Shown here in pieces: positions 1 to 64,000 of a DNA stretch of 64,000 bases. Under the pieces are notes generated by a model, which was not told where the DNA came from, ran no database searches, and saw only the letters and a list, made by a program, of their open reading frames with translations. The translations under genes were made by a program, and so were the position numbers. The first letter of the stretch is position 1; the number at the start of each line of letters is the position of its first letter. The DNA is from Porphyrobacter sp. LM 6 (GTDB lineage Bacteria > Pseudomonadota > Alphaproteobacteria > Sphingomonadales > Sphingomonadaceae): assembly GCF_001720465.1 (NCBI RefSeq), contig NZ_CP017113.1:2666001-2730000 (forward strand), written 5' to 3'.

Positions 1-1632
<1,632 letters not shown>

Positions 1633-1641
1633 TATCGCTCG

Positions 1642-2421
1642 TCAATCCTTCACGTATTCATCACATTGCGCCGATCCGCCCGCAGGCAGTTCGGCCTTGC
1701 CGGACGCATCCCGGCCATCATTCTCGCGCGTGCTCGCTGTTTCGCTCCCGCGGAACTGCGCGAGCCGGGACACCGCATGGCGTACCCGCTCGGCCGCACG
1801 CATGTCGCCCGGATGTCCGGCGACGCCGAGGTGCACCACATTGTCGCGGCCCATTGCCACAGACAGCGCGGTGCGGTCCAGAGGCAAGACCTGCCCGCGC
1901 ATCCCCGAACCTTCCGCATCATTGCCGACCCGCCAGGCCTGATCGAGTTTGCGCCGGCCATCCTCGCTGCTGTCGCTGGCGTGGAGCACTGCGGCCAACC
2001 GCCCGGCGCGCGCCTGTTCTTCGATCCTTGCCGACCCGAGCACAATATTGCCCGAGCGCAGTTCCAGCCCAAGGCGATCGCCAAGGTGCCGCGCCAGCGC
2101 CGCGTCTGCCCGTGCGGGCAGATCATCGGGAATGGTGAGAGGCGCGCCCTTGAACGCGCGCATCAGGGCTTTGCGCAAATGGCCGTCGGCCAGCGCTTCT
2201 TCAAGCGCGGCGCGGCTCACACCGATCCATGCACCCCGCCCGGGCGCCTTGGCCCCGGCATCGGGCAACACCAGCCCGTCAGGCGAAATCGCCAGACGTA
2301 GCAGGGTGTCCCGCGCCGAGGTTGCCCCGGTGAGGATACAGCGCCGCTCGCTCCCCGTATCGGCGGGAAGCTCAGGCTCGACGATGTCGGACGTCAGGCG
2401 CTCATTGTGTGGAGTCCGCAT
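1642..2421 (-). CDS. ylxR: YlxR-family RNA-binding protein (DUF448) with C-terminal extension
   Basis: A 259-aa protein placed between nusA and infB, the conserved site for YlxR. The N-terminal part has the family hallmarks: an ERRCILTG segment near residue 24 and GRGAWIG near residue 60. The following ~150 residues resemble the L7Ae-like RNA-binding part found in alphaproteobacterial DUF448 proteins. The start at 2421 (MRTPHNERL) was chosen because everything upstream in frame lies inside nusA; it overlaps the nusA end by 20 bp, which suggests translational coupling. Its probable role is RNA binding in transcription/translation. The exact function of long YlxR proteins is not settled. Confidence 0.9.
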   Translation of the reverse strand: MRTPHNERLTSDIVEPELPADTGSERRCILTGATSARDTLLRLAISPDGLVLPDAGAKAPGRGAWIGVSRAALEEALADGHLRKALMRAFKGAPLTIPDDLPARADAALARHLGDRLGLELRSGNIVLGSARIEEQARAGRLAAVLHASDSSEDGRRKLDQAWRVGNDAEGSGMRGQVLPLDRTALSVAMGRDNVVHLGVAGHPGDMRAAERVRHAVSRLAQFRGSETASTRENDGRDASGKAELPAGGSAQCDEYVKD

Positions 2422-4030
2422 CGGCGGCCTCCTGAGTTGCCGGTTCGTCTTCGAACCAGTGCGCGCGCGCAGCCATGATGATCTCGTTGCCCTGCTCTTC
2501 CGAGAGGCCATACTCGCCCAGCACGCCGCCCTTGTCGGTTTCACGCTGCGGGCGACGCTGCGGCGGGCCGTCGGTGTTGTTCCGGCGGCGCGGCGCTTCA
2601 CGCTTCTTGGCGATCAGTTCGTCGGTGGCGAGATCGGCGAGGTCATCGAGCGTCTTGATGCCCGCCTTGCCGAGCGTGACGAGCATCGCTTCGGTAAGGT
2701 GCGGGATTTCGGCGAGCGCATCATCGACGCCAAGGCCGCGGCGCACTTCGCGGTGTGCGGCTTCCTGACGCTCAAGCGCTTCGAGCGCACGGCTCTGGAG
2801 TTCTTCGGCGAGTTCGTCGTCGAAGCCTTCGATGCTCGCGAGTTCGGCAAGATCGACATAGGCCACTTCTTCCAGCTCGGCGAAACCTTCGGCCACCAGC
2901 AGCTGCGAAAGGGTTTCGTCGACGTCGAGCTCTTCCTCGAACATCTTCGAACGTTCGGCGAATTCCTTCGAGCGCTTCTCCGAGGCTTCTTCCTCGGTCA
3001 TGATGTCGATCTGGTGGCCGGTCAGCTGGCTTGCCAGCCGCACGTTCTGGCCGCGGCGGCCGATGGCCAGCGACAGCTGGTCGTCCGGCACCACCACTTC
3101 GATGCGGCCATCGTCTTCATCGAGAACGACGCGGCTGACGGTGGCAGGCTGGAGCGCGTTGACCACGAAAGTCGCGGTGTCTTCCGACCACGGAATGATG
3201 TCGATCTTTTCGCCCTGGAGTTCCTGCACGACGGCCTGCACGCGGCTGCCCTTCATGCCGACGCAGGCGCCGACCGGATCGATCGAGGAATCGCGGCTGA
3301 TCACGCCGATCTTGGCGCGCGAACCCGGATCGCGGGCAGCGGCCTTGATCTCGATGATGCCGTCGTAGATTTCGGGCACTTCCTGCGCGAACAGCTTCTT
3401 CATGAAGTCGGGGTGCGCGCGGCTGAGGAAGATCTGCGGGCCGCGGTTGTTGCGTTCCACCTTGGTGATCAGCGCGCGCACGCGCTCGCCGGTACGGGCG
3501 GCTTCGCGCGGGATCTGCTGGTCACGGCGGATCACGCCTTCGGCACGGCCGAGGTTGACGATCACGTGGCCGAATTCGACCGACTTGATCACACCGGTGA
3601 TGACTTCGCCCTGACGGTCCTTGAATTCTTCGAACTGGCGCTCGCGCTCGGCATCGCGGACCTTCTGGAAGATCACCTGCTTGGCGGACTGCGCGTCGAT
3701 ACGGCCGAGATCGACCGGGGGCAGCGGATCGACGATGAAATCGCCGACCTTGGCACCGGGCTGGAGCTTTTCGGCCTGCTTGAGATCGACCTGCTTGAAG
3801 TAGTCTTCGACCACATCGACCACCTCGACGACACGCCACAGCGTCAGATCGCCGGTCAGCGGATCGAGCTTGGCGCGGATGTCGTTTTCGGCCCCGTAGC
3901 GGTTACGCGCCGATTTCTGGATCGCTTCTTCCATCGCCTCGATGACGATCGACTTGTCGATCATCTTTTCCGAGGCAACCGCGTTGGCGATTGCGAGGAG
4001 TTCGGCCTTGTTGGCGGAAATGGCACTCAT
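2402..4030 (-). CDS. nusA: Transcription termination/antitermination factor NusA
   Basis: A 542-aa NusA, of normal length for alphaproteobacteria. The order is the N-terminal RNAP-binding domain (1-~130), an S1 domain (~135-200), and two KH domains that include the [15 protein letters not shown] and [14 protein letters not shown] segments. After these come an acidic linker and helix-hairpin-helix-like C-terminal repeats ([28 protein letters not shown]). NusA binds RNA polymerase and nascent RNA and modulates pausing, termination and antitermination. Its ATG overlaps the rimP stop by one base (TGATG), so the two are translationally coupled. Confidence 0.98.
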
Positions 4031-4593
4031 CAGTCGTCTGCCTTCTCTGTATCTTCGATGAGTTCGTCAGCCCCGCTGGTATCCAGCGGGCGGGTGGCGG
4101 CGATGAGCGCGTCGGTGAGGACGAGCTTCGCAGAATGAATTTCGGCAAGCGGCAGGCGGACGTCGCCCGCCTTGGCTTCGGCGACAAGCACCATACCATC
4201 GACAAGCCCGCCGAGCACGCCCTTGTTGACGCGCTGGCCGTCATAGCCCTTGTCCATGACGATGCGGACTTCGTGGCCGGCCCAGTTCGCGAAATCCTTT
4301 TCGCGGGTGAGCGGGCGGTCGATGCCGGGCGAGGAGACTTCGAGGTGGTAGGCCCCCTCGATCAGCACTTCGTCCGCTTCCTCGGCCGCGTCGATCACAT
4401 CCGAGACACGGCGCGAGAGCGCGGCGCACTGGTCGATCACCAGCTGCCCGGTTGCGGGATCTTCGGCCATGATCTGGAGCGCCATGCCGCCATCGCCTGC
4501 CTCGGAAGGCAGCATCGCCACGCGCACCAGTTCAAACCCGAGCGCGGTGGCCTCGGGTTCGATCAGCTGGGTCAGGCGGGCAATGTCGGTCAT
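4030..4593 (-). CDS. rimP: Ribosome maturation factor RimP
   Basis: A 187-aa protein needed for 30S subunit maturation. The N-terminal alpha/beta domain carries ALGFELVRV and the typical SSPGIDRPLTREKDF motif (about residues 90-105), followed by an SH3-like C-terminal domain. It is the promoter-proximal gene of the rimP-nusA-ylxR-infB operon. The upstream 4594-4722 is non-coding and presumably holds the operon promoter, but no convincing -35/-10 pair was identified. Confidence 0.96.
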   Translation of the reverse strand: MTDIARLTQLIEPEATALGFELVRVAMLPSEAGDGGMALQIMAEDPATGQLVIDQCAALSRRVSDVIDAAEEADEVLIEGAYHLEVSSPGIDRPLTREKDFANWAGHEVRIVMDKGYDGQRVNKGVLGGLVDGMVLVAEAKAGDVRLPLAEIHSAKLVLTDALIAATRPLDTSGADELIEDTEKADD

Positions 4594-4722
4594 CGGGTCC
4601 AGTCTTGAGCACGTTCAGGACAAAGCCGATCGGGGCCGGCCCCTTGCGGCGCCAGCATCCAAACCTTGATCGACAATGTCGGGATGGGGCGCAGATAGGC
4701 GCAGGAAATCGCAAATGCAATG

Positions 4723-4749
4723 AAAAAGGGCCCGGCAATTGCCGAGCCC
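4723..4749 (-). terminator. Rho-independent terminator after the metalloprotease-like gene
   Basis: An 11-bp stem with one mismatch (GGGCTCGGCAA pairing with TTGCCGGGCCC, read on the minus strand) is followed directly by TTTTT. It lies 27 bp beyond the stop of the 4777-5595 gene and separates that gene from the rimP operon, which is transcribed in the same direction. Confidence 0.85.
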
Positions 4750-4776
4750 TGCTTCCTTCACGCAGCCAGAGCGTGA

Positions 4777-5595
4777 TCAGTGCGTATGGTCGCCGTGGCC
4801 ATGGTCGCCATCCGGCACCCAGGTGACATGGGTGACGAACTTGTAATTGCCGATGATCCGTTCGAACCGGAACGGCTTGCCATTGGGCAGGAATGCGGTC
4901 GGGCGCCCCCAGCTTGCGGGCGTATTGCCGACCGATGGCAGAGCGACTCGGTTACGTCCCTTGCCGCCACCCTTGGTCGGCTTGGTGCCGCCGCCATCGG
5001 TGGTCGCGGTGCCATACATCCGTGCCAACTCCTCGTAGTCATGGAAATCCGGCCCTTCGTTGCCTTCGGGCTTGTTGGTGTATTCCATGCAGGAGGTCGT
5101 GAGGTCGGTGCTGAAATCCTCGTCCTGGTGACCCAGCCCATAATCGTGGCCGATTTCCTGGCAGGTGACCAGCTGGCGCCACGTGTCGTTATTATAGGCG
5201 TCGCGGTTGAAGTAGTTATCGTTGAGCTTGGTCGATCCGGCGACGATCTTGCCGTTGCTCAGGCTGATCGTGGCGAGCCCCAGCCAACCGTTTGCCCCGT
5301 AATCGGCGTTGCAGACTTGGATCGTCCCGGTGACCATCGTACAGCTTGAATTGTTGCCATATTCGATACCCGACTGGATGAAAGGCGAGGCATTCCAGTC
5401 GCCGTTTGCCCGCGCGACATGGCCGTTCCAGCGGCTGCTGGTGTTATCGACCAGAGCCGGGGTGATCGGATTGGTTCCGTCGGCCACCCAGGCGTAGGTC
5501 CCCCATTGGTGATGGGCGAACACCGGTGCCGTAGCCAGTCCGATGGCCATCACGGCGACCGAAGCCGCAATCCCGCGCGAGACATTGAATTTCAT
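4777..5595 (-). CDS. Secreted metzincin-like metalloprotease homologue with Gln in the zinc motif
   Basis: A 272-aa protein with a signal peptide (residues 1-27, cleavage after PVFA). The motif CQEIGHDYGLGHQDE (145-159) follows the metzincin pattern HExxHxxGxxH, except that the first zinc-binding His is Gln146; Glu147, His150, Gly153 and His156 are kept. A Met-turn-like SCMEY lies at 168-172. A Gly/Lys linker (about 201-216) leads to a C-terminal ~60-residue part ending in a His/Asp-rich tail (DGDHGHGDHTH) that could bind metal. The context is monocistronic, with its own terminator. It is either a variant zinc protease or a catalytically altered homologue; the substrate is unknown. Confidence 0.7.
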   Translation of the reverse strand: MKFNVSRGIAASVAVMAIGLATAPVFAHHQWGTYAWVADGTNPITPALVDNTSSRWNGHVARANGDWNASPFIQSGIEYGNNSSCTMVTGTIQVCNADYGANGWLGLATISLSNGKIVAGSTKLNDNYFNRDAYNNDTWRQLVTCQEIGHDYGLGHQDEDFSTDLTTSCMEYTNKPEGNEGPDFHDYEELARMYGTATTDGGGTKPTKGGGKGRNRVALPSVGNTPASWGRPTAFLPNGKPFRFERIIGNYKFVTHVTWVPDGDHGHGDHTH

Positions 5596-5729
5596 GGCTG
5601 CTCCCCGTTCGTCTTTTCGATGAGAATGGGGTCTGAAGGCAAACAGCTTACAACCGCCGAACGGCTACGGCTTACGGATATTGCTAAAGGGCGCTTAAGC
5701 ATGGTGTCGCGCGCACCCGGCGCGATCGA

Positions 5730-6134
5730 TCACTTTTCCCCCGCAACCCATTTGCGGACCTGTTCGCGCAGGGCAAACCGCCGCGATTGCTCGAAGGTCT
5801 CGGCATGGTGCCGGGTCTCAAGCACCTCGGCGTTGGTCAGCGGATCATCGAAGACCAGCCCGTTCAGCCCCCCGCCGGCGCCATTCATGGCGCGCACCGC
5901 TTCGCAGAACACCTCTAGCCGCCCGATCCTGAGATAGCCGCCCTCGCCCACCGCCAGCGGCTCGGCCAGGGCAACGCGCGCGCCTGTCCGCGAGAGATCG
6001 AGCAGAATGCAGTCATGCGTGGCGTAGATCGAAACCAGCTGTGCCGGGATCGAAAGCCGCAGGCGCGCAGCTGCGCGGCGCCCGTAGTTCGCGACGTCCT
6101 GCTCACACGATGTGGTTGCGGCTTGATCCAGCAT
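5730..6134 (-). CDS. PilZ-domain protein
   Basis: A 134-aa single-domain protein. It has an RRAAARLR segment (residues 19-26) and, about 25 residues later, DLSRTGARV. Together these match the RxxxR...[D/N]xSxxG pattern by which PilZ domains bind cyclic di-GMP. Family members act as c-di-GMP effectors in motility, envelope or polysaccharide control. The gene stands alone between the protease and pspF, so its partner is not shown by context. The 134 bp upstream of the protease and the 73 bp towards pspF contain nothing else recognisable. Confidence 0.75.
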   Translation of the reverse strand: MLDQAATTSCEQDVANYGRRAAARLRLSIPAQLVSIYATHDCILLDLSRTGARVALAEPLAVGEGGYLRIGRLEVFCEAVRAMNGAGGGLNGLVFDDPLTNAEVLETRHHAETFEQSRRFALREQVRKWVAGEK

Positions 6135-6207
6135 GATGCCGGAATTTTCCGCGATCTTGGTGAACCGGTCCGAAGCGTCCGGCTAGGGAAGATCGCGTAG
6201 GCGGTGT

Positions 6208-7245
<1,038 letters not shown>

Positions 7246-7266
7246 GTCCAAACTATAGCGAAAAAC

Positions 7267-7279
7267 GCCAATGCTTGGC
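7267..7279. promoter_or_regulatory. Palindrome GCCAA-tgc-TTGGC between pspF and the psp operon
   Basis: A perfect 5-bp inverted repeat with a 3-bp centre, 22 bp from the pspF start and about 95-105 bp upstream of the predicted psp transcription start. The position suits a PspF enhancer that would also autoregulate pspF, but no consensus supports this beyond position. Confidence 0.35.
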
Positions 7280-7319
7280 AAGATAGACCAACACTCCCAC
7301 CACAGAGCCCGCGAAAAGT

Positions 7320-7333
7320 CGCGGATTTCCGCC
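7320..7333 (+). promoter_or_regulatory. Promoter-proximal palindrome CGCGGA-tt-TCCGCC (candidate PspF or co-regulator site)
   Basis: An imperfect inverted repeat ending 12 bp before the -24 element. The 13-mer GCGGATTTCCGCC recurs exactly, with the same 10-nt spacer to TTTGGCA, in front of a second sigma-54-like promoter at 21102-21143 (minus strand). That makes it a likely operator rather than chance. Confidence 0.6.
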
Positions 7334-7344
7334 ATTTTCGCGAT

Positions 7345-7361
7345 TTGGCACGGCGGTTGCA
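7345..7361 (+). promoter_or_regulatory. Sigma-54 promoter of the psp operon
   Basis: TTGGCACGGCGGTTGCA matches the -24/-12 consensus (YTGGCACG-N4-TTGCW) at essentially every position, with the required GG-N10-GC spacing. Transcription should start near 7372. The first coding start downstream is 7404, preceded by a GGGAGG ribosome binding site. Confidence 0.92.
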
Positions 7362-7403
7362 AAATACCGGGCAAGACCACGGACACCACTTGGGAGGCCC
7401 ACT

Positions 7404-7589
7404 ATGATCAACCAGCAACCCGCCGCCAGCGCCTTCTGGAGCTCCAAGCTCGGGCACGCCGCGATGGCCAGCATTGCCGCGATGGTGATGATGATCGCGC
7501 TGTCCTCGCAGATCCAGCCGGGCGCGGCCAGCGCCGCCCCGCTTGCCCACCCCGTGTCGGAAGCCGGCGCGATGATCGAGATCGCCTGA
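7404..7589 (+). CDS. Small membrane protein, first gene of the psp operon
   Basis: A 61-aa protein with one hydrophobic segment (about residues 18-36) and a short Ala/Pro-rich tail. The ATG follows a good TTGGGAGG ribosome binding site and sits about 32 nt from the predicted sigma-54 start, so it is very likely translated. I do not recognise a named family. It should be co-induced with PspA and could be a membrane partner of the Psp proteins; that role is inference from position only. Confidence 0.6.
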   Translation: MINQQPAASAFWSSKLGHAAMASIAAMVMMIALSSQIQPGAASAAPLAHPVSEAGAMIEIA

Positions 7590-7877
7590 CGTGGGCGACC
7601 CCTTTGACCCCCTCGGGCCGGAGCGCCCCATGCAGGACGTCCCCCCGCAGATGCTGCAGGTGGCGCACGCCCCACACGCGCCAACCTGGACAGCGATGCT
7701 CCGGCCCACCCCTCCCGCCTGCTGTCGTCGGGACGCCTGTCGCGGCTCGACGAGGAAATCGAAGCCTTGCGTCGCAGCCCCACCCCGACGCAATCTGAAG
7801 GACGCACCGGCGAATCCGGGAGCGCCCGCATGACCGCGCGCGACCGCGCCAATACGTTTCTCGATGGAGTAGCCTTC
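7590..7877 (+). other. Gap before pspA with protein-like segments in two frames (possible broken ORF)
   Basis: One frame opens with a GTG at 7591 and reads VGDPFDPLGPERPMQDV before losing coding character. From about 7690 the frame that runs without a stop into pspA reads SRLLSSGRLSRLDEEIEALR, which looks like real protein. The interval may be a short gene broken by a frameshift, or a non-coding leader. Neither reading has a convincing ribosome binding site. Confidence 0.35.
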
Positions 7878-8576
7878 ATGGGCATTTTCAGCCGCACCCG
7901 TGACATCATTGCCGCCAACTTCAACGACATGCTCGACAAGGCAGATGATCCGGCCAAGATGATCCGCATGATCATCCTCGAAATGGAGGAAACCCTGGTC
8001 GAAGTCCGCGCCAGTGCGGCGCGCACCATCGCCGATCAGAAGGAAATGCATCGCCACTGCGTCAAGCTTGACCGGCTTCAGGCCGACTGGGCCGAGAAGG
8101 CACAGCTCGCGCTCAGCAAGGACCGCGAAGACCTCGCCCGCGCGGCGCTGGTCGAGAAGAAGAAGGCCGGCGATATGGCCGACCAGCTCAAGACCGAAAT
8201 CGCCGTGCTGGACGATGCGCTGCGTGCCTACGAGGACGACATCCAGAAGCTCCAGCATCGTCTGCGCGAAGCCCGCAGCCGCCAGACCGCGATCGCCGCG
8301 CGCCTCGAAAGCGCCGAGAACCGCGTCAAGCTGCGCACGCTGATGAGCACCGAACGCACCGACGAGGCGCTCGCCCGCTTCGACCAGCTCGAACGCCGGG
8401 TCGATTACGCCGAAGGCCGTGCCGACGCGCTGCAGATCGCGGAAAGCAAAACCCCGTCGCTCGCCGATGAAATTGCGGCACTCGCCGGTTCGGACGCGAT
8501 CGACGACGAATTGGAAGCCATGAAGAAAGCGCTCGGCAAGGCCGACGACAGCGCCAAAGACCTTGGGGGAGAATAA
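7878..8576 (+). CDS. pspA: Phage shock protein A
   Basis: A 232-aa PspA/Vipp1/ESCRT-III family protein. It starts MGIFSRTRDIIAANFNDML, the amphipathic N-terminal helix that binds membranes and inhibits PspF, and continues as an almost uninterrupted charged coiled coil to about residue 215. ATG 7878 is preceded by GGAG; further upstream in-frame codons are possible but lack the family's N-terminus. It acts at the inner membrane to stabilise it during stress and probably restrains the divergent PspF. It is followed after 3 bp by pspB. Confidence 0.96.
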   Translation: MGIFSRTRDIIAANFNDMLDKADDPAKMIRMIILEMEETLVEVRASAARTIADQKEMHRHCVKLDRLQADWAEKAQLALSKDREDLARAALVEKKKAGDMADQLKTEIAVLDDALRAYEDDIQKLQHRLREARSRQTAIAARLESAENRVKLRTLMSTERTDEALARFDQLERRVDYAEGRADALQIAESKTPSLADEIAALAGSDAIDDELEAMKKALGKADDSAKDLGGE

Positions 8577-8579
8577 GCC

Positions 8580-8885
8580 ATGCCGTTTGAAGTCGTACTC
8601 GTTGTTGCAACGCTCTTCATCGGCCTGCCCTGGCTGGTCCTGCACTACATGACCAAGTGGAAGACAGCCCCCACCATCACCGCCGATGACGAAGTGCTGC
8701 TGGAGGAACTCTACAACCTCGCCAAGCGCCTCGATCAACGGATGGAAACGGTCGAACGCCTGGTCGCCACCGATGACCCGGCCTTTACTCCGGCCCGCCG
8801 CCTGATCGCCGAACACGCCGACGACAACCAGCAGCTCCGCGAGCTTGAACAGCTGATCGCCGAGAAGAAAGGAACCCGCGCATGA
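8580..8885 (+). CDS. pspB: Phage shock protein B
   Basis: A 101-aa inner-membrane protein. It has an N-terminal transmembrane helix (residues 5-23), the typical WKTAPT-type junction, and a cytoplasmic coiled coil containing LAKRLDQRMETVERLV. It is longer than E. coli PspB (about 74 aa). PspB and PspC sense membrane stress and release PspA from PspF. The last codons overlap pspC (GCATGA), implying coupled translation. The RLxxRMxxVERLV segment is the unit that recurs in the mini-proteins downstream. Confidence 0.93.
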   Translation: MPFEVVLVVATLFIGLPWLVLHYMTKWKTAPTITADDEVLLEELYNLAKRLDQRMETVERLVATDDPAFTPARRLIAEHADDNQQLRELEQLIAEKKGTRA

Positions 8886-9256
8886 ACAGCCCCCGCACAA
8901 CGCTTTACCGCGACAAGCACAATGCCAAGCTGATGGGTGTGTGCTCGGGGATTGCCGACTACACCGGCGTCAATGTCCTGTGGGTCCGCCTCGGCACGCT
9001 GGCACTGGCGATGGGTCTGGGCTGGCCGATCTTCGCCTACTTCATCGCCGGTTTCGTGCTCAATAAGAAGCCGCCCTATCTCTACCGCGATGCGAACGAG
9101 CAGAAGTACTGGCAGTCCGTCCGCCAGAGCCCGCGCCGCACCGCCCGGGAGATCAAGGCGAGCTTCCGCGACATCGACCGCCGCCTGGCCGCAGTGGAAG
9201 CCCACTACGTCAGCAGCAACCCGCGTCTGACCGCCGAGATCGAGCGGCTGCGCTAA
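8882..9256 (+). CDS. pspC: Phage shock protein C
   Basis: A 124-aa PspC-domain protein: LYRDKHNAKLMGVCSGIADY near the N-terminus, then a hydrophobic pair of segments (about residues 33-60), and a charged tail with a coiled-coil stretch (RDIDRRLAAVEAHYVS). It is the membrane sensor that works with PspB to relieve PspA inhibition of PspF. It overlaps pspB by 4 bp and is followed after 30 bp by a series of PspB-like genes. Confidence 0.94.
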   Translation: MNSPRTTLYRDKHNAKLMGVCSGIADYTGVNVLWVRLGTLALAMGLGWPIFAYFIAGFVLNKKPPYLYRDANEQKYWQSVRQSPRRTAREIKASFRDIDRRLAAVEAHYVSSNPRLTAEIERLR

Positions 9257-9286
9257 TCCAGAACACTGCTTACAGGGACTAGGACA

Positions 9287-9601
9287 ATGGATCCTTCGCA
9301 GATTGCCGTGATGATCCCGATCGTCGCCTTGATGATCCCGATCGTCGCGATCTGGACCAGACATCAGCAGCGCATCGCCGAAATCCAGATCGGTGCCACG
9401 GCCGAGCAGACCGCGGAAAAGGCGGCGCAATATGCCAGCCACATCCAGCGGCTCGAAGATCGGGTGCAGGTGCTCGAACGCATCGTCACCGACGGCGGTT
9501 ACAATGTCGCCGCCCAGATCGAGGCGCTGCGCGATACCCGCCGGGTTGATGAAATGGATGCCGGCGTACCGCTCGGCCTCGAGAAGAAGGAACGCGTGTA
9601 A
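9287..9601 (+). CDS. PspB-like mini-protein 1
   Basis: A 104-aa protein with an N-terminal transmembrane helix (residues 6-24, with the internal repeat MIPIVAL/MIPIVAI) and a cytoplasmic coiled coil. The motif RLEDRVQVLERIVTDGGYN (about 62-80) then AAQIEALRDTR aligns with the RLDQRMETVERLV part of PspB. A ribosome binding site lies in GGGACTAGGAC before ATG 9287. It overlaps the next gene by one base (TAATG). Inference: a PspB paralogue that may tune stress sensing or PspC/PspA binding. Confidence 0.8.
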   Translation: MDPSQIAVMIPIVALMIPIVAIWTRHQQRIAEIQIGATAEQTAEKAAQYASHIQRLEDRVQVLERIVTDGGYNVAAQIEALRDTRRVDEMDAGVPLGLEKKERV

Positions 9602-9942
9602 TGCCCTTCCACGACCCCGGCTTCGTCGTCGCCATTGTGATCGTCTGTACCCTCGGCTGGCTCGCCAACAACTGGATCCGCGCCAAGCACGGCTACCCGC
9701 TCGAAGACGAATGGGGCGGTAAGACCGAGCGCAAGGATAACGCCGAAACCCAGCGGTTGAAGGCCGAGAACAAGTCGCTGCACGACAAGCTCGATGCCAT
9801 GCAGGATCGCATGATCGTGCTCGAAAAGATCGTCACCGATCGCGGCTATTCGCTCGCCGAGGAAATCGAAGCACTCCGCGATACGCGGGCCAAGGATGAT
9901 GCCGGCGTGCCGCTAAACCTCGGCAAGAAGGAGCGTGCGTGA
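9601..9942 (+). CDS. PspB-like mini-protein 2
   Basis: A 113-aa protein with a transmembrane helix at residues 8-22. A juxtamembrane KHGYPLEDEWG motif is followed by a coiled coil with DRMIVLEKIVTDRGYSLAEE and IEALRDTRAK. The same KxGYPLEgmWG and VxERIVTDxGY motifs occur in the next gene, so this is a tandem duplication. It overlaps both neighbours (TAATG and TGATG), indicating one translationally coupled unit. No annotated family name is recognised beyond the PspB similarity. Confidence 0.8.
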   Translation: MPFHDPGFVVAIVIVCTLGWLANNWIRAKHGYPLEDEWGGKTERKDNAETQRLKAENKSLHDKLDAMQDRMIVLEKIVTDRGYSLAEEIEALRDTRAKDDAGVPLNLGKKERA

Positions 9943-10301
9943 TGGAAAACATTGACGTGTTCCTTCCCTATGTCGGCTGGATCATCACTGCGGGCTTCGC
10001 ACTCGGCGCGATGGGGATCATCGCCTCGTTCCAGACCACCCGCATGAAGATCAAGAACGGCTATCCGCTTGAAGGCATGTGGGGCCAGTCCCTGAAGCCG
10101 GGCTCGGACAAGGAAACGGCGCACCGCGTGACCCTGCTGACCCAGGAAAACGCCGAGCTGCGCGCCGAGCTGGGATCGATGAAGGACCGGCTCGCCAATG
10201 TCGAACGGATCGTCACCGACGGCGGCTATCACCTCGGTGCGGAGATCGACGCGCTGCGTGACCGTGCGCTCGAAAACCTCTCGGACAAGGGCAAGGCGTA
10301 A
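9942..10301 (+). CDS. PspB-like mini-protein 3
   Basis: A 119-aa protein starting at ATG 9942 (a GTG one codon earlier is possible). It has a transmembrane helix at about 11-29, then KIKNGYPLEGMWGQ and a coiled coil with KDRLANVERIVTDGGYHLG and IDALRDR. It is the closest relative of the preceding mini-protein. The stop TAA shares a base with the next ATG. Predicted inner-membrane protein with its C-terminus in the cytoplasm, as in PspB. Confidence 0.8.
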   Translation: MENIDVFLPYVGWIITAGFALGAMGIIASFQTTRMKIKNGYPLEGMWGQSLKPGSDKETAHRVTLLTQENAELRAELGSMKDRLANVERIVTDGGYHLGAEIDALRDRALENLSDKGKA

Positions 10302-10612
10302 TGAGCAGCTGGGCCATCGTCGCGCTTGTCGGGATTATCGTCATCGGTCTGGTCGAGTTCGCCAAGACCCGCGCGGGCATCGTCAAAGACAAGCACGGCA
10401 ACGAGCAGTTTGCCCCGCGCGATAACGGCCAAAGCGATGCGGAACTGGAAGCCGCCCGCCGCGAGCTTTCCGAACTGCGCGAACGGGTGAAGGTGCTCGA
10501 ACGCATCGCCACCGACAGCAATACCGGCGAAGCCCGCGAACAGGCGCGGATCGCTGCCGAGATCGAAGCGCTGCGGGGTCTGCCCGCGGCAAGACAGGAG
10601 AAGAGCGAATGA
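10301..10612 (+). CDS. PspB-like mini-protein 4
   Basis: A 103-aa protein with an N-terminal helix (residues 4-18), a KDKHGNEQFAP linker and a coiled coil with LRERVKVLERIATDSNTGE, then IAAEIEALRGLP. The core LERIxTD and EIEALR blocks match the neighbouring copies, with an insertion of about 10 residues between them. It overlaps the next gene by 4 bp (ATGA). Confidence 0.78.
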   Translation: MSSWAIVALVGIIVIGLVEFAKTRAGIVKDKHGNEQFAPRDNGQSDAELEAARRELSELRERVKVLERIATDSNTGEAREQARIAAEIEALRGLPAARQEKSE

Positions 10613-10860
10613 TCACGTCCTTGCTCGACCCAACCCTCATCATGACGGGCGGAAGCCTGATCGGGCTTATTGTCATCGCCGCTGCCTTGCTGCGCGGCTG
10701 GCAGGGCTGGCTCGATCTGAAGCGGCAGGAGCTTGACCGCACGGCTGTGCCTGCGGCGCAGGACGAAGGGTCGAGCTTCGGCACCGCCCGTATCGAACTC
10801 GCCGACCTCAAGGAACGCATCCGAAAGCTCGAAGCCATCGCCAGCGGTGTGGAGCTGTGA
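10609..10860 (+). CDS. PspB-like mini-protein 5 (short)
   Basis: An 83-aa protein with a hydrophobic segment at residues 12-30 and a C-terminal coiled coil LADLKERIRKLEAIASG. It keeps the RxRxLExI core but ends where the other copies have TDGGY, so it is a C-terminally shortened member. The GTG start of the next gene overlaps its stop (GTGA). Confidence 0.75.
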   Translation: MITSLLDPTLIMTGGSLIGLIVIAAALLRGWQGWLDLKRQELDRTAVPAAQDEGSSFGTARIELADLKERIRKLEAIASGVEL

Positions 10861-11033
10861 GCACCGCACGCAACACCGCCGCGCAGGCCGGGATCAGCCT
10901 CGGCACGGCGATCGCGGTCGCGATCAGCTGGAGCGTCAACAAGTCGATCATCTGGGCGATCGTCCACGGCTTCTTCAGCTGGTTCTACGTGATCTACTAC
11001 GCCTTCACCCGTCCGGGTGGCCTCAGCGAATAA
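10857..11033 (+). CDS. Small membrane protein ending the psp operon
   Basis: A 58-aa ORF with GTG start overlapping the previous stop (GTGA). It reads STARNTAAQAGISLGTAIAV, then a strongly hydrophobic stretch rich in aromatic residues (IIWAIVHGFFSWFYVIYYAF) and a short polar end. It has one or two membrane segments. It is not a PspB copy because it lacks the coiled coil. Its place at the end of a fully coupled gene string argues that it is translated; function unknown. Confidence 0.65.
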   Translation: MSTARNTAAQAGISLGTAIAVAISWSVNKSIIWAIVHGFFSWFYVIYYAFTRPGGLSE

Positions 11034-11054
11034 TCCCGCCTTTGCGTTGGCGGC

Positions 11055-11073
11055 GCGCCCCGTTAAAGGGCGC
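11055..11073 (+). other. Hairpin just before the sufE start
   Basis: GCGCCC-cgttaaa-GGGCGC forms a 6-bp stem that ends 4 bp before the sufE ATG and would cover its ribosome binding site. There is no T-tract, so it is not a clear terminator of the psp operon; it could limit sufE translation from read-through RNA. Confidence 0.4.
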
Positions 11074-11076
11074 CCC

Positions 11077-11487
11077 ATGCGCACCCTTTCCGACATTCTC
11101 GAGGAGTACGAATTCCTCGAAGGCGACGAACGCTATGGCCTGCTGATCGAGCTGGGCCGCAGCCTCGAACCCATGCCCGATGCCCTGAAGACCGATGCAA
11201 CGCTGGTGCGCGGCTGTTCGGCCGCCGTGTGGGTCTATCCGGCGGGGACGGACGCGGAAAAGCTGCACTTCCTCGCCGATAGCAATGCCGCGATCACCAA
11301 GGGGATCGTCGCGCTCGTCATCGCCGCGGTGCAGGACAAGCCCGCCGCCGAAGTCGCAAGCATGGACGTGATGGGCGCGCTCGGCCCGTTCGATCTCAAG
11401 AACCAGCTCTCGAGCAACCGCACCCAGGGCGTGCCGAACATGATCGCGCTGGTGAAGGAACACGCTGCCCGCCTTGCTGCGGGGTGA
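11077..11487 (+). CDS. sufE: SufE-family cysteine desulfurase sulfur acceptor
   Basis: A 136-aa SufE. LVRGCSAAVWV places the sulfur-accepting Cys at residue 47, and the following region ends with LSSNRTQGVPNMI, as in the family. It takes persulfide sulfur from the SufS desulfurase and passes it to the SufBCD scaffold for Fe-S cluster assembly. Start 11077 (MRTLSDILEEYEFL) gives the normal SufE N-terminus. No other suf genes are in this window. Fe-S assembly is in demand for LeuC, BchX and BchYZ, also encoded here. Confidence 0.93.
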   Translation: MRTLSDILEEYEFLEGDERYGLLIELGRSLEPMPDALKTDATLVRGCSAAVWVYPAGTDAEKLHFLADSNAAITKGIVALVIAAVQDKPAAEVASMDVMGALGPFDLKNQLSSNRTQGVPNMIALVKEHAARLAAG

Positions 11488-11571
11488 GTGGTTGGCGCGC
11501 GGCTGGCGATAGCGTAGGTTGCGCCGGCAACGGCTGGACGAAGCCAGTCGCCTCCATGGGGGAGAACCGGC

Positions 11572-11952
11572 ATGCTGACCAACGCCAAACCCGTCTGCTT
11601 TGTCCTCGCCGCCGATCTGGCCAAGGCGCGCAGCTTCTATACCGACACCCTCAGCTTGACCGAGACCGGCGAGGATCCCTTCGCGGTCAGCTATGATCTG
11701 GCTGGCACAACCTTGCGACTGACGAAGGTCGAGGGCCATCAGCCAAACCCGCATACGGTGCTCGGCTGGCAGGTTGCGGATATCGAAGCGGAGATCGATG
11801 CGCTGATAGCCAAGGGCGTGGCCTTTGCGGTCTATGAAGGCTTCGGACAAGATGCGCGCGGGATCTGGACCCATCCCGGGTCGGGCGCGAAGATCGCCTG
11901 GTTTCATGACCCCGAGGGCAACAACCTTAGCCTGACCCAGTTCGGCGGCTAG
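11572..11952 (+). CDS. VOC-family (glyoxalase/bleomycin-resistance fold) protein
   Basis: A 126-aa protein of typical single-VOC length. It shows the two-module pattern: CFVLAADLAKARSFYTDTL in the first beta-alpha-beta unit and FHDPEGNNLSLTQF in the last. The second-half motif DPxGN is common in metal-binding members, but the substrate cannot be told. The upstream 84 bp are non-coding; GGGGGAG precedes the ATG as ribosome binding site. It stands alone. Confidence 0.8.
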   Translation: MLTNAKPVCFVLAADLAKARSFYTDTLSLTETGEDPFAVSYDLAGTTLRLTKVEGHQPNPHTVLGWQVADIEAEIDALIAKGVAFAVYEGFGQDARGIWTHPGSGAKIAWFHDPEGNNLSLTQFGG

Positions 11953-11969
11953 GCTTCACTAAGGCCCAT

Positions 11970-11985
11970 TGTTCCACGTGGAACA
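11970..11985. other. parS-like site (perfect 16-bp palindrome)
   Basis: TGTTCCACGTGGAACA is a perfect palindrome and fits the bacterial ParB-binding consensus TGTTNCACGTGNAACA. It is intergenic, between the VOC gene and crtZ. A second site lies at 30922-30937. parS sites cluster near the replication origin in most bacteria. Confidence 0.8.
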
Positions 11986-11995
11986 TGGGGCAAAC

Positions 11996-12038
11996 GGGGT
12001 CTAGAGGGGGTCTAAGGGGGGTCTAGCAGGGGTCTGGC
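11996..12038. repeat. Four G-rich 11-bp tandem repeats beside parS
   Basis: GGGGTCTAga-type units recur with TCT at 12000, 12011, 12022 and 12033, an exact 11-bp period close to one helical turn. The array begins 10 bp after the parS palindrome and ends at the crtZ stop. Function unknown. Confidence 0.6.
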
Positions 12039-12043
12039 GCGGC

Positions 12044-12580
12044 CTAGAGATTGCGGCCGACAACCTCGAAGCCATCGTCCCCGGCGCCCACTGCATCGCG
12101 CACAACGGCCAGGCCCGCTTCCTTCTGCGCCTTCAATTCCGCCTTCAGCTTGGCCGGATCGCGCGCGAAGACGAAGCCGAAGCTGACCCCGCCCTCTTTC
12201 CCGATCGTCGCATGGTGCAGCTTGTGCGCCTGCACCAGCCGCTTGGCGTAGCCCTTGCGCGGCACCCAGCGGAAATAACGCTGATGCACCAGGCCATCAT
12301 GCACCAGCGTGTAGATCACGCCGTAGAGCGAGATGCCGACAGCGAACCACCACAGCCAGTCCCAGTAGAGCGAGCCGTAGATATACATCGCGGCATTGAT
12401 CGAGCCGAACACCACGGCGAACAGATCGTTCTTCTCGAACATATTGTCGTGCGGTTCGTGGTGATCGCGGTGCCAGCCCCAGCCCCAGCCGTGCATGATG
12501 TACTTGTGCGCCACCCAGGCGAACAGCTCCATCCCGATCAACGAGGACATGACGGTCAGGAACACTTCGAGCCAGCTCAT
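12044..12580 (-). CDS. crtZ: Beta-carotene 3-hydroxylase
   Basis: A 178-aa integral membrane non-haem di-iron hydroxylase. The four His clusters are visible: HKYIMH, HRDHHEPH, the HDGLVHQRY region and HKLHH. CrtZ adds 3-hydroxyl groups to beta-ionone rings, turning beta-carotene into zeaxanthin. Its start overlaps the end of crtW (ATGA), so both are coupled. The last ~30 residues are a charged tail not needed for the active site. Confidence 0.95.
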   Translation of the reverse strand: MSWLEVFLTVMSSLIGMELFAWVAHKYIMHGWGWGWHRDHHEPHDNMFEKNDLFAVVFGSINAAMYIYGSLYWDWLWWFAVGISLYGVIYTLVHDGLVHQRYFRWVPRKGYAKRLVQAHKLHHATIGKEGGVSFGFVFARDPAKLKAELKAQKEAGLAVVRDAVGAGDDGFEVVGRNL

Positions 12581-13365
12581 GCGGGCACCTTCTCAGTCAA
12601 TTCTACCTTGCCCACCCCGGCCCGGCGCGCACCGGGTAGCGCCCACCACGGCACGTCGGGGCGACGGTGGTGTTCGAGATGATAGCCGAAATGGAAGCAC
12701 GAGGCGAGGCTTGCGAGCGTGCCGAAATCCTCGCTGCGGGTGTTGTGCCGGTCGGCGAAACCCGTCCCATCCTCGCCCGCTTCATGGCGGTGCGGACGGA
12801 AGGTGCCGAAGTAGAACAGCTGGAGCGAGGAGGCGAGCGCGGGCAGCCCGTAAAGCAGCACGATCTGGATCATGGGAATATCCAGCACCAGCCAGTAAAT
12901 GCCGACCACGGTGTGCACGAACAGGATCGAACGCCAGCCGAAGTAACGCCGGAAAAAGGTCGCATACCAGCGTCCGAAATGCGCCGGATTGTGCTCGTCG
13001 AAATCGGGGTCGCCGGCGTGGCCCGCCAGCTTGTGGTGCGCGAAATGCGCGTCCCTCAGCTGCCGCCATGCAAAGCCCGCATAAAGCGCCAGTAGAACCG
13101 CGCCGATCGCGCCGTTGATTTTGGGATGGCCGGGAACAAGGCTGCCGTGCATCGCATCATGGCATACGATGAACACGCCGACCGAAAGCCAGCATTGCAC
13201 CACTGCAACTGCCAGCGCGAGCGGCCAGTTCGACCACGTCAGTTCGAAGACAAAAATCCCCCAGGCGTGGATGCCGAGCCAGCTTCCGGCAATCGCCAGC
13301 GCCAGCACCAGGCCGACAGCGCGCTGCAAAGACCGCGCGGGCAGGACGAAATGCGGGCTGCTCAT
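12577..13365 (-). CDS. crtW: Beta-carotene 4-ketolase, CrtW type
   Basis: A 262-aa membrane di-iron oxygenase of the fatty-acid-desaturase fold. His motifs are HDAMHG, HFAHHKLAGHAGDPD and HFGYHLEHH. CrtW introduces 4-keto groups into beta-ionone rings; with CrtZ it can give adonixanthin/astaxanthin-type products. Start 13365 (MSSPHFVLPARSL) was chosen over upstream codons because it begins the conserved region. Being apart from the crtCDF cluster, it serves the bicyclic carotenoid branch rather than the spheroidene-type branch. Confidence 0.92.
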   Translation of the reverse strand: MSSPHFVLPARSLQRAVGLVLALAIAGSWLGIHAWGIFVFELTWSNWPLALAVAVVQCWLSVGVFIVCHDAMHGSLVPGHPKINGAIGAVLLALYAGFAWRQLRDAHFAHHKLAGHAGDPDFDEHNPAHFGRWYATFFRRYFGWRSILFVHTVVGIYWLVLDIPMIQIVLLYGLPALASSLQLFYFGTFRPHRHEAGEDGTGFADRHNTRSEDFGTLASLASCFHFGYHLEHHRRPDVPWWALPGARRAGVGKVELTEKVPA

Positions 13366-13490
13366 GCCGGATATACGCACGGAAGGGCCATCCGGTTGCC
13401 TATAAAGGGCAACCGCAAAACGGCAATTGCGTTTGCGACAATGGGTGGATGCGTGCGACGGGACACCCCTGGCACGCACGGGAAGAAGCG

Positions 13491-13516
13491 GGCGCCCGGC
13501 GCGAAGGCCGGGCGCC
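13491..13516. other. Strong 10-bp hairpin between crtW and the subtilisin-like gene
   Basis: GGCGCCCGGC-gcgaag-GCCGGGCGCC. It follows the end of the 13522-14640 gene by a few bases but has no T-tract on either strand, so it may protect or separate transcripts rather than act as a classical terminator. Confidence 0.5.
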
Positions 13517-13521
13517 GCCGA

Positions 13522-14640
13522 TCAGTTCACGATCCCGATCGTATCGGGCTTGCCATCCGGATCGAAGTTGACGATGCCGCCATTGCCGACCGGCCCCTGC
13601 AGCAGGATTCCGGCGAGGTGCGGCGTTGCCATCGAGGTCCCCGAGATGGTGTTGTAGGTGCTGCCGATCCAGGTCGACTTGATCGACGAACCGGGCTCGG
13701 CGAAATCGATCGGCGGATTGCCGTAATTCGAGAAGCTCGACCAGCTGTCACCATTGGCGAACGAGGACACCGTGTAGACATTGGTGCCGTTGGCGCGGGC
13801 GGGCGAATAGTTGGCCGCGTTGGCCGAGCTGTTGCCCGCAGCAACCGCAAAGCGCACGCCCGTCGCCGCAGCGTTGATCACCGCCGTATCGAGCGCCGAA
13901 CTCACGCCGCCGCCAAGGCTCATGTTGGCGACATCGCCCGCGCGGCCGTTCTGCGCGACGTAATCGACACCCGCGATCACGCCCGAATTGCTGCCCGAAC
14001 CGCGCCGGTCGAGCACGCGGACCGCGACCACTCTGGCGCCAGGTGCGACACCGACGACACCGATCGTGTTGTTGATCGCTGCGATCGTGCCGGCAACGTG
14101 CGTGCCGTGGCCGTTCGCATCATTGGGCGAGGTGTCGGTCAGGAAGCTGCGCGAACGTGCGGTGTCGACGTTGAGATCGGGATGATCGAGCTGGATTCCG
14201 CTATCGATCACCCACGCGGTCGCAAAGGTGCCGGCCGCGCCGCCGCGCACGCGGGTGATGCCCCAGGGCACTTCCTGCGGCGGCTGGGTGGTGGTCCCGC
14301 CGCCCGGCTTGCCGCCCTTGGTCTGGATCGCGGTGACGACCTGATCCTGCTCGCAATAGCGGATCGAGGGGTTCTTCGCGCGCATATTGGCAATGCCCTG
14401 CGCCGAGGCCCGCACCGAAAAGCCGCGCAGGGCCTTGGTGTAGACATGGCCGACCTGACCCGTTGCCGCCTGCGCCGCGCCGCGCGCTGCGGCAGGAACG
14501 CGGTCCGCCGTCACGCTCGCATCGAAGACGCAGATATAGGCGTCGGGAATCTTGTCGCCCGCGCGTTGCGCGCTCGCCGGCACTGCGAGTGCGGCGATGG
14601 GCAGGACTGCGAGAATGGAAAACGGCTTCATGCCAATCAT
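13522..14640 (-). CDS. Secreted S8-family (subtilisin-like) serine protease
   Basis: A 372-aa preproprotease. It has a signal peptide (about 1-24, ending PASAQ), then an inhibitor-I9-like propeptide (about 30-110). The catalytic domain has the full triad: Asp in AWVIDSGIQLDHPD, His in NGHGTHVAGT and Ser in SGTSMATPHLAG; the oxyanion Asn lies in AVAAGNSS. ATG 14640 follows an AAGGGGG ribosome binding site. It is exported and probably degrades protein outside the cytoplasm. Monocistronic. Confidence 0.93.
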   Translation of the reverse strand: MIGMKPFSILAVLPIAALAVPASAQRAGDKIPDAYICVFDASVTADRVPAAARGAAQAATGQVGHVYTKALRGFSVRASAQGIANMRAKNPSIRYCEQDQVVTAIQTKGGKPGGGTTTQPPQEVPWGITRVRGGAAGTFATAWVIDSGIQLDHPDLNVDTARSRSFLTDTSPNDANGHGTHVAGTIAAINNTIGVVGVAPGARVVAVRVLDRRGSGSNSGVIAGVDYVAQNGRAGDVANMSLGGGVSSALDTAVINAAATGVRFAVAAGNSSANAANYSPARANGTNVYTVSSFANGDSWSSFSNYGNPPIDFAEPGSSIKSTWIGSTYNTISGTSMATPHLAGILLQGPVGNGGIVNFDPDGKPDTIGIVN

Positions 14641-14905
14641 GTGCGAAACCCCCTTGGATTGCTGCGCCTCTCCCTTGGGCGCGATGGCGGGAGGCTATCG
14701 CGTGTCGCGGGCGGAATCGAGCGGAAACTATCCCCAACGGAAGTTCACCATAAGAATTGAAGTTGTTGATACCGGTGCGCGCCCAAGGTCATCGGTGCGA
14801 AGGGACAACTCAGCGCTTGCGCTTTGTGGCAGCGCGGTGGATTGTAGCGGTGAACATGATGTTGCTCTTGAAATCCGGAAATGTGACGCCTTGAAACCCG
14901 ATGTG

Positions 14906-15946
14906 ATGACCGACCGGCCGATGACCGCCGGCGGTGAGACTGCCGCGATCGATCCCCGCAGACTTGCCTATGCGCTGGTGCCCTTCACCAAGGTGCGAAC
15001 CGCGCGCAGCGTGTGGGAAGTGGCGGCGACGCTGGCGCCCTTTGCCGCGCTGGTGCTGGCGATGCTGTTCGCGCTTTCGTACGGTTACATGATCGCGCTG
15101 GCGCTCGTCCCGGTGGCGGGGTTGCTGCTGCTGAGGGCCTTCATCATCCAGCATGACTGCGGGCACGGGGCGTTCCTCAACAAGCGGGCGAGCAATGATT
15201 GGCTCGGCCGGGCGCTCGGGGTGCTGACCTTTACGCCCTATGATTGCTGGCGCCGGTCGCACACGCTGCACCATGCCAACACCGGCAATCTCGACGCGCG
15301 CGGGTTCGGCGATGTCGATACGCTGACGGTGAAGGAATTCCAGTCGCTCGGCTGGCTCCAGCGCCTGTTCTACCGCGCCTACCGCCATCCGGTGGTGCTG
15401 TTCGGCATCGGTCCGGCCTATCTCTTCCTGCTGCGCCACCGCCTGCCGATCGGACTGATGAAGGAAGGCACGCAGTACTGGGTCAGCGCGATCGGGACCA
15501 ACCTTGCGACCGCCGCCGTTCTGGCGTTGCTGATGCTGGCTTTCGGGATCGGCAACACGCTGCTGGTTGTCATCCCCACCATCCTGATCGCCGCGTCGAC
15601 GGGCGTGTGGCTGTTCTACATCCAGCACCAGTTCGAACACGCGCACTGGGACAAGCGCGAGAACTGGGAGTTCCACGATGCGGCGCTCAAGGGCAGCTCG
15701 CACCTCGATCTGCCCCAGCCGCTGCGTTGGTTCACCGGCAATATCGGGATGCACCATGTGCACCACCTCGCCAGCCGCATTCCGTTCTACCGCTTGCCGA
15801 AGGTGCTCGCGGCCTTTCCGGAGCTGCACAGCCTCAACCGCTTCACCATCGCGCAGACGTTCCGGCCCCTGACACTCGCCCTGTGGGACGAGGATCAGCG
15901 GCGGCTTGTCTCGTTCCGCGAGGCCGCCCGCCGCGCGGCATCGTGA
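14906..15946 (+). CDS. Membrane fatty acid desaturase
   Basis: A 346-aa protein with the three His boxes of membrane desaturases: HDCGHG (about residue 85), HTLHH (about 120) and HHVHH (about 285), separated by pairs of membrane helices. It probably introduces a double bond into acyl lipids; similarity to omega-6/DesA-type enzymes cannot be resolved by eye. Start 14906 (MTDRPMTAGGE) was chosen; the long upstream in-frame extension is antisense to the protease signal region and not credible. The region 14641-14905 shows no other gene. Confidence 0.85.
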   Translation: MTDRPMTAGGETAAIDPRRLAYALVPFTKVRTARSVWEVAATLAPFAALVLAMLFALSYGYMIALALVPVAGLLLLRAFIIQHDCGHGAFLNKRASNDWLGRALGVLTFTPYDCWRRSHTLHHANTGNLDARGFGDVDTLTVKEFQSLGWLQRLFYRAYRHPVVLFGIGPAYLFLLRHRLPIGLMKEGTQYWVSAIGTNLATAAVLALLMLAFGIGNTLLVVIPTILIAASTGVWLFYIQHQFEHAHWDKRENWEFHDAALKGSSHLDLPQPLRWFTGNIGMHHVHHLASRIPFYRLPKVLAAFPELHSLNRFTIAQTFRPLTLALWDEDQRRLVSFREAARRAAS

Positions 15947-15982
15947 TGCGGGGTTAAACCGGGGGCGCGGCGCCCGGGTGCT

Positions 15983-16399
15983 TCACTCCCCCTTGGGGAA
16001 GAAGAATTCGCGCAGGTGTTCGCCGATGCGCGCCGGGCGCAGGGTTTCGGCATCGATGCAGCACCAGCTCGATTGCACTTCGGCCAGCACCTCTTCGCCG
16101 CGCTTGATGAGCGTCGAATAGAACGCGCGGGCGCCGTTGAAGCTTTCGAGCACGGTCTGCGCGATCACGTCGTCTTCGAGGAAGGCGGGCTTGCGGTAGG
16201 TGATCTCGTGCTTCAGCGCGACCCACGCCTTGGCCGCCACTTCCTCGGCCGGGGCCAGCTTGTTCCAGTGCGCCAGCACCGCATCCTGCACCCAGTTGAG
16301 ATAGCGGGCGTTATTGACGTGCCCCATGAAATCGATGTCGGCCGCTACGACCTTGATCGGATGGAGAAACGCCGAAGCGGGAGGAGTGGTTGCTGACAT
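15983..16399 (-). CDS. Acyl-CoA thioesterase (4HBT hot-dog fold)
   Basis: A 138-aa protein with the YbgC/4HBT signature DIDFMGHVNNARYLNWVQ near residue 21, where the Asp and the HxNN segment form the active site. It probably hydrolyses acyl-CoA thioesters, and the length is normal for the family. It is convergent with the desaturase and divergent from leuC; the 142-bp gap to leuC holds an A/T-rich stretch that may contain the promoters. Confidence 0.88.
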   Translation of the reverse strand: MSATTPPASAFLHPIKVVAADIDFMGHVNNARYLNWVQDAVLAHWNKLAPAEEVAAKAWVALKHEITYRKPAFLEDDVIAQTVLESFNGARAFYSTLIKRGEEVLAEVQSSWCCIDAETLRPARIGEHLREFFFPKGE

Positions 16400-16541
16400 G
16401 GGTGTAAGCTAGCGCACAATTGTTACAATTTCCACCTCTGTTCTGCGGGAAATCGCCGCAATCTTGCCACGGCTCGCGGAACAGGATTATGGGCGTGTCG
16501 TTTCAGCCGCACTCCCCCTCCTCCAATCGATGGAACCGATC

Positions 16542-17972
16542 ATGGCGAGCCGCCCCCGCACCCTCTACGAAAAGATCTGGGACGCGCATGTCGTGGAGAC
16601 CCGCGATGACGGGACGGCGCTGATCTATATCGACCGCCATCTGGTGCACGAAGTCACCAGCCCGCAAGCGTTCGAGGCGCTCAAGGTCGCCGGTCGTCCG
16701 GTGCGCCGCCCGGAACTGACGCTCGCCGTGCCCGATCACAACCTGCCCACCACCGCGCGGGTGGATGCCAGCGGCAAGCCCGTCCCCATCGCCGATCCCG
16801 AAAGCGCAGCGCAGCTCGCCGCGCTCGAAGTCAACGCCCCCGCCTTCGGCATCCGCTACATTCCCGCGACCGCCAAGGAGCAGGGGATCGTCCATGTGGT
16901 CGGCCCCGAGCAGGGCTTCTCGCTGCCCGGCACCACCATCGTCTGCGGCGATTCGCACACCGCCTGCCACGGCGGCCTCGGCGCACTCGCCTTCGGCATC
17001 GGGACGAGCGAGGTCGAGCACGTGCTCGCCACGCAAACCCTGCTGCTCCAGCAGTCAAAGCCGATGGAAGTGCGCGTCGAGGGCGATCTCGGCCCCGGCG
17101 TCAGCGCCAAGGATCTGATCCTCCACATCATCGGCCGCATCGGCGCGGCAGGCGGCAGCGGTTATGTGATCGAATATCGCGGCCGCGTGTTCGAGGCGAT
17201 GACCATCGAGGAGCGCCTCACGGTCTGCAACATGAGCATCGAGGCAGGCGCACGCGCCGGCCTGATCGCGCCGGACGACACCACCTTCGCCTATCTCAAG
17301 GGCCGCCCGATGGCGCCCAAGGGTGCCGAGTGGGATGCGGCGGTTGCTTACTGGCGCACGCTTCATTCGGACGAAGGCGCGGTCTTCGCCAAGTCGGTGA
17401 CGATCAACGCCGCCGATGTCGAACCCAGCGTCACCTGGGGCACCAGCCCTGAAGACGTGGTGCCGATTGGCGGACGCGTGCCTGCGCCGGAGGATTTCGC
17501 CGACGAAAGCAAGCGCGTCGCCGCACAGAAATCGCTCGATTACATGGGCCTCACCCCCGGCATGGCGATGACCGAGGTCGCAATCGAAAACGTCTTCATC
17601 GGCAGCTGCACCAACAGCCGCATCGAAGACCTGCGCGCCGCCGCTGCGGTGCTGAAGGGTCGTCACAAGGCCGACAACGTGCGCTGGGCGATCGTCGTCC
17701 CCGGGTCGGGTCTGGTGAAGGCGCAGGCCGAGGAAGAAGGCCTCGACAAGGTGTTCATCGAGGCTGGCTTCGAATGGCGCGAGCCGGGCTGTTCGGCATG
17801 CCTCGGCATGAACCCCGACAAGGTGCCGCCGGGCGAACGCTGCGCCTCGACCAGCAACCGCAACTTCGTCGGCCGACAAGGCCCGGGTGCGCGCACCCAC
17901 CTCGTCAGCCCCGCAATGGCCGCCGCCGCCGCTGTGACGGGGCGGCTCGCCGACGTGCGCGAACTCGTTTGA
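16542..17972 (+). CDS. leuC: 3-isopropylmalate dehydratase large subunit
   Basis: A 476-aa aconitase-family enzyme of normal LeuC length. The [4Fe-4S] ligands are Cys356 in GSCTNSR and Cys417/Cys420 in GCSACLGMN. Other hallmarks are VPDHNLPTT and [10 protein letters not shown]. With LeuD it isomerises 2-isopropylmalate to 3-isopropylmalate in leucine synthesis. Start 16542 ([13 protein letters not shown]) was preferred to upstream codons on family N-terminus. leuD follows after a short gene for a membrane peptide. Confidence 0.97.
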
Positions 17973-18018
17973 CGCCTCCCCCTTGAAACCACCCCCGGCA
18001 AGGCGCATTGATCCAGCC

Positions 18019-18195
18019 ATGACTGACAAGCCCAAGAACAACACCGCCCGCAACGCCGCGATTGCCGCTGCGGGTGCCATCGGATCAGCTGCGATTGCTG
18101 CGGCGCTGCTCTATGCAGGCAAGCGCAAGAAGAAGGCTGAAGACACCGCCGAGCCCGGCCCGATCCCCTCGGGCGAGCCGCCCCAGACTGACTGA
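18019..18195 (+). CDS. Small single-helix membrane protein between leuC and leuD
   Basis: A 58-aa ORF: polar Lys/Asn-rich start (MTDKPKNNTARN), an Ala/Gly-rich hydrophobic helix (about 13-33), then AGKRKKKAED and a Pro/Gly tail. It lies 46 bp after leuC and 12 bp before leuD in the same direction, so it is co-transcribed. No family is recognised; a role in leucine synthesis is not implied by its sequence. Confidence 0.6.
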   Translation: MTDKPKNNTARNAAIAAAGAIGSAAIAAALLYAGKRKKKAEDTAEPGPIPSGEPPQTD

Positions 18196-18207
18196 GGACC
18201 AATCCCG

Positions 18208-18810
18208 ATGCAGCCCCTTACCCGCGTCGAAGGCCGCGCCATCCCGCTCGGCCTCAAGAATGTCGATACCGACATCATCATCCCGGCCAAGTGGCTCAAG
18301 ACCATCAGCCGTGAAGGCCTTGGCGCCGGCGCATTCGAGGTGCTGCGCGCGGAACCGGGCAATGTTTTCGACGATCCCGCCTACAAGGGCGCGCCGATCC
18401 TGATCGCGGGCGACAATTATGGCTGCGGTTCGAGCCGCGAACACGCGGCGTGGGCGATGCTCGATCTCGGTATCCGCGTGGTCATCGCGCCAAGCTTTTC
18501 CGACATCCATTCGGGTAACGCCGTGAAGAACGGGATCCTGCCGGTGGTGCTGCCGCAGGAAGCGGTCGACCGGCTTATGGAGGTGGCGCGCGAAGGGCTC
18601 GAGATCACCGTCGATCTCGAAGCGCAGACCGTCACCACCCCCTATCAGGATCGCTTCACCTTCAATCTCGATCCGTTCCGGCGGCATTGCCTGCTGAACG
18701 GCCTCGATGAAGTCGGCCTGACAATGGCGCGGGGCGAGGCGATCGGTGGCTACGAAGCCGCGCGCACGGCTGCCCAGCCGTGGCTGATGCGCGGCACCGA
18801 GGCCGCCTGA
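18208..18810 (+). CDS. leuD: 3-isopropylmalate dehydratase small subunit
   Basis: A 200-aa protein with the LeuD swivel-domain motifs: [15 protein letters not shown] near residue 20, [15 protein letters not shown] (about 70-84), and [17 protein letters not shown]. It forms the active heterodimer with LeuC. The normal length and position downstream of leuC support the assignment. It is followed by an oxidoreductase gene after 25 bp, which may be part of the same transcript. Confidence 0.97.
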
Positions 18811-18835
18811 CACAGATTACTTGGGAGAGGACACA

Positions 18836-19834
18836 ATGAAAGCCATTCGCACCCACCAGACCGGCGGGCCGGAAACCCTGATGCTCGACGAGGTCGACAA
18901 TCCGACCCCCGGCAAGGGCGAAGTGCTCGTCGCGGTCAAGGCCTGCGCGATCAACTATCCCGATGGCCTGATCATCCGCGATCTCTACCAGTTCAAGCCG
19001 CAGCGCCCCTTCTCGCCCGGCGGCGAGATTTCGGGCGTGATCGAAGCCGTGGGCGAAGGGGTTGAAGGCTTTGCTGTGGGTGACCGTGTGCTCGCCGGGA
19101 TCGGCAATGGCGGCCTTGCTGAAAAGGTCGTTGTCCCCGCCGGGCGGATGTTCAAGGTGCCGGACGGCGTGCCGTTCGAGAAGGCAGCCAGCCTGCTGAT
19201 GACCTACGGCACCACCATCCACGGCCTCAAGGACCGCGGCCATATCAAGGCGGGTGACACCGTGCTGATCCTCGGCGCGGCGGGCGGCGTGGGCCTTTCC
19301 GCCATCGAACTCGCCAAGGCCTTCGGTGCGCGCGTCGTGGCCGCTGTCTCCTCCGAAGCCAAGGGCGAGGTTGCCCGCAAGGCCGGTGCGGACGCGGTCG
19401 TTATCTACCCGCGCGAGGCGATGGACAAAGATGCCTCCAAGGCGCTTGCCGATGCCTTCAAGCAGGCCTGCGGGCCGGAAGGCGCAAACATCGTCTACGA
19501 CATCGTCGGCGGGCAATATTCCGAACCCGCGCTGCGTGCCATCGCGTGGGAGGGCCGCTTCCTCGTGGTCGGCTTCCCCGCCGGGATCGCCAAGATGCCA
19601 TTGAACCTCACGCTGCTGAAGTCCTGCGATATCTGCGGCGTGTTCTGGGGCGCCTTCACAGCGCGCGAGCCCGAAGCCTTCCGCGCGCAAGTGGCCGAGC
19701 TGTTCGATCTGATGAAGGCCGGCAAGATCGATCCGCTGGTGAGCGAAACCTTCCCCCTCGCCCGCGCGGGCGACGCGATCGCCAAGCTCGAAGCGCGCGA
19801 GGCGGTGGGCAAGCTCGTGGTGACGATGGATTAG
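18836..19834 (+). CDS. NADPH:quinone oxidoreductase (zinc-free MDR family)
   Basis: A 332-aa medium-chain dehydrogenase/reductase. The GroES-like N-terminal domain has CAINYPDGLIIR and GGEISGVIEAVG; the Rossmann domain has LGAAGGVGLSAIELAKAFGA. There is no Cys zinc-site cluster, so a QOR-type enzyme. ATG 18836 has a GGGAGAGG ribosome binding site 7-8 bp upstream. It reduces quinones or enones with NADPH; the specific substrate is unknown. Confidence 0.85.
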   Translation: MKAIRTHQTGGPETLMLDEVDNPTPGKGEVLVAVKACAINYPDGLIIRDLYQFKPQRPFSPGGEISGVIEAVGEGVEGFAVGDRVLAGIGNGGLAEKVVVPAGRMFKVPDGVPFEKAASLLMTYGTTIHGLKDRGHIKAGDTVLILGAAGGVGLSAIELAKAFGARVVAAVSSEAKGEVARKAGADAVVIYPREAMDKDASKALADAFKQACGPEGANIVYDIVGGQYSEPALRAIAWEGRFLVVGFPAGIAKMPLNLTLLKSCDICGVFWGAFTAREPEAFRAQVAELFDLMKAGKIDPLVSETFPLARAGDAIAKLEAREAVGKLVVTMD

Positions 19835-19909
19835 TGCGCTGGCCGCTTGAAGCCGCGCCCGCCCGCCTCTATCGCTGGCGGTAGATCGTATCCGAAGGGA
19901 CACTCACAC

Positions 19910-20233
19910 ATGACCGATTTCAAAGACCGCGAACGCGCAGAGGAAGCCCACTTCGCGATGGAAGAAGAAGCCGCTTTCCGCGTCGCGGCCCGGCGCAACC
20001 GCCTGCTGGGCGAATGGGCGGCGGGTCTGATGAAGCTCACCCCCGAAGAAGCCGACGCCTATCGCAAGGCGGTGGTGCAGGCCGATTTCGAGGAATCGGG
20101 CGACGAAGACGTGATCCGCAAGCTGCTCGGCGATCTGACCGCCGCACAGGCCGACATCAGCGAGGCCGATATCCGCGCCAAGCTGGAAGAAATGACCATC
20201 GAGGCCCGCCGCCAGCTGCTCGGCGGGGCCTGA
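19910..20233 (+). CDS. F1-ATPase inhibitor zeta subunit (DUF1476)
   Basis: A 107-aa, highly charged, helical protein that starts MTDFKDRERAEEAHFAMEEE, the signature of alphaproteobacterial zeta inhibitors. Further along are LLGEWAAGLM and the C-terminal KLEEMTIEARRQL. In Paracoccus the zeta subunit blocks ATP hydrolysis by the F1 motor; the N-terminal segment is inhibitory. It marks the organism as alphaproteobacterial. It leads a small cluster with bolA-like and grxD genes. Confidence 0.92.
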   Translation: MTDFKDRERAEEAHFAMEEEAAFRVAARRNRLLGEWAAGLMKLTPEEADAYRKAVVQADFEESGDEDVIRKLLGDLTAAQADISEADIRAKLEEMTIEARRQLLGGA

Positions 20234-20236
20234 ACC

Positions 20237-20470
20237 ATGCCGATGAGCGCCGCTGCCATCGAACAGGCGATCCTTGCCGCCCTTCCCGGCGCCGAGATCG
20301 CGCTGACCGATCTGGCGGGCGACGATGATCACTGGGCGGTGACTGTCACGGCGCCGCAATTCGCGGGGCTCAGCCGGGTGGCGCAGCACAAGCTGGTCTA
20401 TGCTGCCTTTGGCGGACGCATGGGCGGCGAACTGCACGCCTTGCAAGTCACCACCGTGGTCCCCAAGTAA
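20237..20470 (+). CDS. BolA/IbaG-family protein
   Basis: A 77-aa BolA-fold protein. The end of the domain, [25 protein letters not shown], is characteristic, including the conserved His in ELHALQ. BolA proteins pair with monothiol glutaredoxins to bind or deliver [2Fe-2S] clusters, and a CGFS glutaredoxin gene follows after 41 bp, a well-known functional pair. The start is either ATG 20237 or 20243 (MSAAAIE). Confidence 0.9.
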
Positions 20471-20511
20471 CCTCGCAACGAACAAGCCAACCCGCAAAGG
20501 CCGCACCCGCC

Positions 20512-20841
20512 ATGTCCGACGTCAACGCGCGTATTTCCGATCTCGTCACCAGCAACGATGTGGTGCTGTTCATGAAGGGCACCCCGCTGTTCCCGCAATG
20601 CGGCTTTTCGAGCCGCGCGGTCGCGATCCTCGATCATTGCGGCGTGGCCTACGAAAGCGTCGATGTGTTGCAGGACATGGAGATCCGTCAGGGCATCAAG
20701 AGCTTCTCCGACTGGCCGACCATCCCCCAGCTTTACGTGAAGGGCGAATTCGTCGGCGGCAGCGACATCATGATGGAAATGTTCGAAGCCGGCGAATTGC
20801 AGGCGCTTCTGAACGAACAGGGTGTTGCGAAGGTTGGATAA
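20512..20841 (+). CDS. grxD: Monothiol glutaredoxin, CGFS type (Grx4)
   Basis: A 109-aa protein with the CGFS active site in [16 protein letters not shown] (Cys about residue 27), the cis-Pro segment [19 protein letters not shown] and a glutathione-binding GSDI site. CGFS glutaredoxins carry [2Fe-2S] clusters bridged with glutathione and work with BolA in Fe-S trafficking. A strong terminator follows at 20986-21028. Confidence 0.96.
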
Positions 20842-20877
20842 GCGCACAACGCGCTGACCCCTGATTTCCGCACTATT

Positions 20878-20967
20878 CGGCCCGAAGGGCCGCAAGCCCG
20901 AACGCGCGTCGGCCGGTCAGGCCGGTAGCCAAGCGGGCCGGACGGCCCGCGCCGGCGCCTGAGGCGC
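20878..20967. other. Run of four GC-rich hairpins downstream of grxD
   Basis: Four small inverted repeats in series: CGGCCC-gaa-GGGCCG, CGGCC-ggtca-GGCCG, GCGGGCC-ggac-GGCCCGC and GCGCC-tga-GGCGC. They lie in the grxD 3' region before the bidirectional terminator. No coding potential is credible. Confidence 0.5.
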
Positions 20968-20979
20968 AAACAAACAACG

Positions 20980-21091
20980 CCCAACAAAAAAGCGCTCCGC
21001 AGGACCAGTGCGGAGCGCTTTTGTTTTTCGGGGAGGCGCAACCCGGAGACCAGGAAGGGTCGCGCCTCTCGTCGAAGACCATTTGGGACCG
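20980..21091 (-). ncRNA. Candidate sigma-54-controlled small RNA
   Basis: Between a sigma-54-like promoter (predicted start near 21091) and the terminator at 20986-21028 lies about 110 nt with no credible ORF. It can fold into a 10-bp hairpin (21035-21044 with 21057-21066, one G-U pair) whose loop on the minus strand is TTCCTGGTCTCC, a single-stranded CCTCCCC-containing linker, and the terminator hairpin with loop CTGGTCC. The motif CTGGTC(T)CC thus appears in both loops and resembles an anti-Shine-Dalgarno sequence. The promoter region repeats that of the psp operon. The RNA is predicted only; ends are estimates. Confidence 0.55.
20986..21028. terminator. Bidirectional Rho-independent terminator
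   Basis: A 14-bp stem (AAAAGCGCTCCGCA with TGCGGAGCGCTTTT, 7-nt loop) is followed by T-rich tracts in both directions: TTTTGTTTTT on the plus strand (for grxD) and TTTTTTGTT on the minus strand (for the candidate sRNA). Confidence 0.92.
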
Positions 21092-21101
21092 CACCATGCT
21101 A

Positions 21102-21118
21102 TGCACGGGCCATGCCAA
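21102..21118 (-). promoter_or_regulatory. Second sigma-54-like promoter
   Basis: TTGGCATGGCCCGTGCA on the minus strand keeps the GG-N10-GC core and most of the -24/-12 consensus (two deviations from TTGGCACG-N4-TTGCA). It lies exactly 10 nt plus one T downstream of a 13-mer identical to that before the psp promoter. Confidence 0.65.
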
Positions 21119-21129
21119 ACCTGAAAATT

Positions 21130-21143
21130 GGCGGAAATCCGCC
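21130..21143 (-). promoter_or_regulatory. Palindrome GGCGGA-tt-TCCGCC before the second sigma-54-like promoter
   Basis: Perfect 6-bp arms with a 2-bp centre. The 13-mer GCGGATTTCCGCC is identical to 7321-7333, and ATTTTC plus TTTGGCA follow in both places. Likely the binding site of a shared regulator, PspF being the obvious candidate. Confidence 0.6.
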
Positions 21144-21303
21144 ATTTTTCCTACTCGGCCAGTGCTCCCGGATGGCACAGGTGTAAGCCATTCCGACACA
21201 TTTACCCCAAGCTGGGCAGGATAGAGCCGCAGGCCTAACCAATCCGGCAGGGGAGTGCCTTGGCCCTTGGCAAGCGCTTGCCGCAGCGCCATCCTCTCCG
21301 GCA

Positions 21304-22086
21304 ATGAGCACCGATTCCGCACCCCAGGGCATCCCTGCCGCCACCATCATCATCTTCCGTAACGCCCCCGATGGCGGCGCGCCGGAAGTGCTGATGACCG
21401 TGCGTTCGCGCAACATGACCTTTGCCGGCGGCATGGCGGTGTTCCCCGGCGGCAGGGTCGATCCGGCGGACTACGCGCTGGGCGAAGCCGTGGCCGCCGC
21501 CCACGCCATTGCGGTCGATGAAGTCGCACACCAGATCGCCGCCGTGCGCGAGACGCTGGAGGAAACGGGTCTCGCGCTGGGCCTTGCGGGCGATATCGAT
21601 GCGGCCAGTGCCGCTTCCGCGCGCGCCATGCTCGCCGAGACCGGCGCGCTCGCCCCGGTGCTCGATGCCTTTGGTTGGCGGCTCGATCTCGGCCAGATCA
21701 CGCCCTTCGCGCGCTGGTTCCCCAAGAACGAGAACATCGCCCGCGTCTATGACACGCGCTTCTACCTCGCTAATCTCGGCACCGGCGCAGTCGAAGTCTC
21801 GATCGACCATGCCGAGAACACCCGGCTGTTCTGGACCAGCGCACAAGGCGCGCTCGACGCGGCCGAGCGGGGCGAGATCAAGCTGATCTTCCCCACCCGC
21901 CGCAATCTCGAACGGCTCGCGCTGTTCGCCAGCTACGAGGAAGCCCGCGCCCAGGCCGAAGCGATCCCGGTCAAGACCATCGTGCCGCAGGTGGTCGAAG
22001 ATGGCGGCAAGCCATGGCTGACCATCCTCGGCGACGCAGGCTACCCCGTCACCGCCGAACTGCTGGAAACCGTCGCGCGGGGGTGA
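21304..22086 (+). CDS. Nudix hydrolase
   Basis: A 260-aa protein with the Nudix box core AAVRETLEETGLAL (about residues 79-92; REx2EExG kept) and an upstream GGMAVFPGGRVD strand. The longer size and the C-terminal extension resemble NUDT19-like/CoA- or nucleotide-diphosphate hydrolases rather than MutT. Substrate not determinable here. Its promoter must lie in 21144-21303, upstream of the divergent sRNA promoter. It is convergent with the following membrane protein gene. Confidence 0.85.
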   Translation: MSTDSAPQGIPAATIIIFRNAPDGGAPEVLMTVRSRNMTFAGGMAVFPGGRVDPADYALGEAVAAAHAIAVDEVAHQIAAVRETLEETGLALGLAGDIDAASAASARAMLAETGALAPVLDAFGWRLDLGQITPFARWFPKNENIARVYDTRFYLANLGTGAVEVSIDHAENTRLFWTSAQGALDAAERGEIKLIFPTRRNLERLALFASYEEARAQAEAIPVKTIVPQVVEDGGKPWLTILGDAGYPVTAELLETVARG

Positions 22087-22105
22087 TGGGATGAGTGCGC
22101 CGGCC

Positions 22106-22900
22106 TTACCGGCCAAGCGCTTCGACTGTCTGCGCGAAGGGCATCTGATCGACCATAATCGCACCCGCACGCGGCCGGTCGAGATCGAGAATGACTCCGA
22201 ACGCCAGCGCAGTCAGCAGATAGAGCGTGGTCGAGGCGACCCGGTGGCGGGCGCGTGATCCGGCGAGCGCATATCCCAGCATGGCGGCCGAGATCACGGC
22301 ATAGGCTGCGAGCAGCCACAACACCCGTGCGGGAAGGTGCGCCTGCGAGAGCGCCTGACGGCGCACGGCCGTATCCTCGATCGCGTCATAGGCACCCGCC
22401 AATGCCACCGGCAGCGGCCCGGGCGTTCCCTCGCGCAGCACCGCGCGGACGTGGGCTGCAACCGGTTCACGCAAGGCGGCGGCGCGCTCTGCGGCAGCGA
22501 TGCGCGCTGCGCCGTCAGCCATTTTCGCAGCCTTGAGCCGGGCGGCCGCGTAGGTCGCCAGATCGGCCTTGAGCGCACGCGCCTGCTCCTGCGGTAGGCC
22601 GTCCGCCAGCATCGCAAGGTAACCAACTGCGCTGGCCTCCTGCAGCATCAGATCGCGCCGTTCCTCGAGACGGTTGAGCGCCATGGAAAAGGAAAACGCC
22701 ATCAGCAGCGCCAACAGGCCGAGCACGCCCGAGAGGATAAACCCCTCCTCGCTGCTTACCCCATCGCTCTCATGCGATTTCGCCATCAGACGGAGGTGCA
22801 GCCGCATCCCGATCTCGTGGGCGACAATCATCGTGCCCAAAAGCAGCGGCACCACCGCGACAAGCGACCAAGACCAGAATGCGTCCAAGATCTTCCCCAT
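22106..22900 (-). CDS. DUF4239 (bestrophin-like) membrane protein
   Basis: A 264-aa protein with two N-terminal membrane helices (about 10-30 and 55-75), a central helical soluble domain (75-190) and two C-terminal helices (about 193-212 and 220-237). The segment GFILSGVLGLLALLMAFSFS followed by RR at the membrane edge and a YAVISAAMLGY helix fits the DUF4239 family. Function unknown; its start abuts the tRNA-Arg gene on the same strand. Confidence 0.7.
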   Translation of the reverse strand: MGKILDAFWSWSLVAVVPLLLGTMIVAHEIGMRLHLRLMAKSHESDGVSSEEGFILSGVLGLLALLMAFSFSMALNRLEERRDLMLQEASAVGYLAMLADGLPQEQARALKADLATYAAARLKAAKMADGAARIAAAERAAALREPVAAHVRAVLREGTPGPLPVALAGAYDAIEDTAVRRQALSQAHLPARVLWLLAAYAVISAAMLGYALAGSRARHRVASTTLYLLTALAFGVILDLDRPRAGAIMVDQMPFAQTVEALGR

Positions 22901-22907
22901 GATCCTT

Positions 22908-22984
22908 TGGCGCGCCCGGCAGGACTCGAACCTGCTGCCTCAAGATTAGAAGTCTCGCGCTCTATCCAGATGAGCTACGGGCGC
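22908..22984 (-). tRNA. tRNA-Arg (anticodon TCT)
   Basis: A 77-nt cloverleaf on the minus strand: acceptor GCGCCCG/CGGGCGC with discriminator G and encoded CCA, D-arm GCTC...GAGC, anticodon stem CGAGA/TCTTG (one G-T pair) with loop CTTCTAA, and T-arm GCAGG-TTCGAGT-CCTGC. The anticodon at 22948-22950 is TCT, reading AGA/AGG codons. Confidence 0.95.
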
Positions 22985-23045
22985 GCGCCGCGATGGCCAA
23001 TAGCGCGCTTTGCGGGCCAAGGGAATCGCGCTAACCCTCGCCGCG

Positions 23046-23927
23046 ATGGAAAACACCTCTCCCGATCCCGCAGCCGCCTTCGACCGTGACCCGACCGACG
23101 GCATTATCGCCACCAGCCACGCTCCGGTGACCTTCCGCTATTACGACCTCGTAATGGCGGCGTTCGTGGCGATCCTGCTGCTGTCGAACATCATCGGTGC
23201 GGCCAAGCTGACCTTTGTCGACGTGCCGTTCTGGCCCGAAGGCTGGTGGCCCGCACCCGATGGCACCTTCATCTATGGCGCGGGGATCCTGTTCTTCCCG
23301 CTGGGCTATGTCATCGGCGACGTGCTGACCGAGATCTACGGCTTCGCCAAGGCGCGGCGGGTGATCTGGGTGGGAACGGCGGCGATGCTGTTCCTTGCCT
23401 TCATGTCCTATGTCGTCACCGCCCTGCCCCCCTTCGGCGGATGGGAATGCGCGGCGAGCGGCTTCGGCGGGCCGCGCCCGATCACCTCGACGCTCGATCC
23501 GGCGGTCCCCGGCGGTGCAATCTGCCAGAGCACCTATGAAAGCGTGTTCGGCAGCACCTGGCGGATCGTCGTCGCCTCGATCACCGCGTTCTGGGCGGGT
23601 GAATTCGTCAATTCCTTCGTGATGGCCAAGATGAAGGTCTGGACCAAGGGCCGCGCCTTGTGGACCCGCACCATCGGCTCGACCTTCGTCGGACAGGGCG
23701 TGGACAGCCTGATCTTCTACCCCGTCGCCTTCTACGGCATCTGGACGACCGAGGCGGTGATCACCGTCATGATCACCAACTGGGCACTCAAGGTGGTGTG
23801 GGAAGCCGTGCTGACGCCGGTGACCTATGTGGTGGTGAACAAGCTCAAAGCGGCAGAAGGGGTCGACCTGTTCGACATCGACACCGATTTCTCGCCCTTT
23901 GGGAGCGAGAAGGCGGACGCGCGCTAG
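23046..23927 (+). CDS. yhhQ: Queuosine precursor transporter (YhhQ/VUT family)
   Basis: A 293-aa membrane protein with about six helices. The family signature FPLGYVIGDVLTEIYGF is at about 90-106 and the second conserved half WAGEFVNSFVMAKMK at about 182-196. YhhQ imports queuine or preQ bases for tRNA modification. Start 23046 (MENTSPDP) was chosen; an in-frame ATG 36 bp earlier lies close to the tRNA. An insert with Cys and Pro (WECAASGFGGPRP) between helices is longer than in E. coli YhhQ. Its stop overlaps the convergent ppx stop. Confidence 0.9.
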   Translation: MENTSPDPAAAFDRDPTDGIIATSHAPVTFRYYDLVMAAFVAILLLSNIIGAAKLTFVDVPFWPEGWWPAPDGTFIYGAGILFFPLGYVIGDVLTEIYGFAKARRVIWVGTAAMLFLAFMSYVVTALPPFGGWECAASGFGGPRPITSTLDPAVPGGAICQSTYESVFGSTWRIVVASITAFWAGEFVNSFVMAKMKVWTKGRALWTRTIGSTFVGQGVDSLIFYPVAFYGIWTTEAVITVMITNWALKVVWEAVLTPVTYVVVNKLKAAEGVDLFDIDTDFSPFGSEKADAR

Positions 23928-25453
23928 ACATCGATTTCCGGCACGATTTCGCACCGCCAGCCGACCCCCAGACGCCCGGCAAGCAGGCGCAGATCCTTTT
24001 CGGTCGGTTGGCCGAACAGCGCCGCGTGGCTCTGTGCGAGGCGCAGCACCAGCGCGCCGTCCTCCACCACCAGCCGGCTCACCTCGAGCGAGCGGCGCGA
24101 TTGTGCGCCCAGCCTGCGCGCCAAGCGCAGCGCAAGGCCCCAGCGCACTGCTTCTTCCAGCGCCTCCGGGCTGGCCAGCGCGCGCACTTCGGCGGGCAGG
24201 GCGAGCTGGTTGCCATTGGCCGAAATCGCCGCGGCCAGCATCGCCCGCCCCTTGCCGTCGATCCCGACCCAGCGCTTGTGCAGCGCCCAGTTGATTGCCT
24301 GGGGCAGACGGATGTTCGGTTCGATCTGCATTGCCGCAAGCGCGAGCATGGTCGCGGCCAGCCGCAACCGTTCGCTGCCGTGATCGCGCGCAGGCGCTGC
24401 GTCCAATGTCCAGGCCGCCATGCGCGTCGCCAGCGTCGGGGGGCTGCCGCGGTTGCTGGAAAACACCGCGACCCCGGCCAGCAAGGGATCCTGCGAACGG
24501 CTGTGCGCGGGCAGGCTGTCATAGAGCAGGCCTTCGCGCAGACCCCATGACGAGAACACCACCTTTTCGGGCGCAAGACGGATCAGCAGCGCTTCGAGCA
24601 GCACGGCGGCATCGGGCAGCTTTTCCGCGCGCATAGAGGAAATCCGCTCGCGCCCCTTGAGCGCATCGCTCTCGCTGATGGCAAGGCTATCGGCCAGCGC
24701 CAGCGCGGCGCTCGCCGGGAGTTCGTAGCCATGCGGATCGGACAGCGGATAGCCGCGCTGGGTCATCGCATAGACCGCCATCGCACGCCACGTGCCGCCG
24801 ACCAGATAGAGCGCGCCGTTCTGCGCGGGGGACTGAGCGGACAGGTCCCACCCGCCTGCGCGGATCGCCTTGTCGAGCGCCTTCTTCATCTCGGCGCGGC
24901 CGCCCTTGCGGTAATCGGGCAGACGCAGCGTGCCGAGCGGCAGCGTGCTCGCGCTGTCGGTCTGCCCCCGCGCCACGCGCACCAGTTCGAGGCTGCCGCC
25001 GCCCAGATCGGCAACGATCCCGCGCGCATCGGGGAAGGCGCCGATCACGCCGTGGGCGCTGAGCAGCGCTTCTTCCTCGCCCGAAAGCACGCGCGGGCTA
25101 AGGCCGAGACCCTGCAATTGCGCGACGAATTCGGGGCCATTGGCGGCATCGCGCACCGCCGCAGTCGCGACGGTTTCGACATCGCTGATCCCGAGATCGG
25201 TGAGCAGCAGGGCGAACCGCTTCAATCCGCGCAGCGCCAGCGCGATGGCTTCGTCCGCCAGCTTGCCGGTGCTGGCGATCTCGCGCCCGAGCTTGGCCGT
25301 CACCTTCTCGTTGAGCAGCACCGTGGGCGCGCGCATCGTGCCGCCATAGACCACCAGGCGCACCGTGTTCGAACCGATGTCGATGATCGCGCGGCCCGGC
25401 GTGCTGCCGGCAATCTCCGCATGGCGCGCGCTGCGCCGCTGGTTGTAGCTCAT
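23924..25453 (-). CDS. ppx: Exopolyphosphatase / pppGpp phosphatase (Ppx/GppA)
   Basis: A 509-aa protein of the ASKHA fold. The phosphate-1 loop IIDIGSNTVRLVVY is near residue 22 and the phosphate-2 motif VADLGGGSLELVRV near 145; a long C-terminal helical (HD-like) domain follows. It hydrolyses polyphosphate from the end and may act on pppGpp. The start ATG overlaps the ppk stop (ATGA), so polyphosphate synthesis and breakdown are expressed from one coupled operon. Confidence 0.94.
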   Translation of the reverse strand: MSYNQRRSARHAEIAGSTPGRAIIDIGSNTVRLVVYGGTMRAPTVLLNEKVTAKLGREIASTGKLADEAIALALRGLKRFALLLTDLGISDVETVATAAVRDAANGPEFVAQLQGLGLSPRVLSGEEEALLSAHGVIGAFPDARGIVADLGGGSLELVRVARGQTDSASTLPLGTLRLPDYRKGGRAEMKKALDKAIRAGGWDLSAQSPAQNGALYLVGGTWRAMAVYAMTQRGYPLSDPHGYELPASAALALADSLAISESDALKGRERISSMRAEKLPDAAVLLEALLIRLAPEKVVFSSWGLREGLLYDSLPAHSRSQDPLLAGVAVFSSNRGSPPTLATRMAAWTLDAAPARDHGSERLRLAATMLALAAMQIEPNIRLPQAINWALHKRWVGIDGKGRAMLAAAISANGNQLALPAEVRALASPEALEEAVRWGLALRLARRLGAQSRRSLEVSRLVVEDGALVLRLAQSHAALFGQPTEKDLRLLAGRLGVGWRCEIVPEIDV

Positions 25454-27669
25454 CCGGCGGCTCCCCGGCGCAAGGACAGCTTCGGCACCGCCCCCGCTTC
25501 GAGCGCCCCGCCCCGCCCGGAGAGCGAGGGGTTGGTCATGAAGTAGCGGTGGCAGTTGAACGGCTTCGCGCCCACGCCCTCGTCCGCCTCGACCCGCGAA
25601 TAACTGCCATCGGGGTGCAACCACCAGCTCTGCTCGGTATCGAGCATGTTGGCGAGCAGCACCTGCTGCAGCACCTGATCATGCACCGTCCGGTTGAGGA
25701 TCGGGATCAGCGTTTCGACCCGGCGATCGAGATTGCGGCTCATCATGTCGGCCGAAGCGATGAACACCGCCGCATGGGCGCTCGGCATCGCATGGCCGTT
25801 GGCGAAGGCATAGATGCGGCTGTGTTCGAGAAAGCGGCCGATGATCGACTTGACGCGGATGTTCTCCGAAAGGCCCGCAATCCCCGGGCGCAGGCAGCAG
25901 ATGCCGCGCACCACAAGCTCGATCTGCACGCCCGCCTCGCTGGCTGCATAAAGCCGGTCGATCACGCCTTCATCGGTCAACTGGTTGCACTTGAACCAGA
26001 TCGCTGCGGGCTTGCCCGCCTGCGCGTTGGCGATTTCGGTGTCGATGCGGGCGTAGATTTCGCCGCGCAGATCGATCGGGGCGATGTGGATGCGTTCAAG
26101 GCTGTGCGGCTGGACATAGCCGGTGACGAAGTTGAACATCTTGGCCACATCGCGCCCCAGCTTGGGATCGGCGGTGAAGAAGCTGAGATCGGTGTAAACC
26201 TTGGCGGTCACCGGGTGATAATTGCCGGTTCCGAGGTGGCAGTAGGTGCGGAAACCATCGCCCTCGCGCCGCACCACCATCGCCACCTTGGCGTGGGTCT
26301 TCCAGTCGGTGAAGCCGTAGATCACCTGCACGCCCGCACGTTCGAGCTTGCCCGCCCATTGCAGGTTCTGCTCCTCGTCGAAGCGGGCCTTCAATTCGAC
26401 CACGGCGGTGACCGATTTGCCCGCCTCGGCCGCCTCGATCAGCGCGTTGATCACCGCCGATTGCGAGCCTGCGCGGTAGAGCGTCTGCTTGATCGCCACG
26501 ACATCGGGATCGGCGGCGGCTTGCCGGATGAAATCGACCACCACCTCGAAGCTTTCATAGGGGTGGTGGATGATGATGTCCTTTTCGCGGATCGCGGAAA
26601 AGGCATCGCCGTCATGTTCGCGGATGCGCTCGGGAAAGCGCGGGGAATAGGCATCGAACTTCAGATCGGGGCGATCCTCGGCGACGATTTCGGCAAGGCC
26701 ATCGATCCCGATCATCCCGTCGGTCTTGATCACGGCCGCCTCGTTGATGCCGAGCTGATCGAGCAGCAGGCTTTCCGCCTCGGGATCGAAATCCTCCTCG
26801 ATCTCGAGCTGGATCACCTGCCCCCTGCGGCGACGCTGGATCGCGCTGCGGAAGGTGCGCACGAGGTCTTCGGCCTCTTCGGCGATTTCGATATCGCTGT
26901 CACGCAGCACGCGGAACAGCCCGTCGCCCTTGATGGTGAAGCCGGGGAACAGCGCCTCGGCATAGCGCTGGATCAGCCGCGCGATCGAGATGTAGAGCGC
27001 CCCGCCCTCGCCCGTGCTCGCGCCGGTCACCGCGTCGGGCACGCGCACGAAGCGCGGCAGCGCGCTGGGGATCAGCACCATCTCGGTCAGCTGTTCGCTT
27101 GTCCCCTCGCGCACGAGCGTGAACAGCAGCCCCATGCCCTCGTTCTGGACGAAGGGAAACGGATGCGCCGGATCGAGCGCCTGCGGGGTAATGATCGGCA
27201 GGATTTCGTTGAGGAAGTAGCTCTTCAGCCACTTGTGCGCGGCGGCGCTCACGCGCTCCTCATCGGCCACGTGAATATCGGCTTCGGCCAGACCGGCTCG
27301 CACGCTACGCCAGATCGTCTGCTGTTGCTGCGAAAGATCGACCAGCTTGGCGCGGATCGCGGCGAGCTGCTGCGAGGGGCTACGCCCGTCGATCGAAGGC
27401 GTCGCCAACCCGCGCTGCACCTGCCCGACAAGCCCGGCGACGCGGATCATCATGAACTCGTCGAGATTGCTGCCCGAGATCGAGAGGAAGCGCAGCCGTT
27501 CGAGCAGCGGGTAGCTTTCGTTGCAGGCCTCGGCCAGCACCCGCTGGTTGAACTGGAGCCACGAAAGCTCGCGGTTGAAATAGGGCGATTCGTCGGAGGC
27601 AAGCTCCACCATCTGCGCCAGCCCCGTGCTCGCGGGCCGGGGTTCACTGCCGATCGGTGCCGTACTCAT
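25450..27669 (-). CDS. ppk: Polyphosphate kinase 1
   Basis: A 739-aa PPK1. The N-terminus has YFNRELSWLQFNQRVL, the usual start of the family. The catalytic region has THAKVAMVVRRE (autophosphorylated His about residue 458) and YCHLGTGNYHPVTAKVYTD. The second PLD-like domain has RGICCLRPG and a C-terminal SRNLDRRVE. It makes polyphosphate from ATP reversibly. The start MSTAPIGSEPRP (27669) was chosen. A Pho-box-like repeat lies about 100 bp upstream, on the opposite strand. Confidence 0.97.
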   Translation of the reverse strand: MSTAPIGSEPRPASTGLAQMVELASDESPYFNRELSWLQFNQRVLAEACNESYPLLERLRFLSISGSNLDEFMMIRVAGLVGQVQRGLATPSIDGRSPSQQLAAIRAKLVDLSQQQQTIWRSVRAGLAEADIHVADEERVSAAAHKWLKSYFLNEILPIITPQALDPAHPFPFVQNEGMGLLFTLVREGTSEQLTEMVLIPSALPRFVRVPDAVTGASTGEGGALYISIARLIQRYAEALFPGFTIKGDGLFRVLRDSDIEIAEEAEDLVRTFRSAIQRRRRGQVIQLEIEEDFDPEAESLLLDQLGINEAAVIKTDGMIGIDGLAEIVAEDRPDLKFDAYSPRFPERIREHDGDAFSAIREKDIIIHHPYESFEVVVDFIRQAAADPDVVAIKQTLYRAGSQSAVINALIEAAEAGKSVTAVVELKARFDEEQNLQWAGKLERAGVQVIYGFTDWKTHAKVAMVVRREGDGFRTYCHLGTGNYHPVTAKVYTDLSFFTADPKLGRDVAKMFNFVTGYVQPHSLERIHIAPIDLRGEIYARIDTEIANAQAGKPAAIWFKCNQLTDEGVIDRLYAASEAGVQIELVVRGICCLRPGIAGLSENIRVKSIIGRFLEHSRIYAFANGHAMPSAHAAVFIASADMMSRNLDRRVETLIPILNRTVHDQVLQQVLLANMLDTEQSWWLHPDGSYSRVEADEGVGAKPFNCHRYFMTNPSLSGRGGALEAGAVPKLSLRRGAAG

Positions 27670-27765
27670 CGCTTTCCTGTTCCGCATCGCGCCACGGGCA
27701 TGGGCGCGCCGCCCCGCAAACGCATCTGTTCGCTTGCCGGTGCGGTGTAAATCACCTTGCTGCGC

Positions 27766-27783
27766 GTGTCATACAAATGTCAA
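27766..27783 (+). promoter_or_regulatory. Pho-box-like direct repeat near ppk
   Basis: GTGTCAT-N4-ATGTCAA, two 7-mers spaced exactly 11 bp as in PhoB sites (CTGTCAT-N4-CTGTCAT). It sits in the ppk-virB11 gap about 100 bp upstream of ppk, but reads on the strand opposite to ppk, which weakens the link. Confidence 0.35.
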
Positions 27784-27805
27784 TTTGGGAGTGCCCGCGC
27801 CGCGC

Positions 27806-28816
27806 TCAAACCAGATCGCGGCTGTCCGCAATGCTGGTAATGCCGCGCTTGCCATGGACATCGCGCCCCAGCTGCACGATCACATCGATCACGCTCGCGG
27901 CATAGGCGATGGTATCCTGCCGGGTCAGCCCGATCCCGGTCTGCATCACCATCAATGACAATTGCTCGAGCGCACCGCGCAGGGAGTTGGCGTGGATGGT
28001 CGAGAAGCTGCCCGGGTGGCCGGTGTTGATCGCGCGCAGGAAGCTGACGCTTTCGGCGCCCCGCAATTCGCCCAGCACGATGCGGTCGGGGCGCAGGCGC
28101 AGCGCGGCTTGCAGCAGCTCGTTGGCGGTGACCTTGGCCTCGCCCAGCTCGCCCTTAACCGCGACCAGGCCGACCGCGTTGGCGCCCGGGAACTTCAGCT
28201 CGGGCGTATCCTCAACCAGCACCACGCGTTCATCGCGCGGGATTTCGCCGAGCATGGCGTTGAGGAAGGTGGTCTTGCCGGTGCTCGTCCCGCCGGAAAT
28301 CAGGATCGTGCGCCGCGCGCGGATCGCGGCGCGCAAGTAAGCGATCGGCTCACGCTGCGCGTCGGGCAGCGCGACATGGCCCTCGCCCGCCAGCGGCCCG
28401 GTGTCATAGGCATCGAGCGGCAGATCGAGCCTGCGGTGGCGGCGGATCGCCATGACCCAGTGCTTGCGGCTCGCGGGCGGGCCGCAGAACTGCACGCGCG
28501 CGCCGTCCGGCAGGGTTGCGCCCAGCAACGGATGTTCGCGGTTGATCCCCTGATGGCTGACTCGCGCGACCTGTTCGGCAAGGCGCTGCACCAGCCGGTC
28601 GTCGATCTCGGGGGTCTCGATCCGCTGCATGCCGGGGTTTGCGGCATCCTCGATCCACACCTCGCCCGGGCGGTTGACCATGATCTCGGTCACGGTGTCA
28701 CGGTCGAGCCAGCGGCGGAACGGGGCGAGATAGGCGTCGAGATAGACCGAACGCTCCGCCGAAAGCGGTGCAGCGCTCTCTTCGCCCGAGCCCAGCCGGT
28801 GGATGTCCGCGCTCAT
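27806..28816 (-). CDS. virB11: VirB11-type secretion ATPase
   Basis: A 336-aa hexameric traffic ATPase. The N-terminal domain includes TVTEIMVNRPGEVWIE, and the C-terminal RecA-like domain has Walker A SGGTSTGKTTFLNA (about 171-184), the Asp box LVEDTPEL, Walker B RIVLGELRG and the His box GHPGSFSTIHA. It energises substrate passage and pilus assembly in type IV secretion. It is the last gene of the virB operon. The start MSADIHRLGSGEE (28816) is 7 bp after virB10. Confidence 0.96.
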   Translation of the reverse strand: MSADIHRLGSGEESAAPLSAERSVYLDAYLAPFRRWLDRDTVTEIMVNRPGEVWIEDAANPGMQRIETPEIDDRLVQRLAEQVARVSHQGINREHPLLGATLPDGARVQFCGPPASRKHWVMAIRRHRRLDLPLDAYDTGPLAGEGHVALPDAQREPIAYLRAAIRARRTILISGGTSTGKTTFLNAMLGEIPRDERVVLVEDTPELKFPGANAVGLVAVKGELGEAKVTANELLQAALRLRPDRIVLGELRGAESVSFLRAINTGHPGSFSTIHANSLRGALEQLSLMVMQTGIGLTRQDTIAYAASVIDVIVQLGRDVHGKRGITSIADSRDLV

Positions 28817-28823
28817 GCGACGC

Positions 28824-29963
28824 TCAATTGACCGCGCTGAAATCGAGATCGCGCGCGGTGAACACGCGGATCGGCTCACCCATGCGTACGCGGATGGTGG
28901 GGCTGATCTGGCCCTGCGATTGCACCGCCGAATTGGCCGCGCCCTGCGCACCGCCCGCAACGATCACGCCGCCGATCCCGCCGGTCGCCACCGCACCGAG
29001 GCCGCCGACCACCGACAACAGCAACCCCGAACCGAAGCGCTGGAAGAAGTGGGTGTTTACGTCGCCCTCAAGCCCGGTGGTGCCATCGAAGGCGACCGCA
29101 GGCGAGGCAAGGCTGACCGACACGCCATCGGGCCGGATCAGCCGCGTCCAGATCACATAGGCACGGCGCTGGCCCTGCTGCACGCCCGCCTGATACTGGC
29201 CAACGAGGCGCGAGGATCGCGGGATCAGCACGCGCTTGCCATCGAAGCTGCGGACGTCCTGGCTCACCACCGCGCGCACGAAGCCCGGCACATCGGTGTT
29301 GATCGCGGTTTCGAGGATCGCGGGGATCAGCGTGCCTTCGGTCACCGTGGTCGAGGGATTGACCATTGTGCGCGCCTGCGCGGGGCCACCGCCCACACCG
29401 CCAACGCGGGCCGCAAAGTCCGCCGCGCCGCCCATGCCGCCGACAGCGCCGCCGGGAGTGGGTGCAGGCGCGCCGACAGGCGCTTCGGCGAAGCGGGAGC
29501 CGCGCGCGCTGCTGCCATCGAAAATCAGGCTGGGGCTGGCATAGGGATTGACGCTCGCCTCGGGCACACTCCCCGGATTGACAGCGTAAACCGGTGAAGG
29601 GGCCGGATCGACCGGTGGCACCACCGGCGCGATGCCGGGCTGCTGCGCGGGATCGGTTATCGGTTGCACCACCACCGGAGGGGCCACCGGCGGCGGCGCG
29701 ACGGCCGGATTGCCGATGCCCTGCGGTTCGGGCTGGCGCGCGGAATTCATCGCCCAGAAGGTCACCGCGCCAAGCAGGCCGACCACCGCCACGCCCGCGG
29801 CGAGGCCGAGCCCGTCGCCCTTGGCCTTGCGGTCGGTGACAGCGGGGAAGGCCGCACGACTGGCCAGATCGATGATCTCGGCGCTTTCGCGCTCGCGCGG
29901 ATCGAGCCCGTCCTCGCCGCCGCCATCGCCCTTCTTCGGGGGCAAACGCATCGCCAGACGCAT
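28824..29963 (-). CDS. virB10: VirB10-type energy-sensing bridge protein
   Basis: A 379-aa TrbI/VirB10 protein: cytoplasmic N-terminus, one transmembrane helix (about 52-70), a Pro-rich periplasmic region (about 78-125), then the C-terminal beta-barrel domain with GTLIPAILETAINTDVPG, VLIPRSSRLVGQYQ and a predicted outer-membrane helix region rich in Gly/Val. It spans both membranes and forms the core complex with VirB9. Start overlaps the virB9 stop by one base. Confidence 0.95.
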   Translation of the reverse strand: MRLAMRLPPKKGDGGGEDGLDPRERESAEIIDLASRAAFPAVTDRKAKGDGLGLAAGVAVVGLLGAVTFWAMNSARQPEPQGIGNPAVAPPPVAPPVVVQPITDPAQQPGIAPVVPPVDPAPSPVYAVNPGSVPEASVNPYASPSLIFDGSSARGSRFAEAPVGAPAPTPGGAVGGMGGAADFAARVGGVGGGPAQARTMVNPSTTVTEGTLIPAILETAINTDVPGFVRAVVSQDVRSFDGKRVLIPRSSRLVGQYQAGVQQGQRRAYVIWTRLIRPDGVSVSLASPAVAFDGTTGLEGDVNTHFFQRFGSGLLLSVVGGLGAVATGGIGGVIVAGGAQGAANSAVQSQGQISPTIRVRMGEPIRVFTARDLDFSAVN

Positions 29964-30775
29964 CAGTTGTTCTCCGTTTGCGGCGCGGTGGGTCCGCGCG
30001 CGGCCTGCCGGGCGGTGGGCCGCACCGGGCCGGTGTTGGTGAGAGTTGCGGTCTCGCGTCCAACGCGCAGGATCAGCTGCGCGGGCACGCCATCGACGAT
30101 TACCGTCGTGCCGCGCGTGGTGTAGTTGACCGGGCCTTCATCACCATCCTCGTTGGCGACCAGAATGGCCGGGATCGCGGTGCCTTGCGGCCAGGTCAGG
30201 AACACTGCCGCGCCATCATCGAACGCGCGGCTCGGCATCAGGGCGGTTGCGCCCGCGCTGGCCCAGGCGAAGTTGAGCTTGGACGGGTCGATCACCGCAT
30301 AGGGATCGGAGGCTGCGGCCAGTTCCTCGGGGCTGGCGGCGGCGCGCTGGGCGGCGGCTTCGGCCTCGGCCGCCGCGGCCAGACGCGCTTCCTCGGCCGC
30401 CTTTTCCAGCTCGGGGTAGCGGAATTGGAGCACGTAGACGGCGGGATTCTTGGGGCTGGCGACCAGATCGAACAGGTATGTGCGCTTGTCGGTGACCACC
30501 GTCATATTGGTGCGCGCCGCGGGGGCGAGCGGCTTCACGAACAGGATCGTCTGGGCCTTGTTGGGCTGCACCTGCCATGCCCCGCTGTCGCCGATCGCGA
30601 CATTCTCGATCGCTTCGTCGGGGGCGAACTTGATGGTGGTCTGCACCTTCACCCGGCCATCGATCCGCACCACGGCGTTTTCATCAAACACACGCGTTTG
30701 CAGGCGGTTATCCTGCGCGATGGCGGGCGCAGAGAGGCCAAGGGCAAGCGCGGCGAGAAGCACGGCGCGGATCAT
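29963..30775 (-). CDS. virB9: VirB9-type outer-membrane core protein
   Basis: A 270-aa VirB9/CagX protein with signal peptide (1-20, ...APAIAQ). The N-terminal beta domain has VQPNKAQTILFVKPLAP and RTYLFDLVA; a charged Ala/Glu linker (about 118-145) leads to the C-terminal domain with KLNFAWA, PSRAFDDGAAVFLTWP and the final AQLILRVGRETATLTN segment. It makes the periplasmic/outer-membrane ring with VirB10. VirB7, its usual lipoprotein partner, is not encoded here. Confidence 0.94.
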   Translation of the reverse strand: MIRAVLLAALALGLSAPAIAQDNRLQTRVFDENAVVRIDGRVKVQTTIKFAPDEAIENVAIGDSGAWQVQPNKAQTILFVKPLAPAARTNMTVVTDKRTYLFDLVASPKNPAVYVLQFRYPELEKAAEEARLAAAAEAEAAAQRAAASPEELAAASDPYAVIDPSKLNFAWASAGATALMPSRAFDDGAAVFLTWPQGTAIPAILVANEDGDEGPVNYTTRGTTVIVDGVPAQLILRVGRETATLTNTGPVRPTARQAARGPTAPQTENN

Positions 30776-31968
30776 TGATAGGTCTCCGGAGGGGTCATCT
30801 TGGGGAGCGGCGTGCTGGCGGCAGAGGCGGTGCGGAAGCGGTTGCCGATGCCGCGGGTGCGGGCAATTCCGGTTCCCGGGGCCTGCGCTGCATCGCCGCT
30901 GCTGGTGGTGGCGTAGACCCGTGTTTCACGTGGAACATTCCCCGAAGTCCCTGCGTCATTGGCGGCAAGCACAGGCAAGACGGGGGCAAGGTCGACCCTG
31001 CGCGGGGCAAGGCCCGGGCTGGACGGCACGATATTGGTGCTGCGCGGCGTGCCCGAAACCGGCACGGGCTGCGGCACAGCGCGCGGGCCATCGCTCGTCC
31101 GCGTCCGCTCCTGGCCCGGCACGAGGCCGAACACCTGCCAGCCCGAAACCATCGTGCCGGCGACCTTCAGGGACATGAACATCAGCGCCATATGCACCGC
31201 GCCGACAAGGAAGAATGCCATCGCCGCGTTCTGGTCGATCTGTCCCGGCACCCGCACCAGCGCGGCAAGGATCGGCACGGACAGTTCGAGCATGATCGAC
31301 CCGCCCAGCACGGCGAGCAGCGGCGCCAGTGCCAGCATCACCAGCCCCTTGAGCCAGCCGGTGAACAGCCCGCGCGTGCCCTCGAACAGGGCCATCACCA
31401 CGAAGATCGGCCCCGTCGCCAGCAGCAGCGCGAGCGCGATCCGCGCCGTCACCAACAGCCCGACCGTGCCGAGCAGCAGCAGCATCGCGCCGAACCACAT
31501 CATCCCACGCGGAGAGAAGGCACTGATATCATTGGTATCCCCGCTCGCCTTTTGGACCGCCTGGAACACCACATCGAGCTTCTGCGCGAACACCACCGTG
31601 GCGCTTTCGTTCTGCGTGCCGGTGAGAATGCCTGCAATCTGGTCAGGCCCGCCGATGAAGACGTTGTAGAACACCGTCGAGAAAGCGACGAAGCTGGTGG
31701 CGAAGGTCAGCACCAGCCCCAGCGTCATCATCTTGGGCAGCAGCACCCGCACCGACAGGTTGGACCGCCCCAGCATCAGCGAGATGCCGAAGAAGGCGAC
31801 ATAGAGCCCCAGCAGCAGCGTCAGCGCGAAGGCGAGCTGGCCCTCGGTGCCGAACAGGCGGTTGAAGGCCTGTTCGGATACGCCGCTGGCAATGCAGTCC
31901 ACCGCAGTCAGCGCCGAGGAGACCCCGGTGCCCATCGCCTCGGCGGCAAGATCGCAGGCGGTGGTCAT
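30772..31968 (-). CDS. virB6: VirB6-type inner-membrane channel protein
   Basis: A 398-aa TrbL/VirB6-like polytopic protein. There are at least five hydrophobic segments: about 35-60, 70-95, 155-180, 185-205 and 210-235, plus one near 260-285. A cytoplasmic or periplasmic Pro/Ser/Thr-rich tail of about 100 residues follows. It starts MTTACDLAAEAMG at 31968, overlapping virB4 (ATGA). The tail codes through a parS-like site (30922-30937), giving the NVPRETR segment. VirB6 forms the inner-membrane part of the channel. Confidence 0.9.
   Translation of the reverse strand: MTTACDLAAEAMGTGVSSALTAVDCIASGVSEQAFNRLFGTEGQLAFALTLLLGLYVAFFGISLMLGRSNLSVRVLLPKMMTLGLVLTFATSFVAFSTVFYNVFIGGPDQIAGILTGTQNESATVVFAQKLDVVFQAVQKASGDTNDISAFSPRGMMWFGAMLLLLGTVGLLVTARIALALLLATGPIFVVMALFEGTRGLFTGWLKGLVMLALAPLLAVLGGSIMLELSVPILAALVRVPGQIDQNAAMAFFLVGAVHMALMFMSLKVAGTMVSGWQVFGLVPGQERTRTSDGPRAVPQPVPVSGTPRSTNIVPSSPGLAPRRVDLAPVLPVLAANDAGTSGNVPRETRVYATTSSGDAAQAPGTGIARTRGIGNRFRTASAASTPLPKMTPPETYQ
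30922..30937. other. Second parS-like site, inside virB6
   Basis: TGTTTCACGTGGAACA on the plus strand (TGTTCCACGTGAAACA on the minus) matches the ParB-binding consensus. One base pair breaks the perfect palindrome. It is 18.95 kb from the site at 11970 and lies within the coding tail of virB6. Confidence 0.8.
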
Positions 31969-34409
31969 TCGGCAGCCTGCCACACCGGCGCGGCGGCATC
32001 TTCGCCCGTGCCATCGGGCCAGGCCCGGCCGGTCAACGCGGGATACCACGCCGAAGGTTCATCCCCCACCGCCTCGCGCAGGAGATCGAGGCGGCGCACC
32101 GCGCTTTCGCGGCCCGACAGGATCGTCAGCACTTCGGGCGCGCCCGACAGATCGAGCCGCACCACCACGCTCGCATCGGGCTGGCGCACGAGGAAGCAGC
32201 GCGAATGCGCCGGAAGCGAGCGGATCAGCGCAAATTCGTGCGGGGTAAGGCCGAAGCCGTCGCAGTAATCCTCGGGCCGCGCGCGCGAATTCGGCATGAA
32301 CACCATCGTCGCGGTCTGTTCGACCAGCGCGGTCGAAATCCGGCTGTCGAGCGCATCGCGCGCCGACTGCGTGGCGAAGCCGACCAGCGCATTGCGCTTG
32401 CGCAGCGTCTTGAGCCAATCGCGGATGCGTGCGGCGAAGACGTCGTCGTCCAGCGCCTTCCAGCCTTCATCGATCAGGATCATCGTCGGCTGCCCGTCCA
32501 GCCGCTCGTCGATGCGGTGGAACAGGTACATCATCACCGGCGTGCGCAGGCGCGGATTTTCGAGCAGCGCGGTCATGTCGAAGCCCAATACGCGGGTTTC
32601 GAGATCGAGCCGGTCGCGTTCGTTGTCGAACAGCCAGGCGTGTTCGCCGCCCTGCCCGGCAGGGCCGCCGATCCACGCCGCCAACCGGTCGGCCAGATCG
32701 CCCGGCTGCGGGCGCCTGGCACCGGCAAGCAGTTCCTTGAAGTGCCGCAGCCGCCGCAAGCTCGGATCGTTCGCGTAAGTCGCATCGACCGCCGCGCTGA
32801 TGGTGGCGAATTCCTCCGGCCCCTCGGCCGCCAGCAACACGCTGAGCCAGTCGCGCAGGAAGGCACGGTTGGTGGGCGTATCGGGCAGCGCAAGCGGGTT
32901 GAAACCGGTCGGCGCGCCGGGGCTGATCCGGTCATAACGCCCGCCGATGCCGCGAATGAACAGCTCTGCCCCGCGATCCTTGTCGAACAGGATGGTGCGC
33001 GGTCTGAACTTCTGCGCCTGAGCCGCGAGGAAGTTCATCACCACGGTCTTGCCCGATCCCGACGGGCCGATGACGCTGAAGTTGCCCAGATCGCCGTGGT
33101 GGAAATTGAAGAAGAACGGGGTGGCGCTGGTCGTTTCCAGCAGCGTCACCGCATCGCCCCAGTGGTTGCCGCTCGCCTGCCCCAGCGCAAAGCCGTGGAA
33201 CGACCCGAAGCCCGCCATGTTGGCCGAGGAGATCAGCGCGCGGCGGACGATATATTCCTCGTTCCCGGGGAACTGCGCCCAGAAAGCGGGTTCGAGATTG
33301 GTGTCCTCGCGCACCGCGATTGCGCCTGTGTCGGCGAGCGCAGCGGCGCAGGCGGCCATCGCGTCATCGAGACGCGGCAGGGTCTGCTCGCGCACCAGCA
33401 CGGTCAGGTGGTGATCGCCGAAGCCCACCGCCCCGTTGCCCAGCGCATCGCGCGCGGCGAGCATTTCGGCACGCTCGGCAGCAGCTTCCTCGTCCACCGA
33501 GCGCGAACGGCGCAGGGCCAGATCGATGCGTTCCTTGGCCGTGGTGCGCTCGTTGGGGGCGTAGCTTTCGGTGACGACCATCTCGAACGGCAGGCGCAGC
33601 AGGTTGTCGAGCAGGCCGGGCGAAGTCGCCTCGGGGTAATCCTTGAGGCCAAGGATCGCGGCGAAATCGGGGGCGGCAGACCCGCGCAGCTCCATCGCGT
33701 CCAGACCAAAGCTGGCCCTGCGATAGGGCAGCATATGGCCGATATCGGTCTCGGGCGCAGGGCGGCGCACGGGGCGCATCTCGCCATTGTAGAGCGCCGA
33801 GAGCAGCTCCAGCATTTCCGAATTGGTGCCCTTCGCCGAACCGGAGGCCTGATAATCCCCCAGCACCGCCGCGCCATAATTCTGGAGCGAGGCGACAAGC
33901 CCGGTGATCGCAGCCTTGAGCGAACGCAGGTCGCGCGGGTCGGCTTCCGGCTCTTCCTGTCCGGCGCGCGAGAACATCTTGGAGAGACGCTCGGGCAAGC
34001 CCGTCTTGCCGCGCGCGGGGCGGCGGATCAGGGTGACGAACTGGTCGTTGATGAACAGCGATCCGCCGGCCAGCCGTTGCTTCCAGCGCGCATCGATATG
34101 GCGGCTGAGCGGATCGGGAAACTCGGCATCAAGTTCCACCTCCACCCGGCGGCGGATGACGTGGTGATACATCACGAAGCGCGCATCGAGCGTCGAGCGC
34201 AGCATCACCTCGCGGGTGGCGGCGTGGGCGTTCAAAGCATCGCTGTCTTCGGTTTCGAACAGCAGACCCGGCACCTGGATCGCGCTCATCACCGAACCAT
34301 CGCGCAGAAGCACGGTGTTCTCGTCAATCAGGCGGGCATAGGGCAGCCGGTCGCCGACGCGGGCTTCCTTCGCGCTCCATGCTGCGGCACCGATCCACTT
34401 ACGGGGCAT
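31965..34409 (-). CDS. virB4: VirB4-type secretion ATPase
   Basis: An 814-aa ATPase of normal VirB4 size. The N-terminal part has LIDENTVLLRDGSVMSAIQVPGL-type opening; the C-terminal RecA-like domain has Walker A IGPSGSGKTVVMNF (about 447-460) and Walker B TMILIDEGWKALDD (about 640). It energises pilin handling and substrate transfer at the inner membrane. Start MPRKWIGAAAW (34409) overlaps virB3 by 11 bp. Confidence 0.97.
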   Translation of the reverse strand: MPRKWIGAAAWSAKEARVGDRLPYARLIDENTVLLRDGSVMSAIQVPGLLFETEDSDALNAHAATREVMLRSTLDARFVMYHHVIRRRVEVELDAEFPDPLSRHIDARWKQRLAGGSLFINDQFVTLIRRPARGKTGLPERLSKMFSRAGQEEPEADPRDLRSLKAAITGLVASLQNYGAAVLGDYQASGSAKGTNSEMLELLSALYNGEMRPVRRPAPETDIGHMLPYRRASFGLDAMELRGSAAPDFAAILGLKDYPEATSPGLLDNLLRLPFEMVVTESYAPNERTTAKERIDLALRRSRSVDEEAAAERAEMLAARDALGNGAVGFGDHHLTVLVREQTLPRLDDAMAACAAALADTGAIAVREDTNLEPAFWAQFPGNEEYIVRRALISSANMAGFGSFHGFALGQASGNHWGDAVTLLETTSATPFFFNFHHGDLGNFSVIGPSGSGKTVVMNFLAAQAQKFRPRTILFDKDRGAELFIRGIGGRYDRISPGAPTGFNPLALPDTPTNRAFLRDWLSVLLAAEGPEEFATISAAVDATYANDPSLRRLRHFKELLAGARRPQPGDLADRLAAWIGGPAGQGGEHAWLFDNERDRLDLETRVLGFDMTALLENPRLRTPVMMYLFHRIDERLDGQPTMILIDEGWKALDDDVFAARIRDWLKTLRKRNALVGFATQSARDALDSRISTALVEQTATMVFMPNSRARPEDYCDGFGLTPHEFALIRSLPAHSRCFLVRQPDASVVVRLDLSGAPEVLTILSGRESAVRRLDLLREAVGDEPSAWYPALTGRAWPDGTGEDAAAPVWQAAE

Positions 34410-34683
34410 AGGAATTGCACCCCCAACGCTTGAAATTGGGAACGCGTGGGCACTTCGAAACCTTCGTGATCCAAAGGTCAAAAATGCGCGGTTCGCGCAG
34501 CGACGCGAAATAGCCGATCACGTGCATCACCGCCGGAACCGGCAGGATCCACCAGCTCTTGAGGATCAGGAAGGCGATCGTCGTCACCATCAGATTGATG
34601 ATGAAGAAGTTCATCGTCACCCCCGCAAACATCTGCGGGCGGGTGAGCGCACGGTGCACCGGATGACGGACGAGATCGGTCAC
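34399..34683 (-). CDS. virB3: VirB3-type inner-membrane protein
   Basis: A 94-aa protein with GTG start (34683) reading TDLVRHPVHRALTRPQMFAG, the typical VirB3 opening where a charged segment precedes two adjacent membrane helices (about 22-60: NFFIINLMVTTIAFLILK and VPAVMHVIGYFA). VirB3 associates with VirB4 and the pilus. The ribosome binding site is inside the end of virB2, 5 bp upstream. Confidence 0.9.
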   Translation of the reverse strand: MTDLVRHPVHRALTRPQMFAGVTMNFFIINLMVTTIAFLILKSWWILPVPAVMHVIGYFASLREPRIFDLWITKVSKCPRVPNFKRWGCNSYAP

Positions 34684-34688
34684 GCTGA

Positions 34689-34994
34689 TCAGCCGGCGGC
34701 CGACTGGATACCGGCGACGATGGTGGTCGCGCCGAACAGGATGAACACGCCGATGATCACGGTCGCACCGAAGCGCCAGTTCATCCGGCCGGTCAGCATC
34801 ATGAAGCCGATCGCGGCGACCGCCATCACCGCGACAGTGGTGGCGACCGTGCCGAGCAATGTGCCTTGCAGCCACAACAGCGCGTTGTTGATCGGGCCGG
34901 AACCGGCCGGATCGGCGGTTTGCGCCATGGCAGCGCTCGGCACCAGCGCGAGCAGCGCGATCAGGCGGGAAGGCAAACGCAGCATCGAATTCAT
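34689..34994 (-). CDS. virB2: VirB2-type major pilin
   Basis: A 101-aa pilin precursor with a long signal peptide (residues 1-25, ending SAAMAQ) and two hydrophobic helices (about 43-64 and 75-95) separated by TGRMNW, the classic VirB2 topology. After processing it assembles into the conjugative-type pilus. Start MNSMLRLPSR has an AGGA ribosome binding site. It lies 40 bp after virB1. Confidence 0.92.
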   Translation of the reverse strand: MNSMLRLPSRLIALLALVPSAAMAQTADPAGSGPINNALLWLQGTLLGTVATTVAVMAVAAIGFMMLTGRMNWRFGATVIIGVFILFGATTIVAGIQSAAG

Positions 34995-35034
34995 TATCCT
35001 GTCCAGTTCCTCAATTTTGTCTTGCAGCGACTGG

Positions 35035-35676
35035 TTACTGGCCAGCCGGACGCGAATGATTGGCAAGCCGCCCGAGAATGGCGGCGACATATTGGCGGGT
35101 CTCGCGGATATTGGGAACGCCCCCTGCCCGCTCGACCCGGCCGGGGCCGGCATTATAGGCTGCGAGCGCCTTTTCCAGATCGCCGCCGAACCGGTCGAGC
35201 TGTTCGCGCAGATAGCGCGCCCCGCCTTCGAGGTTCTGGTAGGGATCGTCCGAATTGACGCCGAGATAGCGCGCGGTGCCCGGCATCAGCTGCGCCAGAC
35301 CGCGCGCGCCGACGGGCGAGACCGCGTTTTCGTTCCAGCGGCTTTCCTGCCAAACCACCGCTTCGAGCAGGCTGGGGCTGAGATCAAACCGCGCGGCAAG
35401 ATCGGCAATCGTGGCGGCATAGCGCGTCGGAACCAGCGCGGCGTTGCGCGCGGGATCGGCAATGGCGTGATCGGGCAGGCCGGTGCCCTCGACCGACACG
35501 AGCGGAGCAGGCGCACCGGCAGCCCCGGCTTCGGGCACGGCGGCACGGCCTGCGAGCGGCCCTGCCACCCAGCGCGCGCCATCGGGGCCAAGTTCAAGCA
35601 CATCGGCCTGCGCCTCGACAGCGAGCCCGAACAGCAGAACAGCAATCGTGACGCGGCAAGCCGCGGCGAGAATCAT
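35035..35676 (-). CDS. virB1: VirB1-type lytic transglycosylase
   Basis: A 213-aa exported SLT-domain protein: signal peptide (1-24, ...EAQA), spacer (25-90), then the transglycosylase domain with catalytic Glu in AVVWQESRWN, the motif SPVGARGLAQLMPGTA, and NLEGGARYL...AAYNAGPGRV. It opens the peptidoglycan for the secretion apparatus. First gene of the operon; 35677-35871 upstream is non-coding and should hold the operon promoter. Confidence 0.95.
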   Translation of the reverse strand: MILAAACRVTIAVLLFGLAVEAQADVLELGPDGARWVAGPLAGRAAVPEAGAAGAPAPLVSVEGTGLPDHAIADPARNAALVPTRYAATIADLAARFDLSPSLLEAVVWQESRWNENAVSPVGARGLAQLMPGTARYLGVNSDDPYQNLEGGARYLREQLDRFGGDLEKALAAYNAGPGRVERAGGVPNIRETRQYVAAILGRLANHSRPAGQ

Positions 35677-35871
35677 CTCTCAGCCCTCCAGAGTGCGACC
35701 CCTTTGTCTAACCTAAATGACAGAGAGGTGACAGCCTTGTGCTGGCCTCTGGCCGATGCAGGTTGCGCGCGGAACGCAAAGCGGGCGGGCCGCCCCCTGG
35801 CAACCCGCCCGCAAGCGGCATCTGGATGCGACCCGAAGGGCCGCCATGCCTTTAAAGTAATATGTTGCGGA

Positions 35872-36267
35872 TCAGTTGCTCGCCGCGACGCGCACCGGGC
35901 CGAATTCGCCGCGCGCGAGCATCTTGAGCGCCTTGCGCGCCAGCCGCCGCGAATCGGTGGCGGTGCCATCGGCGGTGTCGAGTTCGATCACCTCGTGGCA
36001 TGCCGCCGCCTGTTCGAACGCAGCACGCGCCTTGGCTTCATCCCCTGCCTGCGCATAGGCAATGCCGAGATTGATCAGCACCGCCGGATCATGCGGGTTC
36101 GCCGCGCTGGCGCGTTCGAGCAGCGGGAGAGCCTGATCGGCACGACCGGCAGCCAGCGGTTGCGCCGCCAGATCACCCGCTTCGGCAGAAGCAGCCATGG
36201 CAGCCCCGTGCTCGATCTGCGGCAGCGGCGCGAAAACCAGCGCAAGTGCAAAGGCGGTGACGGACAT
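35872..36267 (-). CDS. Exported TPR protein
   Basis: A 131-aa protein with a signal peptide (about 1-25) and one to two tetratricopeptide repeats (LLERASAANPHDPAVLINLGIAYAQAGDEAKARAAFEQ region, about 50-90), then a C-terminal basic segment (DSRRLARKALKML). A GAGGGAG ribosome binding site supports ATG 36267. It is divergent from the lipoprotein/TonB receptor genes and shares with them a 309-bp regulatory region containing a Pho-box-like repeat. Confidence 0.75.
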   Translation of the reverse strand: MSVTAFALALVFAPLPQIEHGAAMAASAEAGDLAAQPLAAGRADQALPLLERASAANPHDPAVLINLGIAYAQAGDEAKARAAFEQAAACHEVIELDTADGTATDSRRLARKALKMLARGEFGPVRVAASN

Positions 36268-36338
36268 CGGCAAGTCTCCCTCTTCCAACGCTGTGCAGTG
36301 TGCCGGAGTCGGAATTGAAGTGCAACAAAACTGAAACA

Positions 36339-36356
36339 TTGTAATTTTTCTGTAAT
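36339..36356 (+). promoter_or_regulatory. Pho-box-like direct repeat between the TPR and lipoprotein genes
   Basis: TTGTAAT-N4-CTGTAAT, 7-mers at exactly 11-bp spacing, in the 36268-36576 divergent region. It fits the PhoB box pattern with T-A for T-C in both halves and points towards the lipoprotein gene. A further inverted repeat CAGTCAC-tgacac-GTGACTG lies at about 36459-36478. The rest of this 309-bp stretch has no other recognisable element. Confidence 0.45.
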
Positions 36357-36576
36357 GCAACGCATCAACACTTTGTTTTTGCCATGTAGTTTTGTGAAAA
36401 TCGCGCCAGCCTCGCCCTTGCCCGTCTTGTCATATTTGTCACGTTAAAGTCTTAGTTCAGTCACTGACACGTGACTGTAATCCTGCAAGAAATCTGTCAC
36501 GCCGCAACCCTACCGCACCTCCAAGCGCCGATTGGCCGCGCTTGTCCGATTCTCGGTTTTGCAGGGGATGCTCGCA

Positions 36577-38142
36577 GTGAAAAACGTTCAACGCCTTCTT
36601 GTTCTGGGTACCAGCCTTGTCGCTCTGGCAGGGTGCGGGGCCGATGAAATCGTCTCGCCGGGAACCGGCGGCAACATCATCATCAACAATCCCACGCCGA
36701 CCCCGACGCCGACCCCGACCCCCACGCCGACCCAGTCGCTGGTGACCCCGGCCGCCGGCTGTCCGACGATCGCCACCACGGGCGGGCTGATCGACGCCGG
36801 CACCATCACCGGCCCGACCGGCACCTATCGCGTTTGCCAGCTGCCCGCGCGCTTCACCTCCACCGACACCCTCGCTTACATCCGCGGCCTCGTTTACCAG
36901 ATCAACGGACGCGTCGAAGTCGGTACCGACCGCGGCTTTTCTAGCACTGGCACCACGATCACCCTTACCGTGGAGCCGGGCGTGATCTTCTTCGCGCAGC
37001 AGGATTCCTACCTCGTCGTGAACCGCGGCAACGCGATCCAGTCGAACGGCACGGCTGAACGTCCGATCATCTGGACCAGCCGCGACAACATCATCGGCCT
37101 TGCCAATGACAACAGCCAGCAGCAGTGGGGCGGCGTCGTGCTGCTCGGCCGCGCGCCGGTTTCGGATTGCTCGAACGGCGTGTTCAACACCGCCGCTGCG
37201 CCGACCAACAACGCGACCTGCGAAGGCCGCCTCGAAGGTGCGGCGGTCGCCACCCCGTTCGGCGGCGCCAACGCGGCGGACAGCTCGGGCTCGTTCCGCT
37301 TCAACCAGATCCGCTTCTCGGGCTTCGAACTCGCGCCCAACAACGAACTCCAGTCGCTGACCACGGGCGGCGTGGGCTCGGGCACCACGATCGAGAACCT
37401 CGTCTCGTTCAACAGCTCGGATGACGGCGTGGAATTCTTCGGCGGCGGCTTCAATCTCCGCAACCTCGCGGTGATCGGCGCTTCGGACGATTCGCTCGAC
37501 GTCGACACCGGCGCGCGCGTCAATGTCGACACCATGATCGCGGTGCAGCGTTCGACCACCGGTGACCGCCTGATCGAACTCGATTCGCCCAACGTGGCCG
37601 ACCGCACGCCGAGCAATGCCATCCCGCAGACCATCCTGCAGGTGAACAACTTCACCTATGGCGTGCGCGATGCCGCGCCGCAGGTGATCCAGGCGCGCGG
37701 CGGTGCGGCGCTCGGCCTTACCAACGGCGTGATCAATGCCGGCACCAACCACTGCTTCCAGATCGACGAGCCTGCGACCCTCGCGGCGATCATAGGGGTG
37801 GATTCGGTGGTCGGCGATTGCCCGGCGGTCGATCCGATCCGCGGCGGCGGCGGCAACACCAACGCCGATGTCGCCACCCGCATCAACGCTGGCACCAACA
37901 ACAACTTCGCCTTCGCCATCACGCTGACCAACAATGTGGTCAACGGCGCGGGCGAAACCGGCCGTACCGCCTTCAACGCCAACACCCGGTCGACCTTCTT
38001 CCCGACCCGGACCTTCATCGGTGCGATCCAGAACGCCGCGGCGCTGACCACCATCTTCGGCAATTGGACCTGCAACTCGACGATCCAGAACTTCAGCAGC
38101 GCGACCGGTTCCTGCACCTCGCTGCCGGTCTATCCGGCCTGA
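36577..38142 (+). CDS. Large outer-membrane-type lipoprotein with (PT)n linker
   Basis: A 521-aa lipoprotein. GTG 36577 gives MKNVQRLLVLGTSLVALAGC with a good lipobox (LAGC, Cys20); an ATG 9 bp earlier is possible. After the Cys comes a linker with six to seven Pro-Thr repeats (about 37-51), then a ~460-residue Gly/Asn/Thr-rich region with recurring TIENLV / LRNLAV / NNVVNG segments, suggesting a right-handed beta-helix or similar beta solenoid. Gene order (lipoprotein, then TonB receptor) suggests a surface partner of the receptor, in the manner of SusD-like or other receptor-associated lipoproteins; the ligand is unknown. Confidence 0.75.
   Translation: MKNVQRLLVLGTSLVALAGCGADEIVSPGTGGNIIINNPTPTPTPTPTPTPTQSLVTPAAGCPTIATTGGLIDAGTITGPTGTYRVCQLPARFTSTDTLAYIRGLVYQINGRVEVGTDRGFSSTGTTITLTVEPGVIFFAQQDSYLVVNRGNAIQSNGTAERPIIWTSRDNIIGLANDNSQQQWGGVVLLGRAPVSDCSNGVFNTAAAPTNNATCEGRLEGAAVATPFGGANAADSSGSFRFNQIRFSGFELAPNNELQSLTTGGVGSGTTIENLVSFNSSDDGVEFFGGGFNLRNLAVIGASDDSLDVDTGARVNVDTMIAVQRSTTGDRLIELDSPNVADRTPSNAIPQTILQVNNFTYGVRDAAPQVIQARGGAALGLTNGVINAGTNHCFQIDEPATLAAIIGVDSVVGDCPAVDPIRGGGGNTNADVATRINAGTNNNFAFAITLTNNVVNGAGETGRTAFNANTRSTFFPTRTFIGAIQNAAALTTIFGNWTCNSTIQNFSSATGSCTSLPVYPA
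36685..36735 (+). repeat. CCNACG/CCGACC tandem hexamers coding Pro-Thr repeats
   Basis: About seven tandem CC(C/G)AC(G/C)CCGAC-type units encode the PTPTPTPTPTPTPT linker of the lipoprotein. Such arrays can change length by slippage. Confidence 0.7.
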
Positions 38143-38165
38143 GGCTCGAGCCTGTGACACCTATC

Positions 38166-38204
38166 GGGGGAGACGCCGCCACAGCGCTGCGCCTCCCCCA
38201 TTTT
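38166..38204 (+). terminator. Terminator/attenuator between lipoprotein and TonB receptor genes
   Basis: GGGGGAG...CTCCCCC stem (with inner CGC/GCG pairs) followed by ATTTT. It lies 24 bp after the lipoprotein stop and 40 bp before the receptor ATG, so receptor expression depends on read-through or on a promoter inside the short gap. Confidence 0.75.
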
Positions 38205-38244
38205 CGCATTCTAGACTGACCCAATAACGAGAAAGTCCTCACCC

Positions 38245-40986
38245 ATGTTGACCCGCACGCGCCTTGCAGGGCTGCTGCTCCTCACCACCTCGCTGACCTT
38301 GCCGTCGGTGCTCCACGCCCAGGATATGCCGCAGGACGAAGCTCCCGCCGATACCGAGGCGCTGGAAGCCGAGGCGCCGCAGGACGAGGCAGCACCGGAC
38401 GAGGCTCCGGCCGAGGACCTCCAGAGCGCCGATGTCTCGCTGCCCGGCGGCGGGATCATCGTCACGGGCCGGCGCAACCGCGATCCGGCACGCAATTCGG
38501 GTCAGGTGCTGAGCGTACTGAGCGAAGCCGACATCGCCCGCACCGGCGAAGGCGACATCGCCGGCGCGCTCGGACGGGTCAGCGGCCTTTCGCTGGTCGG
38601 CAATGGCCGCGTCTTCGTGCGCGGTCTGGGCGATCGCTACTCGCTCGCGCTGCTCAACGGCCTTCCCCTGCCCAGCCCCGAACCGCTGAGCCGCGTCGTG
38701 CCGCTCGATATCTTCCCGACCAGCGTGATCGCCTCGAGCCTCGTGCAGAAGACCTATTCGGCCAACTTCCCGGGCGAATTCGGCGGCGGGGTGATCAACC
38801 TCACCACCAAGGCGATCCCGACCGAGGACTTCCTTACGCTCAGCTTCACCGGCAGCGGCGATACCGAAACCACTTTCCAGAACGGTCTGACCTATTTCGG
38901 ATCGAATCTCGACACCTTCGGCTTCGACAATGGCAACCGCGATTTCCCGACCGCGCTGCAAGCCCTGATCGCCGATGGCACCCGCATCAACGACGCCTCG
39001 ACCGCGGCACAGCGCGAGCTCGCCGGGCAGATCATGCCGCTCAACCTCGTGACGCTGCAAAAGAACGATGTGCTCCCGATGAACTTTTCCGCCAGCATCA
39101 CCGGCGGCGGTTCGTTCGAGGTGGGTGATGGCAACTACCTCGGCATCATCGCCACCGCCGGGATCACCAACACCTGGCGCAACCGCAATGTCACCAGTCA
39201 GCAGTTCGGCGATGCCGAAGCGGGCCAGATCCTGTTCGATTCGCAGAACTTCATCACCGACAATAAGGTGCTGGTGAACGGCTTGATCGGCGTGGGCCTC
39301 GATATCGGCGAGCACACCATCCGCTGGACTAACCTCTACATCCGCGACACGCTCAAGACCGCGCGGCTTGCGACCGGCACCGACAGCTTCACCGATGTCG
39401 CCCGCCCGTTCGATTTCCAGACCCAGCAGACCGGCTGGTTCGAACGCCAGCTGATGGATTCGCAGCTGGTAGCCGAATTCAATTTTGACCGGTTCGAGCT
39501 GGATCTGCGCGGCGGCTATGCCCGCACCGACCGCGAGGCGCCCTACAACGCCATCGTTCCCTACATCCGCACCAACATCCCCAACGACCCGTTCGGCAAC
39601 CTTTTCGTGGTCGATGTCGGCGCGCTGGTCGGCGGGACCGAGCGCATTCAGGTCGGCTTTGAAGACCTGACCGAGGAACTGTGGTTCGGAGGCGCGGACG
39701 TGACCCTTGAAGTCACCGACAAGCTCTCGCTGACCGCGGGTTACAGCTATTCGGACACCGCGCGCCGCTCGCTGTCGTTCATCATCCGTCCGCTGGTGGG
39801 CTCCTCGGCCGAGTTCACCACCGCGCTGCGGGCGCTGGGCCTGCGCCAGCCGGGGCAGATCTTCAACGAGGCGACCCTCGGCTCGCTGCCTGACGGCACG
39901 CCGCTCTTCAACATCACCGTCTCCGACCCGACGCCCTTCCCGGTGTTCGATGCCGCGCTGACAATCCACGCCGGCTATGGCCTTGCGCGTTACCGCCCGA
40001 CCGATCGCCTCTCGATCGAGGCCGGCCTGCGTTACGAGGACGGGCTCCAGTCTGCCGCGCCCGATCCGACCTTCGGCGGCACCAACCTCGCCAACCCGAC
40101 GCTGATCGCCAATGATTACTTCCTGCCCTCGGCGACGATCACGTGGGAAGCGATCGACGATCTGCAGCTGCGCCTTTCGGCCTCGCAGACGATCGCCCGC
40201 CCGCAGTTCCGCGAGCTGGTGGAGCAGACCTATTTCGATCCGGAATCGAACCGCCGTTTCCGCGGCAACCCGTTCCTGCAGGACAGCGAGCTGATCAACC
40301 TCGAAGCGCGCGCCGAATACTACATGGGCGGGCCGAACCGGGTGAGCCTTGCGGGCTTCTACAAGGAAATCGAAAACCCGATCGAAAACTTCCTGATCAC
40401 CGCGCCGGGGATCATCGAAACCAGCTACGCCAACGCGCCCAAGGCCGAGCTCTACGGCGGCGAGTTGGACGTTGCCTACGGGATCGACCTTGCGGACTGG
40501 GGCAGCTTCTTCGAGACCAAGCAGTTCCTGATCCTCGCCAACTACACCTACACCCAGTCGAGCATTTCGGTGGGGCCGACCGATCTGGCCCCGATCCCGG
40601 GCGCAACCGGACAGCTGGCCAACCAGCTGTTCGACAATGGCGCGCCGCTGGTCGGCCAGTCGGACCATGTCGCCAATATCTCGTTCGGGATCGAGGACAC
40701 CGACAAGGTCCAGCAGCTTACTTTGCTGTTCAACTACGCGAGCGAGCGGGTCACCCTTCGCGGTGGCGCACTGCCTGATGTGGTCGAGGATCCGGGCCTG
40801 ACCATCGATCTGGTCGCGCGTTCGGAAGTGAAGCTGGGCGGCGTACCGCTCGAACTGAGCTTCGAGGCACGCAACCTGACCGGCCGCGACAACTTCGAAT
40901 TCCAGGCGATCAACGGCAATCGCGCCGAGATCAACACCTTCGACGTTGGCACCAGCTTTGCGATTGGTGTGAAGGCTGAATTCTGA
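38245..40986 (+). CDS. TonB-dependent outer-membrane receptor
   Basis: A 913-aa receptor. Signal peptide (1-25, ...VLHAQ), an acidic Ala/Glu/Asp region, a TonB-box-like segment GGGIIVTGRR (about 70-80), plug domain with RVFVRGLGDRYSLALLNG and FPGEFGGGVINLTTK, then a ~700-residue beta barrel ending in Phe (VKAEF). It imports a ligand across the outer membrane using TonB energy. Linked with a lipoprotein, a TPR protein and an OmpR-type regulator; Pho-box-like repeats nearby hint at a phosphorus-containing ligand, which is inference. Confidence 0.92.
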   Translation: MLTRTRLAGLLLLTTSLTLPSVLHAQDMPQDEAPADTEALEAEAPQDEAAPDEAPAEDLQSADVSLPGGGIIVTGRRNRDPARNSGQVLSVLSEADIARTGEGDIAGALGRVSGLSLVGNGRVFVRGLGDRYSLALLNGLPLPSPEPLSRVVPLDIFPTSVIASSLVQKTYSANFPGEFGGGVINLTTKAIPTEDFLTLSFTGSGDTETTFQNGLTYFGSNLDTFGFDNGNRDFPTALQALIADGTRINDASTAAQRELAGQIMPLNLVTLQKNDVLPMNFSASITGGGSFEVGDGNYLGIIATAGITNTWRNRNVTSQQFGDAEAGQILFDSQNFITDNKVLVNGLIGVGLDIGEHTIRWTNLYIRDTLKTARLATGTDSFTDVARPFDFQTQQTGWFERQLMDSQLVAEFNFDRFELDLRGGYARTDREAPYNAIVPYIRTNIPNDPFGNLFVVDVGALVGGTERIQVGFEDLTEELWFGGADVTLEVTDKLSLTAGYSYSDTARRSLSFIIRPLVGSSAEFTTALRALGLRQPGQIFNEATLGSLPDGTPLFNITVSDPTPFPVFDAALTIHAGYGLARYRPTDRLSIEAGLRYEDGLQSAAPDPTFGGTNLANPTLIANDYFLPSATITWEAIDDLQLRLSASQTIARPQFRELVEQTYFDPESNRRFRGNPFLQDSELINLEARAEYYMGGPNRVSLAGFYKEIENPIENFLITAPGIIETSYANAPKAELYGGELDVAYGIDLADWGSFFETKQFLILANYTYTQSSISVGPTDLAPIPGATGQLANQLFDNGAPLVGQSDHVANISFGIEDTDKVQQLTLLFNYASERVTLRGGALPDVVEDPGLTIDLVARSEVKLGGVPLELSFEARNLTGRDNFEFQAINGNRAEINTFDVGTSFAIGVKAEF

Positions 40987-40992
40987 TGCGGG

Positions 40993-41017
40993 AGGGGCGG
41001 AGCAATCCGCCCCTTTC
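40993..41017 (+). terminator. Terminator after the TonB receptor
   Basis: AGGGGCGGA-gcaa-TCCGCCCCT, a 9-bp perfect stem with a GNRA-type tetraloop followed by a short TT. It begins 7 bp after the stop codon. Confidence 0.7.
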
Positions 41018-41105
41018 GTCACCCCGCGCCTGACACGGGGTTAGGCTCTCTTCGGACCAGACCCGGAAAAAGTCAGCCAAGCCCCGTGTCAGGCACGGGG
41101 CGACG
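41017..41105. repeat. Paired inverted repeat (CGTC-ended palindromic element, type 1)
   Basis: Left arm 41017-41040 and right arm 41082-41105 are inverted copies (22 of 24 bases), built on CCTGACACGGGG. Both outer ends are CGTC. The spacer is 41 bp. It lies between the TonB receptor and the regulator gene, convergent to each other. Confidence 0.8.
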
Positions 41106-41126
41106 AGGCTTGGGATTAGTGTCCGT

Positions 41127-41801
41127 TCACCCCAGATCGAAGACGTAGCCGAGCGAACGCACGGTGCGCAGCGGGTTGCCGCCGCCCGACGCCTTGATCG
41201 CGCGGCGGAGGCGGCCGATCCACACATCGACGGTGCGTTCGTCAATCGGGGGTTCGCGCTTGCCGAGACCGCCGATCAGATCCTCGCGCGTCAGCACGCG
41301 GTTGGGGTTTTCGGCGAAGTAGCGCAGCAGGCGGAATTCGTTGGGGCGCAGCACGATCGGCACGCCGTTCCAGCGCGCCTGCAAAGCGGCCATATCGATC
41401 ACCAGCGCGCCGCGTTCGAACAGGCGGGTGGCATTACGCTCGGTGCCACGCGATTGCAGCGCGAGCACCCGGTCGAGCACGGCGGTGCGGGTGAGCGGGC
41501 CGATCACATAATCATCCGCCCCGGCACGCAGCGCGCGGCGACGGTCTTCCGCATCATCGGCTTCGAGGACCATGGTCACATGCGCGTCAGCCGTGCGCGG
41601 ATCGGCGCGCAGGCGGCGGCACAGCTCTAGCCCGGCAAGATCAGGCAGCACCCAGTCGACGAAGGCCCACATCGGCCCTTCGACCAGCCGCTTCGGCCCG
41701 TCCGGCCCCAGCCGGTCGAAGGTGAAACAGCGGTGATCGTGGACGAAATCCTCAAGGCTTTCACCCAGATCGCTGGTCAGGAAGATATTGACGACATCCA
41801 T
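41127..41801 (-). CDS. Atypical OmpR/PhoB-type response regulator
   Basis: A 224-aa protein. The receiver domain (1-~115) has the phosphoacceptor region FVDWVLPDLAG (Asp49), but the N-terminal acidic pair is reduced (LTSDLGES) and the conserved Lys is Gly101 (DDYVIGP instead of DDYVxKP). The C-terminal winged helix is normal: RPNEFRLLRYFAENPNRVLTR and DERTVDVWIGRLRRAI...VRSLGYVF. ATG 41801 was chosen; a GTG at 41825 is possible. Phosphorylation may be altered or unnecessary. No kinase gene adjoins. Pho-box-like repeats lie just upstream. Confidence 0.85.
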   Translation of the reverse strand: MDVVNIFLTSDLGESLEDFVHDHRCFTFDRLGPDGPKRLVEGPMWAFVDWVLPDLAGLELCRRLRADPRTADAHVTMVLEADDAEDRRRALRAGADDYVIGPLTRTAVLDRVLALQSRGTERNATRLFERGALVIDMAALQARWNGVPIVLRPNEFRLLRYFAENPNRVLTREDLIGGLGKREPPIDERTVDVWIGRLRRAIKASGGGNPLRTVRSLGYVFDLG

Positions 41802-41840
41802 GTTGCGATTGCCCCGGTTCTCCACCGGATTGACCGAACG

Positions 41841-41858
41841 ATGTGACGCGATTGTGAC
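41841..41858 (+). promoter_or_regulatory. Pho-box-like repeats upstream of the OmpR-type regulator
   Basis: ATGTGAC-N4-TTGTGAC at exact 11-bp spacing, followed by two more TGTAAC units at 41861 and 41874. Four TGTRAC units fall within 38 bp directly upstream of the regulator start (41801), on the opposite strand, suggesting autoregulation. Confidence 0.45.
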
Positions 41859-41891
41859 TATGTAACCTGCGGATGTAACAATTCTGGGCGG

Positions 41892-42917
41892 TTACGGTGC
41901 GAGCAACGAAACCTTGTCCATCGCCGGCATAGGCATCCCCATGCCGGTCGGGAATTTGGGGCGATAGGGCGCTTCCAGCGCTGCGATTTCCTCGCCCGTC
42001 AGCGTGATGTCGAGTGCGGAGACGGCATCGGCGATGTGCGCCGGCTTGGTCGCGCCGATGATCGGGGCGGTGACCTGCGGCTTGGTGAAGTGCCACGCCA
42101 GCGCGAGGCTCGCCATCGGCACCCCGCGCGCGGTGGCGAGGCGCTGCACCGCGTCCACCACCGCCTGATCCGCCGCATCCTCGGCATTGTAGAGCGCCTT
42201 GCCGACCACATCCGTGGTGCTGCGCACGGTATCCTCGCCCCATGGCCGGGTCAGCCGCCCGCGCGCGAGCGGACTCCACGGGATCACGCCCACGCCTTCG
42301 GCGGCGCACAGCGGGAGCATCTCGCGCTCCTCCTCGCGGTAGAGCAGATTGAGCTGGTTCTGCATGGAAATGAACCGCGTCCAGCCATTGGCGCGCGCCA
42401 CTTCCTGCGCGCGGGCGAACTGCCACGCATACATCGAGGACGCGCCGATATAGCGCGCCTTGCCCTCCTTCACGATGTCGTGCAGCGCCTCCATCGTCTC
42501 CTCGATGGGCGTCACGTCATCCCAGCGGTGGATCTGGAACAGGTCGACATAATCCATGCCCATCCGCGCGAGGCTGTCGTCGATCGCCTGGAAAAGCGCC
42601 TTCCTCGACAGCGCACCGCAATTGGGGGCGTTGCGCCACACGCCGAAGGCCTTGGTGGCGACCACGATCTCGTCACGCCGCGCCATTTCCTTGAGCAGCT
42701 TGCCGGTGATCTCTTCCGAGGTGCCGCCCGAATAGATGTTGGCGGTGTCGAAGAAGTTGATCCCCGCCTCCAGCGCCTCGCGGAAGAACGGCCGCGCGGC
42801 ATCCTCGCCCAGCAGCCAGTCGCCGTGCCAGCCCTTCGAGGTATCGCCATAGGACATGCAGCCAAGGCACAGCCGCGAAACGGTGAGGCCCGATCGGCCG
42901 AGGCGGGTGAATTGCAT
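41892..42917 (-). CDS. Aldo/keto reductase
   Basis: A 341-aa (beta/alpha)8 NADPH-dependent reductase. The catalytic tetrad is visible: Asp and Tyr in NFFDTANIYSGGTSE, Lys in VVATKAFGV and His in FQIHRWDDV; a nucleotide-binding segment PIIGATKPAHI is near the end. Start MQFTRLGRSGLTVSR (42917) was chosen; ribosome binding site GAAGGAGAA. Similar to YajO/Tas-like enzymes that reduce aldehydes or ketones. It is followed on the same strand by nothing for 90 bp and preceded by an SDR after 13 bp. Confidence 0.92.
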   Translation of the reverse strand: MQFTRLGRSGLTVSRLCLGCMSYGDTSKGWHGDWLLGEDAARPFFREALEAGINFFDTANIYSGGTSEEITGKLLKEMARRDEIVVATKAFGVWRNAPNCGALSRKALFQAIDDSLARMGMDYVDLFQIHRWDDVTPIEETMEALHDIVKEGKARYIGASSMYAWQFARAQEVARANGWTRFISMQNQLNLLYREEEREMLPLCAAEGVGVIPWSPLARGRLTRPWGEDTVRSTTDVVGKALYNAEDAADQAVVDAVQRLATARGVPMASLALAWHFTKPQVTAPIIGATKPAHIADAVSALDITLTGEEIAALEAPYRPKFPTGMGMPMPAMDKVSLLAP

Positions 42918-42930
42918 GGATCGTTCTCCT

Positions 42931-43671
42931 TCAGGAGAGGGTGAGGCCGCCGTCGACCACCAGTGTCTGCCCGGTGATGTAGGCGCTGAGCGGCGAGGCA
43001 AGGAACAGCGCGGCGCCGGCCATATCTTCGGGCGTACCCATGCGGCGCAGCGGGATCGACTTGAGGCTCGCTTCGAGGCGCTCGGGGTGATCGGTGGTGA
43101 CGCTGGTGAGCTTGGTCGGCACCAGCCCCGGGGCGATGCCGTTGACCCGGATGCCGTCGCGCGCCCAAGCCTCGCCCAGCGTCTTGGTGAGGCTCGCTGC
43201 GCCCGCCTTCGACGCCGCATAGGCGGGCGTGCCGATGGTCGATTTGAACGCCGCGACAGAGGAGACGATAATGATCGCGCCCTTGCTTGCTGCCAGCGCG
43301 GGGTGGAAGGCGCGGGCGACATCCATCACCGAATTGAGGTTGATGTCGACCACCGCATCCCAGCCCTCGCGGGTGAACTCCTGCCGCCCGTAGCGCACCG
43401 TGCCTTGGGAGAGCACCAGCACATCGAGCGGGCCGAACTCCGCCGCCAGCCGCTGCGCCGCGTCGCGGTCGAACAGGTCGATCTGGCGGTAGGAAAGGCC
43501 GGTGAAGTCGCTGTCCTCGGCCTCGCAATAATCGCCTTCGTCAGGCCGCGTGCCGGTGACGGTGACAATTGCTCCGCGCGCGCGGAAGCCGTGAGCGATG
43601 CCGTTCCCGATCCCGCTCGACCCGCCGATGACGAGGACGCGTTTGCCGGTAAAGTCGAGCGGTTCGGTCAT
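42931..43671 (-). CDS. Short-chain dehydrogenase/reductase
   Basis: A 246-aa classical SDR. The cofactor motif is VIGGSSGIGNGIA (about 16-28), the structural NNAG-equivalent is LSQGTV (atypical), and the active site is Ser in IIVSSVAAF and TyrxxxLys in PAYAASKAG. The C-terminus GQTLVVDGGLTLS is typical. It oxidises or reduces a small alcohol/ketone. In an operon-like row with the acyl-CoA dehydrogenase (10 bp) and aldo/keto reductase (13 bp). Confidence 0.92.
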   Translation of the reverse strand: MTEPLDFTGKRVLVIGGSSGIGNGIAHGFRARGAIVTVTGTRPDEGDYCEAEDSDFTGLSYRQIDLFDRDAAQRLAAEFGPLDVLVLSQGTVRYGRQEFTREGWDAVVDINLNSVMDVARAFHPALAASKGAIIIVSSVAAFKSTIGTPAYAASKAGAASLTKTLGEAWARDGIRVNGIAPGLVPTKLTSVTTDHPERLEASLKSIPLRRMGTPEDMAGAALFLASPLSAYITGQTLVVDGGLTLS

Positions 43672-43681
43672 GTCAGGTCCC

Positions 43682-44824
43682 TTAGATCGAGCGCGAGATC
43701 ACTTCCTTCATGATCTCGTTCGTGCCGCCGAAGATCCGCGTCACGCGCGCGTCGCGCCACAGGCGGGCGATGGCATATTCGTTCATGTAGCCCGCCCCGC
43801 CGTGGAGTTGCAGCGCGGTGTCGCAGGCTTCCCACTGGAGGTCGGTGTGCCACAGCTTGGCCGCGGATGCCTCATCGGTGGTGAGCTCGCCCGCGAGGTG
43901 CTTGCGGATCGCCCAGTCGAGGTGCGCCCAGCCCACTTGCAGCTTGGCCTTCAGGTCGGCGAGCGTGAACTTGGTGTTCTGGAATTCGAACACGGTCTTG
44001 CCGAAAGCCTTGCGGTCCTTGGTGAACTTCACCGCTTCATCAAACGCGCGCTGCGCCGCGGCTTGCGCGCCGACCGCGATGCCGAGCCGTTCCTGCGGCA
44101 GCTCTTCCATCAGGTGCACAAAGCCCATGCCTTCCGCGCCGAGGATATTGGTCATCGGCACGCGGCAATCGTTGAAGAACAGCTCCGAGGTATCGGCGGC
44201 GTGCTGGCCGATCTTGTCAAGATTGCGCCCGCGCTCGAAGCCGGGGGTGTCGGCGTCCACCAGCACGAGGCTGATGCCCTTGGCCCCGCGCTCGGGATCG
44301 GTCTTGGCGACCACGATCACGCAATCGGCATTCTGGCCGTTGGTGATGTAGGTTTTCGAGCCGTTGATGACGAGGTGATTGCCGTCCTTCTTGGCGGTGG
44401 TGCGGATGCCCTGAAGGTCGGAGCCAGCGCCGGGTTCGGTCATCGCGATCGCGGTGATGATGTCGCCGCTGACCATGCCGGGCAGGTACTTGGCGCGCTG
44501 TTCGGCATTGCCGAGCCGCTCGAAATAGTTCGCCGTGATATCGTTCTGGAGCGTGAAGCCCGCCGAGGAACCGAGGTAGGACAGCTCCTCAGTCAGCACG
44601 CAGTTGAAGCCGAAATCGAGGCCGAGGCCGCCGTTCTCCTCCTTCACCGTCATGCACAGCATCCCGGCATCACCCATCTTCTTCCACACATCGCGCGGCA
44701 CGATGCCGTTAGCCTCGTGCTCGTCCATGTGCGGGGTCAGATGTTCGGCGAAGACCTTGCGGACAGTGTCACGGAAGGCCTCGTGGTCTTCGTTATAGGC
44801 AGTGCGATAGGAGGTCGCGAGCAT
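43682..44824 (-). CDS. Acyl-CoA dehydrogenase
   Basis: A 380-aa flavoprotein. Signatures: AIAMTEPGAGSDLQGIRT (FAD/substrate loop), SKTYITNGQNADCVIV, the catalytic Glu region LHGGAGYMNEYAIAR, and the C-terminal RIFGGTNEIMKEVI. It introduces a trans double bond into acyl-CoA and passes electrons to ETF. ATG 44824 has a GGAGAGA ribosome binding site. First gene of the ACAD-SDR-AKR row. Confidence 0.95.
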   Translation of the reverse strand: MLATSYRTAYNEDHEAFRDTVRKVFAEHLTPHMDEHEANGIVPRDVWKKMGDAGMLCMTVKEENGGLGLDFGFNCVLTEELSYLGSSAGFTLQNDITANYFERLGNAEQRAKYLPGMVSGDIITAIAMTEPGAGSDLQGIRTTAKKDGNHLVINGSKTYITNGQNADCVIVVAKTDPERGAKGISLVLVDADTPGFERGRNLDKIGQHAADTSELFFNDCRVPMTNILGAEGMGFVHLMEELPQERLGIAVGAQAAAQRAFDEAVKFTKDRKAFGKTVFEFQNTKFTLADLKAKLQVGWAHLDWAIRKHLAGELTTDEASAAKLWHTDLQWEACDTALQLHGGAGYMNEYAIARLWRDARVTRIFGGTNEIMKEVISRSI

Positions 44825-44958
44825 GGGAGTTCTCTCCGGCAATTGGGTTTCGATTTGCCACGATAGAACAGCGCGCGCGGGCGGGGGTCAAGCGCGAAAG
44901 TGGGGGTGGGGGCGAGGCGCGATTGCTGGCGACCCAATACTTGTGGCAGACGTTCCGC

Positions 44959-45120
44959 ATGAATATGCCCAGCCCCGCCGCATCGTGCCTTCTCATTGGA
45001 CTCGTAGGGGGTGTGATACTCTGGTTGCTGGGCGAAAGGACTACAGCGGTTATACTATTCGCAGTAGAGGCCCTGATGTGGGCGGGAATTCATGCGGCGA
45101 CAGCGACAAAAGAAGATTGA
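44959..45120 (+). CDS. Possible small two-helix membrane protein
   Basis: A 53-aa ORF (MNMPSPAASC...) with two hydrophobic stretches (about 10-21 and 26-46) and a short charged end (ATATKED). It lies alone between the acyl-CoA dehydrogenase gene (divergent) and repeat elements. An in-frame start 36 bp upstream also exists. No homologue recognised; the hydrophobic pattern is its main support. Within the 558-bp stretch 44825-45382 only this ORF and the repeats were found. Confidence 0.4.
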   Translation: MNMPSPAASCLLIGLVGGVILWLLGERTTAVILFAVEALMWAGIHAATATKED

Positions 45121-45176
45121 CTGTCGTTGATCGCCTCAAGACCTGACGACAGCGTCTCGCCGACTGAGCCAAGCGC

Positions 45177-45257
45177 GTCATCCCAGCGAAAGCTGGGACC
45201 TAGGGCGGCAAGCGCTGCTCTGTGCGGCTTTAGGCCCCAGCTTTCGCTGGGGTGACG
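45177..45257. repeat. Paired inverted repeat (CGTC-ended element, type 2)
   Basis: Arms 45177-45198 and 45236-45257 are inverted copies of CGTCAYCCCAGCGAAAGCTGGG; each arm is itself a hairpin (CCAGC-gaaa-GCTGG). Spacer 37 bp. This sequence family is widespread in intergenic DNA of sphingomonads and other alphaproteobacteria. Confidence 0.85.
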
Positions 45258-45280
45258 GGAGTGGTTCGCACGCCAAAATC

Positions 45281-45369
45281 TCGTCTTCCCGGGCTTGACC
45301 CGGGATCCCGCTTCTTCCTCGCGTCGGGCTGGAAGGCAGCGGGGCCCCGGATCAAGTCCGGGGAGACGA
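45281..45369. repeat. Paired inverted repeat (CGTC-ended element, type 3)
   Basis: Arms 45281-45309 and 45345-45369 are inverted, diverged copies built on CCCGGGCTTGACCCGGG / CCCCGGACTTGATCCGGGG, with TCGTC ends. It directly follows the type 2 element and ends 13 bp before the fpr stop. Confidence 0.8.
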
Positions 45370-45382
45370 TAAGGGGAAGAAA

Positions 45383-46198
45383 TTACCCCACAAACGCGCG
45401 TTCGATCACGAACTGCCCCGGCTTGTTGTTCGCGCCTTCCTCGAAGCCGCGGCGTTCCAGATCAGCCGCGTGGTCCTTGATCATCGCCATCGAGCCACAC
45501 AACATCACGCGGTCTTCCTCCGGCACGAAGCGCTGCGGGCCCTTGCTCTGCTCGAACAGCCGCCCGTCGTCGATCAGCGCCTGGATGCGGCCCTGGGTGC
45601 GGAAGGGCTCGCGGGTGACGGTGGGGACGTAGATCATCCGCGCGCGGTCTTCATCCTCGAGCAGCGGGTCGCCTTCGAGCTTGCTCTCCAGCAGCTCGCG
45701 ATAGGCCAGCTCATTCACGTTGCGGACCGAGTGGACCACGATCACTTCCTCGAACATCCCGTAAACCTCGGGATCGCGCACGAGGCTCATGAAGGGCGCA
45801 AGGCCGGTGCCGGTCGAGAGCATGAACAGCCGCTTGCCCGGCAGCAGCGCGTCCGTGACGAGCGTACCGGTCGGCTTCTTGCCGAGGTAGATGGGATCGC
45901 CCACCTGAATGTGCTGGAGCCGCGAGGTCAGCGGGCCGTCCTGCACCTTGATCGACAGGAATTCGAGCTCCTCGGCATAGGACGGCGAGGCGACCGAATA
46001 GGCGCGCAGCAGCGGCTTGCCGTTGTCCCCCGGCAGGCCGATCATCACGAACTCGCCCGAACGGAAGCGGAAGCTCGCCGGGCGCGTCATCTTGAGGCTG
46101 AACAGCCCGTCGCACCAGTGGTGGACTTCGGTGATGGTCTCAACAGAGAGCGCCGCGCTTTCGGTGAACTGGTCGCGGGTCAGGGCGGTTTGGGTCAA
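45383..46198 (-). CDS. fpr: Ferredoxin--NADP reductase
   Basis: A 271-aa Fpr of the bacterial subclass. The FAD motif is RAYSVASP (about 65-72), the NADP loop MLSTGTGLAPFMSLV (about 126-140), and the C-terminus ends in aromatic FVIERAFVG as in alphaproteobacterial enzymes. It exchanges electrons between NADPH and ferredoxin/flavodoxin, useful for Fe-S and oxidative-stress functions. Monocistronic; 46199-46329 upstream is non-coding. Confidence 0.95.
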   Translation of the reverse strand: MTQTALTRDQFTESAALSVETITEVHHWCDGLFSLKMTRPASFRFRSGEFVMIGLPGDNGKPLLRAYSVASPSYAEELEFLSIKVQDGPLTSRLQHIQVGDPIYLGKKPTGTLVTDALLPGKRLFMLSTGTGLAPFMSLVRDPEVYGMFEEVIVVHSVRNVNELAYRELLESKLEGDPLLEDEDRARMIYVPTVTREPFRTQGRIQALIDDGRLFEQSKGPQRFVPEEDRVMLCGSMAMIKDHAADLERRGFEEGANNKPGQFVIERAFVG

Positions 46199-46329
46199 GA
46201 CAGGCCTCGGATACAGGTCAGCGCCGCCCGGAACGGACGGCTGGAATGGGGGCGCAAATGGACGACAAGCGCGCCCCCTTCAAGACAGTTTAGTGATAAG
46301 GGCTGAAAGCGGGCCTTGATTGGGCGCAA

Positions 46330-47382
46330 TCAGTTCCAGCGCGCGGCGTTGTAAAGCTCCACCGCGCGGGCCTCGTGCTTGCCGATTTCGGACGGCGCGA
46401 GGCTATCGGGCTTGAAGCTGCCGAGGGCCGCAACGGCGGAGGTCGGGGCGATGCCCTTGGCTGCCGGATATTCGTTGTTGGCGTTGGCGAGCACCTGCTG
46501 CGCGCTTTCGGAGCTGAGGTATTCGAGGAACTTCACAGCATTGGCGCGGTTGGGTGCGGTCTTGACCACGCCTGCCCCGCTCATGTTGACGTGGGTGCCG
46601 GTGGTCGCCTGATTGGGGAAGATGATCCCGATCGCGTCCAGCACCTTGCGCTTCTCCGGCGTATCGAAACGCGCGAGGTAGTAGGTGTTGACCAGCGAGA
46701 TGTCGCATTCGCCGGCTGCCACCGCCTCGATGTTCGACATGTCGTTGCCCTGCGGCGGGCGCTGGAAATTGGCGACCACGCCCTTGGCCCAGGCCCCTGC
46801 CTTCGCCTCGCCGTCATGCGCGATCATGCTGGCGAGCAGCGCGATGTTGTAGACGCTGGAGGAGGAGCGCATGCAGATGCGGCCCTTGAATTCGGGCTTG
46901 GCGAGGTCGGCATAGGTTTCAAGGCCCGCCGGCTTCCCCTTGGCCTTGTTGTAGATGACGATCCGCGCGCGGGTGGTGAGGCCGAACCAGCGATTGCCCG
47001 GATCGCGCAGGTTTGCCGGGATACGGTCGGTCAGCACCTCGGAATCGACGGCTGCGAGGATCCCCGCCTGCTCGGCGCGCGACAGGCGCCCGGCATCGAC
47101 CGTGACGAACACGTCCGCCGGGCTGAACTCGCCTTCGGACTTGATCCGCTCGATCAAGGCATCGGCATCAGCCTCGATCCGGTTGACCTTGATCCCGGTT
47201 TCGCGCGTGAAATCCTCGTAGAGCGCCAGATCGGTGTCGTAGTGGCGCGAGGTGTAGAGATTGACCTCGCCGGTGATCGGCGCGGCCTTGTCACCGCCCT
47301 GCTGGTCGCTGCCGCTCTCGGCGCAGGCGGCAAGCCCGCCCAAGCTGATGCAGGCGATGGCGGCGAGGAGAAGCTTCTTCAT
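46330..47382 (-). CDS. fbpA: Fe(3+) ABC transporter substrate-binding lipoprotein
   Basis: A 350-aa protein with a lipoprotein signal (lipobox GLAAC, Cys about residue 20). The mature part reads GEVNLYTSRHYDTDLALYEDF, the typical opening of FutA/FbpA ferric-binding proteins, with TyrTyr in SLVNTYYLARFD as iron ligands. It captures ferric iron in the periplasm. Start MKKLLLAAIACIS (47382). A TTGCAA-N5-TTGCAA Fur-type box is 22-42 bp upstream, so iron repression is likely. Name follows the family; no experimental link. Confidence 0.9.
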   Translation of the reverse strand: MKKLLLAAIACISLGGLAACAESGSDQQGGDKAAPITGEVNLYTSRHYDTDLALYEDFTRETGIKVNRIEADADALIERIKSEGEFSPADVFVTVDAGRLSRAEQAGILAAVDSEVLTDRIPANLRDPGNRWFGLTTRARIVIYNKAKGKPAGLETYADLAKPEFKGRICMRSSSSVYNIALLASMIAHDGEAKAGAWAKGVVANFQRPPQGNDMSNIEAVAAGECDISLVNTYYLARFDTPEKRKVLDAIGIIFPNQATTGTHVNMSGAGVVKTAPNRANAVKFLEYLSSESAQQVLANANNEYPAAKGIAPTSAVAALGSFKPDSLAPSEIGKHEARAVELYNAARWN

Positions 47383-47403
47383 CGGAGTCGGGGTCCTGTG
47401 TCT

Positions 47404-47424
47404 ATTTGCAAATGACTTGCAATA
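47404..47424. promoter_or_regulatory. Fur-type iron box before fbpA
   Basis: TTGCAA (47406-47411) and TTGCAA (47417-47422) separated by ATGAC and flanked by AT/TA form a 19-21 bp palindromic element of the alphaproteobacterial Fur/Mur type. It is placed over the likely fbpA promoter. Confidence 0.6.
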
Positions 47425-47445
47425 GAAACACGGCCCACGCAAGAC

Positions 47446-48468
47446 CTAAGTGCGGGCGAAGGCGCGCACGCTGGCGGGTTGCGGGATTACCCTGTAGCCC
47501 TGACCAGCGGCGGGCGGCGATGCCGTCTCGACCGTGATCTGGGTGCCCCCTGCCCCTTCGAGCAGAACCCGCGTGGTCGCGCCCATCGGATGCACATCGC
47601 GCACGGTGCAGCCATCGGGATCGGCCACCAGATCGAGCCGGTCAGCCTGCACCAGCAGATCACAATCGGCTGCATCGGGCAGCGCGCCGGCAAGGCTGGC
47701 GGCGGGCCACAGCCCGAAATCAGTGGTCACATCCCCCTCGCCCGTTCGCACCCCGGCGACAACCTGCGCGCCGCTGAAGATCGCGCCGACAGCGGCAGTG
47801 GCGGGGGCGTGGTGGAGTTCATGCGGAGTGCCGAACTGGACGATCCGCCCCGCCTCCATCACCGCGATCCGGTCCGCAATATCGAGCGCCTCGGCGGGAT
47901 CATGCGTCACCAGCAGCACCGTTGCCCCGGCCTCGCGCAGCAGAATGCGACAATCGCGGCGAAGCTTGCGGCGCAGCACGAAGTCGACGCTGGCGAAGGG
48001 CTCGTCCATCAACAGCACGCGCGGCCCCGGCGCCATCGCGCGGGCGAGCGCGGCGCGCTGTTGCTGCCCGCCCGAAAGCTCGTGCGGATAGCGCGCGCCC
48101 ATCCCCTCAAGCCCGACCTTGCCGAGCCAGCGCTCCGCCTCTCCGGCCCGCGCCTTGGGCAGGCCGAACGCGACGTTGGCGGCGATGGTCAAGTGCGGGA
48201 ACAGCGCGCCGTCCTGGAACACCAGCCCCACGGGGCGGGCTTCGGGCGGCGGGCTGCGGCGTTCATCGGCCAGCACCTCGTTGCCGAGCGCAATCGTGCC
48301 CTGCTGGACAGTGAGCATGCCGGCTGCGAGGCCCAACAGTGTTGACTTCCCGCAACCCGACGCGCCAAGCAGGCACGTGATCTCTCCGGCCGGGGCGCTG
48401 AACGTGATGTCCGCCAGCGCCTGCACCTGACCGTAAGCATGGGCAATATGACGAAATTCGAGGCTCAA
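47446..48468 (-). CDS. fbpC: Fe(3+) ABC transporter ATP-binding protein
   Basis: A 340-aa ATPase: Walker A GASGCGKST (about 35-43), Q-loop VFQDGALFPHLT, signature LSGGQQQRAALARAM, Walker B VLLMDEPFASVD and H-loop LLVTHDPAEA; a C-terminal TOBE-like domain (about 240-340) follows. The start is TTG 48468 (SLEFRHIAHAYG); its codon overlaps an ATG of the opposite-strand permease frame. It powers ferric-iron import with the neighbouring permease and binding protein. Confidence 0.92.
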   Translation of the reverse strand: MSLEFRHIAHAYGQVQALADITFSAPAGEITCLLGASGCGKSTLLGLAAGMLTVQQGTIALGNEVLADERRSPPPEARPVGLVFQDGALFPHLTIAANVAFGLPKARAGEAERWLGKVGLEGMGARYPHELSGGQQQRAALARAMAPGPRVLLMDEPFASVDFVLRRKLRRDCRILLREAGATVLLVTHDPAEALDIADRIAVMEAGRIVQFGTPHELHHAPATAAVGAIFSGAQVVAGVRTGEGDVTTDFGLWPAASLAGALPDAADCDLLVQADRLDLVADPDGCTVRDVHPMGATTRVLLEGAGGTQITVETASPPAAGQGYRVIPQPASVRAFART

Positions 48469-48503
48469 TGGCTGATCCTGCCCATGTTTCCAGGGAACTT
48501 GCG

Positions 48504-50165
48504 GTGAGCCGCCTTAGGCAATTTGCCGCGGAACGCGCAAGCGCTAGCCGCTGGAGCATCGCTGCGCTGGTGCTGGCGGCGCTCGCCGGAATGCCGCTTG
48601 CCGCGATCAGCTGGGCCGCGCTGAGCGGTGCGGGCGGCGGCGAGGCGCTGGGCGATCTCGCCCGCACGGTGCTGCCGACCTACATCGCCAACACCGCGCT
48701 ACTGATGCTGCTGGCAGGCGGGCTGGCCGCAGTCACCGGCACCGGCTGCGCGTGGCTGGTCGCCGCGTGCCGCTTCCCCGGCCGCCGCGTGCTGGGCTGG
48801 GCGCTGGTGCTGCCGCTGGCGCTGCCGGCCTACATCGCCGCCTATGTCTATGCCGATATGCTGGGCTATGCCGGGCCGGTGCAAAGCGCCCTGCGCGAGG
48901 CGACCGGCTGGGGTGCGGGTGCATACTGGTTCCCCGATATCCGCTCGCTCCCCGGCGGCGCGCTGGTGCTGGCGAGCGTGCTCTACCCTTATGTCTACCT
49001 CCTTGCCCGCACCGCCTTCGCAACGCAGAGCGCGCGCCAGTTCCGCGCCGCGCGCAGCCTTGGCGCGAAGCCTGCGCGGGCCTTCTGGCAGGTCGTCCTG
49101 CCCGCCGCGCGCCCCGCCATTGCAGGCGGTCTTGCGCTGGTGCTGATGGAGGTGCTCGCCGACTTTGGCGTCGCCGAATATTTCGCCATCCCCACCTTCT
49201 CCACCGGCATCTTCCGCAGCTGGCTGGCGATGGGGGACAAGGAAGCGGCGCTCAAGCTGGCCGCGGTGATGCTGGTCTTCGTCATCGTGCTGGTGACGAT
49301 TGAGGCGGCAACGCGGCGCGGGCGGAGCGACAGCCGCGATGGCCTCAGCCAGCAGCGCGCCGACGCGGAGCCGCTGGTCGCGCTCTCGCCGACCGGACAG
49401 GCACTCGCCTTCCTCGCCTGCCTCGTGCCGGTGCTGATCGGCTTCATCCTGCCCGCCGGATACCTCGCCTCGATGGCGATGACCGACACCGCTCAAGCCG
49501 CGACCGGCGATCTTGCGACCTATGCGCGGTCAAGCCTGTGGCTCGGCCTTGCGGCGGCCGGCCTGTGCCTTGCCTGCGCGCTGCTGCTCGCCTTCGCCCG
49601 CGCGCGCTCGCAGTCGCGCATCACCGCCAGCGCGATCCGACTGGCGACGCTGGGCTATGCGCTACCGGGCGCGCTGCTCGCCGTCGGCCTGCTCGCCCCG
49701 CTCGGCGCGTTCGACCAGAGCCTCACGCGGTTTGCGCGCGATAGCCTGGGCTGGAGCGGCGGGCTGCTGCTGACGGGGACCAGCGCGATCCTCGTCTATG
49801 CGCTGTCGGTGCGGTTCCTAACGGTCGCCTATAACAGCGTGAGTGGGGGTCTTGCGCGCATCCCCCCCGGCCTTGATGCCGCCGCGCGCAGTCTGGGTGC
49901 AGCGCCGTCGCGGGTGCTGGCGCGGATCTATGCCCCGCTGCTCTCCCCCAGCCTTGCCGGAGCCGCCGCGCTGGTCTTCATCGATACGGTGCGCGAATTG
50001 CCCGCAACGCTGATCCTGCGCCCGTTCAATCTCGAAACGCTGGCCACCCGCACCTATCGCCTAGCAGGCGACGAGCGGCTGATCGAAGCCTCGATCCCCG
50101 CGCTGATCCTGCTCGCGGCGGGGCTTCTGCCTGTCCTTGTTCTCAACCGACTGGGCAAGCGTTAG
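48504..50165 (+). CDS. fbpB: Fe(3+) ABC transporter permease (fused, two-domain)
   Basis: A 553-aa permease with about 12 helices: two binding-protein-dependent transport modules in tandem. Each carries the EAA-type loop: RAARSLGAKPARAFWQVVLP (first) and AARSLGAAPSRVLARIYAP (second). GTG 48504 was chosen because of the GGGA ribosome binding site 8 bp upstream; an ATG at 48468 is in frame but overlaps the fbpC start. It is divergent from fbpC, an unusual arrangement for this transporter. Confidence 0.9.
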   Translation: MSRLRQFAAERASASRWSIAALVLAALAGMPLAAISWAALSGAGGGEALGDLARTVLPTYIANTALLMLLAGGLAAVTGTGCAWLVAACRFPGRRVLGWALVLPLALPAYIAAYVYADMLGYAGPVQSALREATGWGAGAYWFPDIRSLPGGALVLASVLYPYVYLLARTAFATQSARQFRAARSLGAKPARAFWQVVLPAARPAIAGGLALVLMEVLADFGVAEYFAIPTFSTGIFRSWLAMGDKEAALKLAAVMLVFVIVLVTIEAATRRGRSDSRDGLSQQRADAEPLVALSPTGQALAFLACLVPVLIGFILPAGYLASMAMTDTAQAATGDLATYARSSLWLGLAAAGLCLACALLLAFARARSQSRITASAIRLATLGYALPGALLAVGLLAPLGAFDQSLTRFARDSLGWSGGLLLTGTSAILVYALSVRFLTVAYNSVSGGLARIPPGLDAAARSLGAAPSRVLARIYAPLLSPSLAGAAALVFIDTVRELPATLILRPFNLETLATRTYRLAGDERLIEASIPALILLAAGLLPVLVLNRLGKR

Positions 50166-50172
50166 CAAAAAC

Positions 50173-50203
50173 TGTCCAACCAACTTGTCACTTTAGCTTG
50201 TCC
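50173..50203 (+). promoter_or_regulatory. Candidate PpsR/CrtJ-type sites upstream of bchI
   Basis: Three TGTC-starting half-sites (CTGTCCA at 50172, TTGTCAC at 50185, TTGTCCA at 50198) recur at exactly 13-bp spacing. They make two overlapping degenerate TGT-N12-TCA/TCC elements, 33-63 bp before bchI ATG. The match to the TGT-N12-ACA palindrome is imperfect. Confidence 0.4.
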
Positions 50204-50235
50204 AAAGCCGCCCGAACGTTCACAAGGTAGGCCAC

Positions 50236-51237
50236 ATGGCACGCTTCCCTTTCTCCGCAATCGTCGCTCAGGACGAGATGAAACAGGCGCTGCTGATCGC
50301 CGCCGTCGATCCCGGCATCGGGGGCGTGATGGTGTTCGGCGACCGCGGGACGGGCAAGAGCACCGCCGCGCGCGCGCTCGCGGGCCTGCTCCCGCCGATC
50401 ATGGCGGCGGACGGCTGCCCCTATGGCTGCTCCAAGGACGATCAGGCGCGCTATCCCGACGTCTGCGGTCAAGGCAAGATGAAGAGCCGCGCCGTGCCCT
50501 TCGTCGACATGCCGCTGGGCGCGACCGAGGATCGGGTGATCGGCAGCCTCGATCTCGAACGCGCGCTGCGCTCGGGCGAAAAGGCGTTTGAACCCGGTCT
50601 GCTCGCCAAGGCGCACCGCGGATTTCTCTATATCGACGAGATCAACCTGCTCGAGGATCACCTCGTCGACCTGCTGCTTGATGTCGCCGCCTCGGGCGAG
50701 AATGTGGTCGAGCGTGAAGGCCTCTCGGTCCGCCACCCGGCCAAGTTTGTGTTGATCGGCAGCGGCAACCCCGAAGAGGGCGAGCTGCGCCCGCAATTGC
50801 TCGACCGCTTCGGCCTGTCGGTCGAAGTGCGCACGCCCAAGGATATCGAGGTGCGGATCGAAATCATGCGCCTCGTCGCGGCGAGCGAGGCCGATCCGGA
50901 AGGATTTGCCGCGCGCTGGGCGGGCGAGGACGAGGCGATCCTCAAGCGTGTTGCCAAGGGCAAGGCACGCCTGCCCAAACTGGTGCCGGGCGAGGATGTG
51001 TTGCGCGATGCCGCCAACCTCTGCCTTGCGGTCGGCGCGGACGGGCTGCGCGGTGAACTTACGCTGATGCGCGCCGCCCGCGCGCTTGCGGCGCTGGAGG
51101 GCGCGAAGAAGGTCACCCGCAAGCATCTGATCGCGATTGCCCCGTCTGCCCTGCGCCACCGGCTGCGGCGCGACGTGCTCGACGAGACCGGCTCCACCAC
51201 GCGCATTACCCGGGCGATTGCAGAGCTGTTCGGATGA
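50236..51237 (+). CDS. bchI: Magnesium chelatase subunit I
   Basis: A 333-aa AAA+ ATPase. Walker A is GDRGTGKS (35-42), Walker B FLYIDEINLL (about 130-139), and the insertion with CPYGCSKDDQARYPDVC is typical of BchI/ChlI. With BchD and BchH it inserts Mg2+ into protoporphyrin IX, the first committed step of bacteriochlorophyll synthesis. It opens the photosynthesis cluster; its end overlaps bchD (GGATGA). Confidence 0.98.
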   Translation: MARFPFSAIVAQDEMKQALLIAAVDPGIGGVMVFGDRGTGKSTAARALAGLLPPIMAADGCPYGCSKDDQARYPDVCGQGKMKSRAVPFVDMPLGATEDRVIGSLDLERALRSGEKAFEPGLLAKAHRGFLYIDEINLLEDHLVDLLLDVAASGENVVEREGLSVRHPAKFVLIGSGNPEEGELRPQLLDRFGLSVEVRTPKDIEVRIEIMRLVAASEADPEGFAARWAGEDEAILKRVAKGKARLPKLVPGEDVLRDAANLCLAVGADGLRGELTLMRAARALAALEGAKKVTRKHLIAIAPSALRHRLRRDVLDETGSTTRITRAIAELFG

Positions 51238-52931
51238 CGCCCGCCCCCGCCGATCCGCTGGAAGATGCGGTGCTGGCGGCGCGGCTGTTCGCTCTCGCCC
51301 CGCAGGTGTTCAAGGGGCTCCTGCTGCGCGGCAGCAGCCCGGCGCGCGAGGCGCTGGTCGCGGCGCTTGGCGCCCGCATGGCGCTCCGCCGCCTGCCGGG
51401 CCATGTCGATGACGAGCGGCTGCTCGGCGGGATCGATCTCGCTGCCAGTCTTTCGGCCGGCAAGCCGGTGCGCCAGCGCGGACTGATCGAGGAAGCCGAA
51501 GGCGGCGCTTTGCTGGCCGGCATGGCCGAGCGGATGGACAGCGGGATCGCCGGACGACTGGCGCAGGCGCTGGATGAAGGGCACGCGGCGCTCGTCCTGC
51601 TCGACGATGCGGCCGAGCCCGAGGAAGCCCCGCCCGCCAGCCTGACCGAGCGCCTCGCCTTCGCCTGCGACCTGGCCGCCTCGCGCCGCTGGGAGGGGGT
51701 CGATCTGGCCCCGCCCCAAGGAACACTCGCCGCCGTCGCGCCGCTGGATGATGCCGCCCTGCGCGCGCTTGCGGCTACAGCCGAGGCGCTGGGGGTGGAG
51801 AGCGTGCGGGCGCTGATTTTCGCCGGAGAGGCCGCGCGCGGACTGGCTGCGCTCGCAGGGCGCAAGGCGGCCGAGGCGGGCGATCTGGCCGGAGCGGTGC
51901 GCCTCGTGCTCGCCCCGCGCGCCACGCGGTTGCCGCCGCAAGAACAGGACACCGCGCCCGACAACCAACCGCCCCCGCCCCCCGATGGCGAGCCGGACAG
52001 CCAGACCGACAGCGATCAGCAACAGCGCGACCCCGATCTGTCCGAGATGCTGGTGGACGCCGCCAAGGCCGCGATTCCCGCAGACCTCCTCGCCACGCTG
52101 GCACAGGGCAAGGCGCCGCGCCGTTCATCCAGCAGCGGTTCGGGGCAGAAACGCAAGTCCGCCATGCGCGGCAAGCCCTTGGGAGCGCGGCCGGGAATGC
52201 CGCGCGGCGGGGCACGGCTCGCGCTGATCGATTCCCTGCGCGCCGCTGTGCCGTGGCAGTCCGTGCGGCGTAGAGAGCAAGGGGGCGAAGCGGGCACGGA
52301 CGCGGACTCCCCGATCATCATGCGCAAGGAAGACCTGCGCATCCGCCGCTTCGAGGAACGCGCCGCGCGCGTCACGATCTTTGCGGTCGATGCCTCGGGT
52401 TCGGCAGCAGCAGCGCGGCTGGCCGAGGCCAAGGGCGCGGTCGAGCTGATGCTCGCGCAGGCCTATGTCACCCGTTCCGAAGTCGCGCTGGTCGCCTTCC
52501 GGGGCGAGAGTGCCGAACTGCTGCTGCCTCCCACCCGCTCGCTCACCCGCGCGCGGCGGCGGCTCGCCGAACTGCCCGGCGGTGGCGGCACCCCGCTGGC
52601 GCTGGGACTCAAGGCCGCGCGCGAGGTGGCCGAGAGCGTCATCGCCAAGGGGCGCAGCGCCGCGCTGGTGATCCTGACCGATGGCCGCGCCAATATCGCT
52701 GCCGATGGCGCGCCGGGTCGCCCCCAGGCGATGCAGGATGCCGAGGCCGCCGCCAAAGCTATCGCCGCGCGCGGGATCGACGCGCTGGTGGTCGACATCT
52801 CGGCCCGCCCAGGCCCCGAGGGCGCGGCATTGGCGGGCGCGCTGGGCGGACGCTTCCTCGCCCTGCCCCGCGCCGACGCACGGATGCTGCAAGCCGCGAT
52901 CAACGCCGCGCAGCCGATGCTGGCCGCATGA
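51234..52931 (+). CDS. bchD: Magnesium chelatase subunit D
   Basis: A 565-aa protein. The N-terminal AAA+-like domain lacks a good Walker A (normal for BchD), a Pro/Gln/Asp-rich acidic linker (about 240-275) follows, and the C-terminal von Willebrand A domain has the MIDAS motif AVDASGSAAA (about 384), plus TDGRAN. It acts as platform for BchI in Mg chelatase. It overlaps bchI and bchO by 4 bp each (ATGA), so the three are coupled. Confidence 0.97.
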   Translation: MTPAPADPLEDAVLAARLFALAPQVFKGLLLRGSSPAREALVAALGARMALRRLPGHVDDERLLGGIDLAASLSAGKPVRQRGLIEEAEGGALLAGMAERMDSGIAGRLAQALDEGHAALVLLDDAAEPEEAPPASLTERLAFACDLAASRRWEGVDLAPPQGTLAAVAPLDDAALRALAATAEALGVESVRALIFAGEAARGLAALAGRKAAEAGDLAGAVRLVLAPRATRLPPQEQDTAPDNQPPPPPDGEPDSQTDSDQQQRDPDLSEMLVDAAKAAIPADLLATLAQGKAPRRSSSSGSGQKRKSAMRGKPLGARPGMPRGGARLALIDSLRAAVPWQSVRRREQGGEAGTDADSPIIMRKEDLRIRRFEERAARVTIFAVDASGSAAAARLAEAKGAVELMLAQAYVTRSEVALVAFRGESAELLLPPTRSLTRARRRLAELPGGGGTPLALGLKAAREVAESVIAKGRSAALVILTDGRANIAADGAPGRPQAMQDAEAAAKAIAARGIDALVVDISARPGPEGAALAGALGGRFLALPRADARMLQAAINAAQPMLAA

Positions 52932-53812
52932 GCCGGCTCGACTGGCAACGCGAAGGACGGATCTGGCCCCACCGCGAGGCGAGCCGCTTTATCGATGTTG
53001 GCCCTGCGCGCTGGCACGTACAACGCATGGGCGCCGGCCCGCCGCTGCTGCTACTCCACGGCACCGGCGCGTCGGTCCATTCGTGGCGCGGGCTGATGCC
53101 ACTGCTTGCCGAGCATTACGACGTCATCGCGCCCGATCTGCCGCGCCACGCCTTCACCACCGGCCACGATGCCTATGCGATGAACCTGCCCGCGATGGCG
53201 GGGGAGGTCGCCGCGCTGCTCAAGGCGCTGGAGGTCGATCCCGCCGCGATCATCGGCCATTCGGCGGGCGCGGCGGTGGCGCTGCAACTGGCGCTCGATC
53301 AGGGTTATGCAGGGCCGATCGTAGGCCTCAACGCTGCGCTGCGCCCCTTCCCCGGCGCCTTGGCACAGATCTTCCCGGCGATCGCAAAGACGCTGTTCGC
53401 CAACCCGCTGGTGCCGCGCTTGTTCGCAGGGACCATCGACCTGGCTGGCGGCGCGCAGCGGTTCATGTGGCGCTCGACCCATTCACGCATCGATGCCGCG
53501 GGGATGGCCTGCTACCGCACCCTCCTGAAGAACCCGGACCACGCTGGCGGGGGGCTGGCGATGATGGCGAACTGGGACTTGCCGGGCTTGCGCGCACGGA
53601 TGGGCGAGGTCGCCAATCCGGTGCTGCTGGTGCACGGCAGCAATGATCCCGCGATCCCGCTCGACTGGGCCAGGGATGCCGCCGGTTGGCTTCCCGATGC
53701 ACGGCTGGAACTTCTCCCCGGCCTCGGCCATTTGGCTCACGAGGAAGCGCCCGAAAAGGCCGCCGCGCTGATCGCCGCTTTCCTCGCGCAGGAAACCTTG
53801 GGAGCGGATTGA
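52928..53812 (+). CDS. bchO: BchO alpha/beta hydrolase
   Basis: A 294-aa alpha/beta-hydrolase fold protein. HGTGASVHSW is the oxyanion region, GHSAGAAVAL the nucleophile elbow (Ser about 99), and GHLAHEEAPEKAA the His region. BchO accompanies bchI-bchD in most purple-bacterial clusters and is linked to magnesium-protoporphyrin formation; the exact reaction is unsettled. It overlaps bchD and the next small ORF (TGATG). Confidence 0.95.
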   Translation: MSRLDWQREGRIWPHREASRFIDVGPARWHVQRMGAGPPLLLLHGTGASVHSWRGLMPLLAEHYDVIAPDLPRHAFTTGHDAYAMNLPAMAGEVAALLKALEVDPAAIIGHSAGAAVALQLALDQGYAGPIVGLNAALRPFPGALAQIFPAIAKTLFANPLVPRLFAGTIDLAGGAQRFMWRSTHSRIDAAGMACYRTLLKNPDHAGGGLAMMANWDLPGLRARMGEVANPVLLVHGSNDPAIPLDWARDAAGWLPDARLELLPGLGHLAHEEAPEKAAALIAAFLAQETLGAD

Positions 53813-53982
53813 TGGGCAGCGGGAACTTCGGCTGGATCGAGATCGTGCTGTTCTACGGCGGCGCAATCGGCTTTGGCGTGTGGCAGTTCTGGAAGATGGA
53901 CCGGATGCTGAAAAAGACCCGCGCCGAACGCGAAGCAAAAGAAGCCGCCGAGCGCGAGCGCGGCGGGCCACCCTCCGTCTAG
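53812..53982 (+). CDS. Small membrane protein after bchO
   Basis: A 56-aa protein: hydrophobic N-terminal helix (IEIVLFYGGAIGFGVWQFW, about 9-27), then a basic-acidic amphipathic stretch (KMDRMLKKTRAEREAKEAAERE). Its ATG shares a base with the bchO stop, so it is translationally coupled to bchIDO. I do not recognise a name; it is a candidate accessory factor of Mg-chelation or pigment membrane assembly by position only. Confidence 0.65.
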   Translation: MGSGNFGWIEIVLFYGGAIGFGVWQFWKMDRMLKKTRAEREAKEAAERERGGPPSV

Positions 53983-54027
53983 CGCCGATTCCGCGAGTCC
54001 CTTGGCACGGGGCCGCTTTTCCGCCAT

Positions 54028-55116
54028 GTGAGCGACACTGTCAGGCGCAAGCGTGCTCCTGAAATGCCGGAAGATCAGCTTCGGCAATCATTCCGGATCA
54101 CCCTGTTTTTCATGAACATTCAGGCAGATATACTAGCGGGTGACGTTGAGGTCGTGACGACTTCGGCGCGGTTCAATCCCTTGGCGATTGCCGGAATCCC
54201 CGAACTTCTGCTCGCCTTCACCTTCCTGGCGACCGCCATGACCTTCGGCTGGGCCTTCGACCTGCCCTTCATGGTCCCATCGGGTGACGCGCTGGAATTC
54301 ACCGGCATGAGCTATGGCGTGCCGCTGTCGCTGATCGGCATGCTCGGCCTCTATCTGGTGGTAACCAAGCAGACGCAGCGGCTGGTCTATTATGCGCTGG
54401 CGGGGGTCGCCTACGGGGTGATCATCATCTCGCACTTCAACGTGAAGATCTGGATGAGCCTGATCAATCCCGTCTTGTGGGATGATTTCTACTGGATGAC
54501 TGACGAGGCGCTACGCCCCCTGGTCAGCGCCGCCTTCGCCCTGCACAGCGGGGTCGAGACGATCATGCCGTTTGGCGATCACCTGTATCTCTTCGCCTTT
54601 CTGGCGATGTTTGCGGGCAGCACCATCGTCCATTCGCTGCAGAGCTTCATCGTGTTCCGCAAAGTGCTCTTCACCGCGATGCTGGTGCATGTCCTTGGCG
54701 CGCTGAGCTATCTGGTGATGCCTGCGGTCGGGCCGTTCCTTTACGAGCAAGGCGCCAACGCGCTCGAAACCGCGCGCCAACAGCATATGCACGAAGGTTA
54801 CATGGCGCTGATGGCAGGCGGCCGGACGTGGCTCTCCAGTGAGGGCAGCCAGTTCATGTTCGCCGCCGTGGCCGCGATGCCTTCGCTCCATGTCGCCTCG
54901 TCAGCGGTGTTCGTCCATTTCGCGTGGAAGCATGCGCGCTGGCTGGGTGTCGGATACCTGCCGCTGTTCGTCTTCATCATCTTCGAGGCCGTGGCGACCC
55001 GCTGGCATTACTGGATCGATGTGGCCGCGGGCCTTGCGCTGACCGCGCTGGCGATTGCGATCACCACGGCACTGTTCCGCCCGGTCGAGGCGCAAGAGGC
55101 CGCCCGCGCGGCCTAG
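54028..55116 (+). CDS. PAP2-family membrane phosphatase/transferase
   Basis: A 362-aa polytopic protein with GTG start. The C-terminal half has the PAP2 core: AAMPSLHVASSAVF (motif 2 with catalytic His) and VATRWHYWIDVAAGLAL (motif 3). It resembles Aur1/inositolphosphotransferase-like members that use phospholipid or isoprenyl phosphate substrates. It lies within the photosynthesis cluster between bchIDO and crtCD (convergent with crtC). Role in pigment metabolism is not shown. Confidence 0.85.
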   Translation: MSDTVRRKRAPEMPEDQLRQSFRITLFFMNIQADILAGDVEVVTTSARFNPLAIAGIPELLLAFTFLATAMTFGWAFDLPFMVPSGDALEFTGMSYGVPLSLIGMLGLYLVVTKQTQRLVYYALAGVAYGVIIISHFNVKIWMSLINPVLWDDFYWMTDEALRPLVSAAFALHSGVETIMPFGDHLYLFAFLAMFAGSTIVHSLQSFIVFRKVLFTAMLVHVLGALSYLVMPAVGPFLYEQGANALETARQQHMHEGYMALMAGGRTWLSSEGSQFMFAAVAAMPSLHVASSAVFVHFAWKHARWLGVGYLPLFVFIIFEAVATRWHYWIDVAAGLALTALAIAITTALFRPVEAQEAARAA

Positions 55117-55125
55117 AGCCTGCCC

Positions 55126-56079
55126 CTATCGTTTCCGTCGCGGCATCCGGTAGGGCAGCATGAACTGCACCAGCCGCGAGGAGAAGCGCCGCATGTCGAG
55201 GCTCTCCTGCACCGCCACCACCTCCTCGCCGAGGAAGCGCGAGGCCAGCTCGCTGCGCGCGTAGAACGGGGTATCCTCCCATGTCCGGCGCACTTCGGCG
55301 ACGCCGATGTCGCTGCGGGTGCGGCGGGTGATGCCCCACTTGCTTTCGGGCAGGGCAGCGATCGGCGGCAGCTCGACCGGCTCGGGCACGCCATGCGCGT
55401 CGAACCGCAGCGCGCTGGCAAACAGCGATCCGTCACCGCGCTCGCCCTCGTAGCACACCAGAGCCCCCGCCTTCAGGTGCGCGCGCGACCAGTGCCAGGT
55501 GTTGAAGCCCGTTTCGAGCGGCTCGGCCCCGCGGTTGTGATCGAGATAGGCCTTGCCGCTCCACCGGCAGGCGGGCGAGGTCATCTCCACCTCAATCCGC
55601 GCGCAGGGGGCAAGGCAGTGCCAGATGTGGCTTTCCTTGGGATCGAGCGCGAAGGCCGCGCGGTTGAGCGCCTCGGGATAGACCCGCACGGTGCCTGCGA
55701 CCTTGCGCTGCCACGGCACGAACAAGCGCGTGTCGCCTTCGAGGATGTCGATGGTGAGCGCATCGCCATCCCAGCGCACCGCGCTCGGCCCGATCACGAG
55801 GTTGCTGGCATCGCGCTCCACCGCGCTGCGCCCGCGCTCGGTCATTACCCAGCGGTGCTGCGGGCCATAGAGCGCGACGTTCAGGGAACAGTGGTTGAGC
55901 GGATCGCCGCGCCCGCTCTTCTTGTAATAGGGCGAGAACACGCTGCCCAGAAAGGCGATGATCGTCAGCCCGTGCTGCCCGTCGTCGCTGATGGCATCGA
56001 CATACCACCAGGAATAGCCGCCGGGCGGGACGTCTTCATCGAAGCGAGGTCCTTCGCGATTACCCGCGCTGCCAACTGC
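55126..56079 (-). CDS. crtC: Carotenoid 1,2-hydratase (hydroxyneurosporene synthase)
   Basis: CrtC adds water across the terminal 1,2 double bond of acyclic carotenoids. The conserved part begins near GPRFDEDVPPGGYSWWYVDA and includes TIIAFLGSVFSPYY, NHCSLNVALYG and GFNTWHWSRAHLKAG, about 310 residues to the stop. No ATG, GTG or TTG is in frame near the expected N-terminus; the reading frame stays open far upstream inside crtD. The start is therefore unresolved (coordinate approximate), and the gene overlaps the end of crtD by about 90-115 bp. Either an unusual start codon, a coupled frame, or a sequence error. Confidence 0.88.
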   Translation of the reverse strand, partial: AVGSAGNREGPRFDEDVPPGGYSWWYVDAISDDGQHGLTIIAFLGSVFSPYYKKSGRGDPLNHCSLNVALYGPQHRWVMTERGRSAVERDASNLVIGPSAVRWDGDALTIDILEGDTRLFVPWQRKVAGTVRVYPEALNRAAFALDPKESHIWHCLAPCARIEVEMTSPACRWSGKAYLDHNRGAEPLETGFNTWHWSRAHLKAGALVCYEGERGDGSLFASALRFDAHGVPEPVELPPIAALPESKWGITRRTRSDIGVAEVRRTWEDTPFYARSELASRFLGEEVVAVQESLDMRRFSSRLVQFMLPYRMPRRKR

Positions 56080-57545
56080 CCGGACAAGGCTGCCATAGGG
56101 ACGCCGGCCGCCGGATGGGTCGCCCCGCCCGTGCAGTAGAGCCCCGGCAAACGGGTCTTCGGCCCCTGCCGTTGGAAGGAGGCCGCCCAGCCGTGCGACG
56201 CTCTGCCATAAAGGGCGCCGCCCGTGGCCGGGAACAGGTGCTCCCAATCCTGCGGAGTCATGAGCTGGTGCGCCAGCGGTTCCTCCAGCGCGAGGCCGCA
56301 GCGCCTCAGCGTGGCCATCATGGCGTTGGTGCATCGCTCTCTCTCCTCGGGTGAATAGGCGTGAACGTCTCCATTGGCGGGGGCGTTGACGATGATCTGA
56401 AGGCGCTCGCGGCCTTGCGGAGCCGGATCGCCGGGCCGCGCGCCGCGGTCGATCGCGCAGACATAGACAGTGGGCTCGGACGGGGTGCCGCCGGCGCCGA
56501 TCTCGCGGAATTCGCGGGCGTAATCGCGCGAGAAGAAGACGTTGTGGTGGGTGAGCTCGACGCCTTGCGTCTTCGTATGGGCGTACCACACCAGCGCCGA
56601 GAGTGAGCGCTTGGCGCGCGGGATCGCAGGCACCGCACGCGCCGCCGTCTGGCCGAAGCGCCCCTCGGCAAGCGCAGCCGGATCGCCGTTGCAGATCACG
56701 ATATCGGCGGGAATCACCTCGCCGCTCGCCAGCCGCACGCCGCTGGTGCGGCCATTGGCGGTGAGCACCTCCGCGACGGGCGCATTGCAGCGCACCCGCG
56801 CGCCCTGCCGTTCGGCAAGGCCCGCCAGCGCCTTGGCCAGCGCATGGATCCCGCCCTCGATCAGCCACACGCCCCGCGCTTCGAGATGCGCGATCAGCAT
56901 CAGCGTGGCGGGCGCCTTGAACGGCGAAGAGCCGCAATAGGTGGCATAGCGGCCGAACAGCTGTTGCAGGCGCGGGTCCTTGAAATGGCCGCCGAGCGCC
57001 TTCCACATCCCGTCGAAGGGACGCATGGCGAGCGCATCGCCGATCCGCCACAGACCCATGCGCCACATCATCGGCAGCGGGGTGGAGGCCTTGTCGCCGT
57101 GGAGGAACGGGTCTTCCAGCACTTCGAAGATGCGCTGTGCCTCGGCAGCGAAGGCGCGGTAGCCACGCGCAGCCTCGGCGCCTGCGAAGGCGCCGACGGC
57201 ATCGGCGCTGGCTTCAGGATCGGCGAAAAGATCGAGCGTGCCGGTATCGTCCCATGCATGGCGGGCGATCACTTCGGCCTTGTGCGCGGTAATGTGATCG
57301 TCGAGTCGCGCCCCGCAGGCAGCAAACACATCGTCGAACACGCGGCGGTAAGTGAAGACGGTCGGCCCGCCATCGATTTCGGCGCCGTCAACCAACACGC
57401 GGCGCGCTTTGCCGCCGACCCAGGCCTCTTTCTCGAGCACGGTGACATCGGCCCCGCGCGCCGCCAACAGCGCGGCGCTGGTAAGGCCGCCGATACCTGC
57501 TCCGATGACGACGACTCGCGCGATGACAAGTCCTCCCTCGCTCAA
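55965..57545 (-). CDS. crtD: Methoxyneurosporene/hydroxyneurosporene desaturase
   Basis: A 526-aa FAD-dependent desaturase of the CrtI/CrtD type. N-terminal dinucleotide motif VVVIGAGIGGLTSAALLAAR and C-terminal LYCTGGATHPAAGVPMAALSG. It adds the 3,4 double bond in the spheroidene-type pathway. The start is TTG 57545; a GAGGGAGGA ribosome-binding-like string follows it, so the true start may be a few codons later. The last ~20 codons (from about KTSRP) lie opposite the crtC frame and look non-native. A PpsR-type site lies 35-52 bp upstream. Confidence 0.92.
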   Translation of the reverse strand: MSEGGLVIARVVVIGAGIGGLTSAALLAARGADVTVLEKEAWVGGKARRVLVDGAEIDGGPTVFTYRRVFDDVFAACGARLDDHITAHKAEVIARHAWDDTGTLDLFADPEASADAVGAFAGAEAARGYRAFAAEAQRIFEVLEDPFLHGDKASTPLPMMWRMGLWRIGDALAMRPFDGMWKALGGHFKDPRLQQLFGRYATYCGSSPFKAPATLMLIAHLEARGVWLIEGGIHALAKALAGLAERQGARVRCNAPVAEVLTANGRTSGVRLASGEVIPADIVICNGDPAALAEGRFGQTAARAVPAIPRAKRSLSALVWYAHTKTQGVELTHHNVFFSRDYAREFREIGAGGTPSEPTVYVCAIDRGARPGDPAPQGRERLQIIVNAPANGDVHAYSPEERERCTNAMMATLRRCGLALEEPLAHQLMTPQDWEHLFPATGGALYGRASHGWAASFQRQGPKTRLPGLYCTGGATHPAAGVPMAALSGQLAARVIAKDLASMKTSRPAAIPGGMSMPSATTGSTG

Positions 57546-57579
57546 CCTGCCCGATTATCATTGACCTTACGCTTTCATA

Positions 57580-57597
57580 TGTCCAATTCTTTAGACA
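57580..57597. promoter_or_regulatory. PpsR/CrtJ site between crtD and crtF
   Basis: TGT-N12-ACA, flanked to give the larger palindrome ATGTC...GACAT. It is in the 76-bp divergent promoter region of crtDC and crtF, so one repressor site can control both under oxygen or light. Confidence 0.8.
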
Positions 57598-57621
57598 TAT
57601 GGCCTGCGAAACATCCTGCCT

Positions 57622-58746
57622 GTGAGCTTTGGGGCCACCTTTCGCATCGGTTATGTGGCGCGTCGCAACGCGATTTTCGGCCATCCCCGCTTCCAATACT
57701 GGGCCGCGCGCCTGCCGCTGATCCGCTGGATCGCGCGGAGCCGCGCCAACGCGGCGTTCGACCTGCTGGCGGGCTTTGCCTATTCGCAGGTGCTGCGCGC
57801 CTATGTCGAAGGCGGGGTGTTCGCGGTGCTGGCAGATGGCCCCATCAGCGCGGGCGACGTTGCCGCACGGATGCACCTGAGCGAATCGGCGGCGCTCACC
57901 CTGCTGCGCGCCGGGCGGCCGATGATGCTGTCCGAGGAAGTCGCCCCTGGCCAATGGATGCTGGGCGAACAAGGCGCTGTATTCCATACCAATCCCGGCG
58001 TGCAGGCGATGGTGCGGCATCACCGGCTGCTCTATGCCGATCTGGCCGATCCGCTCGCCCTGCTGCGGGCTGACCGGCGTGATCCGACCGCGCTGTCACG
58101 CTTCTGGACCTATGCCGGCGCGCTCCACGGGGTTGCCGAACGGGGCGAGCAGACGGCCGAATATTCCGAGCTGATGGCCGCCTCGCAGCACTTCGTCGCC
58201 GACGAGGTGCTGGCCTCGGTCTCGTTCAGGGGCGCCAAGCGGTTGCTCGATGTCGGCGGCGGGCACGGCGCCTTCCTCGCCGCGATCGGCACCGCGCATC
58301 CCCACCTCGAGCTCGGTCTGTTCGATCTGCCGCAAGTTGTGGAAACCGGAAGCAAAGTGCTGGGCGAGGCCGCAGGGGCGCACCGCGTCACCGCGCATCC
58401 GGGAAATTTCTTCAAGGATTCCATACCCCAAGGCTACGACATGGTGTCGCTGGTGCGGATCCTGCACGATCACGACGATGCCCCCGCGCAAGACTTGCTC
58501 GCCAATATCCGCGCCAGTCTGACCCCCGGCGCGCGGCTGCTGATTGCCGAGCCGATGGCGCGCATTCCGGGCGCGGAGGCGATGGGTGAGGCGTTTTTCG
58601 GGCTTTACCTGTGGGCGATGGGATCAGGACGGGCGCGCAGCCCCGCTGAGATCACCGCCATGCTGCGCGCGGCAGGCTTTTCCTCCGCTCGGGTCGTCGC
58701 AACTGCGCAACCGGTCAACGCAAGCGTGATAATCGCTCGCGCCTGA
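57622..58746 (+). CDS. crtF: Hydroxyneurosporene O-methyltransferase
   Basis: A 374-aa SAM-dependent methyltransferase (GTG start 57622). N-terminal dimerisation/winged-helix region, then SAM motif [16 protein letters not shown] (about 209-223) and the acidic FDLPQV. Catalytic His in RILHDHDD. CrtF methylates the 1-hydroxy group of acyclic carotenoids. It is next to crtD and crtC, completing the C-D-F set, and is followed by bchC after 125 bp. Confidence 0.95.
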
Positions 58747-58754
58747 CGGAAAAA

Positions 58755-58772
58755 TGTCCACATAGTTTGACA
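58755..58772 (+). promoter_or_regulatory. PpsR/CrtJ site overlapping the bchC promoter
   Basis: TGT-CCACATAGTTTG-ACA, a perfect TGT-N12-ACA. The last six bases form TTGACA (58767-58772), a consensus -35 box; a weak -10 (TAGCAC) follows after 17 bp. Binding would block the promoter of bchCXYZ and probably the downstream puf genes. Confidence 0.85.
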
Positions 58773-58871
58773 GTCTTATGCGTAAGGCGTAGCACACACT
58801 TGGGAGAACGTAGCTGCGGGGCATTCGACTCGGCGTTCGCGCCTCGAATCCACCCTGGGGAGACCGAGGAA

Positions 58872-59819
58872 ATGAACACACTGGCTGTCATTCTCGAAGC
58901 ACCGGAGCGCATCGCTCTCCGGTCGCTTGAGATGAAGCCGGTGGAAGCTGCCGACGTTGTGGTCGATATCGCCTGGAGCGGGATCAGCACCGGCACCGAA
59001 AAACTCCTGTTTACCGGACGCATGCCGCCCTTCCCCGGCCTGGGTTATCCGCTGGTGCCGGGGTACGAATCGGTCGGGCGGATTTCCGATGCCGGTGCCG
59101 ATGCGCGCGGCCGGATCGGCGACTGGGTCTTCGTGCCGGGCGCCAATTGCTACACCGATGCGCGCGGCCTGTTCGGCGGCACGGCGCAGCGGGTGATCGT
59201 CCCTTCGACGCGCGCGCTGCCGATCCCCGAACATCTCGGCGAAGCTGGCGTGCTCTGCGCTCTGGCCGCGACGGCACTTCATGCGATCAAGGGCGGCTTT
59301 GCCAAGGGCGCGGCCCTGCCTGACCTCATTATCGGCCACGGTGTGCTCGGCCGCCTGCTCGCCCGACTGACGCTGGCGTTGGGCGGCGCAGCTCCCACAG
59401 TGTGGGAAGTAAATCCCGCCCGCCGCACGGGCGCTGCGGACTACAATGTCATTGACCCTGCTGCCGACGAACGCCGCGATTACCGCGCGATCTACGATGC
59501 CAGCGGCGATGCGAACCTGATCGACGATCTCGTCATGCGTCTCGCCAAGGGCGGTGAGATCGTGCTGGCCGGCTTCTATTCCGAGCGGGTGAGCTTCGCC
59601 TTCCCCGCCGCCTTCATGCGCGAGGCGCATTTCCGCATCGCCGCCGAATGGCAGCCCGATGATCTGGCCGAAACCCGCTCGCTGATCGAATGCGGACGGC
59701 TCGACCTCACCGGTCTCATTACCAACCGCTGCGCCGCCGGCGCGGCACTCGCGGCCTATCCGCAAGCCTTCAGCGACCCCGATTGTCTGAAGATGGTTCT
59801 CGATTGGAGCGAATGCTGA
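58872..59819 (+). CDS. bchC: 3-hydroxyethyl bacteriochlorophyllide a dehydrogenase
   Basis: A 315-aa MDR-family enzyme. [21 protein letters not shown] near residue 37 and [12 protein letters not shown] are BchC signatures; [10 protein letters not shown] marks the cofactor domain. It oxidises the C3-hydroxyethyl group to the acetyl group of bacteriochlorophyll a. Start [11 protein letters not shown] (58872), ribosome binding site GAGGAA. First gene of bchCXYZ, with overlapping starts downstream. Confidence 0.97.
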
Positions 59820-60808
59820 TGTCCGTCCTCGATACCCAGACTGCCGCCTTGCGCGAAGAAGCGAGCCACGAGCCCGATCCGGTCCACACCGGCGAGGTGA
59901 AGAGCGAAACGCAAGTCATCGCGATCTACGGCAAGGGCGGCAGCGGCAAGAGCTTTGCGCTTTCCAACCTCAGCTACATGATGGCCCAGCAAGGCAAGCG
60001 TGTGCTGCTGATCGGTTGCGATCCCAAGTCCGATACCACCAGCCTGCTGTTCGGCGGCAAGTCCTGCCCGACGATCATCGAGACCTCCTCGAAGAAGAAG
60101 CTGGCGGGCGAGGACGTGCGGATCGAAGACGTCTGCTTCCAGCGCGACGGGGTGTTCGCGATGGAACTCGGCGGGCCGGAAGTCGGTCGCGGCTGCGGCG
60201 GACGGGGGATCATTCACGGGTTCGAACTGCTCGAGAAGCTGGGCTTCCACGAATGGGGTTTCGATTACGTGCTGCTCGATTTCCTCGGCGACGTGGTGTG
60301 CGGCGGCTTCGGCCTGCCGATTGCCCGCGACATGTGCCAGAAGGTGATCGTCGTCGGATCGAATGATCTGCAATCGCTCTATGTGGCGAACAACGTGTGC
60401 CATGCGGTCGAATATTTCCGCAAGATGGGCGGCAACGTCGGCGTGGCGGGCATGATCGTCAACAAGGACGATGGCACGGGCGAGGCCAAGGCCTTTGCCG
60501 AGGCTGTCGGCATCCCGGTGCTGACCGCGATCCCCGCCAACGAAGATATCCGCCGCAAGAGCGCCAATTACCAGATCATCGGGATCCCAGGCGGCGAATG
60601 GGCGAGCCTGTTCGAAGAGCTGGCGATCAATGTCGCCGAAGCCCCGCCGCTGCGGCCCAATCCGCTCGACCAGGACGGGCTGCTCGGCCTGTTCAGCCCG
60701 GATGAGACCGGCGGCAATGTCGAGCTGGTGCCTGCCACCCAGGCCGACATGCGCGGTGGTATCTTCGAAACGCGCCCCAGCCTCGAAGTAGTCTACGACG
60801 AAGCATGA
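59819..60808 (+). CDS. bchX: Chlorophyllide a reductase iron protein subunit X
   Basis: A 329-aa NifH-like ATPase. P-loop IYGKGGSGKSF (about 37-47); the [4Fe-4S]-ligand Cys are in GRGCGGRGI and GDVVCGGFGLP. It hands electrons to BchYZ for reduction of ring B of chlorophyllide a. Start MSVLDTQTA shares a base with the bchC stop (TGATG); an ATG two codons earlier is possible. Confidence 0.98.
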   Translation: MSVLDTQTAALREEASHEPDPVHTGEVKSETQVIAIYGKGGSGKSFALSNLSYMMAQQGKRVLLIGCDPKSDTTSLLFGGKSCPTIIETSSKKKLAGEDVRIEDVCFQRDGVFAMELGGPEVGRGCGGRGIIHGFELLEKLGFHEWGFDYVLLDFLGDVVCGGFGLPIARDMCQKVIVVGSNDLQSLYVANNVCHAVEYFRKMGGNVGVAGMIVNKDDGTGEAKAFAEAVGIPVLTAIPANEDIRRKSANYQIIGIPGGEWASLFEELAINVAEAPPLRPNPLDQDGLLGLFSPDETGGNVELVPATQADMRGGIFETRPSLEVVYDEA

Positions 60809-62334
60809 GCGATCATAACGCCTTTGACGCCCAGCGCGCCCCTGACCGGATCGAGCTCGATCCGGCGCCAGCCGGTGGCTGCGCGTCGAAGGACACCATG
60901 AACGAAGCCGCGCGCAATGCCGGCAAGAGCGAAATCCTCGATCAATATGCGGCCGACTATCCGGTCGGGCCGCACGACCAGCCGCAATCGATGTGCCCTG
61001 CCTTCGGGTCGCTCCGGGTGGGTCTCAGAATGCGCCGCACCGCTACCGTGCTCTCGGGCTCGGCCTGCTGCGTGTACGGCCTGACCTTCACCTCGCACTT
61101 CTACGGCGCGCGGCGGACGGTCGGCTATGTGCCGTTCTCCTCGGAAACCCTCGTCACAGGCAAACTGTTCGAGGACATCAAGGAAGCGGTCGAGGGTCTC
61201 GCCGATCCCGAAAACTACGATGCGATCGTGGTCACCAACCTGTGCGTGCCCACCGCTAGCGGCGTTCCGCTGCGGTTGCTTGGCAAGCAGATCAACGGGG
61301 TGCGGATCATCGGCATCGATGTGCCCGGCTTCGGCATCCCGACCCACGCAGAGGCGAAGGACGTGCTGGCGGGCGCGATGCTGCAATATGCCCGCGAGGA
61401 AGTGATGGCCGGCCCCGTCGCCGCTCCGCGCGAACGGTCTGACCGCCCGAGCGTTGCGCTGCTCGGCGAGATGTTCCCGGCCGATCCGGTGGTGATCGGA
61501 CAGATGCTCGCCCCCCTCGGCCTTGCCGCCGGCCCGGTCGTGCCGACCCGCGAATGGCGCGAGCTTTATGCCGCGCTCGATTGCGCGGTCGTCGCCGCGA
61601 TCCACCCCTTCTACACCGCCTCGATCCGCGAATTCGAAGCGGCTGGCCGCCCGGTCATCGGCTCGGCTCCGGTCGGCGCGGATGGCACCGCCGCCTGGTT
61701 GCAAGCCATCGGCGATACGATGGGCCTGCCGCAGGACAAGGTCGACGCGGTCAAGAACGCCATGGTCGGCGCCTGCAAGGGCGCGCTCGCCGCCATGCCG
61801 ATCAAGGGACGGATCACGGTTTCGGGCTATGAGGGCTCCGAACTGCTGGTCGCGCGCCTGCTGGTCGAAAGCGGCGCGGATGTACGCTATGTCGGCTCTG
61901 CCTGCCCCAAGACCCGCTGGTCGGATGCCGATCGCGAATGGCTCGAAGCGCGCGGCGTGCAGGTGCAGTTCCGCGCCAGCCTCGAACAGGACATCGCCGC
62001 GGTCGAGGAATATCGCCCCGATCTCGCCATCGGCACCACCCCCGTGGTGCAGCACGCGAAAGCGAAGGCGATCCCGGCGCTCTATTTCACCAATCTCATC
62101 TCAGCCCGGCCGCTGATGGGCCCGGCGGGTGCAGGCAGCCTCGCGACCGTGATCAACGCGGCGATGGGCAACAAGGCGCGCTTCGATGCGATGCGCGATT
62201 TCTTCGAAGGCGTGGGGACCGAGCACGCCGCGGGCGTGTGGGAAGAACTTCCCGTCGACCGGCCCAAGTTCCGCAAGAAGTACGCAGCTCTGAACGAAGC
62301 GGCACGCAAGGCATCGGAGGCGATCGGATCATGA
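60805..62334 (+). CDS. bchY: Chlorophyllide a reductase subunit Y
   Basis: A 509-aa NifD/BchN-related subunit. Conserved Cys lie in [24 protein letters not shown] and [11 protein letters not shown], ligating the catalytic [4Fe-4S] cluster with BchZ. It overlaps bchX and bchZ by 4 bp each, so BchX, Y and Z are made in step. It is part of the complex that reduces the C7-C8 bond to make the bacteriochlorin ring. Confidence 0.98.
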
Positions 62335-63776
62335 CGCTCGTCCTCGATCATGACCGCGCCGGCGGATATTGGGGCGCAACCTACGTCTTTACGGCGGTCA
62401 AGGGCTTGCAGGTCATCATCGATGGCCCGGTGGGCTGTGAGAACCTGCCAGTGACCAGCGTGCTCCACTACACCGACGCGCTGCCGCCGCATGAGCTGCC
62501 CATCGTCGTCACCGGCCTTGGCGAGGAAGAGCTCGGCAAGACCGGCACCGAAGGCGCGATGAAGCGCGCGTGGCAGGCGCTGGATACCGAGCTTCCCGCC
62601 GTGGTTGTCACCGGCTCGATCGCCGAGATGATCGGCGGCGGCGTGACGCCCGAAGGCACCAACATCAAACGCTTCCTGCCGCGCACCATTGATGAAGATC
62701 AGTGGCAATCGGCTGACCGCGCGCTGACCTGGCTGTGGACCGAATTCGGCCCCAAGAAAATGCCCGAAAAGCGCGAGCGCCGCGAAGGCGAAAAGCCCCG
62801 CGTCAACATCATCGGGCCGAGCTACGGCATGTTCAACATGCCCAGCGATCTCGCCGAGATCCGCCGCCTTGTCGAAGGCATCGGCGCGGAAGTCAGCATG
62901 GTCTTCCCGCTCGGCAGCCACCTGGCCGACATCCGCGATCTTGCCACCAGCGACGCCAATGTCTGCATGTACCGCGAGTTCGGTCGCAACCTGTGCGAAA
63001 CGCTTGAGCGGCCCTATTTCCAGGCGCCGATCGGCCTCACCCAGACCACCAAGTTCCTGCGCGCATTGGGCGCGGAGCTGGGCCTCGATCCCGAACCCTT
63101 CATCGAGCGCGAGAAGCACACCACGATCAAGCCGCTGTGGGATCTGTGGCGCTCGGTCACGCAGGATTTCTTCGGCACGGCAAGCTTCGGCATTGTCGCC
63201 AACGAAACCTACGCGCGCGGCATCCGCGCCTTCCTCGAAGGCGACATGGGCCTGCCCTGCGCAATGGCCTTCTCGCGCTGTGCCGGCGTGAAGCCCAAGA
63301 ACGAGGACGTGCGCGCCGCCATCCGCGCCAATCCGCCGCTGGTGATGTTCGGCAGCTATAACGAGCGCATGTATATGGCCGAATGCGGTGCGCGGGGGAT
63401 GTATATCCCCGCAAGCTTCCCCGGCGCTGCGATCCGCCGCCACACCGGCACGCCCTTCATGGGTTATTCGGGCGCGACCTATCTGGTGCAGGAAGTGTGC
63501 AATGCGCTGTTCGATGCGCTGTTCCACATCCTGCCGCTCGGCACCGAGATGGACAAGGTCGAGGCGACTCCGGCCCGCAACGAAGCCCAGCTCGCCTGGG
63601 ACAATGACGCCAAGGCCAAGCTCGACCAGCTGGTCGAAGCCCAGCCGGTGCTGATCCGGATTTCCGCCGCCAAGCGCCTGCGCGATGCGGCCGAACGCAC
63701 CGCCCGCGCCCGCGGGTCGGACACAGTCACTGCAGACTGCCTCGCTGAGGCGCTGCTTGAAGGAGCGGGAGCATGA
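62331..63776 (+). CDS. bchZ: Chlorophyllide a reductase subunit Z
   Basis: A 481-aa NifK/BchB-related subunit. [18 protein letters not shown] near residue 32 is typical; the C-terminal ~60 residues carry a PCP-reductase-like helical domain ([23 protein letters not shown]). ATG 62331 overlaps bchY. It ends in GCATGA, giving a coupled start for a small ORF before pufB. Confidence 0.98.
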
Positions 63777-63961
63777 CGATCGTCGCGCCCACCCGCCATA
63801 CGCCTTTGTCGCCGCTGCGGTTCACTGCCGCCGCCGCGCCAGCCCATGCCCCCATCCAAAAGGGGGCTCTCCAATCCACGTGGGGGATCACGCGGGGATG
63901 CCGACGGGGGCCTTCGGGCTTCCACTCACACCCAACTGAACGGAGAAAACCCAATGAATGA
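63773..63961 (+). CDS. Doubtful small ORF between bchZ and pufB
   Basis: A 62-aa frame ([17 protein letters not shown]...) whose ATG overlaps the bchZ stop and which runs into pufB. It has no membrane helix, so it is not PufQ, which often holds this place. Its DNA includes the hairpin GCCCCC-atccaaaa-GGGGGC (63848-63867), more like a leader or mRNA-processing structure. Possibly only the first residues are translated. Confidence 0.25.
63848..63867 (+). other. Hairpin in the bchZ-pufB leader
   Basis: A 6-bp GC-only stem with an 8-nt loop, no T-tract. A stable intercistronic hairpin here may help set separate stability of bch and puf mRNA segments, as known for puf operons in other purple bacteria. 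Confidence 0.45.
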
Positions 63962-64000
63962 ACGCATCGGGACTCACCTGACGCCTGAAGAGGCTCAGGA
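63954..64000 (+). CDS. pufB: Light-harvesting complex 1 beta subunit (start only)
   Basis: The first 15 codons ([15 protein letters not shown]) are inside the window; the gene continues past the right edge. The LTPEEAQE stretch matches the cytoplasmic N-terminus of LH1 beta polypeptides (LTdeqAqE). GGAGA 8 bp upstream is the ribosome binding site. The position directly after bchZ is the standard puf operon site, so pufA, L and M are expected beyond the window. Confidence 0.85.
   Translation, partial: MNERIGTHLTPEEAQ

Follow-up and report, generated by a model that had tools for sequence, protein, structure and literature searches.

A predicted small RNA with a PrsR-type sigma-54 promoter and covarying complementarity to the Flp pilin leader in Porphyrobacter sp. 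LM 6 and its relatives

We describe a small RNA (sRNA) encoded on the minus strand at positions 20986–21091 of the window, by which we mean the whole stretch of 64,000 nucleotides of Porphyrobacter sp. LM 6 DNA that was analysed. Judging by its own promoter and terminator and by a conserved, covarying structure, this predicted sRNA is real, and the pattern of sequence change among its homologues suggests covarying complementarity to the start region of flp, the gene of the Flp (Tad) pilin. We consider it probable that PrsKR and sigma-54 induce this trans-acting sRNA, and that it pairs with the flp leader and represses the Flp pilin.

A conserved and structured sRNA gene

The predicted transcript runs from +1 at 21091 to the end of the terminator T-run at 20986, about 106 nt, and its assignment rests on a covariance model and on covariation. 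This agrees with a preliminary description of the same DNA, which had proposed a non-coding stretch of about 110 nt ending at a strong terminator. The fold of 20976–21091 was more stable than expected by chance (z −4.2), with none of 200 shuffles equally stable. It contains a 12-bp hairpin with loop UUCCUGGUCUCC (21033–21068, minus strand; TTCCTGGTCTCC on inspection of the sequence), in which double-sided changes were found in 7 of the 12 pairs, and an intrinsic terminator hairpin with loop ACUGGUCCU (20986–21020, minus strand), with 97.5% of cells paired and double changes in 7 of 11 pairs; the terminator stem-loop (loop ACTGGTCCT) carries six T at its end, at 20986. The first of these hairpins had been seen before but counted as 10 bp, and the letters of a CCTCCCC linker reported with it are present, although the first of them belong to the stem. 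Across an 18-sequence RNA alignment 92.2% of cells were paired, with both-sided changes in 14 of 23 pairs, and none of 500 shuffles did as well on these measures; when the structure was slid along the alignment, the paired cells dropped to 39–59%. The 5′ arm is only in part unpaired (0.09–0.92) in the structure predicted for the RNA of the window itself.

Of 100 homologues, 93 retained GTCTTC in the 5′ part, 87 had GTCTC in the hairpin loop, 84 had CCTCCC and 55 had TGGTC in the terminator part. The C/U-rich, anti-Shine–Dalgarno-like motifs of the preliminary description are present in the conserved sRNA. Its duplicated loop motif, in contrast, can be read in the window sequence but is not a feature of the family, since the terminator loop sequence is kept in only part of the genus. 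Judged by retention, the better-kept pair of motifs is the 5′ arm and the hairpin loop rather than the terminator loop.

Of 41 genomes searched by blastn with the sRNA unit, 18 gave a match, none of them outside the genus, for which the set contained 25 genomes including the own one. A covariance search of related genomes had been proposed in the preliminary description, and with a model built from the 18-locus RNA alignment (R1) it recovered the sRNA in 108 of 114 genus genomes, including 93 of the 93 of high quality, with the promoter element described below at 100 of 100 tabulated loci. Across the order, the model matched 76 of 296 genomes. The own genus accounts for 24 of them and other genera of its family for 47; the remaining five, in other families of the order, were weak matches at 31 bits or less. 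An antisense match (L149, minus strand) was left out, and of six further loci scored with the model L183, a Sphingomonadaceae record, was negative and L192 weak (21 bits). No Rfam family matched the sRNA at threshold; membership of ar14 (RF02344) was rejected at 32.2 bits, below the gathering score of 58.8, as was that of BjrC1505 (RF02356) at 22.3 bits, below 50, and ten other homologous loci gave no match to ar14 up to an E value of 1.

In the window, the sRNA gene has as neighbours a gene for a GrxD-like monothiol glutaredoxin (20512–20841, plus strand) and a divergent NUDIX-like gene (21304–22086, plus strand), both taken from the open reading frame list and named by inspection. Of 106 sRNA loci, 97 had a recognisable GrxD-like fragment. 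Separately, we observed a recurring element of the form TGTCGGCnTGTnTTACAG[GT][CT]AGTT...TAACGCAAA at L040 (G000:C1:2475040), with like sites in G047, G055, G072 and G074.

Promoter and candidate activator

A GG-N10-GC sigma-54 element had been noted upstream of the RNA, and we found this −24/−12 box, TGGCATGGCCCGTGCA, at 21117–21102 on the minus strand, with 13 of 13 letters at 99 of 100 genus loci. Absent from the preliminary description was an upstream activating element, TGTCGGAATGGCTTACA, at 21198–21182 (minus strand), which has the form TGTCGG-N6-TTACA, ends 64 nt before the box and is a candidate PrsR site. At least 10 of its 11 letters were present at 100 of 100 loci of the genus and at least 9 of 11 at 28 of 28 examined outside it, where the composite of element and box was found throughout. 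The spacer between the two measured 64 nt at 88 of the 100 genus loci, 65 at eight, 63 at three and 66 at one. These genus counts come from a table of 100 of the 108 genomes with a model match, and the outside count from the best 28 of 52; G009, G016, G019, G020, G021 and G023 stand outside the table and were read separately, and the weak-match genomes G053 and G078 are absent from it and unscored. The sole box exception in the table was G008 (95% complete), in which the −12 box is damaged and no PrsR scored over the cut-off. Outside the table, the −12 GC is missing in G016. In clades without the 13-mer discussed below (L012, L013, L014, L016 and L023), (G)NTAACCA occurs between element and box, and we take it to resemble a CtrA half-site.

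As described in the accessible part of Haft et al (2006, PMC1569441), PEP-CTERM genes of proteobacteria carry a 17-nt motif 1 ending TTTACA, assigned to PrsR, which a sigma-54 motif 2 follows after 62.8 ± 10.6 nt. The sRNA element fits motif 1 as worded there, with its own copy ending CTTACA, the sRNA spacer of 63–66 nt, counted to TGGCA, lies within the published range (PMC1569441), and motif 2 (−24 GG/−12 GC) is matched at 99 of 100 sRNA loci. The own genome encodes PrsR (TIGR02915, 661.5 bits; cut-off 502.6), PrsK beside it (316.4 bits; cut-off 300) and an EpsB-type TIGR03013 protein; for PrsT there was only a weak match of 50 bits (cut-off 312). PrsR scored over the cut-off in 103 of the 114 genus genomes; it did not do so in G002, G056, G008 and eight more, the majority of which are incomplete.

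When 632 kb of DNA was scanned for the composite, it turned up at this sRNA, at three PEP-CTERM genes of the genus (in G023 and G009) and nowhere else, and the control gave one match in 20 shuffled windows. The scanned DNA left out sRNA-centred loci except the window and L041 and included 16 PF07589 loci added for this test; the scan was prefiltered on the first letters and is non-exhaustive. A similar motif, TGTCGGTAAA-N-[CT]TTACA, was located 2.2–3.7 kb from prsR in all 12 genomes that had been selected solely on the position of PrsR, as well as in eight further genomes picked because the motif was already known there. An EpsB (TIGR03013-type) homologue begins 55–66 nt from the motif in 17 of the 20 genomes, 10 of them from the first set of 12, the exceptions being G041, G050 and G082; none of the 20 prsR/EPS loci (L230–L249) had a full sigma-54 box behind the motif. 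Our guess from this arrangement is that the motif is a candidate PrsR autoregulatory site. Before epsB, TGTCGGTAAACTTTACA is a candidate PrsR site. At L037 (G000:C1:225616), a perfect TGTCGG-N6-TTACA precedes a second flp-like pilin gene, whose −24/−12 box is weak, too weak for this gene to be counted as a PrsR-type promoter.

The preliminary description had assigned the sRNA to PspF on the likeness of its promoter to that of psp. The shared 13-mer, GCGGATTTCCGCC, does occur at 21142–21130 (minus strand) and 7321–7333 (plus strand), each copy 10 nt before TTTGGCA. The assignment to PspF and the co-induction with Psp were not borne out, as 22 of 22 psp promoters carry another upstream element, CCAATGnTTGGCAAnAGnnACCAA, of which the best match at the sRNA has 11 of 20 letters. 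These promoters are the window's own, 19 gathered for comparison, and those of G024 and G020; 24 regions were examined, and G008, without a psp promoter, and G010 (L020), a non-psp region, lie outside the counts. The psp element, at 7268–7291 (plus strand) in the window, outside the sRNA unit, matched 17–20 of 20 letters in each promoter and precedes TGGCA by 54 nt, in one case by 55. Overlapping the divergent promoter of pspF (6208–7245, minus strand; TIGR02974, 480.6 bits; cut-off 443.55), it is probably a PspF binding site with autoregulation. TGTCGG-N6-TTACA was not found in the psp regions, where the best matches had 6–9 of 11 letters. The psp boxes were full (13 of 13) in 20 of the 22, with 11 letters in G002 and G056, and PspF scored over the cut-off in 102 of the 114 genus genomes. 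As for the supposed role in envelope stress, no positive evidence emerged from this analysis.

In the window's clade, an AAAA-N-GGCGGATTTCCGCCATTTT-like stretch lies just upstream of −24 in both sRNA and psp promoters (window 21150–21120 and 7313–7340), and a third sigma-54 box preceded by it is that of L020 in G010, at a small ORF (MYALDASNR...). Directly behind the psp promoter of the window is a small ORF (MINQQPAAS..., 7404–7589), with similar ORFs in related genomes.

Which activator acts at the sRNA promoter has to be weighed between PrsR, PspF and others. An envelope-stress sRNA driven by PspF and co-induced with psp appears very improbable to us: the 13-mer, ATTTTC and the 10-nt spacing before TTTGGCA are common to both window promoters, a similar stretch recurs at several of the clade's sRNA and psp promoters, and pspF is present in two near-complete genomes that lack PrsR (G002 and G056), but the 13-mer is well kept (at least 9 of 13 letters in place) in only 36 of 100 homologues (21130–21142, minus strand, in the window) as against 100 of 100 for TGTCGG-N6-TTACA, which the psp promoters in turn lack. 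A stretch like the 13-mer also precedes the non-psp sigma-54 box of G010 (L020), a genome whose pspF lies on another contig. With the psp element absent from the sRNA, PspF was rejected as activator on the promoter comparison. G002 and G056 (99% complete) have PspF and no PrsR over the cut-off, and retain the sRNA, 10 of 11 letters of the element, the 13/13 box and 9/9 flp complementarity; barring a recent loss of PrsR, it cannot be the sole possible activator. This persistence of promoter and target complementarity would suit a different sigma-54 activator that shares or took over the TGTCGG-N6-TTACA site, and candidates exist, since in the own genome 7 of 10 PF00158 matches look activator-like on inspection, the other three resembling Clp/MoxR-type ATPases. 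We nevertheless regard such a substitution as unlikely, given that the composite also stands before three PEP-CTERM genes, that a similar 17-mer is found at the prsR/EPS locus, that the published PrsR motif, so far as the accessible text describes it, fits the element (PMC1569441), and that G008, with no PrsR over the cut-off, has a damaged −12 box.

Complementarity to the flp leader

The 5′ seed arm of the sRNA, UGGUCUUCG (21073–21081, minus strand), is complementary to CGAAGACCA, located 16–24 nt upstream of the start codon of the Flp (Tad) pilin, and covaries with flp leaders in 60 genomes. In the own genome the flp leader before ATG reads GGGTACCGAAGACCAAACCAGGAGACTACC, and among genes with GGAGACCA before ATG the flp leader of G024 also contains GAAGACCA. 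The Flp family PF04964 was found in 110 of the 114 genus genomes. From 71 genomes with flp loci, seven whose leaders were missed by the ORF filter and two without the sRNA were removed, leaving 62, and a GAAGAC-like site was present in 60 of these (none in G067 and G093). Arm and leader pair at 9 of 9 positions in 36 of the 60 genomes and at 8 or more in 54, and some pair at 6 or 7. Since the search for the target site relied on its core letters, only the outer positions test the pairing. All 60 genomes form the outer pair 2/8 (permutation 5e-5) and 57 of them form pair 1/9 (permutation 0.013), and the total over all pairs was reached by none of 20,000 permutations, phylogeny being ignored in all three tests. 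Joint changes were found in G118, where UUAA in the sRNA meets UUAA in flp, in G098 (UCU with AGA), and in G015, G100, G050, G002, G056 and G080 (CAG or UAG with CUG). The A/U variants, with A in the sRNA and U in flp, form one clade on a rough tree of partial GrxD sequences, and the relatives next to this clade have G in the sRNA opposite U in flp, the usual route via a wobble pair.

In the own genome, the arm/leader duplex was predicted at −15.9 kcal/mol, a value equalled by one of 62 start regions defined crudely in the window. A second contact could involve the hairpin-loop motif CCUGGUCUCC (21045–21054, minus strand), whose possible partner, ACCAGGAGAC(U/C), surrounds the flp Shine–Dalgarno sequence; the loop/leader duplex reached −12.7 kcal/mol, equalled or bettered by 7 of the 62 regions. 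CTGGT is found in 81 of 100 loops and CCTGGT in 71, and the corresponding loop sequence CCUGGU can pair with CCAGGAGAC, present in 63 of 77 flp leaders and in none of 48 start regions taken crudely from the window. We found no covariation at this loop/Shine–Dalgarno site of the flp leaders. The two sites lie in the same 5′–3′ order in both RNAs, an order in which a single simple helix cannot accommodate both duplexes of one molecule, and in the predicted fold of the flp leader part of the arm site is paired. The preliminary description had expected targets with GGAGACCAG-type sites near their start. Such sites are present before some genes, and the flp site does lie near the start codon, but the best-supported target site is the one complementary to the 5′ arm.

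Extra flp copies (L361, L364, L366, L367, L370, L378 and L380) have leaders with GGAGACCA and without the GAAGAC site; from their sequence, they are perhaps differently regulated paralogues.

Two other readings of the flp complementarity deserve consideration. The leader might be conserved for ribosome standby or protein binding, the match to the sRNA being coincidental and the true targets elsewhere. Conservation indeed extends past the complementary stretch, with GGGTACCGAAGAC in 47 of 77 flp leaders, and other genes share GGAGACCA before ATG, with 17 matches in the own genome versus 1 for the reversed control and 49 versus 5 in four other genomes. As proof of targets this motif alone was rejected; it is enriched, but it is Shine–Dalgarno-like and few matches are orthologous (only rplE, ftsA, msrB and a SnoaL-like gene). 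Against coincidence stand the outer positions that change in step, among them the joint changes peculiar to the lineages of G118 and G098, and we hold it to be unlikely. A genuine pairing might instead activate or stabilise flp, as the leader can fold on itself and pairing upstream of the Shine–Dalgarno sequence could in principle free it. We give this little credence, however, because the ribosome-binding region contains both contacts, the arm site at −24 to −16 and the loop site over AGGAG, and the C/U-rich motifs mimic an anti-Shine–Dalgarno sequence. With the two sites so placed, the arrangement naturally suggests that pilin translation is repressed.

Proposed regulation and relation to known systems

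The sRNA would belong to a trans-acting family confined to one alphaproteobacterial family. In the repressive circuit that we favour, PrsR, with its kinase PrsK, would bind TGTCGG-N6-TTACA and activate sigma-54 RNA polymerase bound 64 nt downstream. An RNA of about 106 nt would then be made from the predicted start site and end at its own terminator. Its arm UGGUCUUCG would pair with CGAAGACCA, 16–24 nt upstream of the flp start codon, and the loop CCUGGU(CUCC) may pair with the adjacent ACCAGGAGAC, which contains the Shine–Dalgarno sequence. Initiation of pilin translation would thereby be blocked, and pili may go down when the exosortase/EPS programme is on. PrsKR, hitherto tied to PEP-CTERM genes, would on this account have an RNA arm serving as a family-wide pili-to-matrix switch that co-evolves with its pilin target, a broader proposal to which we assign even chances. 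A PrsR-type promoter together with a co-varying target provides a testable link between exosortase/EPS and Tad pili, and the sRNA family offers natural compensatory variants for the study of seed–target co-evolution.

Searches of the open-access literature, which covers few of the subscription journals, turned up no paper on such an sRNA at the level of titles and opening lines of abstracts. A close regulatory parallel is the PrsK–PrsR/PEP-CTERM regulon, with which the sRNA locus shares an enhancer motif ending (T/C)TTACA, a spacer of about 63–64 nt, a sigma-54 box and the presence of genes for both PrsK and PrsR; the transcript here is a predicted sRNA, whereas there it is a PEP-CTERM mRNA, and the accessible part of Haft et al (2006, PMC1569441) mentions no sRNA. 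A sigma-54 box and a clade-specific 13-mer are common to the sRNA and psp, as if to a PspF regulon, from which the sRNA promoter differs by the missing psp upstream element. In its layout of a hairpin and a terminator hairpin, both with C/U-rich loops, the RNA resembles ar14, which we take to be the same RNA as NfeR1, although it is without the CCUCCUCCC loops and has a different promoter. NfeR1 pairs with a translation initiation region, according to the accessible part of its description (PMC10746234).

Taken as a whole, the unit of promoter and RNA recalls another group of regulators in several respects: a −24/−12 promoter, an upstream enhancer element, a short RNA, an intrinsic terminator and predicted pairing near start codons. 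This group is that of the trans-acting sRNAs activated by sigma-54 and a bEBP, such as Qrr of Vibrio and GlmY. Unlike these, the sRNA described here has a PrsR-like enhancer element, a Tad pilin as its predicted target and no Rfam match at threshold. The kind, a sigma-54-driven base-pairing sRNA, is known; the family is apparently undescribed, and its regulator and target are apparently new.
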